The notes below the pieces were generated by a model that did no database searches, was not told the DNA's origin, and saw only the letters and a program-made list of their open reading frames with translations. Positions 1-62,161 of a DNA stretch of 62,161 nt are shown piece by piece (the first letter of the stretch is position 1; each line of letters starts with the position of its first letter). The translations under genes and the position numbers were made by a program. Source of the stretch: Proteobacteria bacterium CG1_02_64_396 (GTDB lineage: Bacteria > Pseudomonadota > MNWR01 > CG1-02-64-396); contig MNWR01000031.1 of the NCBI GenBank assembly GCA_001872725.1, positions 1 through 62,161 on the forward strand, written 5' to 3'.

Positions 1-107
1 AGATGGCCTACGTGCACGATCTGGACATGAGCGTGCGCCGCACCATCGCGCTGATCCGGGCGATGCCCAAGGTCAAGCCGATGGCGATGGAGGGGATGTC
101 GCACTGA
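1..107 (+). CDS. C-terminal end of an unidentified protein (partial)
   Basis: An open frame enters from the left edge and ends at a TGA at 105-107. The visible 34 residues are Met- and basic-rich and end in MEGMSH. There is an in-frame ATG at position 3, but no ribosome binding site can be seen, so the true start probably lies outside the window. A strong terminator follows 23 bases later, which supports this being the real 3' end of a transcribed gene. The tail carries no motif I recognise, so no function is offered. Confidence 0.5.
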   Translation, partial: MAYVHDLDMSVRRTIALIRAMPKVKPMAMEGMSH

Positions 108-130
108 GCGCGGGGCGGCAGGTCGCAACA

Positions 131-161
131 AAAAAGGGGCTCCGTTTCGGAGCCCCTTTTT
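131..161. terminator. Bidirectional rho-independent terminator
   Basis: A perfect hairpin with the stem AAAAAGGGGCTCCG, a TTT loop and the complementary arm CGGAGCCCCTTTTT. It gives a T tract on either strand. It therefore ends the gene entering from the left and also the minus-strand CsgG-like gene that stops at 194. Confidence 0.9.
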
Positions 162-193
162 GTTGGGGGTAGACGGGGTCGATCCGCCGGAGC

Positions 194-1528
194 TTACGGC
201 GCCACCGCCCACACCTTGACGTCGTCGACCGAGAAGATCGTCTGGTTGTTGCACAAATAACCGAACGTCCCCCGCTCGTAGGTTTCGTCCTGGAATCCGG
301 CCACGAATTGGCCGTTGAGGTACAGATCGAAGCGGCCGTCGACCCCGACGATCCGGACCGTGTTGTGCTCCCCTTTGCCCCGGCGCATCGCCCCGGTCGC
401 CTCCTCTGGGGTGAGGTTTTCCCAGCTCCCCCGACGCCAGCGGTTGAAGGAGAAGGTGCCCCGTTGGGTCAGGTAGAGGGCGTAGCCATCGGCCAGGGCG
501 TATTGGCCGTTGGAGCGGAAGATCAAGGTGACCCGGGCGTTGTCCCCCCCTTCCCAACGTAGATCGCTTTCCCAGACGAAGTCGGTGGAGTCGTTCAGGG
601 TTCCACCGTAGTAGACGCGGGCATGCCAGCTCGGGGGGATGGTGTCGGCGTCGATGTACAGACGGCCATTGCGGTAGGGGGCCCCCTGGTTGCCTTCGGG
701 GGCCAGAAGCTGCGAATCCATGGTGTCGTCGAGCAGCAGTTTGCCCGGTTTGGCCTGGGGATTCAGGGGGGCGCGGGCCAGACTTGGGGTGCCCAGGGGG
801 ATGGGATCGGGGGAGACCCGATCCCCCTTTTGGATCGTCACCCCCGCTTCGAGCCGGAGGATCGTCCCCTTGGATCGGGTGGGGCCGACCTCGGTCAGGC
901 GCATCGTGCCGATTCGGTCGAGGTTGCTGAACAGCACCGCGCCGCTGTCGTCCCGCTCCACCTTGAGATGGGCGACGAAAAGCCGCTGCCCCGGTTTCAT
1001 GCCGTCGTTTTCCCCCAGATCGACGAAGACCGTAGCTCCTTTGACCCCGAGGGCGGTTCCGACCAGGGGATAGGCCGAGGCCCATCCTCCGGCCAGCCAT
1101 TTGGCGTTCCACTCGGGGATGGCCGAACCGGTCTGGGGCAGAACCCGCTCGACCTGCGCGGTTGCGACATCGACCACCGTAACCCCCAGGCTCACCTCAT
1201 CCCCCGGCCCGTCGAGAATCTCGACCGCCGCGATTTTCTCGGCCCCCAGGATCTTTCCGAGTTCCACCACACGGGTGGCGTCGGCCACCCCCGAGATCTG
1301 CAACTTTTGTTCGGCCATCACCGCGGCCAACCGGTCGCGGTCCACCAGGGTGTAACGGCCGGAGGATGACAAATATCCGCGCAGGGCGCTCATGGCCGCC
1401 TCGGTTTTGGCGGCGCTCACCCCGGCACCGGGGACCGGCAGCAGGATGAAGCTGGTTTTGGCCCAGGCGGGGGGGGACAGCGTGAAGAGCAGCAACAGGG
1501 CGAGCAGCAGAGGTGGGCGGCGCGGCAT
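194..1528 (-). CDS. Exported CsgG-like protein with C-terminal jelly-roll-like domain
   Basis: 444 residues. A signal peptide occupies about residues 1-23 (PRR, a Leu-rich core, then AWA). Residues about 25-130 resemble the CsgG/curli-assembly type domain found in periplasmic or outer-membrane-associated proteins (TLVDRDRLAAVMAEQKLQISG, then LGAEKIAAVEIL). A middle part about 165-245 looks like a beta-rich module (GMKPGQRLFV). The C-terminal part from about 265 has the pattern of a concanavalin-like/3-keto-glycoside-hydrolase fold (FRSNGQYALADGYALYL, FDLYLNGQFV), probably a carbohydrate or surface binding module. The gene stands alone, followed by a strong terminator. A GAGG lies six bases before the ATG. 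Substrate and role are not known; it could be a surface adhesin accessory. Confidence 0.7.
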   Translation of the reverse strand: MPRRPPLLLALLLLFTLSPPAWAKTSFILLPVPGAGVSAAKTEAAMSALRGYLSSSGRYTLVDRDRLAAVMAEQKLQISGVADATRVVELGKILGAEKIAAVEILDGPGDEVSLGVTVVDVATAQVERVLPQTGSAIPEWNAKWLAGGWASAYPLVGTALGVKGATVFVDLGENDGMKPGQRLFVAHLKVERDDSGAVLFSNLDRIGTMRLTEVGPTRSKGTILRLEAGVTIQKGDRVSPDPIPLGTPSLARAPLNPQAKPGKLLLDDTMDSQLLAPEGNQGAPYRNGRLYIDADTIPPSWHARVYYGGTLNDSTDFVWESDLRWEGGDNARVTLIFRSNGQYALADGYALYLTQRGTFSFNRWRRGSWENLTPEEATGAMRRGKGEHNTVRIVGVDGRFDLYLNGQFVAGFQDETYERGTFGYLCNNQTIFSVDDVKVWAVAP

Positions 1529-1615
1529 GGGGGACCTCGACGAAGCTGGGTAGGGGGAACCTCGTCGCAGATTAAAACCGGTTCGCCGGATTGAAAACCG
1601 TTTGTGCCAAGGGGG

Positions 1616-2332
1616 TTACCCCACCCCGTACACCATCCCCCCCTGCCGTTCCAAACGATAGGGGCGGGAGGTGCGGCCCAACATCAGGGCCAGATCGCCG
1701 GTCGACCTCGGCGTGGCGACATGGCCGTGGCGTTGCAACAGCTGCAAATAGCGGTCGCTCCAGCGCTCGGCCAGCACCAGGTGGGACCAGGCGACGACCC
1801 CATCGTCGCGACAAACCCGTTCCATCTGTGTCAGCAGGGGTAGGGGATCGTCGAAGAGGTGGAGCACCCCCCACGACACCACCGCCCCCATGCTGTGTTC
1901 CAAAAAGGGAAGCGCGAAGGCGTTGCCTTGCAGCAGCAGAATGTCGGGGGGCAGCGCGCCGCCGTGGGCCCGTTTAAGCCGGTCGCGGGCCAAACGCAGC
2001 ATGGCCAAAGAGCGGTCGAGCAGCAGCAGCGGACGGTGATGGGTGGCCAGATAGGGGGCCAGGGTGAACTTCAGGGTGCCGCAGCCGACGTCGAGGATCG
2101 GCCCCTCGTTCGCCGCCGCCAGCGCCTGGGCGGCGCGGCGGCGGTAGTCGGCCACCGAATTGCCCCAAACCACGCGGTTGTACAGGGGGTTGCCAACCAC
2201 CCGGTCGTACCCCTTGGCGATGGGGTCGTAGTCGCTGGCAATCTCGGCGTCGGGCAGGCAGGTATGGATCCCCTCCTCCAACAGGCGCCAGTCGGTGCCG
2301 GGGATGGAGCGTTTGTCGAGACGTTGGCTCAT
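1616..2332 (-). CDS. Class I SAM-dependent methyltransferase
   Basis: 238 residues. Motif I of class I methyltransferases is clear (ILDVGCGTLKFTL, about residues 79-91), followed by the acidic loop (LLLLDRSLAML) and a post-motif VVSWGVLHLFDDPL typical of Methyltransf_11/25 members. The start is the ATG at 2332, with AGGAG six bases upstream, not the TTG one codon earlier. It overlaps the stop of the TetR gene by one base (TGATG), so the two are translationally coupled and probably co-regulated. The substrate is unknown; small-molecule or lipid methylation is more likely than RNA. TetR-linked methyltransferases often modify or detoxify the ligand of the regulator, but that is inference here. 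Confidence 0.85.
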   Translation of the reverse strand: MSQRLDKRSIPGTDWRLLEEGIHTCLPDAEIASDYDPIAKGYDRVVGNPLYNRVVWGNSVADYRRRAAQALAAANEGPILDVGCGTLKFTLAPYLATHHRPLLLLDRSLAMLRLARDRLKRAHGGALPPDILLLQGNAFALPFLEHSMGAVVSWGVLHLFDDPLPLLTQMERVCRDDGVVAWSHLVLAERWSDRYLQLLQRHGHVATPRSTGDLALMLGRTSRPYRLERQGGMVYGVG

Positions 2333-2937
2333 CAAGGTCTCCTGTGGGCGGCAATCCAGGGCAGCAAAAGCGTGGCAAAAAGGGTTTCGAATCGGGTGAG
2401 CTCTCCCCCTTCGCGCAGCGCCCCGATCAGGGTCGCCAGGTAGAGGGCGAACAGGGTCTGGGTTGCACCTTCGATGGGGATGTCACTGCGCCATTGCCTC
2501 GTCTGTTGCCCCTGCAGCAGCACCTTGCCGACCTCCTCCAGAAACGCCTGGATCTGCCGGTCGAAGCGCTCCTTCCACCCCCCTTGAAGAAAGAGCCCCT
2601 CCTTGAGCAGAACCCGGCTGAGCTCGGGTTGCTCGGCGTAGAAGACAAACAGGGGGCGGAAGAGGCGTTGGAGCTGCTCGGCCAGGGGCAGCGGCGCCTG
2701 GGCGGCGTTGATCCCCTCGGCAATACGGGGCTCCAGCCCCTCCAGCAGCACGGCGGCGAGCAGGTTGAGTTTGTTGTCGAAATGCAGGTGGACCGACCCG
2801 ACCCCGACCCCCGCCGCCTGAGCGATCTGCCGGATCGTTGTCTGTTCGTACCCCTGCCGGGCGAAGATGTCGCGTCCGGCGTGCAGGATCGCTTGCCGGG
2901 TCAGCGCTTTGGTTTCGTGCCGTGGTGGGGGAGGCAT
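2332..2937 (-). CDS. TetR/AcrR family transcriptional regulator
   Basis: 201 residues. The N-terminal helix-turn-helix is typical of TetR: RQAILHAGRDIFARQGYEQTTIRQIAQAAGVGVGSVHLHF is the family signature at about residues 14-53 (quoted in part only: FARQGYEQTTIRQIA). The C-terminal ligand-binding helices are divergent, so the inducer cannot be predicted. An AGGGG precedes the ATG. A 29-bp palindrome centred about 30 bases upstream of the start is the expected operator and predicts autorepression together with the coupled methyltransferase. Confidence 0.9.
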   Translation of the reverse strand: MPPPPRHETKALTRQAILHAGRDIFARQGYEQTTIRQIAQAAGVGVGSVHLHFDNKLNLLAAVLLEGLEPRIAEGINAAQAPLPLAEQLQRLFRPLFVFYAEQPELSRVLLKEGLFLQGGWKERFDRQIQAFLEEVGKVLLQGQQTRQWRSDIPIEGATQTLFALYLATLIGALREGGELTRFETLFATLLLPWIAAHRRP

Positions 2938-2952
2938 GTTCCCCTCTTATCG

Positions 2953-2981
2953 AATGAACATGTTCAGTGAACAGGTTCATT
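2953..2981. promoter_or_regulatory. Palindromic operator of the TetR-methyltransferase operon
   Basis: A 29-bp near-perfect inverted repeat: the left arm AATGAACATGTTCA and the right arm TGAACAGGTTCATT flank a central G, with one mismatched pair. It is built from repeated TGAAC/GTTCA half-sites, and the inner TGAACATGTTCA is itself palindromic, so it may hold two dimers in the QacR manner. It lies 16-44 bases before the TetR start codon, where binding would cover the promoter. Confidence 0.75.
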
Positions 2982-3018
2982 GGTAGCGCGAGGCGTGGCA
3001 GGGGTCAAGCGCAGACAC

Positions 3019-3044
3019 AAAAAAAGGGGCCGAAAGGGCCCCTT
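3019..3044 (-). terminator. Rho-independent terminator of the hemerythrin gene
   Basis: Read on the minus strand, the stem AAGGGGCC/GGCCCCTT with a five-base loop is followed by a run of T. It lies about 30 bases after the stop of the bacteriohemerythrin gene. Confidence 0.85.
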
Positions 3045-3072
3045 GGGATGCTGGATCGAGGTGGTCTCAAGG

Positions 3073-3510
3073 TCAGAAGGTCGCCTCCCGACCCTTGAGG
3101 TTGTCGCGGTAGTACTTGGCGTACTTCATGTCTTCGGTGATGAGGTGGTTGATCAGGATGTCTTTGATCTCCATCCCCCCTTCGATCCACTCGGTTTGCA
3201 GGTCGGAATTTTCGACCCGCGCCTTGATGGCCAGTACATCCTTGATCGCCTCGGCGTGGCGCAGGGCGTGGACCGGGGCGTCGGGGTAGTGCCATTGGGC
3301 AAAAAGCCGCTCTTCGTGGTCGAAGTGTTGCACCGCGTCGTCGACGATCAGATCGAGCAACCGCTTGAGCTCCTCAAGATCCATGCGCTCGACGATCGCC
3401 TCGTTCAGATCGTTGATGAGTCCGGCAAAAATCTTGTGGTCCTCGTCGATCTCGTCGATGCCGACGCTCATCGCGTCGCGCCACTCGATCTTCCAGAGGT
3501 GGTTTTTCAT
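3073..3510 (-). CDS. Bacteriohemerythrin
   Basis: 145 residues, the normal size of single-domain bacteriohemerythrins. All seven di-iron ligands of the family can be placed: H25, H62, E66 (in HFDHEE), H81, H85, H122 and D127 (in HLITEDMKY). The N-terminal IEWRDAMSVGIDEID is the usual start of the domain. It is cytoplasmic, with no signal or fusion, so O2 binding, delivery or local O2 sensing is expected, as in microaerophilic bacteria. It is monocistronic, with its own terminator. Its position next to the HD-GYP signalling unit may be chance. Confidence 0.93.
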   Translation of the reverse strand: MKNHLWKIEWRDAMSVGIDEIDEDHKIFAGLINDLNEAIVERMDLEELKRLLDLIVDDAVQHFDHEERLFAQWHYPDAPVHALRHAEAIKDVLAIKARVENSDLQTEWIEGGMEIKDILINHLITEDMKYAKYYRDNLKGREATF

Positions 3511-3656
3511 CGCTGCAAATCCTCAATGCGGGGCTCAATAGCCAAAGGGCGTCGTCATCCAATTGTCGTTATAGGGAAAAGTCCCACGACCGGTTCGGAC
3601 AAGCAAGGGTTGAGGGTGTTTGGCGCGGTCGCATGGGCGCGGGGGGATGACGCGCA

Positions 3657-5576
3657 TCAGGGGGGGAAGCTAAACCCGCGCGCCCGAAACAGGGCCAAGC
3701 AGGCATCGACCACAATCGGGTCGTACAACACCCCCCGATGGCGCTCGATCTCCTCCAGCGCCGCCTCGATCCCCAGGCCGGGCCGATAGGGGCGATGGGA
3801 GGACATCGCCTCGACCACATCGGCCACTGCGAGAATTCGCGCCTCGGGCAAGATCTGCCCCCCCGTGAGCCCCTGCGGGTAGCCGGAGCCGTCCAGCCGC
3901 TCGTGGTGTTGCAACACGATCTGGGCGATGGGCCAGGGGAAGGTCACCCCCTTGAGGATGTCGTGCCCCGCCTGGGCATGCTCCTTGATGATGGCGAACT
4001 CAAGGGGGGTGAGTTTGCCCGGCTTGGAGAGGATCTCGGCCGGGGTATGGATTTTCCCCAGGTCATGGATGCTGGCCGCCAGATGGATGCCGTGGATTTG
4101 CTCCTCGGGTAGCCCCATCTCTTGGGCAATGGCGGCGGCCAGATCGGCCACCCGACGTTGGTGTCCGGCGGTATAGGGATCGCGTGCCTCGACGGTGGCG
4201 GCGACGACCTGGATCGATTGCTCCAGGCTTTGGCGCAGTTGAATCCCATGTTGCTCGTGGGCGATCCGGGTGCGCAGGGTCAGGATTCCATAGGCCAGGT
4301 CGCTGGCCAGTTCCTCCAGCAATTGGACCTCGTCGGCCAGGTCGAAGGCGTGGGTTTGCTGGGCGTAGATGCTTAAGGCGCCGAAGGTCCCCTGGGGCGA
4401 GACCAACGGAAGGGCGATGTTCGAAAGGTAGCCCCGTTCCAGCGCTGCTTGATGCCATGGGGCAAAGGAGGGGTCGTTTTCGATGTCGGGGCTGGTCTGG
4501 GTGGTGGCGGTGCGGATGGCGCGGGCGACCGGCAACTGCCCCCCCTCGTTGTCGCCCCAGCTCAGGTCGTGCGTCCAGTATTCCCGCTCTTCCATACTCG
4601 ACCAAGCCATGGGGGTCAGGCTTTTTTGCGGGTCGTCCTGGGCAAAATCGACCACCGCCAAGGCATACCCCCCCTCCTCGACAATGACCCGGGTGACCGC
4701 CCGCAGCAGCTGCGCTTCGCTGACGGCGCGCACCAGCGCCAGATTGCCCGCCGACAGGGTTTTCAGCGCCCGGTTGGCGCGGCGCAAAGCATCTTCTGCC
4801 TGCTTGCGCTGGGTGATGTCGCGGACGATGCCCACCGCCTGCCATCGCCCGGCTTGCTCCATGGCCGACAGCGACAGCTCGATGGGGAATTCCTCCCCGG
4901 TACGACGTCGTGCGATCAGTTCAATCGTCTTGCCGATCACCGGGCCTGTACCGGTTTGGTAAAACTGGGATAGCCCGCGCTGGGCCTCCTCCCCAAAGCG
5001 TTGGGGCGCCAGCAGGGTGTGCAGATCTTGTCCCAGCGCCTCGTTGGCGCTGTAGCCGAAGATGGTTTCGGCGGCGGGGTTGAAAAAGGCGATTTTCCCG
5101 GCGTCGTCCAGCATCAGGATGGCGTCCCGGGCGGTGGTCGTGATGCTGCGCAGTTGTTCCTGACTTTGGCGATGGCGGCGGATTTCCTGCGCTTCGGCCA
5201 ATGCGCGACGAATGGCCGAAGGCAGCCGGGCCAGCCGGTCCTTGAGGACGTAATCGTTGGCCCCGGCATGGATCAGCTCGACCGCCTCGATGTCGGGCAG
5301 AGCGCCGGTGACCATGACCACCGGCAGGTCGGGATGATCGAGCCGCACCATGCGCAGGGCGTCCAGGCCGGTGAAGGCGGGCAGGTTGTAATCGCTCAAG
5401 ATGATGTCGGGATGGAATTCCCTCAGCGCTTGATCGAAGGCGGCGCTGGTGGTCACCCGGCGGACCGTGAAGGCGATCCCCTCTTTGCGCAGCTCGTGCT
5501 CCATGAGCTGGGCGTCCGAGGGGGTGTCCTCCAGCATGAGAATACGCAGTTCTTGGGGGGGAGTGGTTTCGGGCAC
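3657..5576 (-). CDS. Response regulator with PAS, GAF and HD-GYP domains (cyclic-di-GMP phosphodiesterase)
   Basis: 639 residues. REC domain at about 9-125 (RILMLEDTPSDAQ; phospho-acceptor Asp in ILSDYNLPAF). PAS at about 140-262 (FFNPAAETIFGYSANEALG). GAF at about 275-440. HD-GYP at about 450-635, with the metal-binding HD (SIHDLGKIHTP) and the HHERLDGSGYP signature, so it should hydrolyse cyclic-di-GMP. I place the start at GTG 5576, two bases after the upstream stop, with AAGAGG five bases before it. The longer frame to 5927 runs through the neighbouring gene and is not credible. It is the third gene of a kinase-regulator-effector unit. Confidence 0.9.
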   Translation of the reverse strand: MPETTPPQELRILMLEDTPSDAQLMEHELRKEGIAFTVRRVTTSAAFDQALREFHPDIILSDYNLPAFTGLDALRMVRLDHPDLPVVMVTGALPDIEAVELIHAGANDYVLKDRLARLPSAIRRALAEAQEIRRHRQSQEQLRSITTTARDAILMLDDAGKIAFFNPAAETIFGYSANEALGQDLHTLLAPQRFGEEAQRGLSQFYQTGTGPVIGKTIELIARRRTGEEFPIELSLSAMEQAGRWQAVGIVRDITQRKQAEDALRRANRALKTLSAGNLALVRAVSEAQLLRAVTRVIVEEGGYALAVVDFAQDDPQKSLTPMAWSSMEEREYWTHDLSWGDNEGGQLPVARAIRTATTQTSPDIENDPSFAPWHQAALERGYLSNIALPLVSPQGTFGALSIYAQQTHAFDLADEVQLLEELASDLAYGILTLRTRIAHEQHGIQLRQSLEQSIQVVAATVEARDPYTAGHQRRVADLAAAIAQEMGLPEEQIHGIHLAASIHDLGKIHTPAEILSKPGKLTPLEFAIIKEHAQAGHDILKGVTFPWPIAQIVLQHHERLDGSGYPQGLTGGQILPEARILAVADVVEAMSSHRPYRPGLGIEAALEEIERHRGVLYDPIVVDACLALFRARGFSFPP

Positions 5577-5578
5577 GA

Positions 5579-6037
5579 TTACCTCTTCGTCGCCAGCGGC
5601 GGTCGATTGACCAGCAGCCAGTACATGCCCATTTCGGCCACCGTTTTGGCGAACGCGTCGAACTCCACCGGTTTGCTGATGAAGCTGTTGACCCCCAGGT
5701 TGTAGCTTTCGGCCACATCGCGGTCCTCTTTGGAGGAGGTCAGCACCACCACCGGGATGGTTCGGGTCCGTTCGTCGGACTTGATGCGGCGCAGTACCTC
5801 CATGCCGTCGACCTTGGGCAGACGCAGGTCGAGCAGGATCACCTTGGGGCCGTTTTCGACCGAACGGTGGCTGTAGTCGCCTTGGGCGAAGACAAAATCC
5901 AGCGCCTGCGCCCCGTCTTTGACCCACTCCAGCTTGTTGGCCAGGTGTTGTTTGTTCAGGGCACGGATCGCCAGCTCTGCGTCGGTGGGGTTGTCCTCCA
6001 CCAACAGGATCTCAACTTCGTTCATCGCTTCACTCAT
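5579..6037 (-). CDS. Single-domain response regulator (Rcp1-like)
   Basis: 152 residues consisting of one REC domain. The acidic pocket is [13 protein letters not shown], the phosphorylation site sits in [13 protein letters not shown], and the Thr/Lys switch residues are in [10 protein letters not shown] and SFISKPVEF. The pattern, with long loops and no output domain, matches the Rcp1/phytochrome-associated regulators. The start is ATG 6037, with GAGGAG seven bases upstream; it overlaps the end of the kinase gene by eight bases. It most likely shuttles phosphate from the upstream kinase to the downstream HD-GYP protein or another target. Confidence 0.9.
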
Positions 6038-8360
6038 GATGCGTCTCCTCGATGGGCAGCGTGAAATAAATGGTTGCACCCTCCCCAACACGACCTTCTG
6101 CCCACACCCTGCCGCCATGCCGGGTTACGACCCGTTTGACGATGGCCAGGCCGATGCCGGTCCCCTCGAACTCCTCGATGCTGTGCAGTCGCTGGAAGAC
6201 CCCAAAGAGTTTGTCGGCGTAGCGCATATCGAAGCCAACCCCGTTGTCGCGGACGAAGTAGATCGTCTCCCCCTCCCCCGGCGTGGCCCCCACGACAATG
6301 TGGGCCTGCGCCTTGGGGGCGGTGAACTTGATGGCGTTGGTCAGCAGGTTGACGAAGACCCGCTCCATCATGGCGCGGTCGGCATGGGCGCTGGGCAACG
6401 GCTGGATCTCCACCTCCACCTGCCGGTCGGCCATGTTGGGGGCCAGCTCCGCCAGGGTGCCGCGCACCAGCGCCGCCATGTCGATCGCGCCCAACCGCAT
6501 CTCCTGACGGCCGGTGCGCGAAAAACTCAAGATGTCGTCGATAAGCTGGGCCATCCGCTGGGTGTTGTCCCGCACCACATTGAGCAGCCGCTGCCCCTCG
6601 GCGTCGAGTGTGGTCGCGTATTCCTCCAGGACGATCTGTGAAAAACCGTCGATGGCCCGCAGCGGCACCCGCAGATCGTGGGAGACCGAGTAGGCGAACG
6701 ATTCAAGCTCGGCGTTGGCCTCTTGCAGCTCTTGGGTGCGCTGCGCCACCCGTCGTTCCAGGTCGCGGTTGAGCTGTTTGATGGCGTTTTCCGCCAACAC
6801 CTGCTCGGTGATGTCGTGCACCGTCCCCACCGAGCGCAGCGGCTTGCCCTCATCGTCGTAATAGGTCTTGCACCGTTCGTTGACGTATTTCACCCGGCCA
6901 TCGTTCATCAACAGGCGGTGCACGATGTTGTAGGGGGTGTGGTTGGCGACCGACTCGGTATAGGCGTTGTTGACCCTGTCGCGGTCGTCGGGATGGATGC
7001 CATGGAGGAAGGCCTCGTAGGAGGCGCCGAATTGCTTCGGGTCGATTTCGAAGATGCGGTAAATCTCGTCGGACCAGGTCAATACGTTGTGGATCAGGTC
7101 GAGGCTCCAGTTGCCCAGGTGGGCCATGCGCTGCGCCTCGGCCAGGCTGCGCTCGCTGCTGCGCACCTCCTCCTCGGCCTGCTTGCGCGTGGTGATGTCC
7201 ATGACCACCCCCTGAACCCTGCTGGGGTTGCCGCCTGCATCGCGCACCAGCTCCCCACGCGCCAACATCCACCCGTGGTCGCCCCCCGTTTTCACCATCT
7301 CCAGTTCAATCTCGTAGGGGGTGCCGGTTTCGACGGCGCGGGCGATGGAGGCGCTCAACCGCGCCCAGCTTTCGGGGGTGAACAGTTTTTGGGATTCGGT
7401 CAGCAGCGGCGGCGGCAAGGCGGGGTCGAAACCGTACATCTCGTAAAGCACCTGGGACCAATAAACCTCGGTGGTCGCCAGATCGACATGCCAACTGCCC
7501 AAATGGGCGATGCGCTGCGCCTCGGCAAGGCTGCGTTCGCTACGCTGTAGCTCCTCCTGAGCACGCTGAATCGCCGTGATGTCGCGGAAGACCACCACCG
7601 CCCCGGTGGTGTGTCCCCCCTCTTGGATGGGGGTGCTGACGAAACCGACCTGGAAGCTGCTGCCGTCCTTGCGCCAGTACACATCGTTGCCACGATGCAC
7701 CACCCCCTGGATGTAGGCCTCCTGAACCGGGCACTCCGACTCCGGGTAGGGGTGGCCGTCGGCGGTGGTGTGGTGGAACAGAGGGTGGGTTTTTTGCCCC
7801 AGGATCTCGTCGACGCCGAAACCGAGGAGCTGAGCGGCGGCGGGGTTGACGAAGGTGCAGCGCCCCTCGGGATCGAGGCCGTAGATCCCCTCTCCGGCCG
7901 CATTCAAGATCAGTTGATTGCGCTGACTCAACTGCACGACTTCCGCCTGCGCCTTGTTGAGTTCGGTGATGTCGCGGGCGGCGGCGAAGACCCCCAACAC
8001 CCTGCCCGCCGGATCGCGGTAGACGCTGGCGTTGTAGAGAACGTCGCTGAGATGGCCATTGCGATGGCGCAGGGTGAGGGGGTAGTTGGTCACGACCCCT
8101 TCGGCAAAGACCTGCTGATACCCCTGCCGGGCCTTGTCCGGTTCGGTGAAGTAGTCTGAAAAATCGGTGCCGATCAGCGCCTGACGCGCCACCCCGGTCG
8201 CCTCGACGGTGGCTTGGTTGACGTCGGTGATCTTGCCCTGGGCGCTGATGGTGACCAGGGGGTCGAGACTGGCCTCGATCAAACTGCGGGTGTATTGGGC
8301 GACATCCTCGTGCCCCGAGGAGGGGGAGGAAGGGGGGGCTTTTTCGGGGGGACGAGTCAT
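6030..8360 (-). CDS. Cytoplasmic multi-PAS sensor histidine kinase
   Basis: 776 residues without a transmembrane segment. Four PAS/PAC units can be traced at about 25-135, 145-270, 285-395 and 410-525; the third and fourth share the linker [10 protein letters not shown] and look like an internal duplication. A coiled coil ([19 protein letters not shown]) leads into HisKA at about 555 (phospho-His in [12 protein letters not shown]). The HATPase_c domain follows with the N box [17 protein letters not shown] and GTGIGLAIV. The kinase core resembles the bacteriophytochrome type. AGGAG lies five bases before the ATG. The signal is unknown, since PAS cofactors cannot be read reliably here. It leads the operon with the two response regulators. 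Confidence 0.92.
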
Positions 8361-8550
8361 GGAATCTCCTGCGGCGGGTATCGTTTGGTCTCGAATTCAC
8401 GCGGGCGTTTGCGCCCGCCGCGTCGGGTCTTGTCGCGGTGGTTCCCCTTCGCCCCGCAAGTGGGGCGAGGGGGCTCAAGCATCCCGTGCGACCACCTGTT
8501 CATCCGATGTTGTTGTTTTGCCGAGCGGCGGGGGTTGGTTGGCCGCCTGT

Positions 8551-8577
8551 GGGTGGATGCGCTGCGCTGATCCACCC
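8551..8577. repeat. Palindromic intergenic repeat after cusA
   Basis: An inverted repeat with arms GGGTGGAT and ATCCACCC around a GC-rich centre (GCGCTGCGCTG), touching the cusA-like stop codon. Short palindromes of this kind are common extragenic repeats in Gammaproteobacteria and can serve as weak terminators or RNA-stabilising hairpins. No T tract follows, so I class it as a repeat rather than a terminator. Confidence 0.55.
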
Positions 8578-11500
8578 TACGGGGCCTTGTCCTCCTGTGG
8601 CTGCCAGCGCTGCAAAACCCAGCCGTAGAGCAGCGGCAACACCACTAAACACAGCAACAACGTCGAGATCATCCCCCCCACCATCGGGGCGGCGATCCGC
8701 TGCATCACCTCGGATCCTGCACCGTGACCGACAAAGATCGGCATGAGCCCGGCGATGGTCGAAAGGGCGGTCATGGCGATGGGGCGCACCCGCTGCGCCG
8801 TGCCCGCTTGTACCGCCCCCCAGATTTCATCCCCCGTTAGCCTGCGCCCCAACGCCTTGCTGCGGCTTGCCGTCTCTTGGTCGATGAAGGTCAGCACCAG
8901 CACCCCGATTTCGGCGGCGACCCCGGCCAGCGCAATGAAACCGACCCCCACCGCCACCGAGAGGTTGAAATGCAGCAGGTCGAGCAACCAGATCCCCCCG
9001 ACCAGGGCGAAGGGGATCGAGGCCATCACCAGCAGCGGTTGACGCAGGTTGCCGAAGTGCAGGTGGAGCAGCAGAAAGATCAGCGCGAGCGTCACCGGCA
9101 CGATCAGTTGCAGCCGCTCCTTGGCGCGGGTCATGTATTCGAACTGCCCCGACCAAATCAAGGTGTAACCAGGGGGAATCTGCACCTGGTCAACCACCGC
9201 CTGCTGGGCGCGGGCCACATAGCCGCCGATGTCGGAGGTGGCCGGATCGACATACACCCAGGCGTTGGGACGGGCGTTTTCGCTCTTGATGACCGGCGCC
9301 CCCCGGTGCAGATCGAGCGTGGCCACCAGCTTGAGGGGGATCTGCGCCCCGCTGGGGGTCGCAATCAAGAGCCGCCCGATGGCGTCGGGGTCGCCGCGCA
9401 AATCGCGGGGATAGCGCAGGTTGACCGGGTAGCGGGCCAGCCCCTCCACCGTAGAGGTGACCGTCATCCCCCCCAGCGCGGTTTGAATCACCGATTGAAT
9501 ATCGTCCACCGCCAGGCCATAGCGGGCGGCGGCCTGCCGGTCGATGGCGATGTCGAGGTAATACCCCCCGGCGGTCCGGTCGCCGAAGGCCGACAGGGTG
9601 TCGGGCAGGGTTTTGATCGCCTCCTCCACCTGCAGGGAGAGATCTTGCAGTACCTCCAGGTCGGGGCCGGAGATCTTGATCCCCACCGGGGTTTTGATTC
9701 CGGTCGCAAGCATGTCGATCCGGGTTTTGATCGGCATGGTCCAGGCGTTGGCCAGCCCTGGGTATTGAATCGCGGCGTCCATGCGCCGCATCAGCTGCGC
9801 GGTGCTCTCTTCGGGGTTGGGCCACTGCTCTTTGGGTTTCAGGCGGACGGTGGTTTCGAGCATGGTCAGCGGCGCCGGATCGGTGGCGGTGTCGGCCCGC
9901 CCCACCTTGCCAAAGACCGAGGCCACCTCGGGGAAGGTGTGCAGGATCCGGTCGGTCTGCTGGAGTAGCTCGCTCGCCTTGGTGATCGACAGGCCGGGGA
10001 AGGTGGTCGGCATGTAGAGAATGTCCCCCTCGTCGAGCGGCGGCATGAACTCCGTGCCCAGGCGACTCAAAGGAATCCAACTGGCGGCAAGCAGCAGGGC
10101 GGCGGCCAGCGCCACGACAACCCGATAGCGGATGGCGCCCGCCAAAATCGGGGTGTGCAGCGCCGTCAGGGCGCGGCTCAGGGGGTTGCGGGCTTCGGGC
10201 AGAATGTTGCCGCGCAGCAGGTAACCCATCAGTACCGGCACCACCGTCACCGCCAAGATCGCGGCGGCCGCCATGGCATAGGTTTTGGTGAAGGCCAGCG
10301 GCGCGAAAAGCCTTCCCTCTTGGGCTTGCAGGGTCAGCACCGGCAAGAACGACACGGTGATGATGAGCAGGCTGAAGAACAAAGCGGGGCCGACCTCGAC
10401 CCCGGCGCTGCGGATCGCCGACCAGCGCTCGGCCTGGGTTAGGGGGCGAGCCAGCTCCTCGGCGGCCCGTTCCAAGTGTTTGTGGCCGTTTTCGATCAGC
10501 ACGATGGCGCCGTCGACCATGGCGCCGATGGCAATGGCGATGCCCCCCAGCGACATGATGTTGGCGTTGATCCCTTGCAGCTTCATCACCAGCAGCGCCG
10601 CCAAGATGCCCAGCGGCAAGGTGACGACGGCGACCAGGGCGGAGCGCAGATGCAGCAAAAAAGCCAGGCAGACCAGGGCGACAATGATCGATTCCTCGAT
10701 CAGGGTGGTTTGCAGGGTCGCCACCGCCCGCTCAATCAAGCTGGAGCGGTCGTAGACCGGGACGATTTCGACCCCCGGGGGCAGTCCAGGGGTTAATTCC
10801 GTCAGCTTTTTCTTGATCCCCTCGATGGCGGCCAGGGCGTTTTCACCCAAGCGGACAATCGCCACCCCCCCGGCCACCTCCCCCTCGCCGTTGAGCTCGG
10901 CCACCCCCCGGCGCAGCTCCGGCCCCAGGTGGATGTGGGCGACCTGCCCGAGCAGGATGGGGACCCCATGCGGGTTAACCCCCAGGGGGACGGCGGCCAG
11001 GTCGTCGACCCCGTGCAGGTAACCTAGCCCCCGCACCATGTACTCGGTTTCGCCCATCTCAACCGTCCGCCCCCCGACATCTGAGTTGGAGCGGACGATG
11101 GCTTGACGCACCTTGCTTAAAGAAATGCCCGAGGCGGCAAGCCTCTCGGGGTCGATCTCGACCTGGTACTGCTTGACCATCCCCCCGATGGAGGCGACCT
11201 CGGCCACTCCCGGCACCGTTTGCAGGGGGTAGCGCAGGTACCAGTCTTGAATCGAGCGCAGGTCGGCCAGATCGTGCTGCCCGTTGCGGTCGACCAGGGC
11301 GTACTCGAAGACCCAGCCGACCCCAGTGGCGTCGGGTCCCAGGGTGGGGGCGACCTCGGCGGGGAGTTTGCGGGCGGCGCCGCTGAGCGCCTCCAACACC
11401 CGGGAGCGCGCCCAGTAAAGGTCGGTCCCCTCCTCAAAAAGGACGTAGACAAAGCTCACCCCGAAGAAGGAATACCCCCGCACCGTCTGCGCCTTGGGGA

Positions 11501-11726
11501 CCGCGAGCATGGCGGTGGTCAGGGGGTAGGTGACCTGGTCTTCGACCACCTGGGGCGATTGTCCGGGGAAGTCGGCGCTGACAATGACCTGGGCGTCCGA
11601 CAGGTCGGGGATGGCGTCGAGCGGGGTGGTTTTGGCGGCCCAGAGTCCGGCGGCGGCGAGTAGGGCGGCCAAAATCAAGACCAGCGCCGGATTGCGGGTC
11701 GAGGCGGTGATGAGGCGGGCGATCAT
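8577..11726 (-). CDS. cusA: Heavy-metal efflux RND pump, CusA type
   Basis: 1049 residues, the length of CusA. Family features in order: TM1 near the N-terminus (ALVLILAALLAAAGLW), periplasmic pore domain, TM2-6 with the proton-relay region IAIGAMVDGAIVLIENGHKHLE, the second periplasmic part with PPLDEGDILYMPTTFPG, and the last TM bundle (VGGIWLLDLLHFNLSV). IDMLATGIKTPVGIKISGP is the Cu(I)/Ag(I) type (CusA/SilA), not the CzcA divalent-cation type. Where E. coli CusA has YGM in the periplasmic cleft, this protein reads YGL, so one methionine of the proposed metal triad may be missing. It is the last gene of the island, about 540 bases after cusB, separated from it by tandem repeats. Confidence 0.93.
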   Translation of the reverse strand: MIARLITASTRNPALVLILAALLAAAGLWAAKTTPLDAIPDLSDAQVIVSADFPGQSPQVVEDQVTYPLTTAMLAVPKAQTVRGYSFFGVSFVYVLFEEGTDLYWARSRVLEALSGAARKLPAEVAPTLGPDATGVGWVFEYALVDRNGQHDLADLRSIQDWYLRYPLQTVPGVAEVASIGGMVKQYQVEIDPERLAASGISLSKVRQAIVRSNSDVGGRTVEMGETEYMVRGLGYLHGVDDLAAVPLGVNPHGVPILLGQVAHIHLGPELRRGVAELNGEGEVAGGVAIVRLGENALAAIEGIKKKLTELTPGLPPGVEIVPVYDRSSLIERAVATLQTTLIEESIIVALVCLAFLLHLRSALVAVVTLPLGILAALLVMKLQGINANIMSLGGIAIAIGAMVDGAIVLIENGHKHLERAAEELARPLTQAERWSAIRSAGVEVGPALFFSLLIITVSFLPVLTLQAQEGRLFAPLAFTKTYAMAAAAILAVTVVPVLMGYLLRGNILPEARNPLSRALTALHTPILAGAIRYRVVVALAAALLLAASWIPLSRLGTEFMPPLDEGDILYMPTTFPGLSITKASELLQQTDRILHTFPEVASVFGKVGRADTATDPAPLTMLETTVRLKPKEQWPNPEESTAQLMRRMDAAIQYPGLANAWTMPIKTRIDMLATGIKTPVGIKISGPDLEVLQDLSLQVEEAIKTLPDTLSAFGDRTAGGYYLDIAIDRQAAARYGLAVDDIQSVIQTALGGMTVTSTVEGLARYPVNLRYPRDLRGDPDAIGRLLIATPSGAQIPLKLVATLDLHRGAPVIKSENARPNAWVYVDPATSDIGGYVARAQQAVVDQVQIPPGYTLIWSGQFEYMTRAKERLQLIVPVTLALIFLLLHLHFGNLRQPLLVMASIPFALVGGIWLLDLLHFNLSVAVGVGFIALAGVAAEIGVLVLTFIDQETASRSKALGRRLTGDEIWGAVQAGTAQRVRPIAMTALSTIAGLMPIFVGHGAGSEVMQRIAAPMVGGMISTLLLCLVVLPLLYGWVLQRWQPQEDKAP

Positions 11727-11766
11727 GGGCGAACTCTGGCAGGGAGGGGTGCCGTGTTGGGCGGCA

Positions 11767-11799
11767 AGAAATCCCCCCCGACCCCCCTTTTGAGAAGGA
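11767..11799. repeat. C-rich/G-rich imperfect palindrome
   Basis: The run ACCCCCCTTTTGAG pairs with AAGGAGGGGGT downstream, and a related GCCCCCCCC...AAAGGGGGGG pair lies at about 11902-11925. These homopolymer-rich inverted repeats fill the first part of the cusA-cusB gap. They resemble common extragenic palindromes and show no coding signs. Confidence 0.4.
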
Positions 11800-11925
11800 G
11801 GGGGTGCCCATGGGAGAGGTCGGGGCGAGGTTTCTCAGCGCCCATGGGGGAGGCCCCAGCCAAGCCGACTGCAAGGCGGCAAAGGGTGAGGCGGAGGTCT
11901 TGCCCCCCCCGTGCCAAAGGGGGGG

Positions 11926-12092
11926 TAGGAGCCTGTCGGACGTGAGGCCGTCCTACTGCGTCGGCGGGGAATCGGTTTATTTCCCTGCCCTTTTTCGGCA
12001 CATAGTCACCACTGTGATCCTCAAAAGGGCAAAAAAACGACCTCGACTCCCCATCCGACTCGCTACGGACGCTCAAGCCCGACAGGCGCCTA
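11926..12092. repeat. Inverted-repeat-bounded element, copy 1
   Basis: About 167 bp bounded by 21-base imperfect terminal inverted repeats: it starts TAGGAGCCTGTCGGACG and ends GCTCAAGCCCGACAGGCGCCTA. Inside, segments such as CGTCCTACTGCG and CACATAG.CACCACT are shared with copy 2. Compared with copy 2 it carries about 22 extra A-rich bases in the middle. There is no open frame of its own. It looks like a MITE-type or other non-autonomous repeat. Confidence 0.7.
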
Positions 12093-12235
12093 GGAGTCTG
12101 TCGGACTTGAGATCGTCCTACTGCGCCGGCGGGTAATCGGTCCAAATTTCCCCGGTTTTTCGTCACATAGCCACCACTATGATCCTCGATTCCCCACTCG
12201 GCTCGCTACGGACGCTCAAGCCCGACAGACTCCTA
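12091..12235. repeat. Inverted-repeat-bounded element, copy 2
   Basis: 145 bp directly abutting copy 1 and in the same orientation. The terminal inverted repeats AGGAGTCTGTCGGACTTGAG and CTCAAGCCCGACAGACTCCT differ at one position. The tandem arrangement shares the CCTAGG junction, suggesting either duplication or insertion of one copy into the end of the other. Together with copy 1 and the palindromes before it, this accounts for most of the 537-base gap 11727-12263 between cusA and cusB; no gene is seen there. Confidence 0.75.
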
Positions 12236-12263
12236 GGGGGGATTTTTATGCGGCGGTCGCGGC

Positions 12264-13571
12264 TCATGGCCTGCCCCCCGGCAGCGTCATCCCTTTCAGG
12301 CTCATCCCGCCCATGTCGAGGTCGCCCGCATCCTGCTCGACCTGGGGCGCCATCCGCTTGGCCACCGCCTCGCGCAGGCTCGACTCCGAATCGATCAAAA
12401 ACTGCGCCGAGGTCACCACCGTCTCCCCCCCCTTGAGCCCTTTGAAAATCTCGGCCCGCCCATCTTCGATCCTCCCAACCGTCACCTCGCGCGGCTCGAA
12501 GCGTCCCTCGCCGGCGGCGATGAAAACCCGGTCGTGCTTGCCGGAACGGACCACTGCCTCCAGTGGCACCGTCACCCCCTGGCGAGGGGCGGTTCTCAGG
12601 GTGAGTTGGGCGTACATGCCGGGGCGCAGACGCAGGTCGCGGTTGTCGAGCTCGACCCGGACCTGGGCGGTGCGGGTCGCCGCCTCGACCACCGGGGCGA
12701 TGAAGGCGACCGTGCCGTGCAAGATCTGCCCTGGCAGGGCGGGCAGGGCTATGTCGGCCAGATCCCCTACCTTCACCTGTTCGATGTCGTCCTCGTAGAC
12801 CGCCCCCTCGACCCAAACCCGGCTCAGGTCGGCGATCTCGTACAGGGTGGTCGCGGGGGTGACGTAGCCGCCGGGGCGCACCCCGATTTTGAGCACCTGG
12901 CCGCCCTGTGGGGTATGAATATGCAGGGCGGTTTTTGGGGCGCCCCCCGCCTCAATCTCTTTGATTTGGTGGGGGGGCACCCCGAGCAGCTCCAACCGCC
13001 GCCGCGCCGCCTGGGTCACCGGGCTGGTCGCCCCCTCTTGGCGCAGCGCCAGCAGATACTCCTCTTGACTGGCGATCTGGGTGGGGGAGTAGAACGCCAG
13101 CAGCATGGCGTCGGGGGCGACCTTCTCGCCTGTCTCCGAAACGAATAGCCGCTGGACCCACCCCTCGCTGCGGGGGTGGATCCGGGTCAGCCGGTTTTCG
13201 TCGGGGACCACGTTGCCCCAGGCGGCGACGGTGGTGTGGATTGTCCCGACCTGCGCCTGGGCGGTACGCACGCCCAGGTTTTGGCGCACCACCGGATTAA
13301 TGGTGACCGTCCCGACCGGATGGTCGCCCCCTTCCGAGTCCGCATAGACCGGGATGTAGTCCATTCCCATCTCGTCCTGGGCCGGGACGGGGGAGGTGAT
13401 CGCCGGATTCATGGGGTTGCGATAAAAGAGGGGCTGCGGTTGCACCGTGGCGGGCGTTGCGGCTTGTGTCCCTTGGGAAGATTGGGGTTGGGCGGGGAGA
13501 AGCCACCCTCCCGCACCGGCCCCGACCATTCCCCCGGCGACCAGCCCAAGCAGTAAGGATTTCGCGTTCAT
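12264..13571 (-). CDS. cusB: Periplasmic adaptor subunit of the copper/silver RND pump, CusB type
   Basis: 435 residues. Start at ATG 13571 (N-terminus NAKSLLLGLVAGGMVG, a membrane anchor or uncleaved signal). About residues 50-75 carry the CusB-type metal-binding module (YRNPMNPAITSP, then DEMGMDYIPVY), with methionines suited to Cu(I)/Ag(I) transfer to CusA. The barrel-sandwich hybrid, alpha-hairpin and beta-barrel parts follow (PEGG-like HTPQGGQVLKIGV; RPGMYAQLTLRT). The long open frame extending to 14417 is read-through of the cusC gene in another frame and is rejected. It overlaps cusC by four bases (ATGA). Confidence 0.93.
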   Translation of the reverse strand: MNAKSLLLGLVAGGMVGAGAGGWLLPAQPQSSQGTQAATPATVQPQPLFYRNPMNPAITSPVPAQDEMGMDYIPVYADSEGGDHPVGTVTINPVVRQNLGVRTAQAQVGTIHTTVAAWGNVVPDENRLTRIHPRSEGWVQRLFVSETGEKVAPDAMLLAFYSPTQIASQEEYLLALRQEGATSPVTQAARRRLELLGVPPHQIKEIEAGGAPKTALHIHTPQGGQVLKIGVRPGGYVTPATTLYEIADLSRVWVEGAVYEDDIEQVKVGDLADIALPALPGQILHGTVAFIAPVVEAATRTAQVRVELDNRDLRLRPGMYAQLTLRTAPRQGVTVPLEAVVRSGKHDRVFIAAGEGRFEPREVTVGRIEDGRAEIFKGLKGGETVVTSAQFLIDSESSLREAVAKRMAPQVEQDAGDLDMGGMSLKGMTLPGGRP

Positions 13572-14821
13572 GGGGTCACCTCCTGGCCGACGGCGGCGTC
13601 GAGCCGCGCCTGGGCCTGGAATGCAAGGATGCGGGCACGCAGCGCCATCACGGTGTCGCTCAGTTGCGTCAGCCGGGCCCGGACCAGGTTGAGAAAATCG
13701 ACCTTGCCAACCCCGTAGGCCGCCTCCATCGCGGTCACTGTTCCCTGGGCGGCGGGGAGGATGCGCTCGTCGTAGTCGGCGACGGTGGCGAGGTATCGAT
13801 TGAGCTCGGCGACCAGGGCGATCACCTCGGCCCGCACCCGGTTTTCGGCTTGGTGCCGTCGGTGCCCGGCGGCGCTTTGCTCCGACCGGGCCTGGTCGAG
13901 CAGGGGCACCTGGCGGCTGGAGCCGTGCAGCGGCAAGGTCGCCGAGAGGGTGATCGAGGCCAGATCGCGGCGGTTGCCGCTGCGGATGCCGTAGCTCGCC
14001 CCCAGATCGAAGGTGGGGATCCAGGCGCTGTCGGCCAACCCCACCCCCGCCCGCGCGCCAGCAATTTCGGCGGCGGCGGCCATCAGCAGGGGACGGGCTT
14101 GCAGCGCTTTCGCCATCGGGGGGGTGGGTTCGACGTGGGCGGGCAGGGGGGGGAGATCCCTGTCGGGCAACATGATCGGGGTGTTTGGGGGCAGATCGAG
14201 CAGGGCGGCGAGCTGGGCCTGCGCGCCGGCGCGCTGCGCTTGGAGCGCCGCGATGGTCGGGTCGATCCTGGCCCGCTCGGAGCGCGCCAGCCAGACATCG
14301 CCCTGGAACCCCTTGCCGACCCGGTAGCGGGCCTCGGCCCCCTCCACCAACCGATTGAGCTCCTCGGTGGTTTGCCAGTGCAGCGCCAGCGCCCGGTCGA
14401 GGTAGGCCAGATGCCACCAGGTCAGCTTGACCTCCCGCGCCAGGGCAAGACGTGCTTCAGCCAGTTGGGCCTGCCCCCCGGCCGCTTTGGCCTGGGCAAT
14501 CTGCCGTTGCAGATCGAGCCGTCCGGGATAGGGGAGCGGCTGCGTCACCCCCACCACCACCTGGGTCATTGGGTCGCGGTCCAGTCCCGGCGCGCTCGGG
14601 GGCATGTTGACCACCCCCAGGCTCGCCTTGGGATCGGGCAGGACCCCGGCAGGTTCGACCGCCGCTTGCAGCCCGGTCAGGCGGGCCTCGATGGCTGCCA
14701 AATTGGGATTGTGGGCCAGAGCCTGGGCGACCGCTTGGTTCAGGGAAAGGGGGGCATCCTGGGCCTGGGCACCCCAGGGCAGGGCGAGCGCGACAAGCCA
14801 GAGGCAACGGAAGATCGACAT
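13568..14821 (-). CDS. cusC: Outer membrane efflux protein, CusC/TolC family
   Basis: 417 residues from ATG 14821, chosen because AGGA lies eight bases upstream and the signal peptide (IFRCLWLVALALPWGAQA) begins there; ATG 14830 is an alternative. The protein shows the two repeated OEP units: LSLNQAVAQALAHNPNLAAIEA at about residues 24-45, and the second half with ITLSATLPLHGSSRQ and a terminal long helix (VDFLNLVRARLTQLSDTV). It would form the outer membrane channel of the CusBA pump. No lipobox is seen, unlike E. coli CusC. Confidence 0.88.
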   Translation of the reverse strand: MSIFRCLWLVALALPWGAQAQDAPLSLNQAVAQALAHNPNLAAIEARLTGLQAAVEPAGVLPDPKASLGVVNMPPSAPGLDRDPMTQVVVGVTQPLPYPGRLDLQRQIAQAKAAGGQAQLAEARLALAREVKLTWWHLAYLDRALALHWQTTEELNRLVEGAEARYRVGKGFQGDVWLARSERARIDPTIAALQAQRAGAQAQLAALLDLPPNTPIMLPDRDLPPLPAHVEPTPPMAKALQARPLLMAAAAEIAGARAGVGLADSAWIPTFDLGASYGIRSGNRRDLASITLSATLPLHGSSRQVPLLDQARSEQSAAGHRRHQAENRVRAEVIALVAELNRYLATVADYDERILPAAQGTVTAMEAAYGVGKVDFLNLVRARLTQLSDTVMALRARILAFQAQARLDAAVGQEVTP

Positions 14822-14897
14822 GGGGTGCATCCTGATCGGTCGGTGGAATGGGACCGCACGACAACGCCCCGGCACGGGCCGGGCGAGGATCAGGCAA

Positions 14898-15329
14898 TCA
14901 ACAGATCAGGCGGGCAGACCCCACCCCAGAAGAGGGGGGCGGCGTTCGCAAGGTAGGGAAAACGGTGGTTTGGGGGGCGGGGCGCGGCAGGGGTAAGAGC
15001 GCCATCACGACCGGCAGGGGACTGGCGAGGTCGAGCCAAGCGCCGTCGACCGGCGCTGCCCCGGTGGGCAGATGTCCCCCTTGGGCCGGGTCGATGCAGC
15101 AGCCGTGGGGGTCGTGGGGGGCGGCGCTGCCGGTTTGTGCCTCATTCTCATTGCAGCAGAAGGGCTTGGCCGCCTTCTCATGCCCCTGGCGGTGCATCCC
15201 GTCGGCGGGGCATGCAGCCCCTGCCTGGGGTTGCTCCATCCCTTCGTGACCGCAGGCGTGCGCCGACGCGCCGACGCTCAACAGCGTCAGGGCCAACAGC
15301 AGCGGGGTCAGAAGACGGGACAGGGTCAT
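14898..15329 (-). CDS. Small exported Cys/His-rich protein of the copper island
   Basis: 143 residues from ATG 15329. A signal peptide of about 23 residues (LLTPLLLALTLLSVGASA) is followed by a region rich in Cys and His (HACGHEGMEQ, FCCNENEAQ, HGCCIDPAQGGH), then a hydrophobic stretch near the C-terminus (PLPVVMALLPLPRP). It resembles the small hypothetical or CopL/DUF2946-like proteins placed next to copper efflux genes, which are thought to bind metal or sit in the membrane. It lies about 75 bases before cusC on the same strand and is likely part of the same transcript. The family assignment is uncertain. Confidence 0.7.
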   Translation of the reverse strand: MTLSRLLTPLLLALTLLSVGASAHACGHEGMEQPQAGAACPADGMHRQGHEKAAKPFCCNENEAQTGSAAPHDPHGCCIDPAQGGHLPTGAAPVDGAWLDLASPLPVVMALLPLPRPAPQTTVFPTLRTPPPSSGVGSARLIC

Positions 15330-15429
15330 GGCATCCACAAAGGATCGAAAGGTTCGAGGACGGCAAAGGTAGGTTGAGGCGAGGAACTTCAGCAAGTTTC
15401 CCCTGGGTGCGCGCAAGCTTTAGGGAAAC

Positions 15430-15460
15430 GCCGATTCAAGGCATCCTGCCTTGAATCGGC
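15430..15460. repeat. Perfect hairpin
   Basis: A perfect 14-bp stem, GCCGATTCAAGGCA against its complement, with a TCC loop. No T tract follows on either strand. It lies between the TlpA-like gene and the Cys-rich gene and probably belongs to the repeat block 15430-15620. Confidence 0.7.
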
Positions 15461-15502
15461 ACGCCTGGCAAAAACCAAAAGCAGGCGCCCTGATGCGACA
15501 AG

Positions 15503-15620
15503 TAGGAGCGCCGCCCTCGGCGCGATTGCGTCTGATGCTTAGGTCGCCTCCTACGACAGCGCGCCATTTTGGCAGCCCATCCCTGGGCTGCTCGGAAGCG
15601 CCGAATAAATCGGCGCTTCC
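15503..15620. repeat. REP-type composite repeat block
   Basis: It contains TAGGAGCGCCGCCCTCGG (the REP core also found at 50641 and around the RAYT gene), then AGGTCGCCTCCTA, a hairpin GCAGCCCA/TGGGCTGC and a perfect hairpin GGAAGCGCCGA/TCGGCGCTTCC. From 15541 on, the block is the reverse complement of 45898-45975, differing by a few substitutions and about six extra bases. With the hairpin at 15430 it fills the 369-base gap 15330-15698; no gene is seen in it. Confidence 0.75.
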
Positions 15621-15698
15621 CAAAAACTTGTGGAGATGCCCGGCGAGCGCAGGATGCGCGAGCGTTTCAGGAGCGTAGGCGATGGAAAGAGGGTTTCT

Positions 15699-16304
15699 TT
15701 ATTCGGCGGGCAGCTGCCCGGTGGCGTCGATCTGCCGCAGCAGTTCGATCACCTTGGGATCGCCCCAGGGGTAGGCGCCGATCACCTTGGTCAGCAATAC
15801 CCCATCCTTGCTGATGACGAAGGTTTCGGGGTACTTGGTCACCCCGAGCAGCGGTTCTGAGATGCCGCGACCGTTGGGATCTTGAAACAGGGGGAAGGGG
15901 ATCCCCGCTTGGCCGGTGTAGGCGGCCAGTTGCCGGATGTCGTTGTCGACCGACAGCCCCGCCACCACGAAGCGTTCTTCGGGCAGTGCCTTTGAAAGCG
16001 CAATCAGGTCGGGCATCTCCTCTCGACAGGGGGGGCACCAGGTGGCCCAGATGTTCAGGATGACCGTCTTGCCCTTGAAGAGCGCGGTCGAGTCGACCCG
16101 CTTGCCGTCCAGGGTGGTCAAGACCAACCGGGGAAAGGGTTTGCCCTCGACCGGCAGGCCGATGTATTGGCCGGTCGCGGCAGGGGCGACGGATGTCGAT
16201 CCCTTCGGCGTGGGGGCGCTCGGCTCGCTGGAGCAGGCGCTCACCAGCAAGGCGGCGAGCAGGGTCAGGGTCAGGCGGTACAGTTTCAACATGGGGTTTC
16301 TCAT
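15699..16304 (-). CDS. TlpA-like thiol-disulfide oxidoreductase lipoprotein
   Basis: 201 residues. A lipoprotein signal with the lipobox LVSAC at about residues 19-23 anchors it in the membrane facing the periplasm. The thioredoxin-fold domain carries the active site WATWCPPCREEMP, and the cis-Pro region is KYPETFVI, as in TlpA/ResA/DsbE proteins. Start ATG 16304 is preferred (GAAGG five bases upstream) over ATG 16292. It lies eight bases after the Met/His-rich protein gene. In a copper context it may keep periplasmic cysteines reduced or assist metalation of oxidases; that role is inference. Confidence 0.9.
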   Translation of the reverse strand: MRNPMLKLYRLTLTLLAALLVSACSSEPSAPTPKGSTSVAPAATGQYIGLPVEGKPFPRLVLTTLDGKRVDSTALFKGKTVILNIWATWCPPCREEMPDLIALSKALPEERFVVAGLSVDNDIRQLAAYTGQAGIPFPLFQDPNGRGISEPLLGVTKYPETFVISKDGVLLTKVIGAYPWGDPKVIELLRQIDATGQLPAE

Positions 16305-16312
16305 TGCGGCCT

Positions 16313-16777
16313 TCAAGGCTCGTTCGGGTACCAGATGCCGGTGAAGTGTTTGGCGCCGTCGTCGGTCATGAAGAGCACCATGATTTGGTGGGCGCCCTGC
16401 GCCGACAGGTCGTATCCGGCCATCCACCACCCCCCCATTTTCATCAGCATGTGGGACTCCTCGACGTCGCCGGGGTGGATCACCTTGGAATTGGCGCCGG
16501 TCGGCATCACCTCGCCTCCCCCCTGGGCGAACTTCACCATCAGGTTGTGGGTGCCGCCGTGGTCCATGTCGGGGGTGGTCGGCATGACATGAAAGGTCAC
16601 AGCGATGCCATCGACCTCAACGGTGCGCATGAACATCCCGGTCTGACCATGGCTGGCATGGGGATCGGCGCCGTGGTTCATGCCGGGCATGGTGTGGCCG
16701 GTGTGATCCTCGGCCTGGGCGGCCAAGGGGGCGGTCAGCAGGGTGGCCATCGCGGCCAAAAGCCAAAAAGGTTTCAT
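16313..16777 (-). CDS. Periplasmic Met/His-rich copper-associated protein
   Basis: 154 residues from ATG 16777 (AGGGG seven bases before). The signal peptide ends near AAQAEDHTGH. The mature N-terminus is dense in His and Met (HTMPGMNHG, HASHGQTGMFM), and later segments keep Met and His clusters (PTTPDMDHGG, SHMLMKMGGWWMAGYD). This composition is typical of periplasmic Cu(I)/Cu(II)-binding proteins. The fold resembles exported proteins annotated near cusABC or copA, but I cannot name the family. It is the first gene of the island and is divergent from the hybrid kinase gene with 193 bases between the starts, so the promoters lie in 16778-16970. Confidence 0.75.
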   Translation of the reverse strand: MKPFWLLAAMATLLTAPLAAQAEDHTGHTMPGMNHGADPHASHGQTGMFMRTVEVDGIAVTFHVMPTTPDMDHGGTHNLMVKFAQGGGEVMPTGANSKVIHPGDVEESHMLMKMGGWWMAGYDLSAQGAHQIMVLFMTDDGAKHFTGIWYPNEP

Positions 16778-16970
16778 GAATCGAGCCCCTGGATGGGTGG
16801 GGAAAGGTTCGGTTTGGGGAGACGGCTTGGGCCAAAGGGTGGGGAGCATAACCCAGGGTTGGGGACGTTGCTCAAGACAAGAGCGTTGTTCCCGCCCGTG
16901 GCTTGCCTGGCCCCGGCGGGGCGGGCAAGCTGCCCCTCCCCTTGTTGCATCGGTCTCATGGAGAACAGGC

Positions 16971-19505
16971 ATGAACAGTCGGGACTTCAGTCTGCGCAAG
17001 ACCCTCAAACGGTTCGGCTCCGAGAGCCTGAACGGCCCCCAGTTGGCAATGCCCGACGCAAGTGCTGCCGAGCGCCGCCGCATCCTTGAGGTCATCATGT
17101 GGGTGGCGGTGGTCATCCTGGTGGTGGTGGGGCTGATCCAATTCCCCGCCGGGTACGCCCGTATCGGTTGGTTCGATTTGTCGCTGGCCCTGCTTTTTTA
17201 CCCCTTGATTCGCATGGTTCGCAGCGGTCGCAACCAGATTCTGGTCGAGACCCTGATTTTGCTGGTCATCATCCCCCTGTATTTGACGCTGCTGGTCGAT
17301 GGCGGTATCGGAAAATCGGGGATCTTCTGGCTCTTCACCTACCCCCTGTTCGCCTTCGTTTTTAAAGGAAAATTCGGCGGCTGGGTGTGGACCGTGGGGT
17401 TCCTGATGCTGGTGGGGGCGATGGTGGGGCTGCGCGAGGCGGGGTTGATGACCTTGGCCTTCGACAACGATACCTTGACCTATTTTGCGGTCAGTTATCT
17501 GTTCGTGGCCATGTTCGCCCAACTCACCGAATGGAGCCGAGATCGCCACCACAGCCGCCTGCAAGAGGCCAACCAGGTGCTGGGCCGGGAGGTGGAGCGG
17601 CGGCGCATCGCCGAAGAGGGTCACCGTTTGGCCGAGGAGCGGCTGACCCGCTGCCTCGATGGCTCGCGCATCGGGGTGTGGGATGCCCAGTCCTCCCACG
17701 GCGAGGTCTTCGTCTCCCCCAGCTTTCGTGAATTGGTGGGGATTTCGGGCAACCAACCGTTGACCTTCGACGAGATGAAGGGGTGGCTTCACCCCGCCGA
17801 ACGGGAATCGGTGATCGCCCACATCTTCGGCGAGGGGTTGGGGAGCGGTCCGTTTTCGCTGGAACACCGACTGCGTCATCCCGATGGCGACTACTTCTGG
17901 GTGATGCACCGGGGCCGGGTCGAGCGCGACCCGAGCGGATCGTTGATACGGGCATCCGGATCGCTGATCGACATCGGCGAGCTGGTGCACACCCGAACCG
18001 ACCTGGGGCAGGCGTTGCAAAAGGCCGAGGAGTCGGGGCGGCTCAAATCGGAGTTCGTTGCCAACGTCAGCCATGAAATTCGCACCCCGCTGATGGGGGT
18101 GCTGGGGATGGCCGAGTTGATTCTCGATACCGAGCTGACTGCCCAGCAGCGCCACCAGATTGAGGCGATCGGGACCAGCGCCCGCACCTTGCGGCGCATC
18201 CTCGACGATATTCTCGATTTCTCCCGCCTCGAAAACCGTGGGGTCGAGTTGGTCGAAGCCCCCTTCGATCCCCGCCGTCTGGTCTGGGAAAGCGCCCGGC
18301 TGATGATCCCGCGCCGTCCCAAGTTGCGCTACGGGATCTACATCGACCCCGAAATCCCCATGCAGCTGCTCGGCGACCGGGACCGGCTGGCCCAAGTACT
18401 CGGCAATTTGATTGGTAATGCCGCCAAATTTACCCCCGAGGGGGCGATCCACATTTCCCTGACGCGAGAAGAGGATGAAAAGGGGGGGTGGATCAAGTCG
18501 ATGGTGTGCGATACCGGCATCGGCATCTCCGAGCAGGTGCAGCACCTGCTGTTTCAACCCTTCAGTCAGGTTTCGGGGGAGGCTGCGAGGCTGCACGGCG
18601 GCTCGGGGTTGGGGCTGGCGATCTCGCGGCGGTTGGTCGAGGCGATGGGGGGGGAGATCGGAGTCGAAAGCCGCGAGGGGGAGGGGGCATGTTTTTGGCT
18701 GCGCCTCCCCCTCGAAGAGCCCCCCAAGGGTGAAAACCTGCGTCACGCCCTGGGGGGGCGTCGCATCCTGCGGTTGGGGGATGCCTGCGCCGAGGGGGAG
18801 CAGGCCTGGCGCGCCTGGGAGGTCGACTGCCTTTCGGAGGGGGCGAGCGAAGGATTCGATGCGGTGGTGGCGGTGGAGGAGACGGTCCCTAGCGATCCGG
18901 TGCAGTGGCGGCAAGAGCGACTGGGGGGAGGCAAAGATCCCAGCATTCCGGTGCTGATGATTGTTCCCCCCTGGCCGGGGGATCGTCTGCCCTGGCATCT
19001 GCTGGAGGGGGGGATCGAGGCGGTTTTGCCCGCCGGGGTGCCCATGCGAGGGTTTGGTCGAACCCTGGCCGGCATCCTTCCCTCCCAGCCGGTCGCCGAC
19101 GACCGCAGCGGGGTGGTGCGACGCCATTTGCGGGTGTTGCTGGTCGAGGATCAGCCGATCAGCCGCGAGGTTTTGACGATGCAACTGCAAAAGCTGGGGG
19201 TCGAGGTTGAAAGTGCGGTCAACGGTGAGGAGGCCTGCACCCGCTTCGCCGAGCGCCCCTTCGATCTGGTGCTGATGGATTTGCAAATGCCGGGGATCGA
19301 CGGTTTTAGAGCCACCAAACGGATGCGGATTCTCGAAGAGCGGACCGGGATCCACACCCCCATCATCGCCTTGAGTGCCAGCGCCCTGAGTGAAGACCGG
19401 CAGCGCAGCATGAACGCCGGGATGGATGGTTTTCTGGGCAAACCGGTGGAGACCCAGGATTTGCGCAGGTTGATTGATGAGTATTGCCCGGAGGTGGGGG
19501 AGTAG
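16971..19505 (+). CDS. Membrane-bound hybrid sensor histidine kinase
   Basis: 844 residues from ATG 16971 (GGAGA seven bases upstream). Five or six transmembrane segments cover about residues 40-190 (VVILVVVGLIQFPAGYA; LLVDGGIGKSGIFWLFTYPL). PAS at about 223-345. HisKA with the phospho-His in FVANVSHEIRTPLMG at about 363-377. HATPase_c at about 465-590 (NLIGNAAKFTP, DTGIGIS, GSGLGLAISRR). A degenerate receiver-like stretch at about 600-710. A C-terminal REC from 719 (VLLVEDQPIS; phospho-Asp in LVLMDLQMPGIDG). No HPt domain is seen. Its sensor region resembles that of the EAL protein at 58042. It is divergent from the copper island and could control it, but no other evidence supports this. Confidence 0.92.
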   Translation: MNSRDFSLRKTLKRFGSESLNGPQLAMPDASAAERRRILEVIMWVAVVILVVVGLIQFPAGYARIGWFDLSLALLFYPLIRMVRSGRNQILVETLILLVIIPLYLTLLVDGGIGKSGIFWLFTYPLFAFVFKGKFGGWVWTVGFLMLVGAMVGLREAGLMTLAFDNDTLTYFAVSYLFVAMFAQLTEWSRDRHHSRLQEANQVLGREVERRRIAEEGHRLAEERLTRCLDGSRIGVWDAQSSHGEVFVSPSFRELVGISGNQPLTFDEMKGWLHPAERESVIAHIFGEGLGSGPFSLEHRLRHPDGDYFWVMHRGRVERDPSGSLIRASGSLIDIGELVHTRTDLGQALQKAEESGRLKSEFVANVSHEIRTPLMGVLGMAELILDTELTAQQRHQIEAIGTSARTLRRILDDILDFSRLENRGVELVEAPFDPRRLVWESARLMIPRRPKLRYGIYIDPEIPMQLLGDRDRLAQVLGNLIGNAAKFTPEGAIHISLTREEDEKGGWIKSMVCDTGIGISEQVQHLLFQPFSQVSGEAARLHGGSGLGLAISRRLVEAMGGEIGVESREGEGACFWLRLPLEEPPKGENLRHALGGRRILRLGDACAEGEQAWRAWEVDCLSEGASEGFDAVVAVEETVPSDPVQWRQERLGGGKDPSIPVLMIVPPWPGDRLPWHLLEGGIEAVLPAGVPMRGFGRTLAGILPSQPVADDRSGVVRRHLRVLLVEDQPISREVLTMQLQKLGVEVESAVNGEEACTRFAERPFDLVLMDLQMPGIDGFRATKRMRILEERTGIHTPIIALSASALSEDRQRSMNAGMDGFLGKPVETQDLRRLIDEYCPEVGE

Positions 19506-19809
19506 GAGGGGCTGACCAGAACGGCCAGAATGTAAATTGGCGTCAATTTTGCGGAGATGTCCCTCAAGGCCGAGAATCCGGGCCGCAAAGGAGCGGTGAT
19601 GGAAAATCTCAACATGGGGGTTGCTTTGCTCCGAAACAAGCGTGGCGTATCTCGCTACGGGCGTGGATCCCGTGCGATGCCCGGGGCGATTGACTACACT
19701 ACGCGCCCAGTGGGCCATGAGAAGGGCCAACTAAAAGCAAGGTTGAAACAGGTATTCCCGGAGCGGGGCGACGAAGTGGGTTAGAGACGACCTTCGCGGG
19801 AGGGCCGTT
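19506..19809. other. 304-base gap before the polysaccharide cluster
   Basis: It holds a short inverted repeat, AAATTGGCGTCAATTT, at 19534-19549 (arms AAATTG/CAATTT) and possible promoter-like AT pockets such as TTGACTACACTAC at 19690. No RNA gene or terminator is apparent. Any promoter for the cluster starting at 19810 should lie here. Confidence 0.4.
19599..19784 (+). CDS. Possible small basic protein, unrecognised
   Basis: 61 codons from ATG 19599, with AAAGGAG five bases upstream, an unusually good ribosome binding site. The product is basic (RNKRGVSRYGRGSR) with no motif I know. Codon use is not distinctive, and the frame lies inside an otherwise non-coding gap, so it may be a chance frame or a leader peptide ahead of the polysaccharide cluster. 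Confidence 0.25.
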   Translation: MENLNMGVALLRNKRGVSRYGRGSRAMPGAIDYTTRPVGHEKGQLKARLKQVFPERGDEVG

Positions 19810-20355
19810 GTGCAAACAGGGGTGGTGAATAGGGTGGCGAAACTAAATGTTGGGTGCGGGCGAGATATTCGCAGTGATTTTGTCAATTTGGATGTCGTTC
19901 AACTTCCGGGAGTCAATGTCGTCCACGATTTGGAAGCGTTTCCTTGGCCGTTCGAGGACTCGACCTTCGACGAGATTCACCTCATCAATGTGTTGGAACA
20001 TTTGCCCGACACCATTCGCACATTGGAGGAGCTGCACCGAATTTCAAAACCTGGTGCCACGGTGATTGTCCGGGTTCCATTCTGGAACTCCCCCGACATG
20101 CTGGCCGATCCCACGCACAAGAAATCGTTCAGCGAGCGAACCCTCAATTTCTTCGATCCCGACTTTCCCGAGTGCAAAGATCGCCCCTACTACAGCAACG
20201 CCCGATTCAAGATCGAGCGCAAGTATGCCTACGTTCGAATGCGTTATTACCTCAAGATCGGTATCCCCCTGCTAACGATCCCCCTGTTTTTTTTAGCCCG
20301 TTTTATGGGGGCCATCGTGTGGGTGATCGAGTTCAAGATGACAGCCAGAAAGTGA
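19810..20355 (+). CDS. SAM-dependent methyltransferase of the polysaccharide cluster
   Basis: 181 residues, class I methyltransferase. Motif I reads KLNVGCGRDIR near the N-terminus, followed by FVNLDVVQLPGV and the LINVLEHLPD region typical of Methyltransf_11. The SAM-binding motif is close to the start, so the domain is short at the N-terminus, as is normal for this cluster type. The start is GTG 19810, with GGAGG seven bases upstream. The C-terminal hydrophobic segment (IGIPLLTIPLFFLARFMGAIVWV) suggests membrane association. It probably methylates a sugar of the surface glycan; acceptor unknown. Confidence 0.85.
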   Translation: MQTGVVNRVAKLNVGCGRDIRSDFVNLDVVQLPGVNVVHDLEAFPWPFEDSTFDEIHLINVLEHLPDTIRTLEELHRISKPGATVIVRVPFWNSPDMLADPTHKKSFSERTLNFFDPDFPECKDRPYYSNARFKIERKYAYVRMRYYLKIGIPLLTIPLFFLARFMGAIVWVIEFKMTARK

Positions 20356-20392
20356 CAGAGTTATTTCAACCTTGGCCGGGCATGTCGTTGCC

Positions 20393-21598
20393 ATGAAAAA
20401 AAATGTTTTATGGATGCTGTTGTCGGTGTTCAGCATCCAGGGAGCGGCCTACATCGGGCAGTTGATTCTGGCTGGGATGTTGACGGTCGAGGGTTTCGCC
20501 ACGGTTCGAACCGTCGAGGCGACCTTGCAGGTGTTGGCGACCGTGGCGCCGCTGGGGATGTCCCTGCTGGTGGTTCGGCTGGCGTCGCAGTCGACCGAGT
20601 CAGCGCAAACGGGCAGGGTGTTGACCTCCTACATGACGATTGCCGGGGTTTCGGCCCTCATCGTAGCGAGCCTGGGGGCGGCAGTTGTGGCGCTGCACCC
20701 CACGCCGGTGGGGGAGTATTTCGGCGCATTGGTGTGGGTGGTGGTGCTGACAAGCGTTGGACGCACTGCGCTCAACTATTTTTACGGCAAAGAGCGCTTC
20801 GGGCTTATTTCGGTCACCACGTTCGTCGCCTCGGCGGCCTCCTTGGGGCTGTTGGTGGTGTTGGTCGACCGTTGGCAGATGGATGGTTGGGTATTTTCGC
20901 GCTACGTGGCGGAAGGTTTGGTTGTCCTAGCGGGGATCTATTTCGTCGGGCCGATGCTGTCCCGGCACCGCATGTTATGGGGTGAGATCGCAGAGGTATG
21001 CCGCGAAGGGGTGGCGGTTTCAGCGTCGTTGATTTTTAGGAGCGCCATCGACAACGCCCCCTTCCTGATCTTTGCCTTCCTGGCAGCGTCGCAGGTCGAG
21101 ATCGCAATCTATGGGATGTGCACGCTTCTGGTTGCGGGGGCGATGATCCTGCCTTCCAGTTTGGTCGGGGTCATGTTGCCCCGCTACGGGAAAATCCAAC
21201 AAAACGCCCCTGAGGAGTTGCTGGGCCAGCATCGAAAGTATGAACGTTATGTGGCGCTTTCCGGTGTGGTTGTTGCGCTGGCCCTGGTAGGATTGGGATT
21301 GTTGGCACAGCAATTTTCGGGGAAGTTTTCCGATGTTTATCCGTACATTGCCATTGTTGCAATGATCGTTCCGATTCGGGCATTGGCCGCATTGAATGGA
21401 AATATTTTGTTTGTTAGAGCACAAACGGCGATTGGCGCCAGAATTAATATTATTTGTGCCGTTGCCATTGTGGTATTGTCGCTTTTCTCGGGCCATGTCT
21501 ATGGGTTGTGGGGGGTTATAGTGGCGAGTTTGCTTTCCGAGTTTGCTGCCATGGTTGTTTTTCGCCTGTATGCAAATAAATCAGCCGTCAGGCGCTAA
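20393..21598 (+). CDS. Wzx-type polysaccharide flippase
   Basis: 401 residues with about twelve predicted transmembrane segments, starting KKNVLWMLLSVFSIQGAAY. Topology and size fit the MATE/MOP-superfamily oligosaccharide translocases (Wzx) that flip undecaprenyl-linked repeat units across the inner membrane. The conserved early motif region is QLILAGMLTVEGFATVRTVEA. I use ATG 20393 rather than the earlier TTG. Base composition falls from the start to the 3' end, where AT-rich codons dominate. It is paired with the polymerase that follows, as usual for Wzx/Wzy systems. Confidence 0.82.
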   Translation: MKKNVLWMLLSVFSIQGAAYIGQLILAGMLTVEGFATVRTVEATLQVLATVAPLGMSLLVVRLASQSTESAQTGRVLTSYMTIAGVSALIVASLGAAVVALHPTPVGEYFGALVWVVVLTSVGRTALNYFYGKERFGLISVTTFVASAASLGLLVVLVDRWQMDGWVFSRYVAEGLVVLAGIYFVGPMLSRHRMLWGEIAEVCREGVAVSASLIFRSAIDNAPFLIFAFLAASQVEIAIYGMCTLLVAGAMILPSSLVGVMLPRYGKIQQNAPEELLGQHRKYERYVALSGVVVALALVGLGLLAQQFSGKFSDVYPYIAIVAMIVPIRALAALNGNILFVRAQTAIGARINIICAVAIVVLSLFSGHVYGLWGVIVASLLSEFAAMVVFRLYANKSAVRR

Positions 21599-21680
21599 GA
21601 TTTTTTCTTACCATTGGGAATTGGACTCGCCGCGCTAGTAACGTTTATGTGCGTGGGGATCTGGTTGATTAGGGTTGACC

Positions 21681-23009
21681 ATGGAATCAATTGTGACGGT
21701 GTTGTTGTGTGTTTATCTTGCGGCGACACTGCGCTACAGCGGTGGTATTTATGGTTTTTTGAAGCTGTTCTTGTTTGCACATGTTTTTGGGGATTTCATC
21801 TCGGATGATTATTGGACATATACGCAAACTAATTATAACGATCTGAGGGATATTCCGAGCGATGTCCGGCTTTATGGGAATCTGTATCTTGGCATTGCGA
21901 TTTTTGCCGCCGACGTTGGTTTTTTATTGGTTCGTCGGTACTTGATGAAGAATGACAGGGTTGTGCATTATGGTGGTCAGTGTGGTTTCGGTGTTTCCAA
22001 GCCGCTGGGCCTGACGCTGCTTGTCGTTGGATTTTCTGTCGATTTGTTTATTGCATCTAAAGTCGGTTTTTTGTACGTAACCCCCTCCGAAACCGTTGGG
22101 TACTACGGGTTGTATGGCGTTGCAAACACATTGATACCGATTGGAGCAGGCGCCTTTTTTGGGTTGAATATCATTCCGGCAATGGTTGTTTTCCTGGTTG
22201 CGTCATTGTTTTCTTATTCAAAAGCCCAGGCAGTAATTTCTTTATTATTGTACCTTGCGTATTGTGCTTATGGCTATGGAATAGTCCGACTTCGTGCCGC
22301 AGTTGTGCGTGAAATATTCTCTGTCAAAGGGGTGGCTATTGTACTGATCATGATCACCCTGATAGGGGCTCGGGTGGTAACCCGGTCGGGGGGGCAGATG
22401 GGGGATGTTGCCATTGATGGATTGGCAAGGAATATAATTCTTGCAACGGACGCCCGGTTTTTAGGTGGGATCCATCGCACCTATCTCGCCGCTACAGATG
22501 AGGTGTTGTCGGGGCGAATGGAGACAATGGAGGGGTATTACCATTTTCAAACCCTCTATCTCTGGATCCCGCACGCATTATGGAAAGACAAACCTCCCGT
22601 CGCTTCGCAAGAGGTGTATTTTTATGTACATGCAATCGAGCCTTATGGAACATCATTTGCTATTAATCCATTCGGGTATTTGTTGATTGATTATGGATTG
22701 TTTGGGGCCTGGTTTGGGATGTTGCTCCTTGGCGCCGGATTGGCATATATCGAGGGACGGCTCGTCAGGGGTGTCTCGCACTGGAGTACCTCCGAAGACA
22801 AGAGGGCAATGGGAGCAGGGTTTATTGCGGTTTGGGTGGCATTGTCTTTTCCGCTATCTGAAGCAGGGATTCCACCACTGATTCTTTTAGGGGGAAGTTA
22901 TTCTGTGGCGTGCGTCGTAGGCTTTCTTGCTTACAGGGCCGTTTGTCTCGTAGGGCCCCGACGTCCTTTTCTGGGGGCAGCAAAGCAAGAAAAAAGCCAT
23001 CAGGATTAG
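21681..23009 (+). CDS. Wzy-type O-antigen/oligosaccharide repeat-unit polymerase
   Basis: 442 residues, strongly hydrophobic, with about ten to twelve transmembrane segments and one larger external loop (about residues 235-310) containing HRTYLAATDEV and YLWIPHALWKDKPP. Sequence identity in this family is low, so the call rests on topology, loop pattern and position after the flippase. It would join repeat units on the periplasmic side. Start ATG 21681. The gene is clearly AT-richer than neighbouring genes, as typical for serotype-determining polymerases acquired by transfer. Confidence 0.78.
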   Translation: MESIVTVLLCVYLAATLRYSGGIYGFLKLFLFAHVFGDFISDDYWTYTQTNYNDLRDIPSDVRLYGNLYLGIAIFAADVGFLLVRRYLMKNDRVVHYGGQCGFGVSKPLGLTLLVVGFSVDLFIASKVGFLYVTPSETVGYYGLYGVANTLIPIGAGAFFGLNIIPAMVVFLVASLFSYSKAQAVISLLLYLAYCAYGYGIVRLRAAVVREIFSVKGVAIVLIMITLIGARVVTRSGGQMGDVAIDGLARNIILATDARFLGGIHRTYLAATDEVLSGRMETMEGYYHFQTLYLWIPHALWKDKPPVASQEVYFYVHAIEPYGTSFAINPFGYLLIDYGLFGAWFGMLLLGAGLAYIEGRLVRGVSHWSTSEDKRAMGAGFIAVWVALSFPLSEAGIPPLILLGGSYSVACVVGFLAYRAVCLVGPRRPFLGAAKQEKSHQD

Positions 23010-23041
23010 ATGTCAGATAATTCAATAAAGACTTGCATAGA

Positions 23042-24037
23042 ATGAGCATGAAAATCTGTTTTTTTGCCCGGGTACGCGACAAAGCACTCTTCGAAGTTGT
23101 CGAGTTTTACAAGGTCGACATCGACGCACTGCGTGCCTTGGGGCACGAGGTGGTTTGCGTGAACACCTTCGGGGAGTTGCTGCGCACCCGGTGCGATCTG
23201 TACTACATCTGGTGGTTCGGTTATGGGGTGTTCCCAACCTTGCTGGCCAAACTCAAGGGGCGTCCAGCCGTGATGACGGGGGCGGTTCACACCACCAACT
23301 GCGGTAGCCTGGCAGATTGGCCGTTTCACAAACGCATCCTGATGGAATTGGCCATGAAGCTTGCCGACCGCAACCTGTTCATCTCCAACACCGATTTCAA
23401 GAAGTTGGGATCGTTCGAGGCTCCGGGCCCCGAGATCGCCTACTGCGCGGTCGACACCAAGGTCTATTCCCCCGATGCAGAGGTCCCCAAAACCGACACG
23501 GTCGTGACGATTACCCATCTGACCAAGGAGAACGTCGCTCGCAAGCTGCTACTGGAATCGATCGAGGCGTTCGCCCTGTTCTCGAAAAGTCATCCGACCT
23601 ACACCTACCAGATCTGCGGCTCGTTTGGTGACGCGGTGGAGGATGTACGCCAGCGCAGCCGGGAATGCGGCGTCGAGGACAAGGTGGTGCTGCACGGCCG
23701 GGTTTCGCACCAAGACAAAATCGCCTTCTTGCGTGCAGCAAAGGCCTACCTTCAGCCCTCGACCTGCGAAGGGTTTGGATTGGCGATCCTGGAGGCCAAA
23801 GGGTGCGGCACCCCTGTGGTGACCTCGCCCGAGCCGTGCATCCTCGAAATCAACGGCGACAGCGTCATCTACGGTCAAACGCAGCAGGAGTGGGCGGAGG
23901 GTTTGGCCCGCTTGGCCGACGATCCCTCCTATTTCGAGGCGATGCGCCGCACGGGGCTGGAGCGTCTGGAGCGCTTCACGGTCGAGGCCCGGCGTAGGCA
24001 GTTGCAGCGGATTCTCGCCTCGCTGGAGCACCGCTGA
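23042..24037 (+). CDS. GT4 family glycosyltransferase
   Basis: 331 residues of the GT-B fold. The C-terminal half carries the retaining GT4 signature around STCEGFGLAILEAKGCGTPVV, with the E-x7-E pattern, and HGRVSHQDKIAFLRAAKAYLQPS just before it. The N-terminal half is MKICFFARVRDKALFEV. ATG 23042 and ATG 23048 are both possible starts. It transfers an unknown sugar from a nucleotide donor to the lipid-linked repeat unit at the cytoplasmic membrane face. GC content is back to the genome level after the polymerase. Confidence 0.88.
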   Translation: MSMKICFFARVRDKALFEVVEFYKVDIDALRALGHEVVCVNTFGELLRTRCDLYYIWWFGYGVFPTLLAKLKGRPAVMTGAVHTTNCGSLADWPFHKRILMELAMKLADRNLFISNTDFKKLGSFEAPGPEIAYCAVDTKVYSPDAEVPKTDTVVTITHLTKENVARKLLLESIEAFALFSKSHPTYTYQICGSFGDAVEDVRQRSRECGVEDKVVLHGRVSHQDKIAFLRAAKAYLQPSTCEGFGLAILEAKGCGTPVVTSPEPCILEINGDSVIYGQTQQEWAEGLARLADDPSYFEAMRRTGLERLERFTVEARRRQLQRILASLEHR

Positions 24038-24086
24038 TGCCCACCACTGTTTTGATGCGCCATCCAGAGGCCAGGGGGACGACACC

Positions 24087-26000
24087 GTGTGCGGCATAGC
24101 CGGTTTTTCGGGCCGTTTTCCCGAGTCCTCCCTGCGACTTATGGGGCAGAAGATCGTTCATCGCGGCCCCGACGACGCGGGGTATTTCCATCGGTCCGAA
24201 CAGGGGATCGGTCTGGCCCACCGCCGTTTGTCGATCATCGACCTGTCGGCGACGGGGCATCAGCCGATGCTCGATGCCTCGGGGCAGGTGGCCATCGTCT
24301 TCAACGGCGAGATCTACAACTTTCGTGAGCTGCGCAGCGAGTTGGAGTCGGGGGGGCACACCTTCCGGGGCCATTCTGACACCGAGGTGTTGTTGCATCT
24401 GTACCTGGCCCGGGGCGAGGCGATGCTGCCGTTGCTCAACGGGGTATTTGCCTTTGCCATTTGGGACGGGCGGTCGCAAACGCTGTTGCTGGTTCGCGAC
24501 GGGATGGGGGTTAAGCCCCTCTATTACGCCCAGACCAACGCCGGAGTGGTGTTCGCCAGCGAATTGAAGGCGCTGCTGGTCCATCCCGAGGTTGAACGCA
24601 GCATCGATCCCCAGGCGGTGTGGCAATACCTGACCTACCTATGGTGTCCGGCGCCGCGAACCATTCTGGCCGGGGTGAAAAAGGTGTTACCTGGCCATGC
24701 CATGTCGATTCGCGACGGTAAGATCGAGCGGCAGTGGCAGTATTACGAGCTCCCCTACGATCAGGCGATTGAGCCATGGTCGGCCGAGGAGGCCGCCCGA
24801 CGGGTCGAGGAGTCGGTGCGCACTGCCGTGACGCGGCAGATGGTCGCCGACGTACCGGTAGGAGCCTTCCTGTCGGGGGGGCTCGATTCGAGCGCGGTGG
24901 TCGCCTTCGCCCGTCAGGTCGAGCCCGAGGTCAGGCTTCAGTGTTTCACCATCGCGCTCAAGGGGGGGGGGCAGGAGGGGTTCGCGGACGACCTCCCTTA
25001 CGCCCAGCGGGTGGCCCGCCACCTGGGGGTTGATCTGCACACCATCGAGGTGGGCCCCGAAATCACCGGCCACCTGGCGCAGATGCTTTACCATCTGGAC
25101 GAACCGCAGGCCGATCCGGCCCCCCTCAACGCGCTGTTCATCTCGAAATTGGCGCGGGAACACGGCATCAAGGTGCTGCTGTCGGGGGCGGGGGGGGACG
25201 ATATTTTCAGCGGTTACCGCCGCCATTTTGCCCTGCAACAGGAACGTTATTGGCAGGGGCTGCCCCGCTGGAGCCGCAGGATGCTCGCCGCCGGGGCGCA
25301 TCGTTTGCCGACGGGACATCCCGCGCTGCGCCGCCTGCGCAAGGCCTTTGAGTACGCCGACCTGCCCACCGACGAGCGGCTGGCCAGCTACTTCTTCTGG
25401 GGGCGTCCCGAACGGTTGCAGCGTTTGCTCGCCCCCGAGGTCCGGGCCCAGCTGCGCGACACCTCGCCCGCCGACCCGTTGGTCCAGGCCCTCGGCCGGG
25501 TCCCTGCGCATCGCGACCGGCTCGACAAGATGCTCTTTCTTGAAAGCAAATTCTTCCTGGCCGACCACAACCTCAACTACACCGACAAGATGGGGATGGC
25601 AATGGGGGTCGAGGTCCGGGTCCCCTTGCTTGATCCCGATCTCGTGGCGCTCGCCACTCGTTTGCCTGTGGCGTTCAAGCAGCGGGGTCGGGAGGGGAAA
25701 TGGATCTTCAAGAAAGCGATGGAACCTCATCTGCCCCATGACGTGATCTACCGCCCCAAGACCGGGTTCGGCGCCCCGCTGCGCACTTGGTTGCGCGGCG
25801 AAAGTCAGCTTCAGCCGTTGCAGCGCGACCTTCTTTCCCGTGAGGCGATACGCAGCCGGGGGATCTTCGATCCAGACGAGGTGGCGGCGCTGGTCAAGGA
25901 GGATGCCCAAGGAAGGGTCGACGCCAGCTACACCATTTTCTCTCTGATGTGCATCGAGCTGTGGTGTCGCATCTTTTTGGATGAAACCGTAACCCCATGA
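24087..26000 (+). CDS. asnB: Glutamine-hydrolysing asparagine synthase-type amidotransferase
   Basis: 637 residues, starting at GTG 24087 so that the second residue is the catalytic Cys of class II glutamine amidotransferases (CGIAGFSG). The glutaminase domain ([19 protein letters not shown]) occupies about 1-210. The synthetase domain has the ATP pyrophosphatase loop [10 protein letters not shown] at about 264 and [13 protein letters not shown] at about 371. Inside sugar clusters this family amidates uronic acids rather than aspartate, so here it may turn a ManNAcA-type residue into its amide. That specificity is inferred from context. It overlaps wecB by four bases. Confidence 0.92.
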
Positions 26001-27121
26001 AAAAAGCGCTGATTGTGTTCGGGACCCGCCCCGAGGCCATCAAGATGGCGCCGGTTGTGCGCCGGATGAAGGAGTCGTTTGCCGGAGAGGTCCGGGTGTG
26101 CGTCACCGCTCAGCACCGGCAGATGCTCGATCAGGTTTTGAACCTGTTCGGCATCGTCCCCGAGTACGACCTCGACCTGATGAAACCGGGGCAGGATCTG
26201 ACCGACATCACAGCCCATGTACTGCTGGGATTACGGGTGGTGTTGGCCGAGTTTCAGCCGGATGTTTTGCTGGTGCACGGCGATACGACCACCACCTTTG
26301 CCGCCGGTCTGGCCGCCTACTACCAGCGGATTGCGGTCGCCCATGTCGAGGCGGGGCTGCGGACCGGTAACCGTTACTCCCCCTGGCCCGAGGAGATGAA
26401 CCGCAAGCTGACCGGGTCGCTGGCGACGTTTCACTTCGCGCCGACCTCGACCTCACGCGACAATCTGCTGCGCGAGGCGGTCCCGGCGCACGAGGTATAC
26501 GTCACCGGCAATACGGTGATCGACGCTCTGCTCGACGTGGTGGCGATGATCGAGGCCAATGAGGGGCTGCGTGCCGATCTTGATGGGCGGTTCGCTTTCC
26601 TTGATCCCGCCAAACGGACCATCTTGATCACCGGCCATCGGCGCGAGAATTTCGGGGCGGGGTTCGAGCGTATTTGCGCCGCGCTGGCAAGGCTGGCCGA
26701 GCGGGAGGATGTGGAGCTGGTGTATCCGGTCCACCTTAATCCCAACGTGCAGGAGCCGGTGCGCCGCCTGCTGGGGGCGCGCTCCAACATCCATCTGATC
26801 GAGCCGTTGGACTATCTACCCTTCGTCTACCTGATGAACCGGGCGCACCTTATCGTCACCGACTCCGGTGGCGTTCAAGAGGAGGCCCCCTCGCTGGGCA
26901 AGCCGGTGTTGGTCATGCGTGACACCACCGAACGACCCGAGGCGGTTGCAGCGGGGACGGTGAAACTGGTGGGGACCGACGCCGAGGTGATCGTGCGCGA
27001 AACCGAACGTTTGCTTGATGACGGGCAGGCCTATCGGGCGATGGCGTACGCCCATAACCCGTACGGCGACGGAAAGGCGGCGCAGCGCATCGGCGAGGTT
27101 TTGACGGGCGCGTTCTTATGA
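25997..27121 (+). CDS. wecB: UDP-N-acetylglucosamine 2-epimerase (non-hydrolysing)
   Basis: 374 residues, the normal WecB length. Family motifs seen: [15 protein letters not shown] at the N-terminus, [51 protein letters not shown] and [21 protein letters not shown]. It converts UDP-GlcNAc to UDP-ManNAc in the cytoplasm, the substrate for the dehydrogenase at 28208. It starts in the ATGA overlap with the amidotransferase gene and itself overlaps the acyltransferase by four bases, so these genes are translationally coupled. Confidence 0.96.
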
Positions 27122-28200
27122 ACGCCAATATGGAGAGGGAATCGTTTGCTAATATTCTAAGAGGTGTGGCAAGCCTGAGTGTGCTGATCGCGCATTACAT
27201 CGGGGTATTTAACTTGTTACGGGGTGGGTACGCAGGGTTTGAACCCCTGGCCGAAAGCCCTTTGCCCTACTGGGATGCCGTAAGGTTCTATATTCCGATG
27301 TTTAATTACGGTCCCTTCTGGGTCGCACTTTTTTTTCTAATCAGCGGGTTCGCTATTGCGCTAATGGTCGCGAGACTTAGCGAATATGAACACTGGAAAA
27401 CGGCTTTTATAACTGGACGTGTATTTCGTATTTGGCCTACCTATTTGATTGGTTTGTCCATCACCATAATGGCCTTCTATATCGCAGGTATTGCCACTGG
27501 AATCGGCTATCATCCCGACTTCTTAAAAGTGGTTGTTCAGCTGGTGACTTTGATGGACTTGCTCGGTGATGGCGTCGTTTGGACGTTGGGCATAGAAATC
27601 AAGTTCTATGCATTGTGTGTGATGTTTTCAGCCTCGATTTTGTATGGGCGTTTTGCCCTCTTCGTAGGGTTGTCGTTATTGGCGATAATCGAAATGTTGT
27701 TCGGCCAGACCCATCCCTTACTGGAGGCCATTCTTTTTGCGCCAAAATACATCGTTTTCATGCTTGCAGGGGTTGCTTTCGCCCTTCATTACCGTGGCGT
27801 GTATAAAAATCGAGAACTTGTAGGGATGGCGGTGGCAAGTTATCTGGTTTTTGCCGTATGTAGTGTCCCTGAATTGCGGTTCAACTATTTACTTGCACTG
27901 ATCGTGTTCGCCGCTATGTATTTGGGGCGCGAACGTATTCAATCAAATCGTTTTTTCGATTTCTTTGCCAACATCAGTTATCCACTTTATGTCAGCCATG
28001 CCGCCATGGGTTACGTAGGTATGAGGATGATGATCGGGGGCGGGGTTCCTCCAGAGCTGGCATTGTTTATTCAAACCACAACGGCGTTATTGGTAGGATG
28101 GACCATCCACCGTTACGTAGAAACTCCCACCCACATCCTCGGTAAAAGAAAAACCAAAAAAACCCTGAATTATTTCAATCGCAAGACGGTTTCTGCGTGA
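27118..28200 (+). CDS. Acyltransferase 3 family membrane O-acyltransferase
   Basis: 360 residues with about ten transmembrane segments. The N-terminal motif [15 protein letters not shown] holds the conserved His needed in acyltransferase 3/OafA-type enzymes, and [13 protein letters not shown] follows. A basic tail ([10 protein letters not shown]) ends the protein. It would O-acetylate (or O-acylate) the surface glycan. AT content is higher than in the genes on both sides, and it separates wecB from wecC, suggesting later insertion into the cluster. It overlaps wecB by ATGA. Confidence 0.88.
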
Positions 28201-28207
28201 GGTTTCA

Positions 28208-29428
28208 ATGTTGAAAAGTCAACGGGTCTGTGTCGTCGGTCTGGGCTACATCGGTCTGCCGACGGCGGCGCTTTTGGCCAATGCCGGTTACAGCGTGCAC
28301 GGCGTCGACGTCAATCCGCATGCGGTCGAGATCATCAACCAGGGCAAGATCCACATCGTCGAGCCCGACCTCGATACCTTCGTCCATTCGGCGGTGGCCT
28401 CGGGACGACTGAAGGCGGCGCTGACCCCGGTGTTGGCCGACATCTTCATGATTTGCGTCCCCACCCCCTTTCTGCACGACGACAACCCCATCCCCCAGCC
28501 CGACCTGAGTTACGTCGAGGCGGCTGCCAGAGGGATTGCCGACTTCGTACAGCCCGGCAACCTGATTATTTTGGAGTCGACCTCGCCGGTGGGGACGACC
28601 GAGACGATCCGAGACGTTCTGGCGGGGTGCGGGATCGACGTCGCCATGCTGCACTTCAGCTATTGCCCCGAGCGGGTACTGCCGGGGCGGATCATGATCG
28701 AGCTGATCGAAAACGACCGGGTGGTGGGGGGGCTGACCCCCGAGGCGACCGAGCTGACGGCGGCGTTTTACAAGACCTTCGTGCAGGGGGAGGTCCTCAA
28801 GACCACCGCTCGGACGGCGGAGATGTGCAAGCTGGTGGAGAACAGCTCCCGCGATGTTGGCATTGCGTTCGCCAACGAGCTGTCGATGTTGTGCGACGGG
28901 CTGGGGATCGACGTCAACGAGCTGATCCGCTTCGCCAACCGCCACCCCCGGGTCAACATCTTGCAGCCTGGCTGTGGCGTTGGCGGCCACTGCATCGCCG
29001 TCGATCCCTGGTTCATCGTGGCCAAGGATCCGGTCCATTCGAACCTGATCCGCACCGCCCGCGAAGTGAACAACTACAAAAACCGCTGGGTGATCGAGAA
29101 GGTCAAGAACGCGGCGTTGAAATTCCAGATCGAGCACGGACGTCCAGCCCGCATCGCCTGCATGGGACTGGCCTTCAAACCCGACATCGACGACCTGCGT
29201 GAATCCCCCGCCCTGGCTGTTGCCCTGGCTTTGCAGGGGGAGAACTTTGATGTTCTCGCCGTCGAGCCGAACATCGAATTCCATCCTGAACTTGAGCTAC
29301 GGCCGCTGACCGGCGGGGTGGCCGAGGCCGATCTGGTGGTCTTCCTGGTCAAACACAAGCAGTTCGTGGGACTCGACACCGCGAACCGGCAAGTCCTCGA
29401 TTTTTGCGGCGCTACCCTTTCGGCATAA
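28208..29428 (+). CDS. wecC: UDP-N-acetyl-D-mannosamine dehydrogenase
   Basis: 406 residues of the UDP-glucose/GDP-mannose dehydrogenase superfamily. The NAD-binding Rossmann motif is VVGLGYIGLPTAALLANAG at the N-terminus. The catalytic Cys is C262 in PGCGVGGHCIAVDPW, with LVENSSRDVGIAFANE before it and LAFKPDIDDLRESPA in the C-terminal domain. With wecB it predicts UDP-ManNAc oxidation to UDP-ManNAcA. It starts eight bases after the acyltransferase stop. Confidence 0.95.
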   Translation: MLKSQRVCVVGLGYIGLPTAALLANAGYSVHGVDVNPHAVEIINQGKIHIVEPDLDTFVHSAVASGRLKAALTPVLADIFMICVPTPFLHDDNPIPQPDLSYVEAAARGIADFVQPGNLIILESTSPVGTTETIRDVLAGCGIDVAMLHFSYCPERVLPGRIMIELIENDRVVGGLTPEATELTAAFYKTFVQGEVLKTTARTAEMCKLVENSSRDVGIAFANELSMLCDGLGIDVNELIRFANRHPRVNILQPGCGVGGHCIAVDPWFIVAKDPVHSNLIRTAREVNNYKNRWVIEKVKNAALKFQIEHGRPARIACMGLAFKPDIDDLRESPALAVALALQGENFDVLAVEPNIEFHPELELRPLTGGVAEADLVVFLVKHKQFVGLDTANRQVLDFCGATLSA

Positions 29429-29449
29429 GCCGTTATTATGGAGTTTTTG

Positions 29450-31588
29450 ATGAAGCAGATTTTGCAGAACCTCAAGAGCGGTGAGACCGAGCTGGCCGAA
29501 GTTCCCTGTCCCACTGTGGGGCGGGGGCAGGTGCTGATCCGTACTCAGGCCAGCCTGATTTCGGCGGGAACCGAGCGGATGCTGGTCGATTTTGGTAAGG
29601 CCTCCCTGATCGACAAGGCCCGCCAGCAGCCCGAAAAGGTGAAACAGGTGCTCGACAAGGTCGTCACCGACGGCCTGTTCGCCACCTTGGACGCAGTACA
29701 GAGCAAGCTGGGGCAACCCATCCCCTTGGGTTATTGCAATGCTGGGGTGGTGATCGGAGTTGGCGAGGGGGTGACTGAGTTCGCCGTGGGCGACAGGGTC
29801 GCCTCCAACGGCAATCACGCCGAGATCGTCCGGGTTCCTAAAAACCTGTGTGCGAAGATTCCCGATGGGGTCGACGCCGAGGCGGCCGCCTTCACTGTGC
29901 TCGCCGCCATCGCCCTGCAAGGGATCCGTTTGGCCAAGCCCGAGCTCGGTGAGCGGGTGGCGGTGGTCGGCTTGGGGCTGATCGGGTTGGTCACGGTGCA
30001 GTTGCTGCGGGCCCAGGGTTGCCAGGTGTTGGGAATCGACCTGGACGAGGGCAAGCTCGAAATGGCCCGCCGCTTTGGGGCCGTAACCGTCAATCCGGCC
30101 AAGGGGGAGGATCCGGTTGCCGCCGGGATGGCCTTCTCGCAAGGACGGGGGATCGACGCGGTGTTGATCACGGCGGCGACCAAGTCCAACGAGCCGGTCA
30201 GCCAAGCGGCGCAGATGTCGCGCAAGCGGGGACGGATCGTGCTGGTGGGGGTGACCGGTCTGGAGCTCAACCGCTCCGAGTTTTTCGAAAAGGAGCTGAC
30301 CTTCCAGGTGTCGTGCTCCTATGGTCCGGGCCGTTACGACCCCTTTTACGAGCAGGAGGGGAACGATTATCCCATCGGCTTCGTGCGTTGGACCGAGCAA
30401 CGCAATTTCGAGGCGGTCCTGGGGTTGATGGCCAGGGGGGCGGTCGACGTGAATCCCCTGATTTTGCAGCGTTTCGCCTTCGACGATGCCGTTCGCGCCT
30501 ATGCCACCCTGACCGAGGATCGCGGCGCTCTCGGGATCGTGATGACCTACGGCGATTCCGAGGCGGCCCTGGAGCGGACGATTGTGCTCACGCCTCCCCG
30601 ACAAAAGGTTGCGACCGGTCAGGTGAAGATCGGCGTCTTGGGGGCGGGCAATTACGCTTCGCGGATGTTGGTGCCCACCTTCCAAAAGGCGGGAGCCCAA
30701 TTCGGCGCGGTGGTGACCAGCGGCGGCTCCGACGGCGCCAACATGGGACGGAAGATGGGGTTCGAATCGGTATCGACCGATACGGCCCAGATCTTCGACG
30801 ACATCTCGATCAACACCGTCGTCGTCGCCACCCGGCACGACTCCCATGCCCATTTCGTCGTCCGGGCGATCGAAGCGGGCAAACACGTTTTCGTCGAAAA
30901 GCCGTTGGCACTGCGTCTGGATGAACTGGAGAAAATCCAGGCAGCGTGGAACCGTCGGGCCGAGAGTGGCGCCCCCATGCCGGTGCTGATGGTCGGTTTC
31001 AACCGCCGTTTCTCCCCCTTGGTCGAGACCATGCGCTCGCTGCTCAAGACGGTGCGGGTACCCAAGGTCTTTGTCTACACCTGCAATGCCGGCAACATCC
31101 CCGCCGACCATTGGGCCCAGAACATCGAGTCCGGCGGCGGTCGCTTGGTGGGGGAGGCCTGTCACTTCATCGATTTGGTGCGCGATCTGGCCGGTAGCCC
31201 CCTCGTCGAGGCTCATGTCATGACCATGGGGCGCAATCCGGCGATGGAGATTGTCGACGACAAGGCCACCATCACGCTGCGCTTCGAGGATGGTTCCATC
31301 GGGACCATTCACTATCTGGCCAACGGCGGGAAGAAATTCCCCAAGGAGCGGTTTGAGGTGTTTGCGGGCGATGCCGTGCTGCAACTGGACAACTACCGCG
31401 AACTGCGCGGCTATGGCTGGCCCGGCTTTAAAAAGCAAAAGCTTTGGGCTCAGGACAAGGGGCAAGAGGCCTGCGTGGCCGCCTTCCTCAAGTCGATCAC
31501 CGAGGGTGGGGAGGGCCCCATTGCGCTGGAGCAGATTTGGGAGGTCGCCAAGGTCTCCGTCGAAATCGCCGAGGCAGCCCGCCGGTGA
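29450..31588 (+). CDS. Bi-domain oxidoreductase (zinc-type dehydrogenase fused to Gfo/Idh domain)
   Basis: 712 residues from ATG 29450 (GGAG six bases upstream). Residues about 1-370 form a medium-chain dehydrogenase/reductase-like domain (ISAGTERMLVDFGK; NAD site VAVVGLGLIGLVTVQLLRA). Residues about 385-712 form a Gfo/Idh/MocA dehydrogenase (KIGVLGAGNYASRML; HVFVEKPLAL with the EKP motif). Such fusions recur in polysaccharide clusters next to heparinase-like genes. Their reaction is not settled; a redox isomerisation of a sugar is likely. It overlaps the next gene by four bases. Confidence 0.92.
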   Translation: MKQILQNLKSGETELAEVPCPTVGRGQVLIRTQASLISAGTERMLVDFGKASLIDKARQQPEKVKQVLDKVVTDGLFATLDAVQSKLGQPIPLGYCNAGVVIGVGEGVTEFAVGDRVASNGNHAEIVRVPKNLCAKIPDGVDAEAAAFTVLAAIALQGIRLAKPELGERVAVVGLGLIGLVTVQLLRAQGCQVLGIDLDEGKLEMARRFGAVTVNPAKGEDPVAAGMAFSQGRGIDAVLITAATKSNEPVSQAAQMSRKRGRIVLVGVTGLELNRSEFFEKELTFQVSCSYGPGRYDPFYEQEGNDYPIGFVRWTEQRNFEAVLGLMARGAVDVNPLILQRFAFDDAVRAYATLTEDRGALGIVMTYGDSEAALERTIVLTPPRQKVATGQVKIGVLGAGNYASRMLVPTFQKAGAQFGAVVTSGGSDGANMGRKMGFESVSTDTAQIFDDISINTVVVATRHDSHAHFVVRAIEAGKHVFVEKPLALRLDELEKIQAAWNRRAESGAPMPVLMVGFNRRFSPLVETMRSLLKTVRVPKVFVYTCNAGNIPADHWAQNIESGGGRLVGEACHFIDLVRDLAGSPLVEAHVMTMGRNPAMEIVDDKATITLRFEDGSIGTIHYLANGGKKFPKERFEVFAGDAVLQLDNYRELRGYGWPGFKKQKLWAQDKGQEACVAAFLKSITEGGEGPIALEQIWEVAKVSVEIAEAARR

Positions 31589-33201
31589 AGTTGGCTCTGT
31601 ATTTCCATACGCTGCGGTATTTGCGCCCGATCCAAATTTTCGGGCGCATTGCCATCAAGTTCCGTCGCCCCCCTCCCGACCTCAGTCCCCCCCCTGCGCG
31701 CAGAGCGCCTGTGACCTCGTGGCAGGCGCCTTGTCGCCGTCCAGCCAGCATGTCGGCGGCCGACACCTTCCGGTTTTTGGGTGAGACCAGAAGCATTCGC
31801 ACCCTGGGGGAATGGAACGATCCGGCCGCCGAAAAACTGTGGTTGTACAACCTGCACTACTTCGACGATCTCAACGCCGAAGGGGGGTGGGAGCGGGCCG
31901 AATGGCACCGGCAACTGATCGAACGCTGGGTGGTGGAAAACCCGACCGGCCGGGGCAACGGTTGGGAGCCCTACCCTAGCTCGGTGCGCATCGTGAACTG
32001 GATCAAATGGACCTTGGACGGCGGGGATTTGTCAGCGCAAGCGCTGGCTAGCCTCGCGGTCCAGGTGCGGTTCTTGTGCGGGCAACTCGAATTTCATCTG
32101 CTGGGCAACCACCTGCTTGCCAACGCTAAGGCGCTTGTTTTTGCAGGGTTGTTTTTCGAGGGGGACGAGGCGCGGCAGTGGCTGGAGCGGGGGCTGGAGA
32201 TCCTCGCCGACGAGCTGCCCGAGCAGATCCTGGGCGATGGCGGCCACTTCGAATTGAGTCCGCAATACCACAGCCTCATCCTCGAAGACCTCTTGGATTT
32301 GACCAATGTCGCCCGAACGTTCGGGAACACTTTGCCGATCAATTTCGGCTTGATCGGGGCCATGCGGCAGTGGCTTGCCGTCATGTGCCATCCCGACGGG
32401 GAGATCGCGTTTTTCAACGACGGGGCATTCGATGGGGCTCCTCGTCGCGACACCCTGGAGCGGTATGCCGCCCGTTTGGGTTATGCCCCCAGCCAGGAGC
32501 CCCCGCCGGGGATCACGTACTTGGAGGCCAGTGGTTACATCCGCTTGCAGCACGACGCTGCCGTCGCGTTGTTGGATGTGGCCCCCATCGGCCCCTCCTA
32601 TCTGCCGGGCCATGGCCATGCCGATGCCCTGTCGTTTGAACTTTCGGTGGCGGGGCAGCGGATCGTCGTGAATTCGGGCACCTCGCTGTATGGAACCGGC
32701 CCCGAGCGTCAGCGCCAACGCGGCACCGCTGCCCATAGTACCGTCGTGGTGGATGGGGCCGACTCGTCCGAGGTGTGGGGCGGGTTTAGGGTGGCGCGTC
32801 GGGCCCGAGTGACGGTAGGGGCGACACGGGACGACGCCCAAATGCAGGAGGTCGAGGCCTCCCATGATGGTTTTCGTCGGTTGCCGGGGCACAACATGCA
32901 TCGTCGGCGCTGGCGTTTGGGCCGTGGAATGCTTGAGGTTGACGACGAGGTGACCGGAGCATTCGGCTGGGCCGAGGCGCGGTTTCACCTGCACCCCGCC
33001 ATTCGCATTTCGGAAACGGCGCCGGGGCAGGTCCGTTTCGAAGGACCGGATGGCGTGGAGGGGCACTTCGGGGTTGTTGGGGGCGCGTTGCGGGTGGAGC
33101 CCGGAACCTGGCATCCCCGCTTCGGGACGTCGATTCCCAATGTGTGTCTGGTGGCGCGGTTGAGTGGCCCCAAGTTGCAGATCCGCATCCAATGGAGATG
33201 A
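31585..33201 (+). CDS. Heparinase II/III family protein
   Basis: 538 residues from GTG 31585, which overlaps the preceding stop. The N-terminal alpha/alpha toroid shows NLHYFDDL, GNGWEPYPSSVRIVNW and LGNHLLANAKAL. The beta-sandwich part begins with PGHGHADALSFEL at about residue 340, the His-containing motif of the family. No signal peptide is visible, so it may act in the cytoplasm. Lyases of this family cut uronic-acid polysaccharides, but in synthesis clusters they are found beside the bi-domain oxidoreductase and may be modifying enzymes. Exact reaction unknown. Confidence 0.9.
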   Translation: MKLALYFHTLRYLRPIQIFGRIAIKFRRPPPDLSPPPARRAPVTSWQAPCRRPASMSAADTFRFLGETRSIRTLGEWNDPAAEKLWLYNLHYFDDLNAEGGWERAEWHRQLIERWVVENPTGRGNGWEPYPSSVRIVNWIKWTLDGGDLSAQALASLAVQVRFLCGQLEFHLLGNHLLANAKALVFAGLFFEGDEARQWLERGLEILADELPEQILGDGGHFELSPQYHSLILEDLLDLTNVARTFGNTLPINFGLIGAMRQWLAVMCHPDGEIAFFNDGAFDGAPRRDTLERYAARLGYAPSQEPPPGITYLEASGYIRLQHDAAVALLDVAPIGPSYLPGHGHADALSFELSVAGQRIVVNSGTSLYGTGPERQRQRGTAAHSTVVVDGADSSEVWGGFRVARRARVTVGATRDDAQMQEVEASHDGFRRLPGHNMHRRRWRLGRGMLEVDDEVTGAFGWAEARFHLHPAIRISETAPGQVRFEGPDGVEGHFGVVGGALRVEPGTWHPRFGTSIPNVCLVARLSGPKLQIRIQWR

Positions 33202-33205
33202 CGGT

Positions 33206-34387
33206 TTGAAAATACTGGCACTGTGTTTCTTCTTTAAGCCCGATCTATCCGCAGGCTCTTTCCGGGCGACGTCCGTGATCGACGCCTTAAGAGAGCGGAT
33301 GCCGGAAAGTGGTCACATCGACGTTCTCACGACGCGTCCCAACCGGTACAGCAGTTTTTCCGTCGAAGCTCCGTTGCAGGAGCAGCTACCGGGCGTATCG
33401 ATCACACGAATTGCCCTTCCCGGTCACAGTAGCGGCATGTTGGATCAGGCCAGGGCCTACGCCACCTTCGCACGCCAGGTTTTGCGCCATGTGCGCGGTC
33501 GGGAATACGACCTTGTGTTCGTGACCTCCGGCCGACTGATGACGTCGGTTTTGGGGGCTTGGATCGCACGCCGACGGCACATTCCTTACTACCTTGATAT
33601 CCGCGACATCTTCGTCGATACCATCAAGGATGTACTGCCCCGACATTGGGCGGTTGTGCTCAAGCCGTTCTTCTCGGTTCTGGAGCGCTTTGCTGTTACA
33701 ACTGCGACGCAGGTTAACCTGATTTCGCGGGGGTTTGCCGAGTATTTCAAGAACCGGTATCCGAACAAGGAATTCACCTACATTACCAACGGCATCGACG
33801 ACGAATTCATGTCGGAAAAGGCGTTACCCGTCCCACAACGGGAGGACGGCAGAGTCGAAGTCGTCTATGCGGGCAATTTTGGCGAGGGACAGGGACTCCA
33901 TGCGATCATGCCGGCTTTGGCCAAGCGGATGCGGCGGCAAGTTGTGTTCAAAATTGTCGGCGATGGGGGAAGACGACAGGCTCTGCTGGATGCTCTTGCC
34001 AAGGAGGGGGTCGACAACGTAGAGGTACTTCCTCCCATCAGCCGGGATCGACTCGTCGAGGTCTATCGCACTGCCGATGTGTTATTCCTGCATCTGAATG
34101 ATTACGACGCCTTCGAAAAGGTGTTGCCCTCGAAAATATTCGAGTACGGAGCGATGGGAAAACCCATCTGGGCCGGGGTTGCAGGGTATGCCGCCCGGTT
34201 TGTGGACGAAGAACTCGACAATGCCGAGGTGTTTCCACCATGTGACGTGGAGGCGGCCGAGCAAGCGTTTGCCCGACTCAGCTTGAAACCGACCCCGCGC
34301 ACGGCATTCGTCGCAAAATTCGGTCGCGCCCGATTGGCGCAACAAATGGCCGATGCCGTGTTGGCTCTGGCCGGGAGGCAGCCATGA
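33206..34387 (+). CDS. GT4 family glycosyltransferase, WbuB/WcaI-like
   Basis: 393 residues. The start is TTG 33206, with GGAG seven bases upstream; no ATG is available near the conserved N-terminus KILALCFFFKPDLSAGSFR. That opening, with a long N-terminal acceptor domain (DIRDIFVDTIKDVLP), matches the WbuB/WcaI group that adds the second sugar to a lipid-linked HexNAc. The donor domain has VEVVYAGNFGEGQGL, the FKIVGDGG motif and LPSKIFEYGAMGKPI. It overlaps the next gene by four bases (ATGA). Confidence 0.88.
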   Translation: MKILALCFFFKPDLSAGSFRATSVIDALRERMPESGHIDVLTTRPNRYSSFSVEAPLQEQLPGVSITRIALPGHSSGMLDQARAYATFARQVLRHVRGREYDLVFVTSGRLMTSVLGAWIARRRHIPYYLDIRDIFVDTIKDVLPRHWAVVLKPFFSVLERFAVTTATQVNLISRGFAEYFKNRYPNKEFTYITNGIDDEFMSEKALPVPQREDGRVEVVYAGNFGEGQGLHAIMPALAKRMRRQVVFKIVGDGGRRQALLDALAKEGVDNVEVLPPISRDRLVEVYRTADVLFLHLNDYDAFEKVLPSKIFEYGAMGKPIWAGVAGYAARFVDEELDNAEVFPPCDVEAAEQAFARLSLKPTPRTAFVAKFGRARLAQQMADAVLALAGRQP

Positions 34388-35394
34388 CGACGGTCGTTTC
34401 GCTGGCGCTGGCGCTGGCGGTTTCCCTGTGGACGAGCTGGTACTTGGCCCGTCCTGATGCGCACTGGCAGATTCTCGATCACCCCAACGAACGCTCCTTA
34501 CATGATCGCCCTACCCCTCGCAGCGGGGGGCTCGGAGTGTTGGCCGGATGCGCAGTCGGCTGGGGGGGCTTGGCGATTTGGGGGCAATGGCCGATTGGGT
34601 TGGTCGGCGCCGCCGTTGGGGTGGTGTTGCTTGCCGTCGTCTCCCTGCTCGACGACATCAGGGGGCTTTCTCCCCTGTCCCGGTTTGCCGTGCATGGGGT
34701 GGCGGCGGCGTTGTTGTTGGGAGGGGGGATAGGGGAAGTCTGGGAAGCCCGGTGGGGCGTTGCGACTCTGTCGGCTCAGATTGCATTGGGGTTCGGCGTC
34801 GTCTGGGTCATCAATTTGTACAACTTCATGGACGGCATGGATGGTTTTGCCGGCGGGATGGGGGTGTTCGGGTTCGGCAGTTTGGGGGTGCTCGGCATGT
34901 TGGGAGATGCCCCCGGGTTTGCAGGGGTGTGTTGGGTTGTAGCGGCCGGCAACGCCGGGTTTCTCGTGTTGAATTTCCCCCCCGCCAAAATCTTCATGGG
35001 GGATGTGGGCTCCACCCCGATGGGATACTGCGCCGCCGCCTTATCCTTGCTGGGCATTGCCGAGGGGCTGTTCCCCTGGTGGGCCCCTCTACTGGTCTTC
35101 GCGCCGTTTTGGGTCGATGCCACCGTGACCTTGATGCGCAGACTGATGCAGGGGGAGAAGGTCTGGCGACCGCACCGCAGCCACTATTATCAACGCTGGG
35201 TGCAATTGGGCTGGGGGCATCGCCGTACCGTGCTGGCCGAGTACGGGCTCATGGCTTTGGGGACGATCAGCGCGGTCGCCGCAACCGCATGGTTGTCGAG
35301 CATATTTGCCCTGTGGGCATTGTTGTTGGGATGGTGCGGCGTGTATGCCGTGATCGCCTATCTCACCCACCGCCAAGAACTTCGCGGCAACTGA
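34384..35394 (+). CDS. Polyprenyl-phosphate sugar-1-phosphate transferase (WecA/WbpL/MraY family)
   Basis: 336 residues with about ten transmembrane segments. Family motifs: the Asp-rich DHPNERSLHDRPTPRSGG at about residues 20-45, NLYNFMDGMDG at about 142, FMGDVGSTPMG at about 205 and the HRSHYYQR cytoplasmic loop at about 260. It starts repeat-unit synthesis by moving a HexNAc-1-phosphate (GlcNAc, FucNAc or QuiNAc type) to undecaprenyl phosphate. The pairing with the 4,6-dehydratase next door and the WbuB-like transferase matches the wbpL-wbpM end of B-band O-antigen loci. Confidence 0.92.
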   Translation: MTTVVSLALALAVSLWTSWYLARPDAHWQILDHPNERSLHDRPTPRSGGLGVLAGCAVGWGGLAIWGQWPIGLVGAAVGVVLLAVVSLLDDIRGLSPLSRFAVHGVAAALLLGGGIGEVWEARWGVATLSAQIALGFGVVWVINLYNFMDGMDGFAGGMGVFGFGSLGVLGMLGDAPGFAGVCWVVAAGNAGFLVLNFPPAKIFMGDVGSTPMGYCAAALSLLGIAEGLFPWWAPLLVFAPFWVDATVTLMRRLMQGEKVWRPHRSHYYQRWVQLGWGHRRTVLAEYGLMALGTISAVAATAWLSSIFALWALLLGWCGVYAVIAYLTHRQELRGN

Positions 35395-35397
35395 AAC

Positions 35398-37257
35398 GTG
35401 GATATCGAGGCCATGAAGGTTTTGAAAAGCCGATGGTTGGTCATCCTGCACGACCTGTTCTGGGTGCCTGCAGCCCTGATCGGAGCGTACTGGTTGCGCT
35501 TCAACCTTGGCAGTATCCCCGATCTCTTCTTCGATCGGATGTGGGCGCTTGTTGGTTTGGCTGTTCCCATCCAATTGGCAACGTTTTGGTGGTTCGGCCT
35601 GTACCGGGGCATTTGGCGTTTCGCCTCGATGCCCGATTTGATGCGTATTGTTCAGGCGGTGGGGGTGGGCAGCCTGGTATTGGGATTGGCGGCCGTGCAG
35701 ATTTACCGAATGGTGGATATCCCACGGAGTGCCCTGCTGCTTTATCCGATGCTCCTGGTGTTGGGTTTAGCGGGGCCGCGGTCGCTCTATCGGTGGCTTC
35801 AGGACCGCCGTTCGCACCATCGGCGCCGGGGCGAGTTGCGGGCGTTGGTGGTGGGATCAGGGCGGGAGGCCGAGGCGCTGATCCGCGGTTTGAGCCATCA
35901 AGGGGGCTACCTGCTGGTCGGCCTGATCGACGGTCACCCCAAGAAGCAGGGGCGGGAGTTGCTCGGGGTTCGGGTTTTGGGGGTTCCGGAGCAGGTCCTG
36001 GATCTGATCCGTGCGTACCACATCGACGTCGTCTTATTTGCGGCCGACGACGTCGAAAAGGTGGTGCTGGAGCAGGTCGTGGAGGCCTGCGGCCAGGCCC
36101 ACATCCCCGCCCGCATCCTCCCCTCCATGCGGGATATGGCCGATGGGAAGTTCGAGGTCTCCAAGCTGCGCCCGCTCACCGTCGAGGACATCCTTGGGCG
36201 TCAGCCCATTCTGCTCGACATGCAGGCCATCGGCTCCTACCTGAAGGGCAAACGGGTTCTGATCACCGGCGGGGGGGGCTCCATCGGTTCGGAGTTGTGC
36301 CGCCAAATCGCGGCGCGAGCCCCCGAAAAACTCATCATCCTGGAACACGGGGAGTTCAACCTTTACCAGATTGAACGGGAGATCCGCGCCCTGCATCCCG
36401 GCCTGAATCTGGTCCCCGTCCTGGGGGATGTTCGGGATCCCCACCGGGCGCAGATGGCATTTGAGCAACATCGTCCCGAGGTGGTGTTCCACGCAGCAGC
36501 CTACAAACACGTCCCCATGGTTGAAGCCAATCCGGAGGAGGGGGTCTTCAACAACGTCATGGGGACCAAAGTGATCGCCGATTTGGCCGACCGCTACGGG
36601 GCCGAACGTTTTGTGTTGGTCTCCACCGATAAGGCGGTCAACCCGACCAACGTTATGGGGACCACCAAGCGGGTGGCTGAGATCTACTGTCAGAATCTTG
36701 CATTGCGTTCAACAACCCGCTTCATCACCACCCGGTTTGGCAATGTTCTTGGTTCGGCCGGCTCGGTTGTCCCTCTGTTCCAGGAGCAGATCGCCAATGG
36801 GGGGCCGGTGACCGTGACCCACCCCGAAATCACCCGCTATTTCATGACGATTCCCGAGGCGGTGGGATTGATCCTGCAAGCTGGGAGCATGGGATCGAGG
36901 GGGGAGATCTTCGTGCTCGACATGGGGGAGCCGGTGAGGATTCAGGATCTGGCCGAGCAGATGATCCGTTTGTCGGGCAAGGAACCGGGTCGCGACATCG
37001 AGATCGTCCATACCGGCCTGCGCCCCGGCGAGAAGCTCTTCGAGGAGCTCTTCCACGAGACCGAAGCGTTGCAGGGGACCAACCATCCCAAATTGTTGTT
37101 GGCGGCGGCACGGCGGGTCGATTGGAACTGGTTGTTGGCCGAACTAGCCACACTGGAGGAGGTCGGACGGTCGCAGAACGAGGCGATGCTGCGGGAACAC
37201 CTGCAAAAGCTGGTACCAGAGAGCCGGCTTCTCACTTCGCCGCAGACCGTCGCTTAA
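35398..37257 (+). CDS. Membrane-anchored UDP-sugar 4,6-dehydratase (WbpM/PglF/CapD family)
   Basis: 619 residues from GTG 35398; ATG 35413 is the alternative. Four transmembrane segments (about 12-125), a first nucleotide-binding domain ([17 protein letters not shown] at about 150) and a C-terminal SDR domain from about 285 ([14 protein letters not shown]). The catalytic region reads [18 protein letters not shown], with Met in place of the usual SDR Tyr, as in WbpM/PglF. It converts UDP-GlcNAc to the 4-keto-6-deoxy sugar for bacillosamine, QuiNAc or FucNAc routes. It ends the cluster; its stop overlaps the convergent YgiQ gene. Confidence 0.94.
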
Positions 37258-39179
37258 TCGCGCCCCCGCCCTCCCTTCGCCGCTGTGCCGGGCCGCCTGC
37301 CCCGTGGCGCCAGAGCGCGGCTGGTGTCGCGCCCCGCAGATCCGCCGCCGCTGGGACGCGATGGGGATCCCCCCCGCAGCGCCACCCCCGGCGGCACCAA
37401 CGCCCCCCTCCCCACCCCGATCAAATCCTTCCTCCCCATCTTGAGTAGCGCCCCCCGAATCAACGGCCAATTCTTGGGGTCGTGGTAACGCAGCAGCGCC
37501 TTATGCAGCGCCCGTTGCCCGGCCCGTTTGGGGATTTCGACCGGGGGCAGGCTCTTTTTCAGGGTGTTGCGTCCGGTGTGGTACATGGCGGTGGCAATGG
37601 CCATGGGTGATGGCAAAAACGTTTGCACCTGGTCGACCCGGTAGCGATGCCGTTTGAGCCACACCGCCAGGTTGACCATGTCGGTGTCGGTGGTGCCGGG
37701 GTGTCCGGCGATGAAATAGGGAATCAGGTATTGCTCCTTGCCCCCCTTTTTCGACAACCGCTTGAACAGGGTGTCGAAGCGGTCGAAGACCTCGATTCCC
37801 GGCTTGAGCATGCAGTCGAGCACCCCCTTCTCGGTGTGTTCGGGCGCTACCTTCAGATACCCCCCCACATGGTGGCGCACCAACTCCTCGACATACTCGG
37901 GACTACGTAACGCCAGGTCGTAGCGCACCCCGCTGCCGATGGTCACGGTGTGCACATGGGGGATGGCTCGCACCGCCCGGTAAAGCTCGATCAGGGGGGT
38001 GTGGTCGGTGTTGAGGTGCTCGCAGATGTCGGGATGCACGCAGGCGGGGCGGCGGCAGGCAGCCTCGATCTTGGGGTCGGAGCAGTGCAACCGGTACATG
38101 TTGGCGGTCGGTCCCCCCAGGTCACTGATGTACCCCGTGTAGCCCGGCGTTTTGGCCCGTATCTCCTCGACCTCGCGCACAATCGACCCCTGGGAACGGT
38201 TCTGAATGATCCGCCCCTCGTGCTCGGTGATCGAACAAAAGGTGCATCCGCCGAAGCAACCCCGTTGGATGGCGATCGAAAACTTGATCATTTCGTAGGC
38301 GGGGATGTGGGCCTGGCCGTAACTGGGGTGGGGGCGGCGGGCGAAGGGCAGGGCGTAAAGGCGGTCCATTGCCGTAGTTTCCAGCGGCAGCGGTGGGGGG
38401 TTGATCCAGACGATCCGCTCCCCGTGGCGCTGGGCCAGGGGGCGGGCGTTGAAGGGGTTGGTTTCGCGGTGGAAAAGGTGGTCGGCCTGGGCGAAGGTGG
38501 CTGGGTCGTCCCGCACCGCTTCAAAGGGGGGCAGAGCAACATGCTCAGGGAGCGGCGTGTTTTTCGGCAACAACCGCGCCGTCCCCCGAACATTGCCGAT
38601 GTCGCCGATGGCCTCCCCCGCTTGCAGCCGGGTCACCAATTCGGTTAGCGCTGCCTCGGCGTTGCCGTACAGCAGTAAATCCCCCTTGGCGTCGAGCAAA
38701 ATCGAGCGGCGTACCGTGTCGGACCAATAATCGTAGTGGGCGATGCGGCGCAGGCTGGCCTCGATCCCCCCCAACACAATCGGCACCCCCTTGAAGGCCT
38801 CGCGGCAGCGCTGACTGTAGACGATGCTGGCTCGGTCGGGCCGTTTGCCCCCCTGCCCGCCGGGGGAGTAGGCGTCGTCGGAGCGGATTTTTCGGTTGGC
38901 GGTGTAGCGGTTGACCATCGAATCCATGTTCCCCGCCGTCACCCCGAAGAAGAGGTTGGGGCGTCCCAGTTTTTGGAAGTCGGCCACCGTGTTCCAATCG
39001 GGCTGGGCGATGATCCCCACCTTAAGCCCCAAGGATTCGAGCAAACGACCGATCAACGCCATGCCGAAGGCGGGGTGGTCGATGTAGGCATCCCCGGTAA
39101 CCAGGATGACGTCGCAGTTTTCCCAGCCGAGCTGATCCATCTCGGCGCGGGACATGGGGAGGAAGGGGGCGGGATTCAT
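37254..39179 (-). CDS. ygiQ: YgiQ family radical SAM protein
   Basis: 641 residues. The N-terminus [34 protein letters not shown] is typical of the family (cited in part: [11 protein letters not shown]). The radical SAM cluster motif is CFGGCTFC (C-x3-C-x2-C) at about residue 306, preceded by KFSIAIQRG. The C-terminal part is Arg/Gly-rich and probably disordered. YgiQ proteins are universal in many bacteria, but their substrate is unknown. The gene is convergent with the polysaccharide cluster, and the two stops share TTAA at 37254-37257, without a terminator between them. Confidence 0.93.
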
Positions 39180-39289
39180 GGGGTGTCGATCTGCATGTGA
39201 AGGGTGGCTGGACGAACGCTCAAAACGTGTGCGAGTCTAGCACGCATCGGTCGTTTGGCGGCACGGCAACCAGGGAGTCAAAGGGCGGA

Positions 39290-41194
39290 ATGTCAATTCG
39301 GATCATCTTGTTCGTGGCGGTGACGGTGATGCTGGTGGCGGTCGAGTCGGTCGGCACCTGGATCGGCAACCGCCACGTCAAAATAGAGATGGAGGCGCTC
39401 TCGCGCCAACAGCTCAATGTTTCGGCATTGGTGTTGCGCGACACCTTGATCGAGATGATGCGCATGGGGGTCGACGACGAGGATCTGCATAACCTCTACG
39501 CCCGTTTCAGGCGGATGCAGGGGGTGCGCGACCTCAGGGTTTGGGTCGCCCCCTCGGTGGTGCGCGATCACGACCTTCAAACCCCCCACCACATCATCGA
39601 CGACCGCCCCGAATGGATCGGATTGGCGCAGGACTCCCCCCGCATGTTCTGGCAATCCGACGCCACCCCTCCCACCTTGAGATTCCTCCACGCCGTGCTG
39701 GCCGAGGAGCAGTGCTTGCAATGCCATGTCAGCGCCCAGGAGGGGGATATGCTGGGGGTGATCGACATCGACATCGACATGAGCCAGGTGCAACAGGCGG
39801 TGGTCCACAATCAGTGGGAGCAACAGACCATTGCCATCGCCGAGCTGGGGTTGATGTTGGCGCTCCTGCTCCTCCTGGGCGAATGGCTGGTTTTTCGCCA
39901 TTTGCGCCATCTGCGCGAGGGGATGGAGCGGATGATGAGCAACGGCCACACCCTGGTCGCCATCCCTGGCGAATCGGGCAACGAAATCGGGGCGCTGATC
40001 TCTGGGTTCAACCGCATGGCCCAGCGCATCCGCGATCTGCTGTTGGAACAGCGCAACACCATCGCAACCCAAACCCAGGAGTTGTCGGTACTGCTCGAAA
40101 CCAGCCACGCCCTCTCCGGCGCGGTTGATCCGCTGCGCTCCCTCGACCGCTTGGCCGAAAACCTGACCCGAGCCAGTGAGACGGCGGCCTGTCAGATCTT
40201 GCTTTGGCAAGAGGGGCAGGAGGGGCGCGTACTGGAACGGCAAGGCCGCTTCCCGGTGCGCACGCTGCCCGCCATTGCCGACCCCGCATGGGCGACGGTG
40301 CGGTTGAACGAATGCCCCGTCATCGCTCGGATTTTAGAAGAGAGGCGGCACAAGGTGGTCGAGCGGGGGGAAATCGTGCAGCTGTGCGACCGGCAGGTGT
40401 TGTTGCTTGGCGGGGGGAGGGCAGCCTTGGCGATCCCGTTGCTCAGCCGCAGCGAGGTCTTGGGGCTGGTGGTGCTGACCGAGTTCCGCGATGCCGACCG
40501 GGCGCCCATCACCCCGCGCAAGATCGAGCTGTGCAAGGCGATGGTGTTTCAGGCCGGGGCGGCGCTGGAGGATGTGCGGCTGCACGACCGGCTGGTTAAG
40601 CAGTTCAATGAGTCGGCCCTGGCGATGGCCGAGGCGGTCGACAAGAAATCGCCCTGGACCGCCGGTCATTCCCGCCGGGTGACCCAATTCGCCCTGCGGC
40701 TGGGCAAGGCGTTGGGTTGGGAGGAGGAACGGCTGGAGCTTTTGCGCATCGCCGGGCTACTGCACGACATCGGCAAGATCGGCACCCCCGGCGCCATCTT
40801 GAATAAGGGTGGTCGGCTCGACGACGCGGAATTTGCAGCCATGCGGCGCCATCCGGTCGACGGCGCCCAGATTTTGGGGCGGATGACCCCCTTCAAGCCG
40901 ATCATCCCCTTCGTGCGCCACCACCACGAGCGTTTCGACGGCCGCGGTTATCCCGACGGTTTGCGGGGGACCGAAATCCCCATCGAGGCACGGGTTTTGG
41001 CGGTGGCCGACGCCTTCGACGCCATGATCGCCGATCGCCCCTACCGCAAGGCGATGTCTTGGAACGAGGCATTGGATCAGTTGCATCGGGGCTCGGGGAG
41101 CCAGTTCGATCCGGGGGTGGTGGCGGTGGCGCTCACCGTTTTTTCGGATCAAGCGGGGGATGGGTGGGTGGTCGGTGGGGACGATGCCGAATGA
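39290..41194 (+). CDS. Membrane HD-GYP phosphodiesterase with periplasmic heme-c type sensor
   Basis: 634 residues from ATG 39290. TM1 at about 3-22, a periplasmic domain to about 175, TM2 at about 178-200 (LGLMLALLLLLGEWLVF), HAMP at about 200-260, GAF at about 275-430 and HD-GYP at about 440-625. The HD (LLHDIGKIGTPG) and HHHERFDGRGYP motifs are complete, so cyclic-di-GMP hydrolysis is expected. The periplasmic part holds C142-L-Q-C145-H146, a CXXCH heme c attachment motif, in a context (EEQCLQCH, then GVIDIDIDMS) like the heme-c sensor domains of some chemoreceptors. It probably senses redox state, O2 or NO. It stands alone. Confidence 0.9.
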   Translation: MSIRIILFVAVTVMLVAVESVGTWIGNRHVKIEMEALSRQQLNVSALVLRDTLIEMMRMGVDDEDLHNLYARFRRMQGVRDLRVWVAPSVVRDHDLQTPHHIIDDRPEWIGLAQDSPRMFWQSDATPPTLRFLHAVLAEEQCLQCHVSAQEGDMLGVIDIDIDMSQVQQAVVHNQWEQQTIAIAELGLMLALLLLLGEWLVFRHLRHLREGMERMMSNGHTLVAIPGESGNEIGALISGFNRMAQRIRDLLLEQRNTIATQTQELSVLLETSHALSGAVDPLRSLDRLAENLTRASETAACQILLWQEGQEGRVLERQGRFPVRTLPAIADPAWATVRLNECPVIARILEERRHKVVERGEIVQLCDRQVLLLGGGRAALAIPLLSRSEVLGLVVLTEFRDADRAPITPRKIELCKAMVFQAGAALEDVRLHDRLVKQFNESALAMAEAVDKKSPWTAGHSRRVTQFALRLGKALGWEEERLELLRIAGLLHDIGKIGTPGAILNKGGRLDDAEFAAMRRHPVDGAQILGRMTPFKPIIPFVRHHHERFDGRGYPDGLRGTEIPIEARVLAVADAFDAMIADRPYRKAMSWNEALDQLHRGSGSQFDPGVVAVALTVFSDQAGDGWVVGGDDAE

Positions 41195-41213
41195 AGAGAC
41201 CGCCCCGTCCGAT

Positions 41214-42347
41214 TTACCCGAATTGTTTGATGTAATACTGCTCAAAAAACCGTTTGCCCCAGTGGAACAGCCTCCCGCCGGGCAACATAAAGCTGCGTTT
41301 TTCGCTGCGGTAGACCAGCATCGCCCCGTCGAGGTGGTCGAGCATGCAGACCAGCTCGGTTTTGGGAATGGCGGCCGGCCCCTTGCCCCGCAGGGCATCG
41401 AGCAGGTTTTCCACCGCCGCCTTGGCTTGCAGATCGGCCATGTGGGCCTGCTTGGGCAGCCAGTCGGGTCCGGGAAAACTCCCCGCATCCCCCGCCACGA
41501 AGAGTCGCTCCATTCCCACCGCCCGGCAGTAGGCGTCGGCCTGCACGAATCCCCCCGGCGAGAGTTCCAAGCCGCTCTGGGCGAGCCAGGCGGGTCCAGT
41601 CAGCCCCGGCATGAAGCAGATCAGATCGGCGGCGACCTCTCCCCCTTCGGTCACAACCTTGCCCTCTTCAAAGCGGACCATCTTGTGGCCCAGGTGGATT
41701 TGGATCCCCCGGTCGGCCAATTCAGCCAACAGGTGTTCCGCCGCTTTGTCGCCCATGCGCTGCCCCGGTTTGGGGGCGGGGCTGAAGAAGGTCAGCTCGA
41801 AGTTGTCGCGCTTCCAATGGCGGCGCAGCCAAGTGTCGATCCCCAACATGAGTTCGAACATCGGCCCCCCCCGCATGGCGGCGGGCTCTTGAGGATTGCC
41901 GGCAAAACCAAAGGCGATTTTCCCCCCCTCCATACTGCGCAGTTTGTCGCGGATTTGTTCTGCGGCCGGGATCCCCTCGCACAGGGTGACGGCGTGCTCA
42001 ATCCCCGGCAGTTTCTTGATGAAACGTCCGCCGCTGGCGATGAGCAGGGCGTCGTTTTCCACCTCCCCTTTGTCGGTGCGCACGATCCGTCCCCCCTCGC
42101 GCAGGCCAGTGACCTGGGCCGGGAAGAACTTGATTTTGTTCTGCTGCAAGAACGATTGCAGGTTGACCGTTAGATCCCGCCCCCGCCGCTGCCCGGTCGG
42201 GATCCAGATCAGGCTGGGGAGGTAGACGAATTCGGGCTTGGGCGCGACCAGGGTGATCTCAAGATCGGGGGGGCCGAAGCGACGCAGTTGGCGGATGGCG
42301 GTGACGGCGGCGAACCCGGCGCCCAGGATGACGATGTGTTGAGCCAT
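41214..42347 (-). CDS. FAD-dependent sulfide:quinone oxidoreductase-like flavoprotein
   Basis: 377 residues from ATG 42347. The FAD-binding fold opens with AQHIVILGAGFAAVTAIRQL, the second dinucleotide region is NDALLIASGGRF, and FVAGDAGSF is the family's flavin-contact motif. Overall layout and length fit the SQR/FCSD/NDH-2 group. Cys positions are 123, 244, 274 and 334. C123 and C334 match SQR Cys128 and Cys356 (A. ferrooxidans numbering), but the middle redox Cys (Cys160) is replaced in the PQEPAAMRGG region. It may therefore be a divergent quinone reductase rather than a true SQR. Confidence 0.85.
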   Translation of the reverse strand: MAQHIVILGAGFAAVTAIRQLRRFGPPDLEITLVAPKPEFVYLPSLIWIPTGQRRGRDLTVNLQSFLQQNKIKFFPAQVTGLREGGRIVRTDKGEVENDALLIASGGRFIKKLPGIEHAVTLCEGIPAAEQIRDKLRSMEGGKIAFGFAGNPQEPAAMRGGPMFELMLGIDTWLRRHWKRDNFELTFFSPAPKPGQRMGDKAAEHLLAELADRGIQIHLGHKMVRFEEGKVVTEGGEVAADLICFMPGLTGPAWLAQSGLELSPGGFVQADAYCRAVGMERLFVAGDAGSFPGPDWLPKQAHMADLQAKAAVENLLDALRGKGPAAIPKTELVCMLDHLDGAMLVYRSEKRSFMLPGGRLFHWGKRFFEQYYIKQFG

Positions 42348-42464
42348 GGCACGAACCCGCTGAGGAGGAAGGGGTGGAATTTGATGGGGGGGAGCCTGAC
42401 GACAAAGGGGCGTCAAGGCCCGGTATTCGATCACGGCGTCCAGGCACGATAAGGCAAGAAAACC

Positions 42465-42498
42465 AAAAGCCCCGTGGGTTTCAAGCCACGGGGCTTTT
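42465..42498. terminator. Rho-independent terminator of the Spy-like gene
   Basis: A perfect 13-bp stem, AAAAGCCCCGTGG with its complement, and an eight-base loop, with T tracts on both strands. It ends the minus-strand Spy-like gene (stop at 42518) and insulates the flavoprotein gene. Confidence 0.9.
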
Positions 42499-42517
42499 TC
42501 GGTGGGACTGGCTGGAA

Positions 42518-43081
42518 TCAGCGCCGAGGCGGCTGTCCACCCTCCTCCATCCGGTTGCGGCGCTGCTCGCGGCGGCTGTCGAGCTGTTGCAGCTGTTCGG
42601 GGGTGAGGAGTTTGCGGACATCGCGCCAGTGCTGGAGGTGGGCGAGTTCCGCTTGGATCAGCAGCTCGTGTTTGGCTTGGATCGCCGCCGTGAGGTCGGC
42701 ATCGGTGGTGGCGGGGTCATTGCTCAAGGCCCGTACCTTGTCGATGGCTTGACGAATCTGCTCGCGCTCGTTGCTGCGTTGTTGAAGGAATGAATCGCGC
42801 AGCGCCTGAATCTTGGTCTTTTGCTCGGCCGTCAGATTCAGTGCATCCCAGCCACGCCCCATCCCAGGGGCGGGCCGTTTGGCTCCAGGCGCCGCCATGC
42901 CCGATTGTCCCGGCATGCAGGGTTGTCCCATGCCGGGGTGTCCCATGATGCAGGGTTGCCCCATGCAGGGGCTCGACTGCATCGGGGCTTCGTCCCATTC
43001 GTCGCCATCGTCTTCGGCCATGGCGGGAAGGGCGGCCATGACGAAACAACCTGCCAAGATCGGTGCTAGCCAATGTCTCAT
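42518..43081 (-). CDS. Spy/CpxP-like periplasmic metal-stress protein with Met/Cys/Pro repeats
   Basis: 187 residues. Signal peptide to about 22 (FVMAALPAMA). Residues about 35-65 form an unusual repeat of PC-M-GQ units (SPCMGQPCIMGHPGMGQPC), six Met and several Cys in about 28 residues, suited to Cu(I) or other soft metals. The remainder is helical with the LTxxQ-type motifs LNLTAEQ (about 82) and LLTPEQ (about 158) that mark Spy/CpxP/ZraP proteins. It is probably a periplasmic chaperone or metal sensor. It is monocistronic, with a strong terminator. Confidence 0.85.
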   Translation of the reverse strand: MRHWLAPILAGCFVMAALPAMAEDDGDEWDEAPMQSSPCMGQPCIMGHPGMGQPCMPGQSGMAAPGAKRPAPGMGRGWDALNLTAEQKTKIQALRDSFLQQRSNEREQIRQAIDKVRALSNDPATTDADLTAAIQAKHELLIQAELAHLQHWRDVRKLLTPEQLQQLDSRREQRRNRMEEGGQPPRR

Positions 43082-43173
43082 GATCTACTCCTGTGTGTGA
43101 AAAGCGCGACCGCTGCCGGGTAGGGTCAGGATGGATGCTCCAGCGGGGGGGCGGTTCCCTGGGGCTGAAGGCG

Positions 43174-44223
43174 TCAGCCGCGTCGATGACGCACGGGGCG
43201 CCCCTTTTTGTCTGGAACGCTCAACATGTGCTCGATCTCTTCGATCTCCCGTTTCATTTTCAGGTAGTTGTTCCAGCGCCCCGCCGCTAGCTCCCCCGCA
43301 TCGATGGCCGCCTGAATGGCGCAGCCCGGCTCGTTGCTGTGGGTGCAGTTGGAAAAACGACAGCTTCCCAAAAGACCTTCAACATCGGGAAACAAAGCGT
43401 CGAGCGACTCGCGTCCCTCCCACAGTTGCAGCTCCCGCATGCCGGGGGTGTCGATCAGCATCCCCCCCGCCTCTAGAAGCAACAATTCCTTATGGGTAGT
43501 GGTGTGGCGACCTTTACCGTCTTTTGCCCGAATTTGCTGGGTTGCCATCTTTGCCTGGCCGCTCAGGGCGTTGATGAGGGTCGATTTGCCCACCCCCGAC
43601 GACCCCAGCACCGCCACCGTCTGCCCCGGCCCCAGATAGGGATCGAGCGCCTCCAGCCCCGAGAGGGTCAGGGTGCTGACCGGGTGGACCGGCACCTGGG
43701 GGGCGATGGCGTGGACCGAGGCGACCACGGCGGCGAGGTTCTCTTCTAGGTCGGCCTTGGTCAGAAGCACCACCGGCCTGGCGCCCCCCTCTTGGGTGAG
43801 CAGCAGGTAGCGTTCTAGACGGCGTAGGTTGAAATCGCGGTCGCAGGCGGTGGCCAGAAAGAGGGTGTCGATGTTGGCGGCGACCACCTGCTGGTCGGCC
43901 TCCAGCCCCGACATGCGCCGGGCGAAAAGGGTTTTGCGGGGCAGCAGCCCCTGGATGGTGGCCCGGTCGCCGGTCGTGGGTCGGATGGCGACCCAATCAC
44001 CCACGGCGGGAAAGTCGATCCTTCCGCTGGCCTGATGGCGCAGACGCCCCGAGACCTCCGCCAGGTATTCCCCCGAGGCGGCGGCAACCCGGTAGATGTT
44101 CTGGTGCTGGGCGACGATGCGGCCCGGTTCGGCCCGTTTGCCGACCCAGGGCTGGTAGCCGGTTTCGAAGAATTCGTCCCAGCCCCAGAGGGTAAGGGGG
44201 GTGTGGGCATGGGGGGGGGTCAT
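43174..44223 (-). CDS. rsgA: Ribosome small-subunit-dependent GTPase A
   Basis: 349 residues. N-terminal OB-fold (AEVSGRLRHQASG), then the circularly permuted GTPase with G4 (LLTKADLEEN) before the P-loop (GSSGVGKSTLINAL) and G3 (DTPGMREL), and a C-terminal zinc-binding part (CRFSNCTHSNEPGC). This order is diagnostic of RsgA/YjeQ, which checks late 30S maturation. It is likely monocistronic: a terminator lies just upstream for the previous gene. Confidence 0.96.
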   Translation of the reverse strand: MTPPHAHTPLTLWGWDEFFETGYQPWVGKRAEPGRIVAQHQNIYRVAAASGEYLAEVSGRLRHQASGRIDFPAVGDWVAIRPTTGDRATIQGLLPRKTLFARRMSGLEADQQVVAANIDTLFLATACDRDFNLRRLERYLLLTQEGGARPVVLLTKADLEENLAAVVASVHAIAPQVPVHPVSTLTLSGLEALDPYLGPGQTVAVLGSSGVGKSTLINALSGQAKMATQQIRAKDGKGRHTTTHKELLLLEAGGMLIDTPGMRELQLWEGRESLDALFPDVEGLLGSCRFSNCTHSNEPGCAIQAAIDAGELAAGRWNNYLKMKREIEEIEHMLSVPDKKGRPVRHRRG

Positions 44224-44242
44224 GGTTTAAGTCCCCAAAAGA

Positions 44243-44270
44243 AAACCCCCAGCCGGATGGCTGGGGGTTT
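44243..44270. terminator. Terminator of the thioredoxin-DUF2892-DUF302 operon
   Basis: A perfect 12-bp stem, AAACCCCCAGCC, with a GGAT loop, lying about 20 bases after the DUF302 stop. Short T/A runs flank it on both sides. Confidence 0.85.
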
Positions 44271-44290
44271 CAAGGTCGTGCGGCGGCCGA

Positions 44291-44680
44291 TCAAATTGCA
44301 TCCAGCGCTTGTTGCATCAGCTCTTTGACGGGACCGGCAACCTCGGTTAGGGCCGGATTGCCGGGGACTCCGAGCATGGCTTGGGGATCGATCATGCTCA
44401 CCACCGTTTGCCCGGCTTCGTTTTCGTAAACGATGACGTTGCAGGGCAGCAGCAGCCCCAGCTCCTCTTCGATTTGCAACGACTGGGCGGCATAACGGGG
44501 ATTGCAGGCGCCAAGAATGCGGTAAGGACGGCGCTCGTGGCCGATTTTTTCCTTCAGGATGCCGGCCACGTTCAGATCGAACAGGGTGCCGAAGCCGACC
44601 CCTTTGAGGGCCTCTTTTGTGCGCTCGACCACCTCGTCCATCGAGCCGGCGACCACCTTGCGGAAACCGTAATCGGCCAT
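44291..44680 (-). CDS. DUF302 domain protein
   Basis: 129 residues, one complete DUF302 domain. Typical features are the N-terminal FRKVVAGSMDEVVERTKEAL, the central ILGACNPRYAAQSL with the conserved Cys-Asn-Pro, and LLPCNVIVYE, with a second Cys. DUF302 proteins are small and of unknown function, common in sulfur and iron oxidisers and often close to thioredoxin or rhodanese genes. The start is ATG 44680, with AAGGAGGG upstream. It lies five bases after the DUF2892 gene and ends the operon. Confidence 0.9.
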   Translation of the reverse strand: MADYGFRKVVAGSMDEVVERTKEALKGVGFGTLFDLNVAGILKEKIGHERRPYRILGACNPRYAAQSLQIEEELGLLLPCNVIVYENEAGQTVVSMIDPQAMLGVPGNPALTEVAGPVKELMQQALDAI

Positions 44681-44685
44681 GGGAC

Positions 44686-44877
44686 TCAGCCCTCCTTGCC
44701 TTTGGTGTTGAGCTTCAACGGCACATAGAGGGGGCACCAGCCGAGGACGGCGGTAGCCAGGGGAATCAGGCCAATCCAGCCCCAGGGGGTCTGGGGACCA
44801 ACGAAGACCAGGGTAACCAGAATGAGACCGACGACGAAGCGGGCCCCGCGATCGACACTGCCCATGTTTGCTTGCAT
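44686..44877 (-). CDS. DUF2892 (YgaP-type) inner membrane protein
   Basis: 63 residues with two transmembrane helices (VVGLILVTLVFVG and WIGLIPLATAVLGW). The start QANMGSVDRGARFVVG and end CPLYVPLKLNT are typical of DUF2892, the membrane anchor that in E. coli YgaP is fused to a rhodanese domain. Here it is a separate gene, and a rhodanese gene with its own membrane helix lies about 550 bases away. AAGGAG precedes the ATG. It may transport or hold sulfur species at the membrane; this is inferred from YgaP. Confidence 0.88.
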   Translation of the reverse strand: MQANMGSVDRGARFVVGLILVTLVFVGPQTPWGWIGLIPLATAVLGWCPLYVPLKLNTKGKEG

Positions 44878-44931
44878 TGGGTGCTCCTTTCCTTTGGTGG
44901 GTGAGAGGTACGTGGCGGACCGGGGTCCGGG

Positions 44932-45369
44932 TTAAGCCAGATGTTGGTTCAACCAGCTATCGAGCTGCCCCTTGGGGAGGGCGCCCATGATGGTATCGGC
45001 ATGTCGCCCCCCCTTAAAGAGCATCAGGGTAGGGATCGAGCGAATCGCAAAGCGGCTTGAAAGGCCAGGGTTTTCGTCGGAGTTGACCTTGACGATTTTC
45101 AGCGACTGCTCCCGCTCGGCCGCGATCTGTTCCAGCACCGGCCCCACCATACGACAAGGGCCGCACCAGGGCGCCCAAAAATCGACCAACACCGGCAGGG
45201 GCGATTGCAGCACCTGCCGGTCGAAGGTGGTGTCGCTGGCGACGACCGGTTTGCCCGGCAGCAGCGTTTGTTTGCACTTGCCGCAGGTCGGTTGTTCGCC
45301 AAGTCGAGCGACAGGCACCCGGTTGAGCGCCCCGCAAGCGGGACAGGGGAGGGTCAGGGTTTCGCTCAT
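44932..45369 (-). CDS. trxC: Thioredoxin 2 (zinc-ribbon thioredoxin)
   Basis: 145 residues. An N-terminal zinc ribbon with two pairs (CPAC at about 9-12 and CGKC at about 32-35) precedes a thioredoxin fold with WCGPC at about 69-73 and the cis-Pro segment RSIPTLMLF. This layout is that of TrxC, which in E. coli belongs to the oxidative-stress response. GGAGG lies four bases before the ATG. It is the first gene of an operon with DUF2892 and DUF302, and a palindrome lies in its promoter. Confidence 0.93.
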   Translation of the reverse strand: MSETLTLPCPACGALNRVPVARLGEQPTCGKCKQTLLPGKPVVASDTTFDRQVLQSPLPVLVDFWAPWCGPCRMVGPVLEQIAAEREQSLKIVKVNSDENPGLSSRFAIRSIPTLMLFKGGRHADTIMGALPKGQLDSWLNQHLA

Positions 45370-45399
45370 GGGGCCTCCGGGGTGTTATAGGTCGTTATG

Positions 45400-45422
45400 G
45401 GTCTTATGAGTTCTATAAGACC
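45400..45422. promoter_or_regulatory. Palindrome upstream of trxC
   Basis: Perfect 8-bp arms GGTCTTAT and ATAAGACC around a seven-base spacer, 31-53 bases before the trxC start. A further related half-site (ATAGGTCGTTAT) lies at 45387-45398, and the outer TATAGGTC/GACCTATA also pair. This clustering of related half-sites looks like a regulator binding region over the promoter; TATAAC at about 45384-45389 on the minus strand is a possible -10 element. Confidence 0.55.
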
Positions 45423-45435
45423 TATATCTCAAGAT

Positions 45436-45855
45436 TTACCGCTCCACCGCATACCCAGCGCTCTGCCACGCCATCGTGCCGCCCCCGACGTTGACGATCT
45501 CGTTGGTCAGCTTGGCGCCGCTCAGAATCACCGCCGCCTGCCCCGAGCGATTGCCGGAGCGGCAGATCAGGGCGATGGGGCGCTCCCCCGCCAGTTTTTG
45601 AATCCGAGGGATTGCCCGTTCCACTTCCGACAGGGGAATCAACACCGCCTTGGGGGCGTGGCCGGCGTTGTATTCGGCCGGGGTGCGCACGTCGATCAAC
45701 AGCGGTGGCTGGTCGCTGCTCATCATGGCGTTCAGGTCGTTCACCGAGATTGTCTTGATCCCGGCCATGGCGGTAGAGATCGGGCCCTTGAGCAGGATGA
45801 AGGCGATCAGTGCGAAGGCGGCGATCCAAGGCCAGTTTTCTTTCACGAAGGTCAT
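45436..45855 (-). CDS. Membrane-anchored rhodanese-like sulfurtransferase
   Basis: 139 residues from ATG 45855 (GGAG six bases upstream). One transmembrane helix at about 8-25 (WPWIAAFALIAFILL) is followed by a single rhodanese domain with the substrate-binding Asp/Arg in LIDVRTPAEYNAGH and the active-site loop CRSGNRS, a six-residue loop suited to sulfane sulfur. No second rhodanese repeat is present. It lies downstream of the RND pump operon on the same strand after a repeat block and may be its last gene. A much longer in-frame extension upstream is not credible. Confidence 0.92.
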   Translation of the reverse strand: MTFVKENWPWIAAFALIAFILLKGPISTAMAGIKTISVNDLNAMMSSDQPPLLIDVRTPAEYNAGHAPKAVLIPLSEVERAIPRIQKLAGERPIALICRSGNRSGQAAVILSGAKLTNEIVNVGGGTMAWQSAGYAVER

Positions 45856-45897
45856 GATGGGCTCCAAAAAGGTACAGGGGGCGCGAAACCGCCCCCT

Positions 45898-46032
45898 TGG
45901 GAAGCGCGGATTGATTCTTCCAAGCAGCCCAGGGATGGGCCGCCGAAAGGGTGTGCTGTCGTAGGAGGCGACCTCGTCGCCGAAGCTGCCAAAAGGGTGC
46001 GCCGTCGTAGGAGGCGACCCCGTCGCCGAAGC
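45898..46032. repeat. REP-type composite repeat with tandem 38-bp unit
   Basis: A block between the rhodanese and RND genes. The unit running from GGGTGTGCTGTCGTAGG to GCCGAAGC occurs at 45949-45986 and again at 45995-46032 with a few changes. The part 45898-45975, including AGCAGCCCAGGGATGGGC and GTCGTAGGAGGCGACCT, matches the reverse complement of 15541-15620. Confidence 0.75.
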
Positions 46033-46040
46033 CCTGCTGC

Positions 46041-49000
46041 TCAGGCCGCTGCTTGAAGCTCGCGCCGCTTTTCGATGGCGTAGTAGAGCAGCGGGATGAC
46101 CACCAGGGTCAGGATGGTCGAGGCGAAGGTGCCGAAGATCAGCGCCACCGCCAAGCCGCCGAAGACCGGGTCGGTAATCATCACGGCAGTGCCGAGGATG
46201 ATCGCCAGCGCGGTGAGCAAAATCGGCCGGAACCGCACCGCCCCCGCTTCGAGAACCGCCTCCTCCAGGGTGTACCCCTTGTTGCGGTAATCGATGATGA
46301 AGTCGATCAGCAGCAGCGAATTGCGCACCACAATCCCCGCCAGGGCGATCACCCCGATCATCGAGGTCGCCGTGAAGTACTGGTCGGTAATCATGTGGCC
46401 TGGGAAGACCCCCACCATGGTCAGCGGAATCGCCCCCATCACCACCAAGGGGATCACGAAGGAGCGGTAGTAACCAACCAGCAGCAGGTAGATCAGGACC
46501 ACGGCGACCCCGAAGGCGGTCCCCAGATCGCGGAAGACGTCGAGGGTGAGGCGCATCTCCCCATCCCAACGCAACGAGTACTGACCATCGTTGGGATCGG
46601 CGGTGAAGAGCTGCTTGACCTCATGCCCGCCGAGTTGCCCCAGGGTTTGCAGGTTGCCCAGGCCAAACATGTCGAGGGCAATATCCAAACCGCTGGGCGG
46701 GTTTACTTGTTGCTTGGCCACTTGGCCATACATCCCCAGTACCGCGTAGACCTGGCTGGTTTGGGCCAGCTCGCCCATCACGTAGACGACCGGGTGGCCA
46801 TCCTTATGAAAGATCGGGCGCTGCGCCGTTACCGGCACGATTTTGGCGATCTCCGACAGCGGGATCTGCATCCCCGTCCGGTTTTGGATGGTGATGTTTT
46901 CGATCTCGTCGGGGGTGATGCGCCGGGTTTGGGGGAGCTGGAAGCGGATCGGCACCGGGTTCTTCTCGCCCTCGATGTGCACGGTCCCGTAATCCCAACC
47001 GCCCAGGTAGGTGGCCAGGGTCTTGGCGACCTGACCGGTGACGATCCCCGACAAAGCCGCTTTTTCTTTGTCGACCACAATGCGGTATTCGGTCTGCTGC
47101 GCCCCCAAGGAGTCGTCGACATCGACCACGTCGTCGGTCTGCAAGAACAGGCCGCGCACGTCGCCCGCCATCAAACGCAGCTCGTCGTAATCGGGGCCGT
47201 AGAGCTCGGCCAAGAGGGTGGCCCGCACCGGGGGGCCGGGGGGATCTTCGACCAGCTTGATGTTGGCGCCGGGGTTGCGGTCCATGATCGCCTGGATCGG
47301 GCCGCGCATGGCCATGACGATGTCGATGCTTGAGGTCGCCCGGTCGTGTTTGTTGACCAGGTTCACCCGCACCTCGGCGATGTTGCTCCCCTTTTTGAAC
47401 CCGGCCCCGCGCAGCAGACCGTTGAAGTCGATCACCCCGGGAATGCCGACGAAGGTCTCGTAATCGGTGACAAACCGGTTTTGCGCCACCACAGCGCCGA
47501 CCTCGCGGGCGATCCGGTCGGTTTGTTCCAGCGGCGTGCCCTCGGGCATGTCGATGGTGATGTTGAAGGTGTTCTTGTTGTCCTTGGGCAGCATCTTGAA
47601 GAGCACCCCGTCCCAGGCCGGCATGGCCAGAACCGCGATCAACAAGGCGACCACACCCCCCATGAACAGCCGTCGTTTGGCGGTCGAGGCGATCAAAGGG
47701 CCGACGAATTTGCGGTAGGCGGCCCGGATGCCGGCCCCCTCCTCTTCGTGCCCCTGGCCGTGTTGGCTATAGGGCATGTAGCGCTTGGCAGCCCAGGGGG
47801 TGACGACGTAGGCGATCAACAAGGAGGCGACCATCGCCACCGAAACGTTGAAGGGGATCGGGGCCATGTAGGGGCCCATCATCCCGGTTACCCAGAACAT
47901 CGGCAGGAAGGCGAGGACCACGGCCAGGGTCGCCACGTTGGTCGGATTGCCGATTTCGTTGGTCCCACGGATCGCACCCAGGGCGCGGTCTTCCCGCCCC
48001 AAGGCGTAGTGGCGATGGATGTTTTCGATCACCACGATGGCGGCGTCGACGAGCAATCCCAACGAGAGGATTAAGGCGAACAGGGTGATTCGGTTGATCG
48101 TCTGCCCCGCCATCATCCCCACCGCCAGGGTGAGGAAGAGAATCAGCGGCACGGTCGCGGTGACGATCATCGATTCGCGCAAACCGAGGAAGATGATCAA
48201 CACGATGATGACCGAGCCGATGGCGATGGCCAGATGCTCCACCAGGGTGTTGACCGCGTCGTCGGCTTTGGCGCCGTCGTCGCGGGTCACCACGGTGTGG
48301 ATGTCTTCGGGGATGATCGAGCCCTTGATCGCCTCGACCCGGTCGATCACCGCTTGGGCGACGGTCACCGCGTTGGTGCCGGGAAGTTTGGCGACCGCCA
48401 GCGACACCGAGGGGTACTCCTGCCCCCCCAAGGTGGCAAAGCCGGAGTGGGCGGGGCCGAAGGCCATGCGGGTTGAAAGCGCCCGCTCGCCGGGACCGTC
48501 GGTGATGTTGGCGATGTCGTGCAGGTAGACCGGACGCCCCTGGTCGCTGATGGTCACGACCAGATTACCAACCTCTTTGGCGTTGTTGAGCCAGCCGCCA
48601 ACCCGCACCGAGGCGACGTTGTTGCCCTGGACGAGCGATCCGCTGGGGATCTCGACATCGGCAGCGTCGAGCATCTCGTCGATCTGAAAGAGGCTGACCC
48701 CCATCGACTGCATCCGCTCGGGATCAAGCTCCACCGTGATGCGGCGGGTTTGACCGCCAGTGACGAACGAAACCGAGGTGCCCGGCACCTTACGCAGCTC
48801 TTCGAGCACGTCGTCGGCGACCCGGCGCAGATCGTTGTCGGTGTAGAGGTTGTCGGTCGCTTCGGGGGCCGACAGGGCGATGGCGACGATGGGTACGTCA
48901 TCCACATCGACCGGCTTGATCAGCGGTTGCATGACCCCGGGGGGGATGCGATCCATGTTGTGCATGATCCGGTCATAGAGCTTGACCAAGGAGTCTTCCT

Positions 49001-49442
49001 TGTTCTGCCCCACGAAGAACTGCACGGTGACCACGCCCATGTCGTTCATCGCCATGCCGTAGGTGTGCTCGACCCCCGGCATCTCCTTGAGGATCGCCTC
49101 CAGCGGCTTGACGACGAGGTTCTCGACCTCGGCGGCGGTCGCCCCCGGCTTCATCACCATGACGTTGGCGGCGGGAACCACAATCTGCGGGTTCTCTTCG
49201 CGCGGGGTGATGTTCAGCGCCATGACCCCCAACAACAACGAGGCCAGGGCGATGAGCAGGGTCAACTTCGAATCGATGAAGTACCGGGCGATCTTGCCCG
49301 CAATGTTGGAATGGGCCTCCTCTTCGAGGGCTTGGACCTCCTCTTCGAGGATCTGCTCGCGGAGCTTGAGCGCGTCAAGCTCCGACTCCCGTTCTTTGCG
49401 CTCCAATTCCGACGGGGGCGCGTCGTTGGGACGCTCGCTCAT
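46041..49442 (-). CDS. RND efflux transporter permease subunit with N-terminal coiled-coil extension
   Basis: 1133 residues from ATG 49442 (GGAGG six bases upstream). Residues about 1-45 are a charged, Glu/Leu-rich extension predicted to be coiled coil (LREQILEEEVQALEEEAH) not found in typical AcrB-type pumps. The rest is a full RND protein: TM1 at about 57-78, porter domains (KPGATAAEVENLVVKPLE), TM2-6 with the proton-relay Asp region (GLLVDAAIVVIENIHRHY), a second porter half and the TM7-12 bundle (VFGGLAVALIFGTFAST). It fits the hydrophobe/amphiphile branch rather than CusA/CzcA. Substrate unknown. Confidence 0.92.
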   Translation of the reverse strand: MSERPNDAPPSELERKERESELDALKLREQILEEEVQALEEEAHSNIAGKIARYFIDSKLTLLIALASLLLGVMALNITPREENPQIVVPAANVMVMKPGATAAEVENLVVKPLEAILKEMPGVEHTYGMAMNDMGVVTVQFFVGQNKEDSLVKLYDRIMHNMDRIPPGVMQPLIKPVDVDDVPIVAIALSAPEATDNLYTDNDLRRVADDVLEELRKVPGTSVSFVTGGQTRRITVELDPERMQSMGVSLFQIDEMLDAADVEIPSGSLVQGNNVASVRVGGWLNNAKEVGNLVVTISDQGRPVYLHDIANITDGPGERALSTRMAFGPAHSGFATLGGQEYPSVSLAVAKLPGTNAVTVAQAVIDRVEAIKGSIIPEDIHTVVTRDDGAKADDAVNTLVEHLAIAIGSVIIVLIIFLGLRESMIVTATVPLILFLTLAVGMMAGQTINRITLFALILSLGLLVDAAIVVIENIHRHYALGREDRALGAIRGTNEIGNPTNVATLAVVLAFLPMFWVTGMMGPYMAPIPFNVSVAMVASLLIAYVVTPWAAKRYMPYSQHGQGHEEEGAGIRAAYRKFVGPLIASTAKRRLFMGGVVALLIAVLAMPAWDGVLFKMLPKDNKNTFNITIDMPEGTPLEQTDRIAREVGAVVAQNRFVTDYETFVGIPGVIDFNGLLRGAGFKKGSNIAEVRVNLVNKHDRATSSIDIVMAMRGPIQAIMDRNPGANIKLVEDPPGPPVRATLLAELYGPDYDELRLMAGDVRGLFLQTDDVVDVDDSLGAQQTEYRIVVDKEKAALSGIVTGQVAKTLATYLGGWDYGTVHIEGEKNPVPIRFQLPQTRRITPDEIENITIQNRTGMQIPLSEIAKIVPVTAQRPIFHKDGHPVVYVMGELAQTSQVYAVLGMYGQVAKQQVNPPSGLDIALDMFGLGNLQTLGQLGGHEVKQLFTADPNDGQYSLRWDGEMRLTLDVFRDLGTAFGVAVVLIYLLLVGYYRSFVIPLVVMGAIPLTMVGVFPGHMITDQYFTATSMIGVIALAGIVVRNSLLLIDFIIDYRNKGYTLEEAVLEAGAVRFRPILLTALAIILGTAVMITDPVFGGLAVALIFGTFASTILTLVVIPLLYYAIEKRRELQAAA

Positions 49443-50614
49443 CACTCACCTCCCTGGGGGGCGGGGGCTGCGGGTGCAGGGGCGACCACGGCGGTCATGC
49501 CGGTGCGCAGGGTTAAAGTAGCGTCGACGACGATACGGTCCCCCGCCTCAAGTCCGGCGACGATCTCCTGCATCGGTGTACCCTGAAGGGTGAAGATACG
49601 GCCCAGACGGACCATCTGAAAGGCGAGTTTGCCCTGCTCATCGATGCGATAGACCCCGCTGAGCCCCCCCTTTTCGACGATGCAGGCAGGGGGGATGACC
49701 ATCCCATCCTCGCTGCCCAGGGTGAAGGTGGCACGACCAAACATCCCCGCCTTGAGGGCGCGGGCATCCTCGGCGCTCGGTGCCAGGGCGACCTTGACCA
49801 AATAGGTGTGGGTGGCCGGATCGCCGCTCGGGACAACCTGGCTGACCTTGCCGGGGATGGGATGGCCGAGGGCGTCGATGCTCAGTTCAACCGCGTCGCC
49901 GATGGCGATGTGGCCGACCTGTTGTTCGCGGGCTTGGGTGCGGAAGATGAGCTGGTCGGGCGACTCGATCACCAAAATGGGGAAGCCGGGGGTGGCGATG
50001 TCGCCCGACGACTTGAGTTTCTGCGTCACCACGCCGCGAGCCGGGGCGGTGATGGCGGCGTATTTGAGTTGGTCGCGGGCGTTGGTCAGCCCCGCCTGGG
50101 CCTGACGCACCCCCGCCTCGGCGGCTTGAACATCTTGTTGGGCGACTTGATAGCGCAGCCGCATTTTTTCAAAGTCGCGTTTGGGGACCGAGTTCTGCTC
50201 GTACAAACCCTTGAAACGCTCATAGTCGGCGGTGGCGTCGACCAGGGCGCTGGTCGCCTTGCGCTGATTGGCCTGGGCCTGTTCGAGCCCCGCCTTGGCC
50301 TGGGCGATCCCCGCCTCGATGTCGGCCGGGTCGATGGAGACCAGCAGATCCCCCTTCGCAACGAAGTCCCCCTCTTGCACGTGGATCGCCTTGATGTAGC
50401 CCATGACCCGCGAGGCGGTCATCAGCCGGTGGTCGGAGACGACCGAACCGGTGGCGGTATGGTGGCGGGGCAGGCTGGTGGGGGTCACAGCCAGCACATT
50501 CACCGCCACTTGGCGGGTTTCAGGACTGGGGACGGGAGTGGCCGCTTCGTCGGAGCAACCGACCAGCAACGGGGCGGCCGCGAACATGGCGAGCAGCAGA
50601 GCACGGGATTTCAT
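49442..50614 (-). CDS. RND periplasmic adaptor lipoprotein
   Basis: 390 residues. Lipobox LLVGC at about 16-20. The barrel-sandwich hybrid begins with MTASRVMGYIKAIHVQEGDFVAKGDLL; a long alpha-hairpin (about 98-190, Ala/Gln/Glu-rich) follows, then ITAPARGVVTQKLKSSGD and the beta-barrel domain with LKAGMFGRATF. This is a classical MFP/HlyD-like subunit linking the RND pump and the TolC-type channel. GGAG lies seven bases before the ATG. Its stop overlaps the pump gene start by one base (TGATG). Confidence 0.93.
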   Translation of the reverse strand: MKSRALLLAMFAAAPLLVGCSDEAATPVPSPETRQVAVNVLAVTPTSLPRHHTATGSVVSDHRLMTASRVMGYIKAIHVQEGDFVAKGDLLVSIDPADIEAGIAQAKAGLEQAQANQRKATSALVDATADYERFKGLYEQNSVPKRDFEKMRLRYQVAQQDVQAAEAGVRQAQAGLTNARDQLKYAAITAPARGVVTQKLKSSGDIATPGFPILVIESPDQLIFRTQAREQQVGHIAIGDAVELSIDALGHPIPGKVSQVVPSGDPATHTYLVKVALAPSAEDARALKAGMFGRATFTLGSEDGMVIPPACIVEKGGLSGVYRIDEQGKLAFQMVRLGRIFTLQGTPMQEIVAGLEAGDRIVVDATLTLRTGMTAVVAPAPAAPAPQGGE

Positions 50615-50640
50615 GGATTTGCTCCGTATAAGAAATTTGT

Positions 50641-50662
50641 TGGAGCGCCGCCTCGGCGCGAT
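50641..50662. repeat. REP core sequence
   Basis: TGGAGCGCCGCCTCGGCGCG followed by AT, between the adaptor and outer membrane protein genes. It is the same core as at 15503-15526 and in the RAYT-flanking repeats. Confidence 0.65.
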
Positions 50663-50720
50663 TAATGAATAACAGTTTTGGTTTGCCCCCCACCGCTGGA
50701 GGGGGTGATGGGGCAGCAGA

Positions 50721-52160
50721 TTACTGCCCGCCGTTCTGGCGGATCAGATCCTCAAACTTCATCTGTCCAGTGGCCAGCATCAGATCGAGGGCCGCCAACT
50801 GTTGATCGTGGCGGGCGCGCACCAAATCGGCCCGGGCCTTGTCGAGTCCTGCCTCCGATTGCAGTACTTCAGCCATGGTGGTCAGCCCCTCGCGGTAGCG
50901 GTTGCGGGTTAGTTGGGTTGCTTGGGCCGCCTGGCTCAGCGCCCGGTGGGCCACCTCCATGCGGGCCGCCGCCGCCCCCAAGTTACGGCGCGCCTGACGC
51001 ACCTGCACCCGAATCCCCTCCTCCATCTGGCCGATCAATGAGGTGATCCGGCGGTAGTCGGCCTCGGCGGCCAGGGTCTGCGCCTTGACGCTCCCCCCGG
51101 CATACAGGTTGAGGTCGAACTGAGCGAGCACCGTCGAGGCTTGATTGGCCAGCCCCGGCTTGTTTTTGTGCCACTCGCTCATGGCGATCAGATTCAGGTT
51201 GGGACGGTGTCCCGCCTCGGCTTGATCGATCTGCCCCTCGGCGGCCCGGCTTTGCGCCTTCATGGCCAACAGGTCGGGGCGTTGATTCAGGGCCATCTCG
51301 ATCAGCGCCGTCTCGTCCCCTTCGGGGATCGGCAAAACCGGATCGCCGCTCAGGGTCAGCTCAATGGCGTCGACGTAGTTGCCCAGCATGCGCACGTAGT
51401 CGGTGGCCTGCTGCTGTTGGTTTTGCGCCTCAAGAATCCGCGATTCCATCTCGGCCTGGTGGACCTGGGCGTTGAGCAGATCGCTTTCGACGATCACCCC
51501 CCCTTTAAGCAGATTGCGGGCGATGGCGACGTACTCCTCGGTCGCCTTGCGCCCCTGCTGGGCCACTTCGACATAGGCGGTGGCGGTGACCGCCCCCAGG
51601 TAGGCCTGCACCAGTTGGGCGGCGATTTCCTGGCGGGTGCGCAGCTCTTGATCGCGGGCCGCCTCGACCATCGCCTCGGCTTGCCCCTTGCCAGTCCAGA
51701 TGCGTCCGCCGTTGTAGATCGGCACCACCACCTGCACCTTGGTCCCCCAGTCGTTGTAAAAGCCGGGGCGATTCAGGGCGTCGGGGGCATAGGCGGCGTT
51801 GGGGGCGCCGGTTCCGGCAATCGCGGCGCCGATTCCAGCCCCCGATTCGAGCAGACCGAAGTCGCCCACCGTGGCCGAGCGCTGGTTGAGCTTGCTGCCA
51901 AAGGCAGCCAGCGCCCCATCGCTGCGCAGTGCGGTGGCTGATAGATCGATGCGGGGAAGCAGGTGGCCGATGGCTTGATCGAGCTGGGCTTGAGCGGCCT
52001 CGATTTGCTCCTGGGCAGCCTGAATCTGGGGGTTGTGGTCCAAGGCATGCCGAACCGCCGTTCCCAACGATACGGGGGGGGCGGCGGCGGCCCAGGTGGG
52101 CAGGCCACTCAGCGAGGCCAGGACGATCCAGGAAGCGGTGGTGGCGCGACGCATCGGCAT
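50721..52160 (-). CDS. TolC family outer membrane efflux channel
   Basis: 479 residues. The start at ATG 52160 is favoured by GGAGG five bases upstream; an ATG four codons earlier overlaps that site. Signal peptide ending near TWAAAAPP. Two OEP repeats: VSLGTAVRHALDHNPQIQAAQEQ at the N-terminus and ALNQRPDLLAMKAQSRAAEGQ in the middle, with long coiled helices typical of the channel tunnel. It is the first gene of the channel-adaptor-pump operon and sits directly downstream of an ArsR-type palindrome (52184-52199). Confidence 0.9.
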   Translation of the reverse strand: MPMRRATTASWIVLASLSGLPTWAAAAPPVSLGTAVRHALDHNPQIQAAQEQIEAAQAQLDQAIGHLLPRIDLSATALRSDGALAAFGSKLNQRSATVGDFGLLESGAGIGAAIAGTGAPNAAYAPDALNRPGFYNDWGTKVQVVVPIYNGGRIWTGKGQAEAMVEAARDQELRTRQEIAAQLVQAYLGAVTATAYVEVAQQGRKATEEYVAIARNLLKGGVIVESDLLNAQVHQAEMESRILEAQNQQQQATDYVRMLGNYVDAIELTLSGDPVLPIPEGDETALIEMALNQRPDLLAMKAQSRAAEGQIDQAEAGHRPNLNLIAMSEWHKNKPGLANQASTVLAQFDLNLYAGGSVKAQTLAAEADYRRITSLIGQMEEGIRVQVRQARRNLGAAAARMEVAHRALSQAAQATQLTRNRYREGLTTMAEVLQSEAGLDKARADLVRARHDQQLAALDLMLATGQMKFEDLIRQNGGQ

Positions 52161-52183
52161 CGGTTCCTCCATTAAATAAGAAG

Positions 52184-52199
52184 ATTAGAAAATTCTAAT
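52184..52199. promoter_or_regulatory. ArsR-type operator at the tolC-adaptor-pump promoter
   Basis: Perfect arms ATTAGAA and TTCTAAT with an AA spacer, 24-39 bases before the TolC start codon. It matches the palindrome upstream of the arsR-like gene, so the same regulator probably controls both promoters. Confidence 0.75.
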
Positions 52200-52216
52200 A
52201 TTGATGGGCAAAAAGA

Positions 52217-52263
52217 AAAGGCCGCGCTGGCCTTTGTCAAGGCGCCCCCGTGACCGGGGGCGC
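52217..52263 (-). terminator. Double-hairpin terminator after the ArsR gene
   Basis: Reading the minus strand after the ArsR stop: a GC-rich hairpin (GCGCCCCCG/CGGGGGCGC, 52242-52263), then AAAGGCC/GGCCTTT (52217-52235) followed by a T-rich tract. It separates arsR transcription from the pump operon, which therefore needs its own promoter. Confidence 0.85.
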
Positions 52264-52277
52264 ATCGCTGTTTTTGG

Positions 52278-52622
52278 CTAGGCCTGGGATAGCGCCGCCT
52301 CGTCGCTCACTTCGGGAGCGGGGGCGACATCCCCCGGCGTGGGGCAGAAGGTCTCTTTCATCAGGCTGACCAGCTTGAGAATCTTGCAGTCGCCAACGCT
52401 ATAAAAGACCTGATTGCCTTCACGTCGAGAGGAGAGAATCCCCTTGTCGCGCATCATGGTTAGATGTTGAGAAACGTTGCTTTGGGAGGTTCCCACCGCC
52501 TCGACCAGCTGCTGGACGTTGAATTCTTGCTCGCCCAGCACATCGACGATGCGCAGGCGGATCGGATGGGCGAGTGCCTTCATGCAGCGGCTGGCGCGGG
52601 TTAGGTTTTCTTCGGAGATCAT
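52278..52622 (-). CDS. ArsR/SmtB family transcriptional regulator
   Basis: 114 residues, a winged helix-turn-helix with the family pattern MKALAHPIRLRIVDVLGE and the recognition helix region TSQSNVSQHLTMMRDKGIL. Cysteines are C13, C79 and C93. C93 in TFCP aligns with the second redox Cys of the YgaV/BigR/SqrR persulfide sensors, but the usual partner Cys in helix 2 is Asp here (IVDVL). Classical metal-binding CxC in alpha-3 is absent. It probably represses its own gene and the RND operon via the two TTCTAAT-type palindromes. Ligand unresolved: reactive sulfur or metal. Confidence 0.92.
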   Translation of the reverse strand: MISEENLTRASRCMKALAHPIRLRIVDVLGEQEFNVQQLVEAVGTSQSNVSQHLTMMRDKGILSSRREGNQVFYSVGDCKILKLVSLMKETFCPTPGDVAPAPEVSDEAALSQA

Positions 52623-52656
52623 GACTGCCCCCTAGGAGCGTGGGCGAACATCCAAG

Positions 52657-52670
52657 TTCTAATATTAGAA
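52657..52670. promoter_or_regulatory. ArsR autoregulatory operator
   Basis: The perfect 14-bp palindrome TTCTAATATTAGAA lies 35-48 bases before the ArsR start codon. Another half-site-like ACTAATAT follows at 52674-52681. It shares the TTCTAAT/ATTAGAA half-sites of the pump operon site. Confidence 0.8.
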
Positions 52671-52751
52671 GAAACTAATATACGGGATAAAATAGCGGTG
52701 TCAACAGGGGGAGGGGGGGGACCGAAGGGCTCCGTCCCCCCCCTTCTTGCA

Positions 52752-53072
52752 TTAGGCGTGCTCGCCCACGAACTGGCTCAGAGCCGATTTTTGCAGGGCG
52801 CCGATCTTGGTGGCGGCGACCTGACCACCCTTGAAGATCATCAGGGTGGGGATGGAGCGCACACCGTAGTTGCGGGCGGCATCCTGGTTTTCGTCGATGT
52901 TGATTTTGACCACCTTCACCTTGCCGGCGTACTCCTCGGAAACCGCATCCAGGTGGGGGGCGATCATCTTGCAGGGGCCGCACCATTCGGCCCAGAAGTC
53001 GACCAGAACCGGGACTTCGCTGTTGAGGACTTCGCCTTGAAACTGGGCGTCGGTGATGTGTTGAACGCTCAT
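52752..53072 (-). CDS. trxA: Thioredoxin
   Basis: 106 residues, the length of bacterial thioredoxin 1. Active site WCGPC in FWAEWCGPCKMIAP at about 28-41, the buried Asp in LVDFWAE, and cis-Pro in RSIPTLMIFKGG. GGAGG lies eight bases upstream of the ATG. It stands upstream of arsR with its own 3' hairpin (about 52710-52742, G/C-rich arms GGGGGGAC/GTCCCCCC, no T tract). This is the housekeeping-type thioredoxin; the zinc-ribbon version is at 44932. Confidence 0.95.
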   Translation of the reverse strand: MSVQHITDAQFQGEVLNSEVPVLVDFWAEWCGPCKMIAPHLDAVSEEYAGKVKVVKINIDENQDAARNYGVRSIPTLMIFKGGQVAATKIGALQKSALSQFVGEHA

Positions 53073-53224
53073 GAGAACAACCTCCGTGAAACAAGGATCA
53101 TGGACCGGGGCGGCTCCCCGAATCCGGTTGAAAAGGGCTTCGAGAGATCGAGGGATGCTAAAGCAACCCAGGGTTGAAATCGAACCTTTCGATCAAGGAC
53201 GAGGCGGGCCGCCATAGCAAGGAT

Positions 53225-54328
53225 CTAGCCAAAACCGCCCATTAGCCGCGCCACCGTTGCCGCAGCAACCCGCCCCCCCGAGGGGTCGAGTGGGGGGTAG
53301 CGGGTGGAGCAAGACGTTGCCAGGGCCAGCGCGGTTCCCCAGCGGCCTGCGGCAAACGATTCAAGGTCGAGCAGGGCGCTCGGGGCGTGGTTCTGCAACC
53401 AACCGTGCAACATCGGGTATTCGGGGAATCCTCTTCGGGGCAGATAAACCACCGGGCACCCCGCCTGCCACGCCTCGCTGAGCACCCCATAGCCCGGTTT
53501 GGTGACCACCGCGTCGGCGGCCAGCAACAAATCGGGGGTGGCAAACGGTTGGTCGATACTCACCCGCAACACGTTGGGAGGTAGGGGATCGGGGGCCAGC
53601 TGGGTAGGCAGGGCGAGACTCCATCCCTCGATGTGGGCCAGCCCGGCCAGTTCGAAGGGGGGCTGGCCGGTGCCGCCAAACAGCACCAACGCAACCTTCT
53701 CACCCTCGCCCCACCCCAGGGCATCACGCACCGTTTTTCGGTTGTGGTGGGGGGAACGAACCAGCAGGGGGATGGAGCGGTTGTCGAGAAAATCGACGGA
53801 TGGCAACGACAGCGGCGGGCTCAGACGCAGGTCGCAGTCGCGGTGGGCCTGGGCGATGCGTGCGACCCAGGGGTCCACATCTCCCCAACGGGAGCGGTAG
53901 ATGACCCCCCAATCGAGGCTGGCCAGGGCGAGCGAGGCAATTCCGAGGCGGCGGGCGACCGGAAAGGCCAGGGGGCTGATGTTCGAAACCACGATCTCGG
54001 GTTTAAGCGGGGCCAGTCGGGCCACCTCGGCGTCGATTCGCTCCTGCCAAGGTCCAAAAAAGGACTCGACAGCGCTTCGCGTGGCTCCCCAGTCCTCATC
54101 AATGGCCGAGCGCTGCACCACCCCGACATCGACCGGTCCGGGCAGAATCTTCAGATTCAGATTGGGGAGGGCGCAGTGCAGCAGATCGGCAGGGAGTTCG
54201 GTGCGCAGAAGGATCTCAAAATCCGGCAGCAGCCGACCGAGCTCAAGCAACATAGGGACGGTTTGGGAGAGGTGGCCGTAGCCGTGGCCAGAAAGGTAGA
54301 GCGCGATGCGACGGGGGGTGGGGATCAA
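53225..54328 (-). CDS. GT-B glycosyltransferase-like protein
   Basis: 367 residues from TTG 54328. The N-terminus RRIALYLSGHGYGHLSQ carries the glycine-rich GHGxGH loop of MurG/UGT-like and arabinokinase N-terminal domains, and the C-terminal half has the donor-site pattern DAVVTKPGYGVLSEAWQAGCPVVYLPR. A glycosyltransferase or nucleotide-sugar-binding role is likely; donor and acceptor are unknown. An upstream ATG at 54391 would overlap the SH3 gene by 59 bases and gives an unrelated N-terminus, so I prefer TTG. It ends a tightly packed six-gene run. Confidence 0.75.
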   Translation of the reverse strand: MIPTPRRIALYLSGHGYGHLSQTVPMLLELGRLLPDFEILLRTELPADLLHCALPNLNLKILPGPVDVGVVQRSAIDEDWGATRSAVESFFGPWQERIDAEVARLAPLKPEIVVSNISPLAFPVARRLGIASLALASLDWGVIYRSRWGDVDPWVARIAQAHRDCDLRLSPPLSLPSVDFLDNRSIPLLVRSPHHNRKTVRDALGWGEGEKVALVLFGGTGQPPFELAGLAHIEGWSLALPTQLAPDPLPPNVLRVSIDQPFATPDLLLAADAVVTKPGYGVLSEAWQAGCPVVYLPRRGFPEYPMLHGWLQNHAPSALLDLESFAAGRWGTALALATSCSTRYPPLDPSGGRVAAATVARLMGGFG

Positions 54329-54332
54329 AAAG

Positions 54333-54785
54333 TTACTCGCCCCAGCATAGGGTGTTGAAGATCCAGGCCTCCCCCTTATGGCCGGGCACATCGACCTGGA
54401 GCCATTGACCCTTTTTTTTCACGATGGTCAGCATTACCCCCCGATTGGTCTTGGCCACAATGTCGAAGTTGGTGCCGGGGCCGCTCCGCAGATTGACGTT
54501 GTCCGAGGTGACGATGAGCGCATGGTTGGGGCCGACCAACGATTGGGCGACCCAGCCACCGTCCCCTTCGAAATCGACCACCCGGATCCAATCGCCCCGC
54601 TCCTCGACCACTTGAAGCGGGTACCCCTGCACCGGCAGGTTCCACAGGATCGAATGCTCGGTGGAGGGGCCGGACCGCAGGTTGACCCCCGCGGTGGCGG
54701 TGGCGACGAAGGGGGCGGCCCAGGCGCTCACCGGCAGCGCCATCAGCAGTAGCCACATCGTTAGGGGGCGCAGCAACTTCTTCAC
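54333..54785 (-). CDS. Exported protein with two bacterial SH3 domains
   Basis: 150 residues. GTG start at 54785 in a GTGA overlap with the upstream gene, AGGAG eight bases before it. Signal peptide to about residue 23 (LLMALPVSAWA). Two SH3b domains: the first has TAGVNLRSGPSTEHSIL and GDGGWVAQSLV, the second has SDNVNLRSGPGTNFDIV and AWIFNTLCW. Such proteins are periplasmic or envelope-bound and are thought to bind peptidoglycan or partners. No enzyme domain is present. Confidence 0.9.
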   Translation of the reverse strand: MKKLLRPLTMWLLLMALPVSAWAAPFVATATAGVNLRSGPSTEHSILWNLPVQGYPLQVVEERGDWIRVVDFEGDGGWVAQSLVGPNHALIVTSDNVNLRSGPGTNFDIVAKTNRGVMLTIVKKKGQWLQVDVPGHKGEAWIFNTLCWGE

Positions 54786-55156
54786 GTCGGGTTCTCCTGC
54801 TCGAAGGCGTCGAGGTAGCGTTGGTAGTGGGCTGAAAACAGGGTTTCAAGCCGCGCAATCAAGGCCGGGTGCTCCTCGCTGGGGGTACTCATCGCCTGCA
54901 TCATGATCTCGCTGGCCGGTCCCAGCAGTTTCTCGGGGGGGAGCATCGGGTAGCTGCGCCGCAGTCGCTGCATCGCCGCCAAGACCTTCTCGCCCTCGGG
55001 GGAGGCTTCGGGCTGTGGCTCGACGGGGCGCGGCACCCCTTGCGTCTGTCCCCCTTGGCCCAGTAACTCGCGCACGGTGCGCTGCACCAGCCTGCGCTGT
55101 TCGGGGTTCAGGGCGAGCAGATCGCGCAGCAGGGTTTCGAACGAGTCGTCGGCCAT
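54782..55156 (-). CDS. Uncharacterised cytoplasmic protein
   Basis: 124 residues from ATG 55156, with GGATGGG seven bases upstream, overlapping the previous stop by one base (TGATG). The sequence is mainly helical, with a Pro/Gln/Gly-rich linker (GQGGQTQGVPRPVEPQP) at about residue 35-55. It has no signal, no transmembrane segment and no motif that I recognise. Its tight coupling to a small membrane protein and an SH3 protein suggests a shared envelope-related task. Confidence 0.7.
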   Translation of the reverse strand: MADDSFETLLRDLLALNPEQRRLVQRTVRELLGQGGQTQGVPRPVEPQPEASPEGEKVLAAMQRLRRSYPMLPPEKLLGPASEIMMQAMSTPSEEHPALIARLETLFSAHYQRYLDAFEQENPT

Positions 55157-55344
55157 CACAATACCCATCCCACCAAACGTCCCACGAAATAAAGTCCCAC
55201 CCCCAGCGCCGCCAACATCACCCCCCAGCGCAGCACCCGCAGCATCACCGGGATCACCCTGGGATCCTTGGCCAGCACCCCGTAGATCAGGGCGGCCAGC
55301 ACAAAAACCAGCAACAGCACCCCACCGGCACGCAGAATAAACAA
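55156..55344 (-). CDS. Small two-helix membrane protein
   Basis: 62 residues with two transmembrane segments (GGVLLLVFVLAALIYGVLA and WGVMLAALGVGLYFVGRLV) joined by a short basic loop. The start is TTG 55344, three bases after the preceding stop. Similar unnamed small membrane proteins occur next to kinase/ATPase genes in related bacteria. No function assigned. Confidence 0.65.
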   Translation of the reverse strand: MFILRAGGVLLLVFVLAALIYGVLAKDPRVIPVMLRVLRWGVMLAALGVGLYFVGRLVGWVL

Positions 55345-55347
55345 GGT

Positions 55348-56913
55348 TTACCCCGCCTCGATGCGACGCCAGAGGGCGTCGGCGTCAATGGGTTGAGTCG
55401 TCTCTTGGCGCCAGACCCGATCCTCAAGGTTCTGCAGGGGATCGAAGCGCATCCGCTGGGCGCGGTAGACCTCCACCGTCGCCTCGGAGGGGTCGGCCCC
55501 CGCCGCGCTGCGTTGGACGATCCGCTCCTCGGCAAGATGGGGGGGCAGATCGGTCCAGACCCAGTCGAGGGGGACGCCGAAGCGTTTGGCGACACCATGC
55601 AGCGCCTCGCGCCCCTCTTGTTCCAGGAAGGTGGCGTCGACAATCACCGGCAGCCCCGCCGCCACCACATCCCCCGCTTGGCGGAAGAGCTCGGCGTAGG
55701 TTTTGGCGGTCATGTCGGCGGCGTAGAGGTTGTGGTTGAGGGCGGAATTGGTGCGGGCGGTTAATTCAAGCCCGGCCACCTGACGGCGGATGGTATCGGA
55801 GCGCAGCCAGATCGCCTGCCCCGCCTCGGCCAGACTGGCGGCGACGGAGGATTTGCCGGTCCCCGACAGGCCGAAGATCCCGACAATACGCGGGGTTCGC
55901 GGGTGGGTGACCTGCATGGCGTATTCGAGGTAGCGGGCCGCCTGCACCCCCTGGCTCTCGTCCCCCCCTTGCACCATGAAGCCGGCCACCTTGGCCCGCA
56001 CATGGGCCCGATAGCTTTCGTAGAGCGGCAGCAAAACCAGGGCTTCGGTGTCGCCGGTGTGGGCCAGATAGCGGTTGAGTACCCGGATCGCCAGATCGGG
56101 TCGGCCCCGAAAGCGCAGGTCCATGACCAAGAAGGCCAGATCGCTGATCGTGTCGATGAAGCGGAACGGCTCGTTGAATTCGATGCAGTCGAAAACCTGA
56201 AGGTTACCGTCCCAAACGGCGATGTTGCCGCTGTGTAAATCGCCATGGCATTCACGAATGTGGCCCCGCTCCGCCCGTTGCCGGAAGGTCTCGTCGTGGT
56301 CGACGAAGAAGGCTTCGCTCCAGCGTTCGAAGGCGTCGAATGCGGCGGCGTCGACCCGTCCACGTTCCACCAAATGGCGGCTTTGCTCGAAGTTTTGCCG
56401 AATGTTTTCCCGCACCCGCTCCGGGGCGCCGAACGAGGCGATGGCCTTGCCGGTCGGGGCGTCTTGATGGAAGCGGGCGACTCGGTCGGCCAGCGCGTCG
56501 ATCCACTGCGGCTCAACCTTGTTTTCGCTCAGCAGCCGGTCGAGCAAATGCGATTGAGGGAACTGCACCATCTTGAGGACGTATTCGACGATGGGGCGAT
56601 CCCCCTCATCCCCCCCGAGCTCAAGGTTGCCCTGGGGGTCGGTGCGTACCGGCAGCACCTCAAGATAAAGGTCGGGGGCCAGACGCCGATTGAGGGTCAG
56701 CTCCAGCGCGATGAAGTGCTGCCGTTTTTCCAGCGTGGAGAAGTCGAGAAAGCCGAAATCGACCGGTTTTTTCACCTTGTAGGCGTAGGGGCCGGTTAGG
56801 ACCACCCACGAGACGTGGGTCTGAATCAGCTCCAGGTGTTCCACCGGATGGGGGTAAAAGCTGGGGTCGAGCAGTCGCTCGATCACCGGAGGCAGGGACT
56901 GCGCGTGACTCAT
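55348..56913 (-). CDS. Fused aminoglycoside phosphotransferase-like and P-loop kinase protein
   Basis: 521 residues from ATG 56913 (GGCGGAG five bases upstream). The N-terminal part up to about 335 resembles APH/choline kinases (YAYKVKKPVDFGFLDFS; catalytic HGDLHSGNIAVWDG at about 223; FNEPFRFIDTISDLAFLVMD). The C-terminal part from about 345 is a P-loop kinase with Walker A GLSGTGKSSVAASLA and LRSDTIRRQVAG. This two-domain protein is widespread and called bifunctional aminoglycoside phosphotransferase/ATP-binding protein; its real substrate is unknown and resistance is not implied. It is the first gene of the six-gene run. Confidence 0.9.
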   Translation of the reverse strand: MSHAQSLPPVIERLLDPSFYPHPVEHLELIQTHVSWVVLTGPYAYKVKKPVDFGFLDFSTLEKRQHFIALELTLNRRLAPDLYLEVLPVRTDPQGNLELGGDEGDRPIVEYVLKMVQFPQSHLLDRLLSENKVEPQWIDALADRVARFHQDAPTGKAIASFGAPERVRENIRQNFEQSRHLVERGRVDAAAFDAFERWSEAFFVDHDETFRQRAERGHIRECHGDLHSGNIAVWDGNLQVFDCIEFNEPFRFIDTISDLAFLVMDLRFRGRPDLAIRVLNRYLAHTGDTEALVLLPLYESYRAHVRAKVAGFMVQGGDESQGVQAARYLEYAMQVTHPRTPRIVGIFGLSGTGKSSVAASLAEAGQAIWLRSDTIRRQVAGLELTARTNSALNHNLYAADMTAKTYAELFRQAGDVVAAGLPVIVDATFLEQEGREALHGVAKRFGVPLDWVWTDLPPHLAEERIVQRSAAGADPSEATVEVYRAQRMRFDPLQNLEDRVWRQETTQPIDADALWRRIEAG

Positions 56914-57020
56914 GAACACTCCGCCGGGCGGTAGGACGCGGTAATAGTAAGGTTCTGTCAGGGTAGCCAAAGGAGCAGGCAGAAGAAAGGGCGCCCGCTC
57001 CGTGGGCGGCAAGGTCGGGC

Positions 57021-57971
57021 TTACATAGAGGGAGCGGTGGCGACCAGGTGGTTCCACATGCGCAAGGCGTAGTAGAGGGGGGAGTGGTCGGCGACGGGGC
57101 GGGGAATGGTGGCTGGCCCGTCGAGTTGCAGCGGATCGAAATTCCCCTCCAACAGATTGCGGAGCGTCGCTTCGAACATCGCTTTGGCCCGGTTGCCCAA
57201 TTGTGCGGGAAAGTGGAGTTTACCCTCCGCGTCGATATGAACCGGCTGGCCGACGTGGCGGTAATGGCCCAGCCACCACCAGGTGAAGGGCAGATCGGTA
57301 ACCGGATCTTCCCGGTGGACCACCCGGTAGGTGGGGGCCTGAAAGTGGCGGGCGAAACGGGCGTTGCCGACCCGGGGCGACCCATAGGTGTAGAGCCCCT
57401 GCACCTGGTCGAGCCGCAGTGCCGCCAAGGTTGCCAGCGCTCCCCCCAGGCTGTGACCGGCCAGCCACAACGGGGGGGCCTCATCCCCCTTGAGGATGGC
57501 ACCGCTCAGGGCATTCCAGACCGAGTCGAGCGCTTGGGAAAACCCCTTGTGGGTTCCTCCCACGTTGGGCAGCCAGCCGGTGTGTTCGATGGGCAGTCGG
57601 ATGTCGGTCAGGATGTCCTTGAGCACGTTGTCGCCGCCGTCGTGGGGGCGAATCTCGGTGCCGCGAAAAGCAACGAGTTGGGCATCGTCGCTCCGGGCGA
57701 CAAATCCCTGGGTGCCGGTCGTATCGTCGTGCAACCAGGCTGCCAGTTGCCATCCAGCCCGTTCCAGCTCGACCGCCACCTGCGCCTGGTTGCAGTAGGC
57801 CAGCAGCGCCATTTCGGCCAGCCACCATCCTTGCACCGGATCGAAGCCGTCGACACGGGGACGAAACGGGAACAGCGCCCCCCCTTCGAAGTAGAGGTGG
57901 TCGACGGGGGGCGGGGCGAAGCTGTTCCAGGTACAGGGGGGGATGATTCGGGTCGGTGGTCGCACGTCCAT
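57021..57971 (-). CDS. Class 3 lipase family alpha/beta hydrolase
   Basis: 316 residues from ATG 57971; a TTG at 58055 is a less likely start. The nucleophile elbow GHSLGGALATLAAL at about 173-186 is that of lipase class 3 (Rhizopus lipase type). LVAFRGTE precedes it by about 45 residues (oxyanion region), and HREDPVTDLPF holds the likely catalytic Asp. No signal peptide is visible. It may hydrolyse acylglycerols or storage lipid. It follows the EAL gene on the same strand, about 70 bases downstream. Confidence 0.88.
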   Translation of the reverse strand: MDVRPPTRIIPPCTWNSFAPPPVDHLYFEGGALFPFRPRVDGFDPVQGWWLAEMALLAYCNQAQVAVELERAGWQLAAWLHDDTTGTQGFVARSDDAQLVAFRGTEIRPHDGGDNVLKDILTDIRLPIEHTGWLPNVGGTHKGFSQALDSVWNALSGAILKGDEAPPLWLAGHSLGGALATLAALRLDQVQGLYTYGSPRVGNARFARHFQAPTYRVVHREDPVTDLPFTWWWLGHYRHVGQPVHIDAEGKLHFPAQLGNRAKAMFEATLRNLLEGNFDPLQLDGPATIPRPVADHSPLYYALRMWNHLVATAPSM

Positions 57972-58041
57972 GCTCCTGAGGGTGGATGTCGGGTGGGGTT
58001 GAGCCGTCGACAAGCTAACCCCGAATGGGGTTTGGAACCAC

Positions 58042-60012
58042 TCAGGCGGTGGCAAAGGGGAGAAAAGCGTGGCTACCCAGCAGGGGGGTGAGGTTTTCGG
58101 CGGGTAGGGGGCGGCTGAAGAGGTAGCCTTGAATGTGGTCGCAATCGTGGCGGTGAAGCACGTCGAGTTGTTCGGGGGTTTCGACCCCCTCGGCCACTGT
58201 CTTGAGGCCGAGTTGGTGGGCGATGGAGATGATGCCGGCGATCAACTCGGCGTCCCGCTCGTTGCGGTGGATCCCCTGCACGAAGGTTTTGTCGATCTTG
58301 AGCGCCTGGACCGGGAAGCGTTTGAGGTAGGCCAACGATGAAAACCCGGTGCCGAAGTCGTCGATGGCGACCGAGACCCCCAACCGGTTGAGCTGCTGCA
58401 AGATGGCGATGGTCTCCTCCATGTTGTGCATCGCCGCCCCTTCGGTGATTTCGAGTTCGAGCAGACCGTGGGGCAGGTTGATGCGGTCGAGGATCGTCCC
58501 CACCGTTTCAGCAATGTGCTGCTCCCGCCGAAATTGCCGGGCCGAGAGGTTCACCGCCATTTTGAGGGGGGGCAGCCCTGCTGTTTGCCACGCCTTGGCC
58601 TGGCGTGTCGCCTCTTCCAACACCCAATGGCCAATGTCGAGCACCAAATCGGTGCTCTCTGAAATCGGAATAAAGTGGTCGGGGGGGACCATTCCCCATT
58701 CCGGGGTATGCCAACGCAGCAGCGCCTCGACCCCGTTGATGTGGTGGGTTTTGCCGTCGACCTGCGGTTGGTAATGCAGCTGGAATTCCCCCCGTTTCAC
58801 CGCATGGTGCAGCGCCGATTCGAGCACGATGCGCTGGGCGATCTCGGCGCTCATCCCCCCTTGAACAAAATCGATGCCGTCCCCCCCATGTTTGCGGACC
58901 TCTTCCATGGCGATCATGGCGCTGTGGGCCAGCCCCACGGCGTGGTCTCCGTCTTGAGGATGCAGGGCGACCCCGATGGAGGCGGTCATGAAGAGGTCGT
59001 GCCCCCCCTCGATGGGGAAGGGGGCGGTCAACAGGGTGCGGGCCCTGCCCGCGATTTGCGCCGCCTCCCCTTGCCCCCTCAACCCCTCCAGCAGGATCAA
59101 AAAGGTCGATTCGTTCCAGTTGGCCACCGTGTATTCGGGCTCACCCAGGGCACGCAACCGGTTGGCGATCTGGGTGAGTAACGCATCGCTCCCCAACTTG
59201 CCCAGGGGGTGGCTCGATTCGACAAAATGATCGGGGCTCAGGGCGATCACCGAGCAGTGTTCGCCGATCCCGACCCGTTTAAGCGCCTGGCCGAGCCGGT
59301 CGAAAAAGAGCATACGGTTGGGTAGTCCCGTCACCGGGTCGTAGTGGGTCGCCTGCTCCAACGCCTGTTCGGTGCGCCGCCGCTGCTGGGTTTCGCGTTC
59401 CAGTTGAGTTTTGAGGGGAATCAATCCTTCGAGGCGGCGGATGAAGGCGATGTCGCCGTGGTTGCGCATGGCGTCGTAGATCGAGACCGAAAAGGCGCTG
59501 GTCAGGTAGGTGGCCAACATGGCGGGCACGGTGCCGGGGGGGTAGGGCAGTGCGATGGCGCCCACCGTCTGCTGTTGCCACAGCACCAAAACAATGGCGG
59601 CCAGGGCGCCGCTCCACCACCAGCCGCTGCGCCGTCCGGTCAGAATGAAAGCGGCCAAGGGGAAGATCGAAAGCCAGAAAGCACCGGTATTGGCCAGCCC
59701 CCCGTCGACGAACAGGGTGAGGACTTGAGCCAGAATGATGGCGACGGCGATGTGGGCCGCCAGAAAGGGTCGGGCAAAACGGCGTAGCAACAGAAGGTTG
59801 CTGGCGAGCAGCAAGGCTGAGGCGACTTGGAAGCGCGCCAGATGCTGTAGCCCGAGTTTTTGGTGGAGGGTGGCAAAAATCAGAAAAATGAGGATGGCGA
59901 AGAGGGAGACGCCGTTGACGAAGGCGGTGGTGCGGACCTCGGCCTGGGTTTCGTCTCCGGGACGTCCGGAGGAGAGAAAATCGCGCCAGAGGGTGTCGAG
60001 TCCACGTTCCAT
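58042..60012 (-). CDS. Membrane EAL phosphodiesterase with degenerate GGDEF domain
   Basis: 656 residues from ATG 60012 (GGGAG six bases before). About six transmembrane helices cover 30-180 (LTLFVDGGLANTGAFWLSIFPL). The GGDEF domain at about 225-385 starts well (YDPVTGLPNRMLFFDRL) but its signature is NESTF instead of GGDEF, so cyclase activity is not expected. The EAL domain (about 395-645) is complete: GVEALLRWH, DDFGTGFSSLAYLKRF, LKIDKTFV, AEGVE and QGYLFSRPL. Net activity should be cyclic-di-GMP hydrolysis. The sensor region resembles that of the hybrid kinase at 16971. Confidence 0.92.
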   Translation of the reverse strand: MERGLDTLWRDFLSSGRPGDETQAEVRTTAFVNGVSLFAILIFLIFATLHQKLGLQHLARFQVASALLLASNLLLLRRFARPFLAAHIAVAIILAQVLTLFVDGGLANTGAFWLSIFPLAAFILTGRRSGWWWSGALAAIVLVLWQQQTVGAIALPYPPGTVPAMLATYLTSAFSVSIYDAMRNHGDIAFIRRLEGLIPLKTQLERETQQRRRTEQALEQATHYDPVTGLPNRMLFFDRLGQALKRVGIGEHCSVIALSPDHFVESSHPLGKLGSDALLTQIANRLRALGEPEYTVANWNESTFLILLEGLRGQGEAAQIAGRARTLLTAPFPIEGGHDLFMTASIGVALHPQDGDHAVGLAHSAMIAMEEVRKHGGDGIDFVQGGMSAEIAQRIVLESALHHAVKRGEFQLHYQPQVDGKTHHINGVEALLRWHTPEWGMVPPDHFIPISESTDLVLDIGHWVLEEATRQAKAWQTAGLPPLKMAVNLSARQFRREQHIAETVGTILDRINLPHGLLELEITEGAAMHNMEETIAILQQLNRLGVSVAIDDFGTGFSSLAYLKRFPVQALKIDKTFVQGIHRNERDAELIAGIISIAHQLGLKTVAEGVETPEQLDVLHRHDCDHIQGYLFSRPLPAENLTPLLGSHAFLPFATA

Positions 60013-60167
60013 TTTCAGCTCCCCATGCGACGGTTGGGAAGGCGGCAAAAAAGCCAGAACGGAACCCTACGCCAGTTGCTCTTCGGTTAAAACTGTATTT
60101 TTAAGGCCTATTCCTAAATCTTTGTTCATATGCAGGAAATGTTTCTTGGTCCGCGCAACACAGGCAT

Positions 60168-60194
60168 AAAAAAAGGGGGGATGCCCCCCCTTTT
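60168..60194. terminator. Terminator of the Mrp-type gene
   Basis: Stem AAAAGGGGGG/CCCCCCTTTT with a very short loop and a T run on the minus strand, about 25 bases after the stop at 60217. Confidence 0.85.
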
Positions 60195-60216
60195 GACGGC
60201 TGTTTTTTCGCGGTAT

Positions 60217-61338
60217 TTAGTGCACGACGATCTTGGGGAAGAGCGAGGCGTAATCCTTCTGCATCTTCGAAATCTGAGCCGCCACCTGACCGGCGATGTC
60301 GCGGTAGGCCTGGGAGACCGGGCTGTCGGGATTGGCGATCACGATGGGACGGCCAGCATCGGCATCCTCGCGCACCTCGGGGACCAACGGCACCTCACCT
60401 AGGAAGGGGACGCCGAACGAGTCGGCAGCCTTATGGGCGCCGCCGTGGTCGAAGATGTAATGCCTCTTGTCGCAGCCGTCGCACACGAAGTAGGCCATGT
60501 TCTCGACGATGCCGAGGATGGGGACCTCGACCTTGCGAAACATGTTGACCCCCTTGCGCACGTCGAGCAGGGCGACCTCCTGGGGGGTGGAGACGATGAC
60601 GGCGCCGGTGACCGGAACCTGCTGGGCCAGCGAAAGCTGGGCGTCGCCGGTGCCGGGGGGCAGATCGACCACCAGGTAATCGAGCTCGCCCCAGTTGGTG
60701 TCGCGCAGCAGTTGGTTCAGGGCGCTCATCACCATGGGGCCGCGCCAGATCATCGGGGTGTCGTCGGGGACAAGAAAACCGATGCTCATCGCCTTGATGC
60801 CGTAGTTTTCCATCGGCTCCAAGGTCTTGCCGTCCTTGGTGTCGGGACGGCCCGAGATCCCCAGCATTTGGGGGATCGAGGGGCCGTAGATGTCGGCATC
60901 GAGAATCCCCACCTTGGCGCCGCTCTGGGCCAGCGCCAGCGCCAGGTTGACGGCGGTGGTCGATTTGCCGACCCCCCCCTTGCCCGAGGCGACGGCAACG
61001 ACGTTTTTGACGCCGGGGATTAGCTCCTTGCCCTTCTGGGTGGCGTGGGCCTGAACGTTGGCGGTCATGGTCACCGCCACCTCGGTCACCCCTGCGATGG
61101 CGCCGACGTTCTCTTTGGCGGCCCGTTCGAACTCGGCCTTAACCGGGCAGGCGGGGGTGGTCAGCTCGATGGTGAAGGCGACCTTGCCGCCGTCGATCTT
61201 GAGATTTTTGACGAACCCGAGGGTGACGATGTCCTTCTTAAAATCGGGATCCTGAATCTTGCGCAGGGCGTCCAAGACCTGGGCTTCGGTCACGTGAGCC
61301 ATGGGTTGGGCTCCTTTGGGCTTGAGAAAATCGAACAT
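60217..61338 (-). CDS. apbC: Mrp/ApbC family iron-sulfur cluster carrier ATPase
   Basis: 373 residues. An N-terminal MIP18/DUF59 domain (VLDALRKIQDPDFKKDIVTLGFV) is followed by the P-loop ATPase with the deviant Walker A ASGKGGVGKSTTAVNLA at about 117, GILDADIYGPSIPQML and the cluster-binding CxxC in YFVCDGCDKR at about 280. It moves Fe-S clusters to target proteins in the cytoplasm. ATG 61338 has GAGG five bases before it; ATG 61302 with AAGGAG eight bases before it is an alternative start. It is monocistronic. Confidence 0.95.
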   Translation of the reverse strand: MFDFLKPKGAQPMAHVTEAQVLDALRKIQDPDFKKDIVTLGFVKNLKIDGGKVAFTIELTTPACPVKAEFERAAKENVGAIAGVTEVAVTMTANVQAHATQKGKELIPGVKNVVAVASGKGGVGKSTTAVNLALALAQSGAKVGILDADIYGPSIPQMLGISGRPDTKDGKTLEPMENYGIKAMSIGFLVPDDTPMIWRGPMVMSALNQLLRDTNWGELDYLVVDLPPGTGDAQLSLAQQVPVTGAVIVSTPQEVALLDVRKGVNMFRKVEVPILGIVENMAYFVCDGCDKRHYIFDHGGAHKAADSFGVPFLGEVPLVPEVREDADAGRPIVIANPDSPVSQAYRDIAGQVAAQISKMQKDYASLFPKIVVH

Positions 61339-61479
61339 GGCAACCTCGGTGGAGGGCGTTCGTAGATGTGAATGAAGGGGCGCGATTGTTCGGCTCCTCC
61401 GGGGGGTGTCAAGAAAAACCGACTAATAGGGTCGGAAAATAGGGCGGGGGTTCCCTGTCCCAGGAGGTTAATAAGGTGG

Positions 61480-61560
61480 TAGGAACGGCTTCCCGGCGCG
61501 ATAGGTTTTGGTTTTTGGTCGTTCTTGCCCCGATGGATCGCGCCGGGGGCGGCGCTCCTA
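61480..61560. repeat. REP pair (BIME) left of the RAYT gene
   Basis: 81 bp starting TAGGAACGGCTTCCCGGCG and ending CGGGGGCGGCGCTCCTA, so the ends form an inverted repeat (TAGGA...TCCTA). The centre is T-rich (GGTTTTGGTTTTTGG). It is nearly identical, in length and orientation, to 62064-62144. Confidence 0.85.
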
Positions 61561-61600
61561 CCATCACCAATGGAACACCCTCAACGCCATGGAGGCGCCC

Positions 61601-62053
61601 ATGATCCCATCCCCCACCCGCTGGCGGGGCCACGCCCTGCGCACCTACCGCTTCTCCGAAGCCCACCGCCTCTACCACGTCGTCGCCGTCACCCACGGCC
61701 GTGCGCCCCATTTCACCGATCTCTTTGCAGCCCGCCAGGTCGTTCACGCTTTGAAGGGGGAGGAACGACTGGGGCGGGCGCGAACCTGGGCGTTCGTCCT
61801 CATGCCCGATCACCTGCATTGGCTGCTCGAATTGACCGGCACCGTCCCCTTGGCGCGGGTAATCGGTTCCATGAAATCGGTGGCGGCCCACGGCATGGGG
61901 GGCAAGGTGTGGCAGCGGGGGTATTACGACCACGCGCTGAGGGTCGAGGAGGAGGCGGAAAAGGTCGCCCGGTATTTGGTGGCCAATCCGCTACGCAAGG
62001 GGTTGGTGGAAGAGATCGGGCAATACCCCCATTGGGATGCGATTTGGGTGTGA
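61601..62053 (+). CDS. REP-associated tyrosine transposase (RAYT, Y1_Tnp/TnpA_REP)
   Basis: 150 residues from ATG 61601, chosen for GGAGG five bases upstream; an ATG four codons earlier is possible. The N-terminus LRTYRFSEAHRLYHVVAVTHGR is the first strand of the Y1 HUH fold, MPDHLHWLLEL contains the HxH metal-binding motif, and QRGYYDHALR holds the catalytic Tyr, with ARYLVANPLRKGLV as the usual C-terminal helix. RAYTs are single-copy domesticated enzymes that mobilise REP elements. It is flanked on both sides by REP pairs, as expected. Confidence 0.93.
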   Translation: MIPSPTRWRGHALRTYRFSEAHRLYHVVAVTHGRAPHFTDLFAARQVVHALKGEERLGRARTWAFVLMPDHLHWLLELTGTVPLARVIGSMKSVAAHGMGGKVWQRGYYDHALRVEEEAEKVARYLVANPLRKGLVEEIGQYPHWDAIWV

Positions 62054-62063
62054 GGGGGGGGGG

Positions 62064-62144
62064 TAGGAGCGGCTTCTCGGCGCGATGGGTTTTGGTTTTT
62101 TGGCGATTCTTGCCCCGTTGATCGCGCCGGGGGCGGCGCTCCTA
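62064..62144. repeat. REP pair (BIME) right of the RAYT gene
   Basis: 81 bp starting TAGGAGCGGCTTCTCGGCG and ending CGGGGGCGGCGCTCCTA. It is the second copy of the left repeat in the same orientation, with only a few differences, giving a symmetrical REP-RAYT-REP locus. Confidence 0.85.
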
Positions 62145-62161
62145 CGAGTGGGGGTGAGGTT

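Follow-up and report, generated by a model that had tools for sequence, protein, structure and literature searches.

The gene at positions 39290-41194 (+) of the window, by which we mean the whole 62,161-nucleotide stretch of DNA analysed here, encodes a 634-residue signalling protein with, very probably, a heme on the outer side of the inner membrane, where it would control a cyclic-di-GMP-destroying enzyme. This reading draws on sequence, a structural model, and analogy with published relatives. We consider it likely that a heme-c switch with His146 and Met57 as axial ligands, responding to redox state, NO, or both, sets cyclic-dinucleotide hydrolysis through the HAMP and GAF domains. If this is true, an attachment signal would have its level set directly from outside the inner membrane, by NO or by the redox state of respiration. 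An HD-GYP protein with this heme-c sensor has not been reported as characterised in the literature cited here.

The reading frame is uninterrupted and terminated by a stop codon, and its translation carries a layout that reads from membrane to cytoplasm. A first transmembrane helix (TM1, residues about 1-26; 39290..39367, +), assigned by hydropathy and contained in a helix of residues 2-58 in the structural model, is followed by a periplasmic Cache-type sensor domain (residues about 27-177; 39368..39820, +) predicted by AlphaFold2, Foldseek, and a family profile, and by a second transmembrane helix (TM2, residues about 178-204; 39821..39901, +), also from hydropathy. Three downstream domains each match Pfam above the family's own cut-off: HAMP (residues 205-249; 39902..40036, +; PF00672, E 1.1e-7), GAF (residues 282-426; 40133..40567, +; PF01590, E 4.7e-6), and HD-GYP (residues 446-609; 40625..41116, +; PF13487, HD_5, E 6.7e-44). 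The N-terminal part ahead of HAMP, comprising the first ~200 residues, matches no Pfam family above cut-off. The coordinates, residue numbers, and architecture given in the initial annotation are correct by translation, hydropathy, and the Pfam order HAMP-GAF-HD-GYP, and the heme motif that it had placed in the periplasmic loop before TM2 is found exactly there by translation and hydropathy.

This motif, C142-L-Q-C145-H146 (39713..39727, +), is a predicted heme-c attachment site with His146 as the putative proximal ligand, and it lies in the loop between TM1 and TM2, ~30 residues N-terminal of TM2. Because two membrane helices flank the motif-bearing loop, we place the CXXCH in the periplasm, and the arginine-rich sequence FRHLRHLR after TM2 fits a C-terminus-in orientation. 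A CXXCH arises by chance in 0.16% of shuffles of the 634-residue protein; more telling than this figure is the retention of the motif in orthologues, which rules out a chance origin.

Six orthologues were found, all from the Mariprofundus group, with 39-41% identity, and all six keep both the CXXCH and the HD-GYP domain. The motif played no part in their selection, which used overall similarity to residues 1-431. The first two, from Mariprofundus erugo P3 (L089) and a Mariprofundus metagenome-assembled genome (L088), both Zetaproteobacteria, emerged from a search with the sensor part in other genomes of the phylum (60 relatives) and align over nearly the full length of our protein at 40-41% identity. 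A profile of residues 1-431 run against 399 genomes of the phylum added four more, and a jump in E-value from 1e-152 to 1e-25 sets the orthologues apart from all other matches in these genomes. A search of 74 genomes of the orthologues' family found one in six of them and no further ones. Within the sensor part, identity to the orthologues falls to only ~30%, and our protein has a one-residue insertion after the CXXCH. The initial annotation had named orthologues lacking the CXXCH as one observation that would speak against its reading; we looked for them, and the motif is present in all six.

A scan of genome contigs for close relatives of the whole protein gave no match, and a search of plasmids gave no full-length relative at 80% coverage. 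Among the 25 loci of an alignment scan, only two are HD-GYP orthologues, the remainder being mostly histidine kinases as judged by a motif search. Histidine kinases also account for several of the best loci in a 395-genome phylum sample centred on a Deltaproteobacteria record; in this sample, where Geobacter is possibly unsampled, none of the loci read combines the sensor with HD-GYP.

The sensor domain can be placed in a family through profiles and predicted fold. We built a profile from 36 CXXCH-bearing regions, seven of them from HD-GYP proteins and the rest mostly from GGDEF and chemoreceptor proteins. Its best solved relatives are the sensor domains of GSU0582 (3b47, E 2.1e-9) and GSU0935 (3b42, E 4.1e-8), in matches that span the whole domain with the CXXCH aligned, and a profile of the seven HD-GYP members alone still reaches 3b47 at E 1e-3. 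A profile-profile comparison (probability 99.9, E 7e-32) places the sensors of the HD-GYP proteins in one family with those of the GGDEF and chemoreceptor proteins. PF21563 (Mcp40H-20_sensor) is matched by six of the seven HD-GYP members (best 1.8e-7) and PF11845, weakly, by all seven. Our protein on its own scores 13.0 bits against the PF11845 cut-off of 24.1 and does not match PF21563; since this direct scan leaves it below the cut-off, its proposed membership rests on profiles and fold.

An AlphaFold2 model of residues 1-215 (pLDDT 90.8) has a Cache fold, with strands at residues 79-86, 118-122, 129-137, and 154-163 and a short helix at 140-144 carrying the CXXCH. In this predicted, not solved, structure the helix sits between strands 3 and 4, and a CXXCH in a beta3-beta4 insertion is the defining feature of sCache_heme domains (PMC12889525). 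Foldseek places 3b42 and 3b47 among only four matches below E 0.001 (E 1.7e-4 to 6e-4), with 17-19% identity to the GSU0582 and GSU0935 domains. The accompanying rmsd is large (13-16 Å), plausibly because the Geobacter sensors crystallised as swapped dimers (PMC8396549).

Conservation across the family also points to the second heme ligand. Only five columns are invariant in the 36 aligned sensors, M57, C142, C145, H146, and G156; the rows were picked by their CXXCH, so the invariance of C142, C145, and H146 is not independent in this set, whereas that of M57 and G156 is. Met57 (39458..39460, +), a methionine in 36 of 36 sequences, aligns with a methionine located 83 residues before the heme histidine in 3b47 and 84 residues before it in 3b42. 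In GSU0582 and GSU0935, structures and spectroscopy identified Met60 as the distal heme ligand, together with His143/His144 (PMC8396549), and because Met60 is separated from His143 and His144 by just these 83 and 84 residues, we take M57 to be the equivalent of Met60. By alignment, M57 is in register with Met60 of both Geobacter proteins, on the first periplasmic helix. We predict heme ligation by His146 and, probably, Met57.

A possible route to heme attachment is also encoded: a search of the genome found ResB, of System II cytochrome c maturation (E 7e-95), and did not find CcmF of System I. The initial annotation had read the motif as a heme-c site coupled to an intact HD-GYP domain, and this part gains support from conservation in orthologues, the profile match to two heme-c sensor domains of known crystal structure, the predicted fold, the conserved axial methionine, and the maturation gene. 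Of the gases that it had listed for spectroscopy (O2, NO, and CO), O2 is unlikely to bind the periplasmic heme, by analogy with sCache_heme proteins. Two characterised members fail to form a stable complex with O2, and of these the signalling-type one binds NO tightly (PMC12889525). GSU0582 and GSU0935 switch in response to redox state and take CO and NO as ligands, and it has been proposed that their axial methionine is bound when the heme is reduced and released when it is oxidised (PMC8396549).

The HD-GYP domain was aligned with PmGH (4mcw) and V-cGAP3 (5z7c). Residues H460, H492-D493, K496, H521, H545-H546, and D574 and the GYP at 553-555 are all found here and do not vary across the seven orthologues (this protein included), and the sequence HHERFDGRGYP fits the HHExxDGxGYP signature. 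H460, H492, D493, H521, H545, H546, D574, and K496 correspond to H189, H221, D222, H250, H276, H277, D305, and K225 of PmGH, whose metal-ligand list we took from PMC4159591. Judged by sequence, the GYP loop is intact, as are the metal ligands that the two HD-GYP groups have in common, and the HAMP, GAF, and intact HD-GYP domains that had been noted downstream of the motif are borne out by Pfam matches above cut-off and by the retained catalytic residues. W456 occupies the position of PmGH E185, the glutamate of the third metal, in place of the Glu/Asp that characterises the trinuclear subgroup; a dinuclear enzyme of the aromatic subgroup is therefore expected, and the two-metal group is expected to stop at pGpG (PMC10882959).

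We propose a one-component signalling enzyme in which a single heme c would be covalently attached to C142 and C145 of the periplasmic Cache-type domain, with His146 as the proximal ligand and, most likely, Met57 as a distal ligand that can be displaced. When the heme is oxidised or NO binds, Met57 would be released or replaced and the long N-terminal helix would shift against TM2. Relayed through the HAMP domain and the GAF linker, the change would reach the HD-GYP domain, altering its hydrolysis of a cyclic dinucleotide, most probably of c-di-GMP to pGpG. The present analysis itself supplies the gene, its topology, the motif, the predicted fold, the conserved set of ligands, the intact catalytic residues, and the maturation gene. 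Published relatives are the source for the covalent heme, the redox-linked methionine switching, and the binding of NO rather than O2, each of which is expected here by analogy. Dimeric action, the direction of the effect, the substrate, and the physiological output, including the attachment to which the initial annotation had tied redox state, are what we infer.

The gene does not sit in an obvious operon, and its neighbourhood gives no hint of function. The radical SAM gene at 37254-39179 is divergent from it, and the gene at 41214-42434 (-), for an oxidoreductase of the FAD/NAD(P) type (Pyr_redox_2) that perhaps resembles sulfide:quinone oxidoreductases, is convergent with it. Beyond that lies a gene (42518-43081, -) whose product, of the LTXXQ/metal-resistance type, carries close to its N-terminus a repeat rich in Met, Cys, Pro, and Gly (PCMGQPCIMGHPGMGQPCMPGQ), which possibly binds metal. 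The window contains a second HD-GYP protein (3657-5927, -) with receiver, PAS, GAF, and HD-GYP domains, and the genome of 2.9 Mb has about 19 HD-GYP genes.

Elsewhere in the genome are three more periplasmic-type CXXCH sensors, two in GGDEF proteins, fused to GGDEF (L041:1381-3312, contig C104) and to PAS-GGDEF (L042:958-3144, contig C53), and one fused to GAF-GGDEF-EAL (L054:1-2139, contig C81), the last being a clear PF11845 member. Synthesis and breakdown of the messenger may thus both be under heme-c control. A separate 589-residue protein (L057:739-2505, contig C96) matches an FHA-like family (Yop-YscD_cpl) at its N-terminus, carries ten CXXCH motifs after that, and is, by its sequence, a putative multiheme cytochrome in an odd fusion with an FHA-like part. 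A PF00115 search of the assembly, which is 98.5% complete, revealed no full-length heme-copper oxidase or NorB; its sole match is a 179-residue protein (L113, C100:6342-6677) that matches only the C-terminal part of the family.

Among the alternatives to a heme-c redox and/or NO switch, the one that survives best is a dedicated NO sensor, in which NO would be released slowly, redox changes would be incidental, and NO would change cyclic-di-GMP hydrolysis. This is a narrower version of our preferred explanation, not its opposite, and we hold it as a tentative possibility. For the P. azotoformans sCache_heme protein, which is of the signalling type, NO release is slow (k_off about 6e-4 per s) and a stable complex with O2 does not form (PMC12889525), and NO is also bound by GSU0582/0935 (PMC8396549). 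However, that single tested protein represents a very large family, the conserved methionine suits a redox switch at least equally, and the PF00115 search, which should cover NorB-type NO reductases, gave only one short fragment in this genome.

A second alternative accepts the heme and changes the substrate, the HD-GYP domain acting mainly on 3'3'-cGAMP rather than on cyclic-di-GMP. Among solved structures, the domain is closest to V-cGAP3 (5z7c, E 2.4e-45, compared with E 1.5e-32 for PmGH), which is a 3'3'-cGAMP phosphodiesterase and has an S-P-aromatic-T-A-G-H motif in common with our protein. Best overall similarity does not define the substrate, though, and the aromatic residue in that motif characterises the second subgroup of HD-GYP domains in general (PMC4159591). 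On sequence, cyclic-di-GMP stays the default substrate and 3'3'-cGAMP the alternative suggested by kinship with V-cGAP3, one that we regard as improbable.

It is very unlikely that the protein is an oxygen sensor of the globin-coupled HD-GYP kind, with O2 on ferrous heme activating hydrolysis. O2 does activate the globin HD-GYP protein of Vibrio fluvialis (PMC10882959), and the heme-c chemoreceptor DcrA has been reported to sense redox and oxygen (PMC8396549), but the tested sCache_heme proteins yield superoxide instead of a stable O2 complex (PMC12889525), and O2 could act by oxidising the heme, which amounts to the redox reading. No more credible is a domain devoid of heme that senses an ordinary small ligand like most Cache domains, its CXXCH forming a disulfide or a metal site or being a mere remnant: our protein alone passes no heme-sensor profile and CcmF was not found, yet the CXXCH and the axial methionine are kept in every orthologue despite low sensor identity, heme-c structures are matched by both profile and fold, and ResB is present.

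Returning to the redox and/or NO switch, a more specific proposal is that Mariprofundus-type iron oxidisers and the present genome have in common a lineage-restricted family of heme-c redox switches coupled to cyclic-dinucleotide hydrolysis. Through its methionine ligand, bound or released, the family would read how oxidised the periplasmic electron-transfer pool is and thereby set whether cells attach to surfaces or form stalks at the oxic-anoxic front; we think this rather unlikely as it stands. Met57, as the predicted switch residue, makes the redox-switch proposal more sharply testable.

Comparison with known systems makes clear that the heme-c HAMP/GAF/HD-GYP architecture is not new, the sensor, the enzyme, and their combination all being on record from Geobacter. 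GSU2622 of Geobacter sulfurreducens and its Geobacteraceae homologues have been described as c-type-heme HAMP/GAF/HD-GYP proteins (PMC8396549, PMC2923632). GSU2622 has the same listed make-up of one c-type heme motif, HAMP, GAF, and HD-GYP, a likeness taken from its published description; it belongs to a different phylum and is not biochemically characterised in these papers. GSU0582 and GSU0935, which are PF21563 relatives, agree in modelled fold, CXXCH position, and axial methionine (Met60 for M57) but differ in having a chemoreceptor (MCP) output in place of HD-GYP, and identity to them is low. The sCache_heme domains (DUF3365/Tll0287, PF11845; Deshpande et al. 2026 preprint, PMC12889525) have the common Cache fold with the CXXCH in the beta3-beta4 insertion and are likewise framed by two transmembrane helices and a HAMP domain and joined to a signalling enzyme; our protein differs in scoring under the PF11845 cut-off, and the main text of that paper does not name HD-GYP among the outputs. 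The globin HD-GYP protein of Vibrio fluvialis (PMC10882959) and hemerythrin HD-GYP proteins (PMC8846402) also place a heme or iron sensor of gas or redox state on an HD-GYP enzyme, but with a globin heme or hemerythrin iron site instead of a periplasmic heme c and with unrelated sensor folds. Against this background, the present work adds two points to the systems described earlier: a small family of orthologues with Mariprofundus at its centre and an axial methionine that does not vary.
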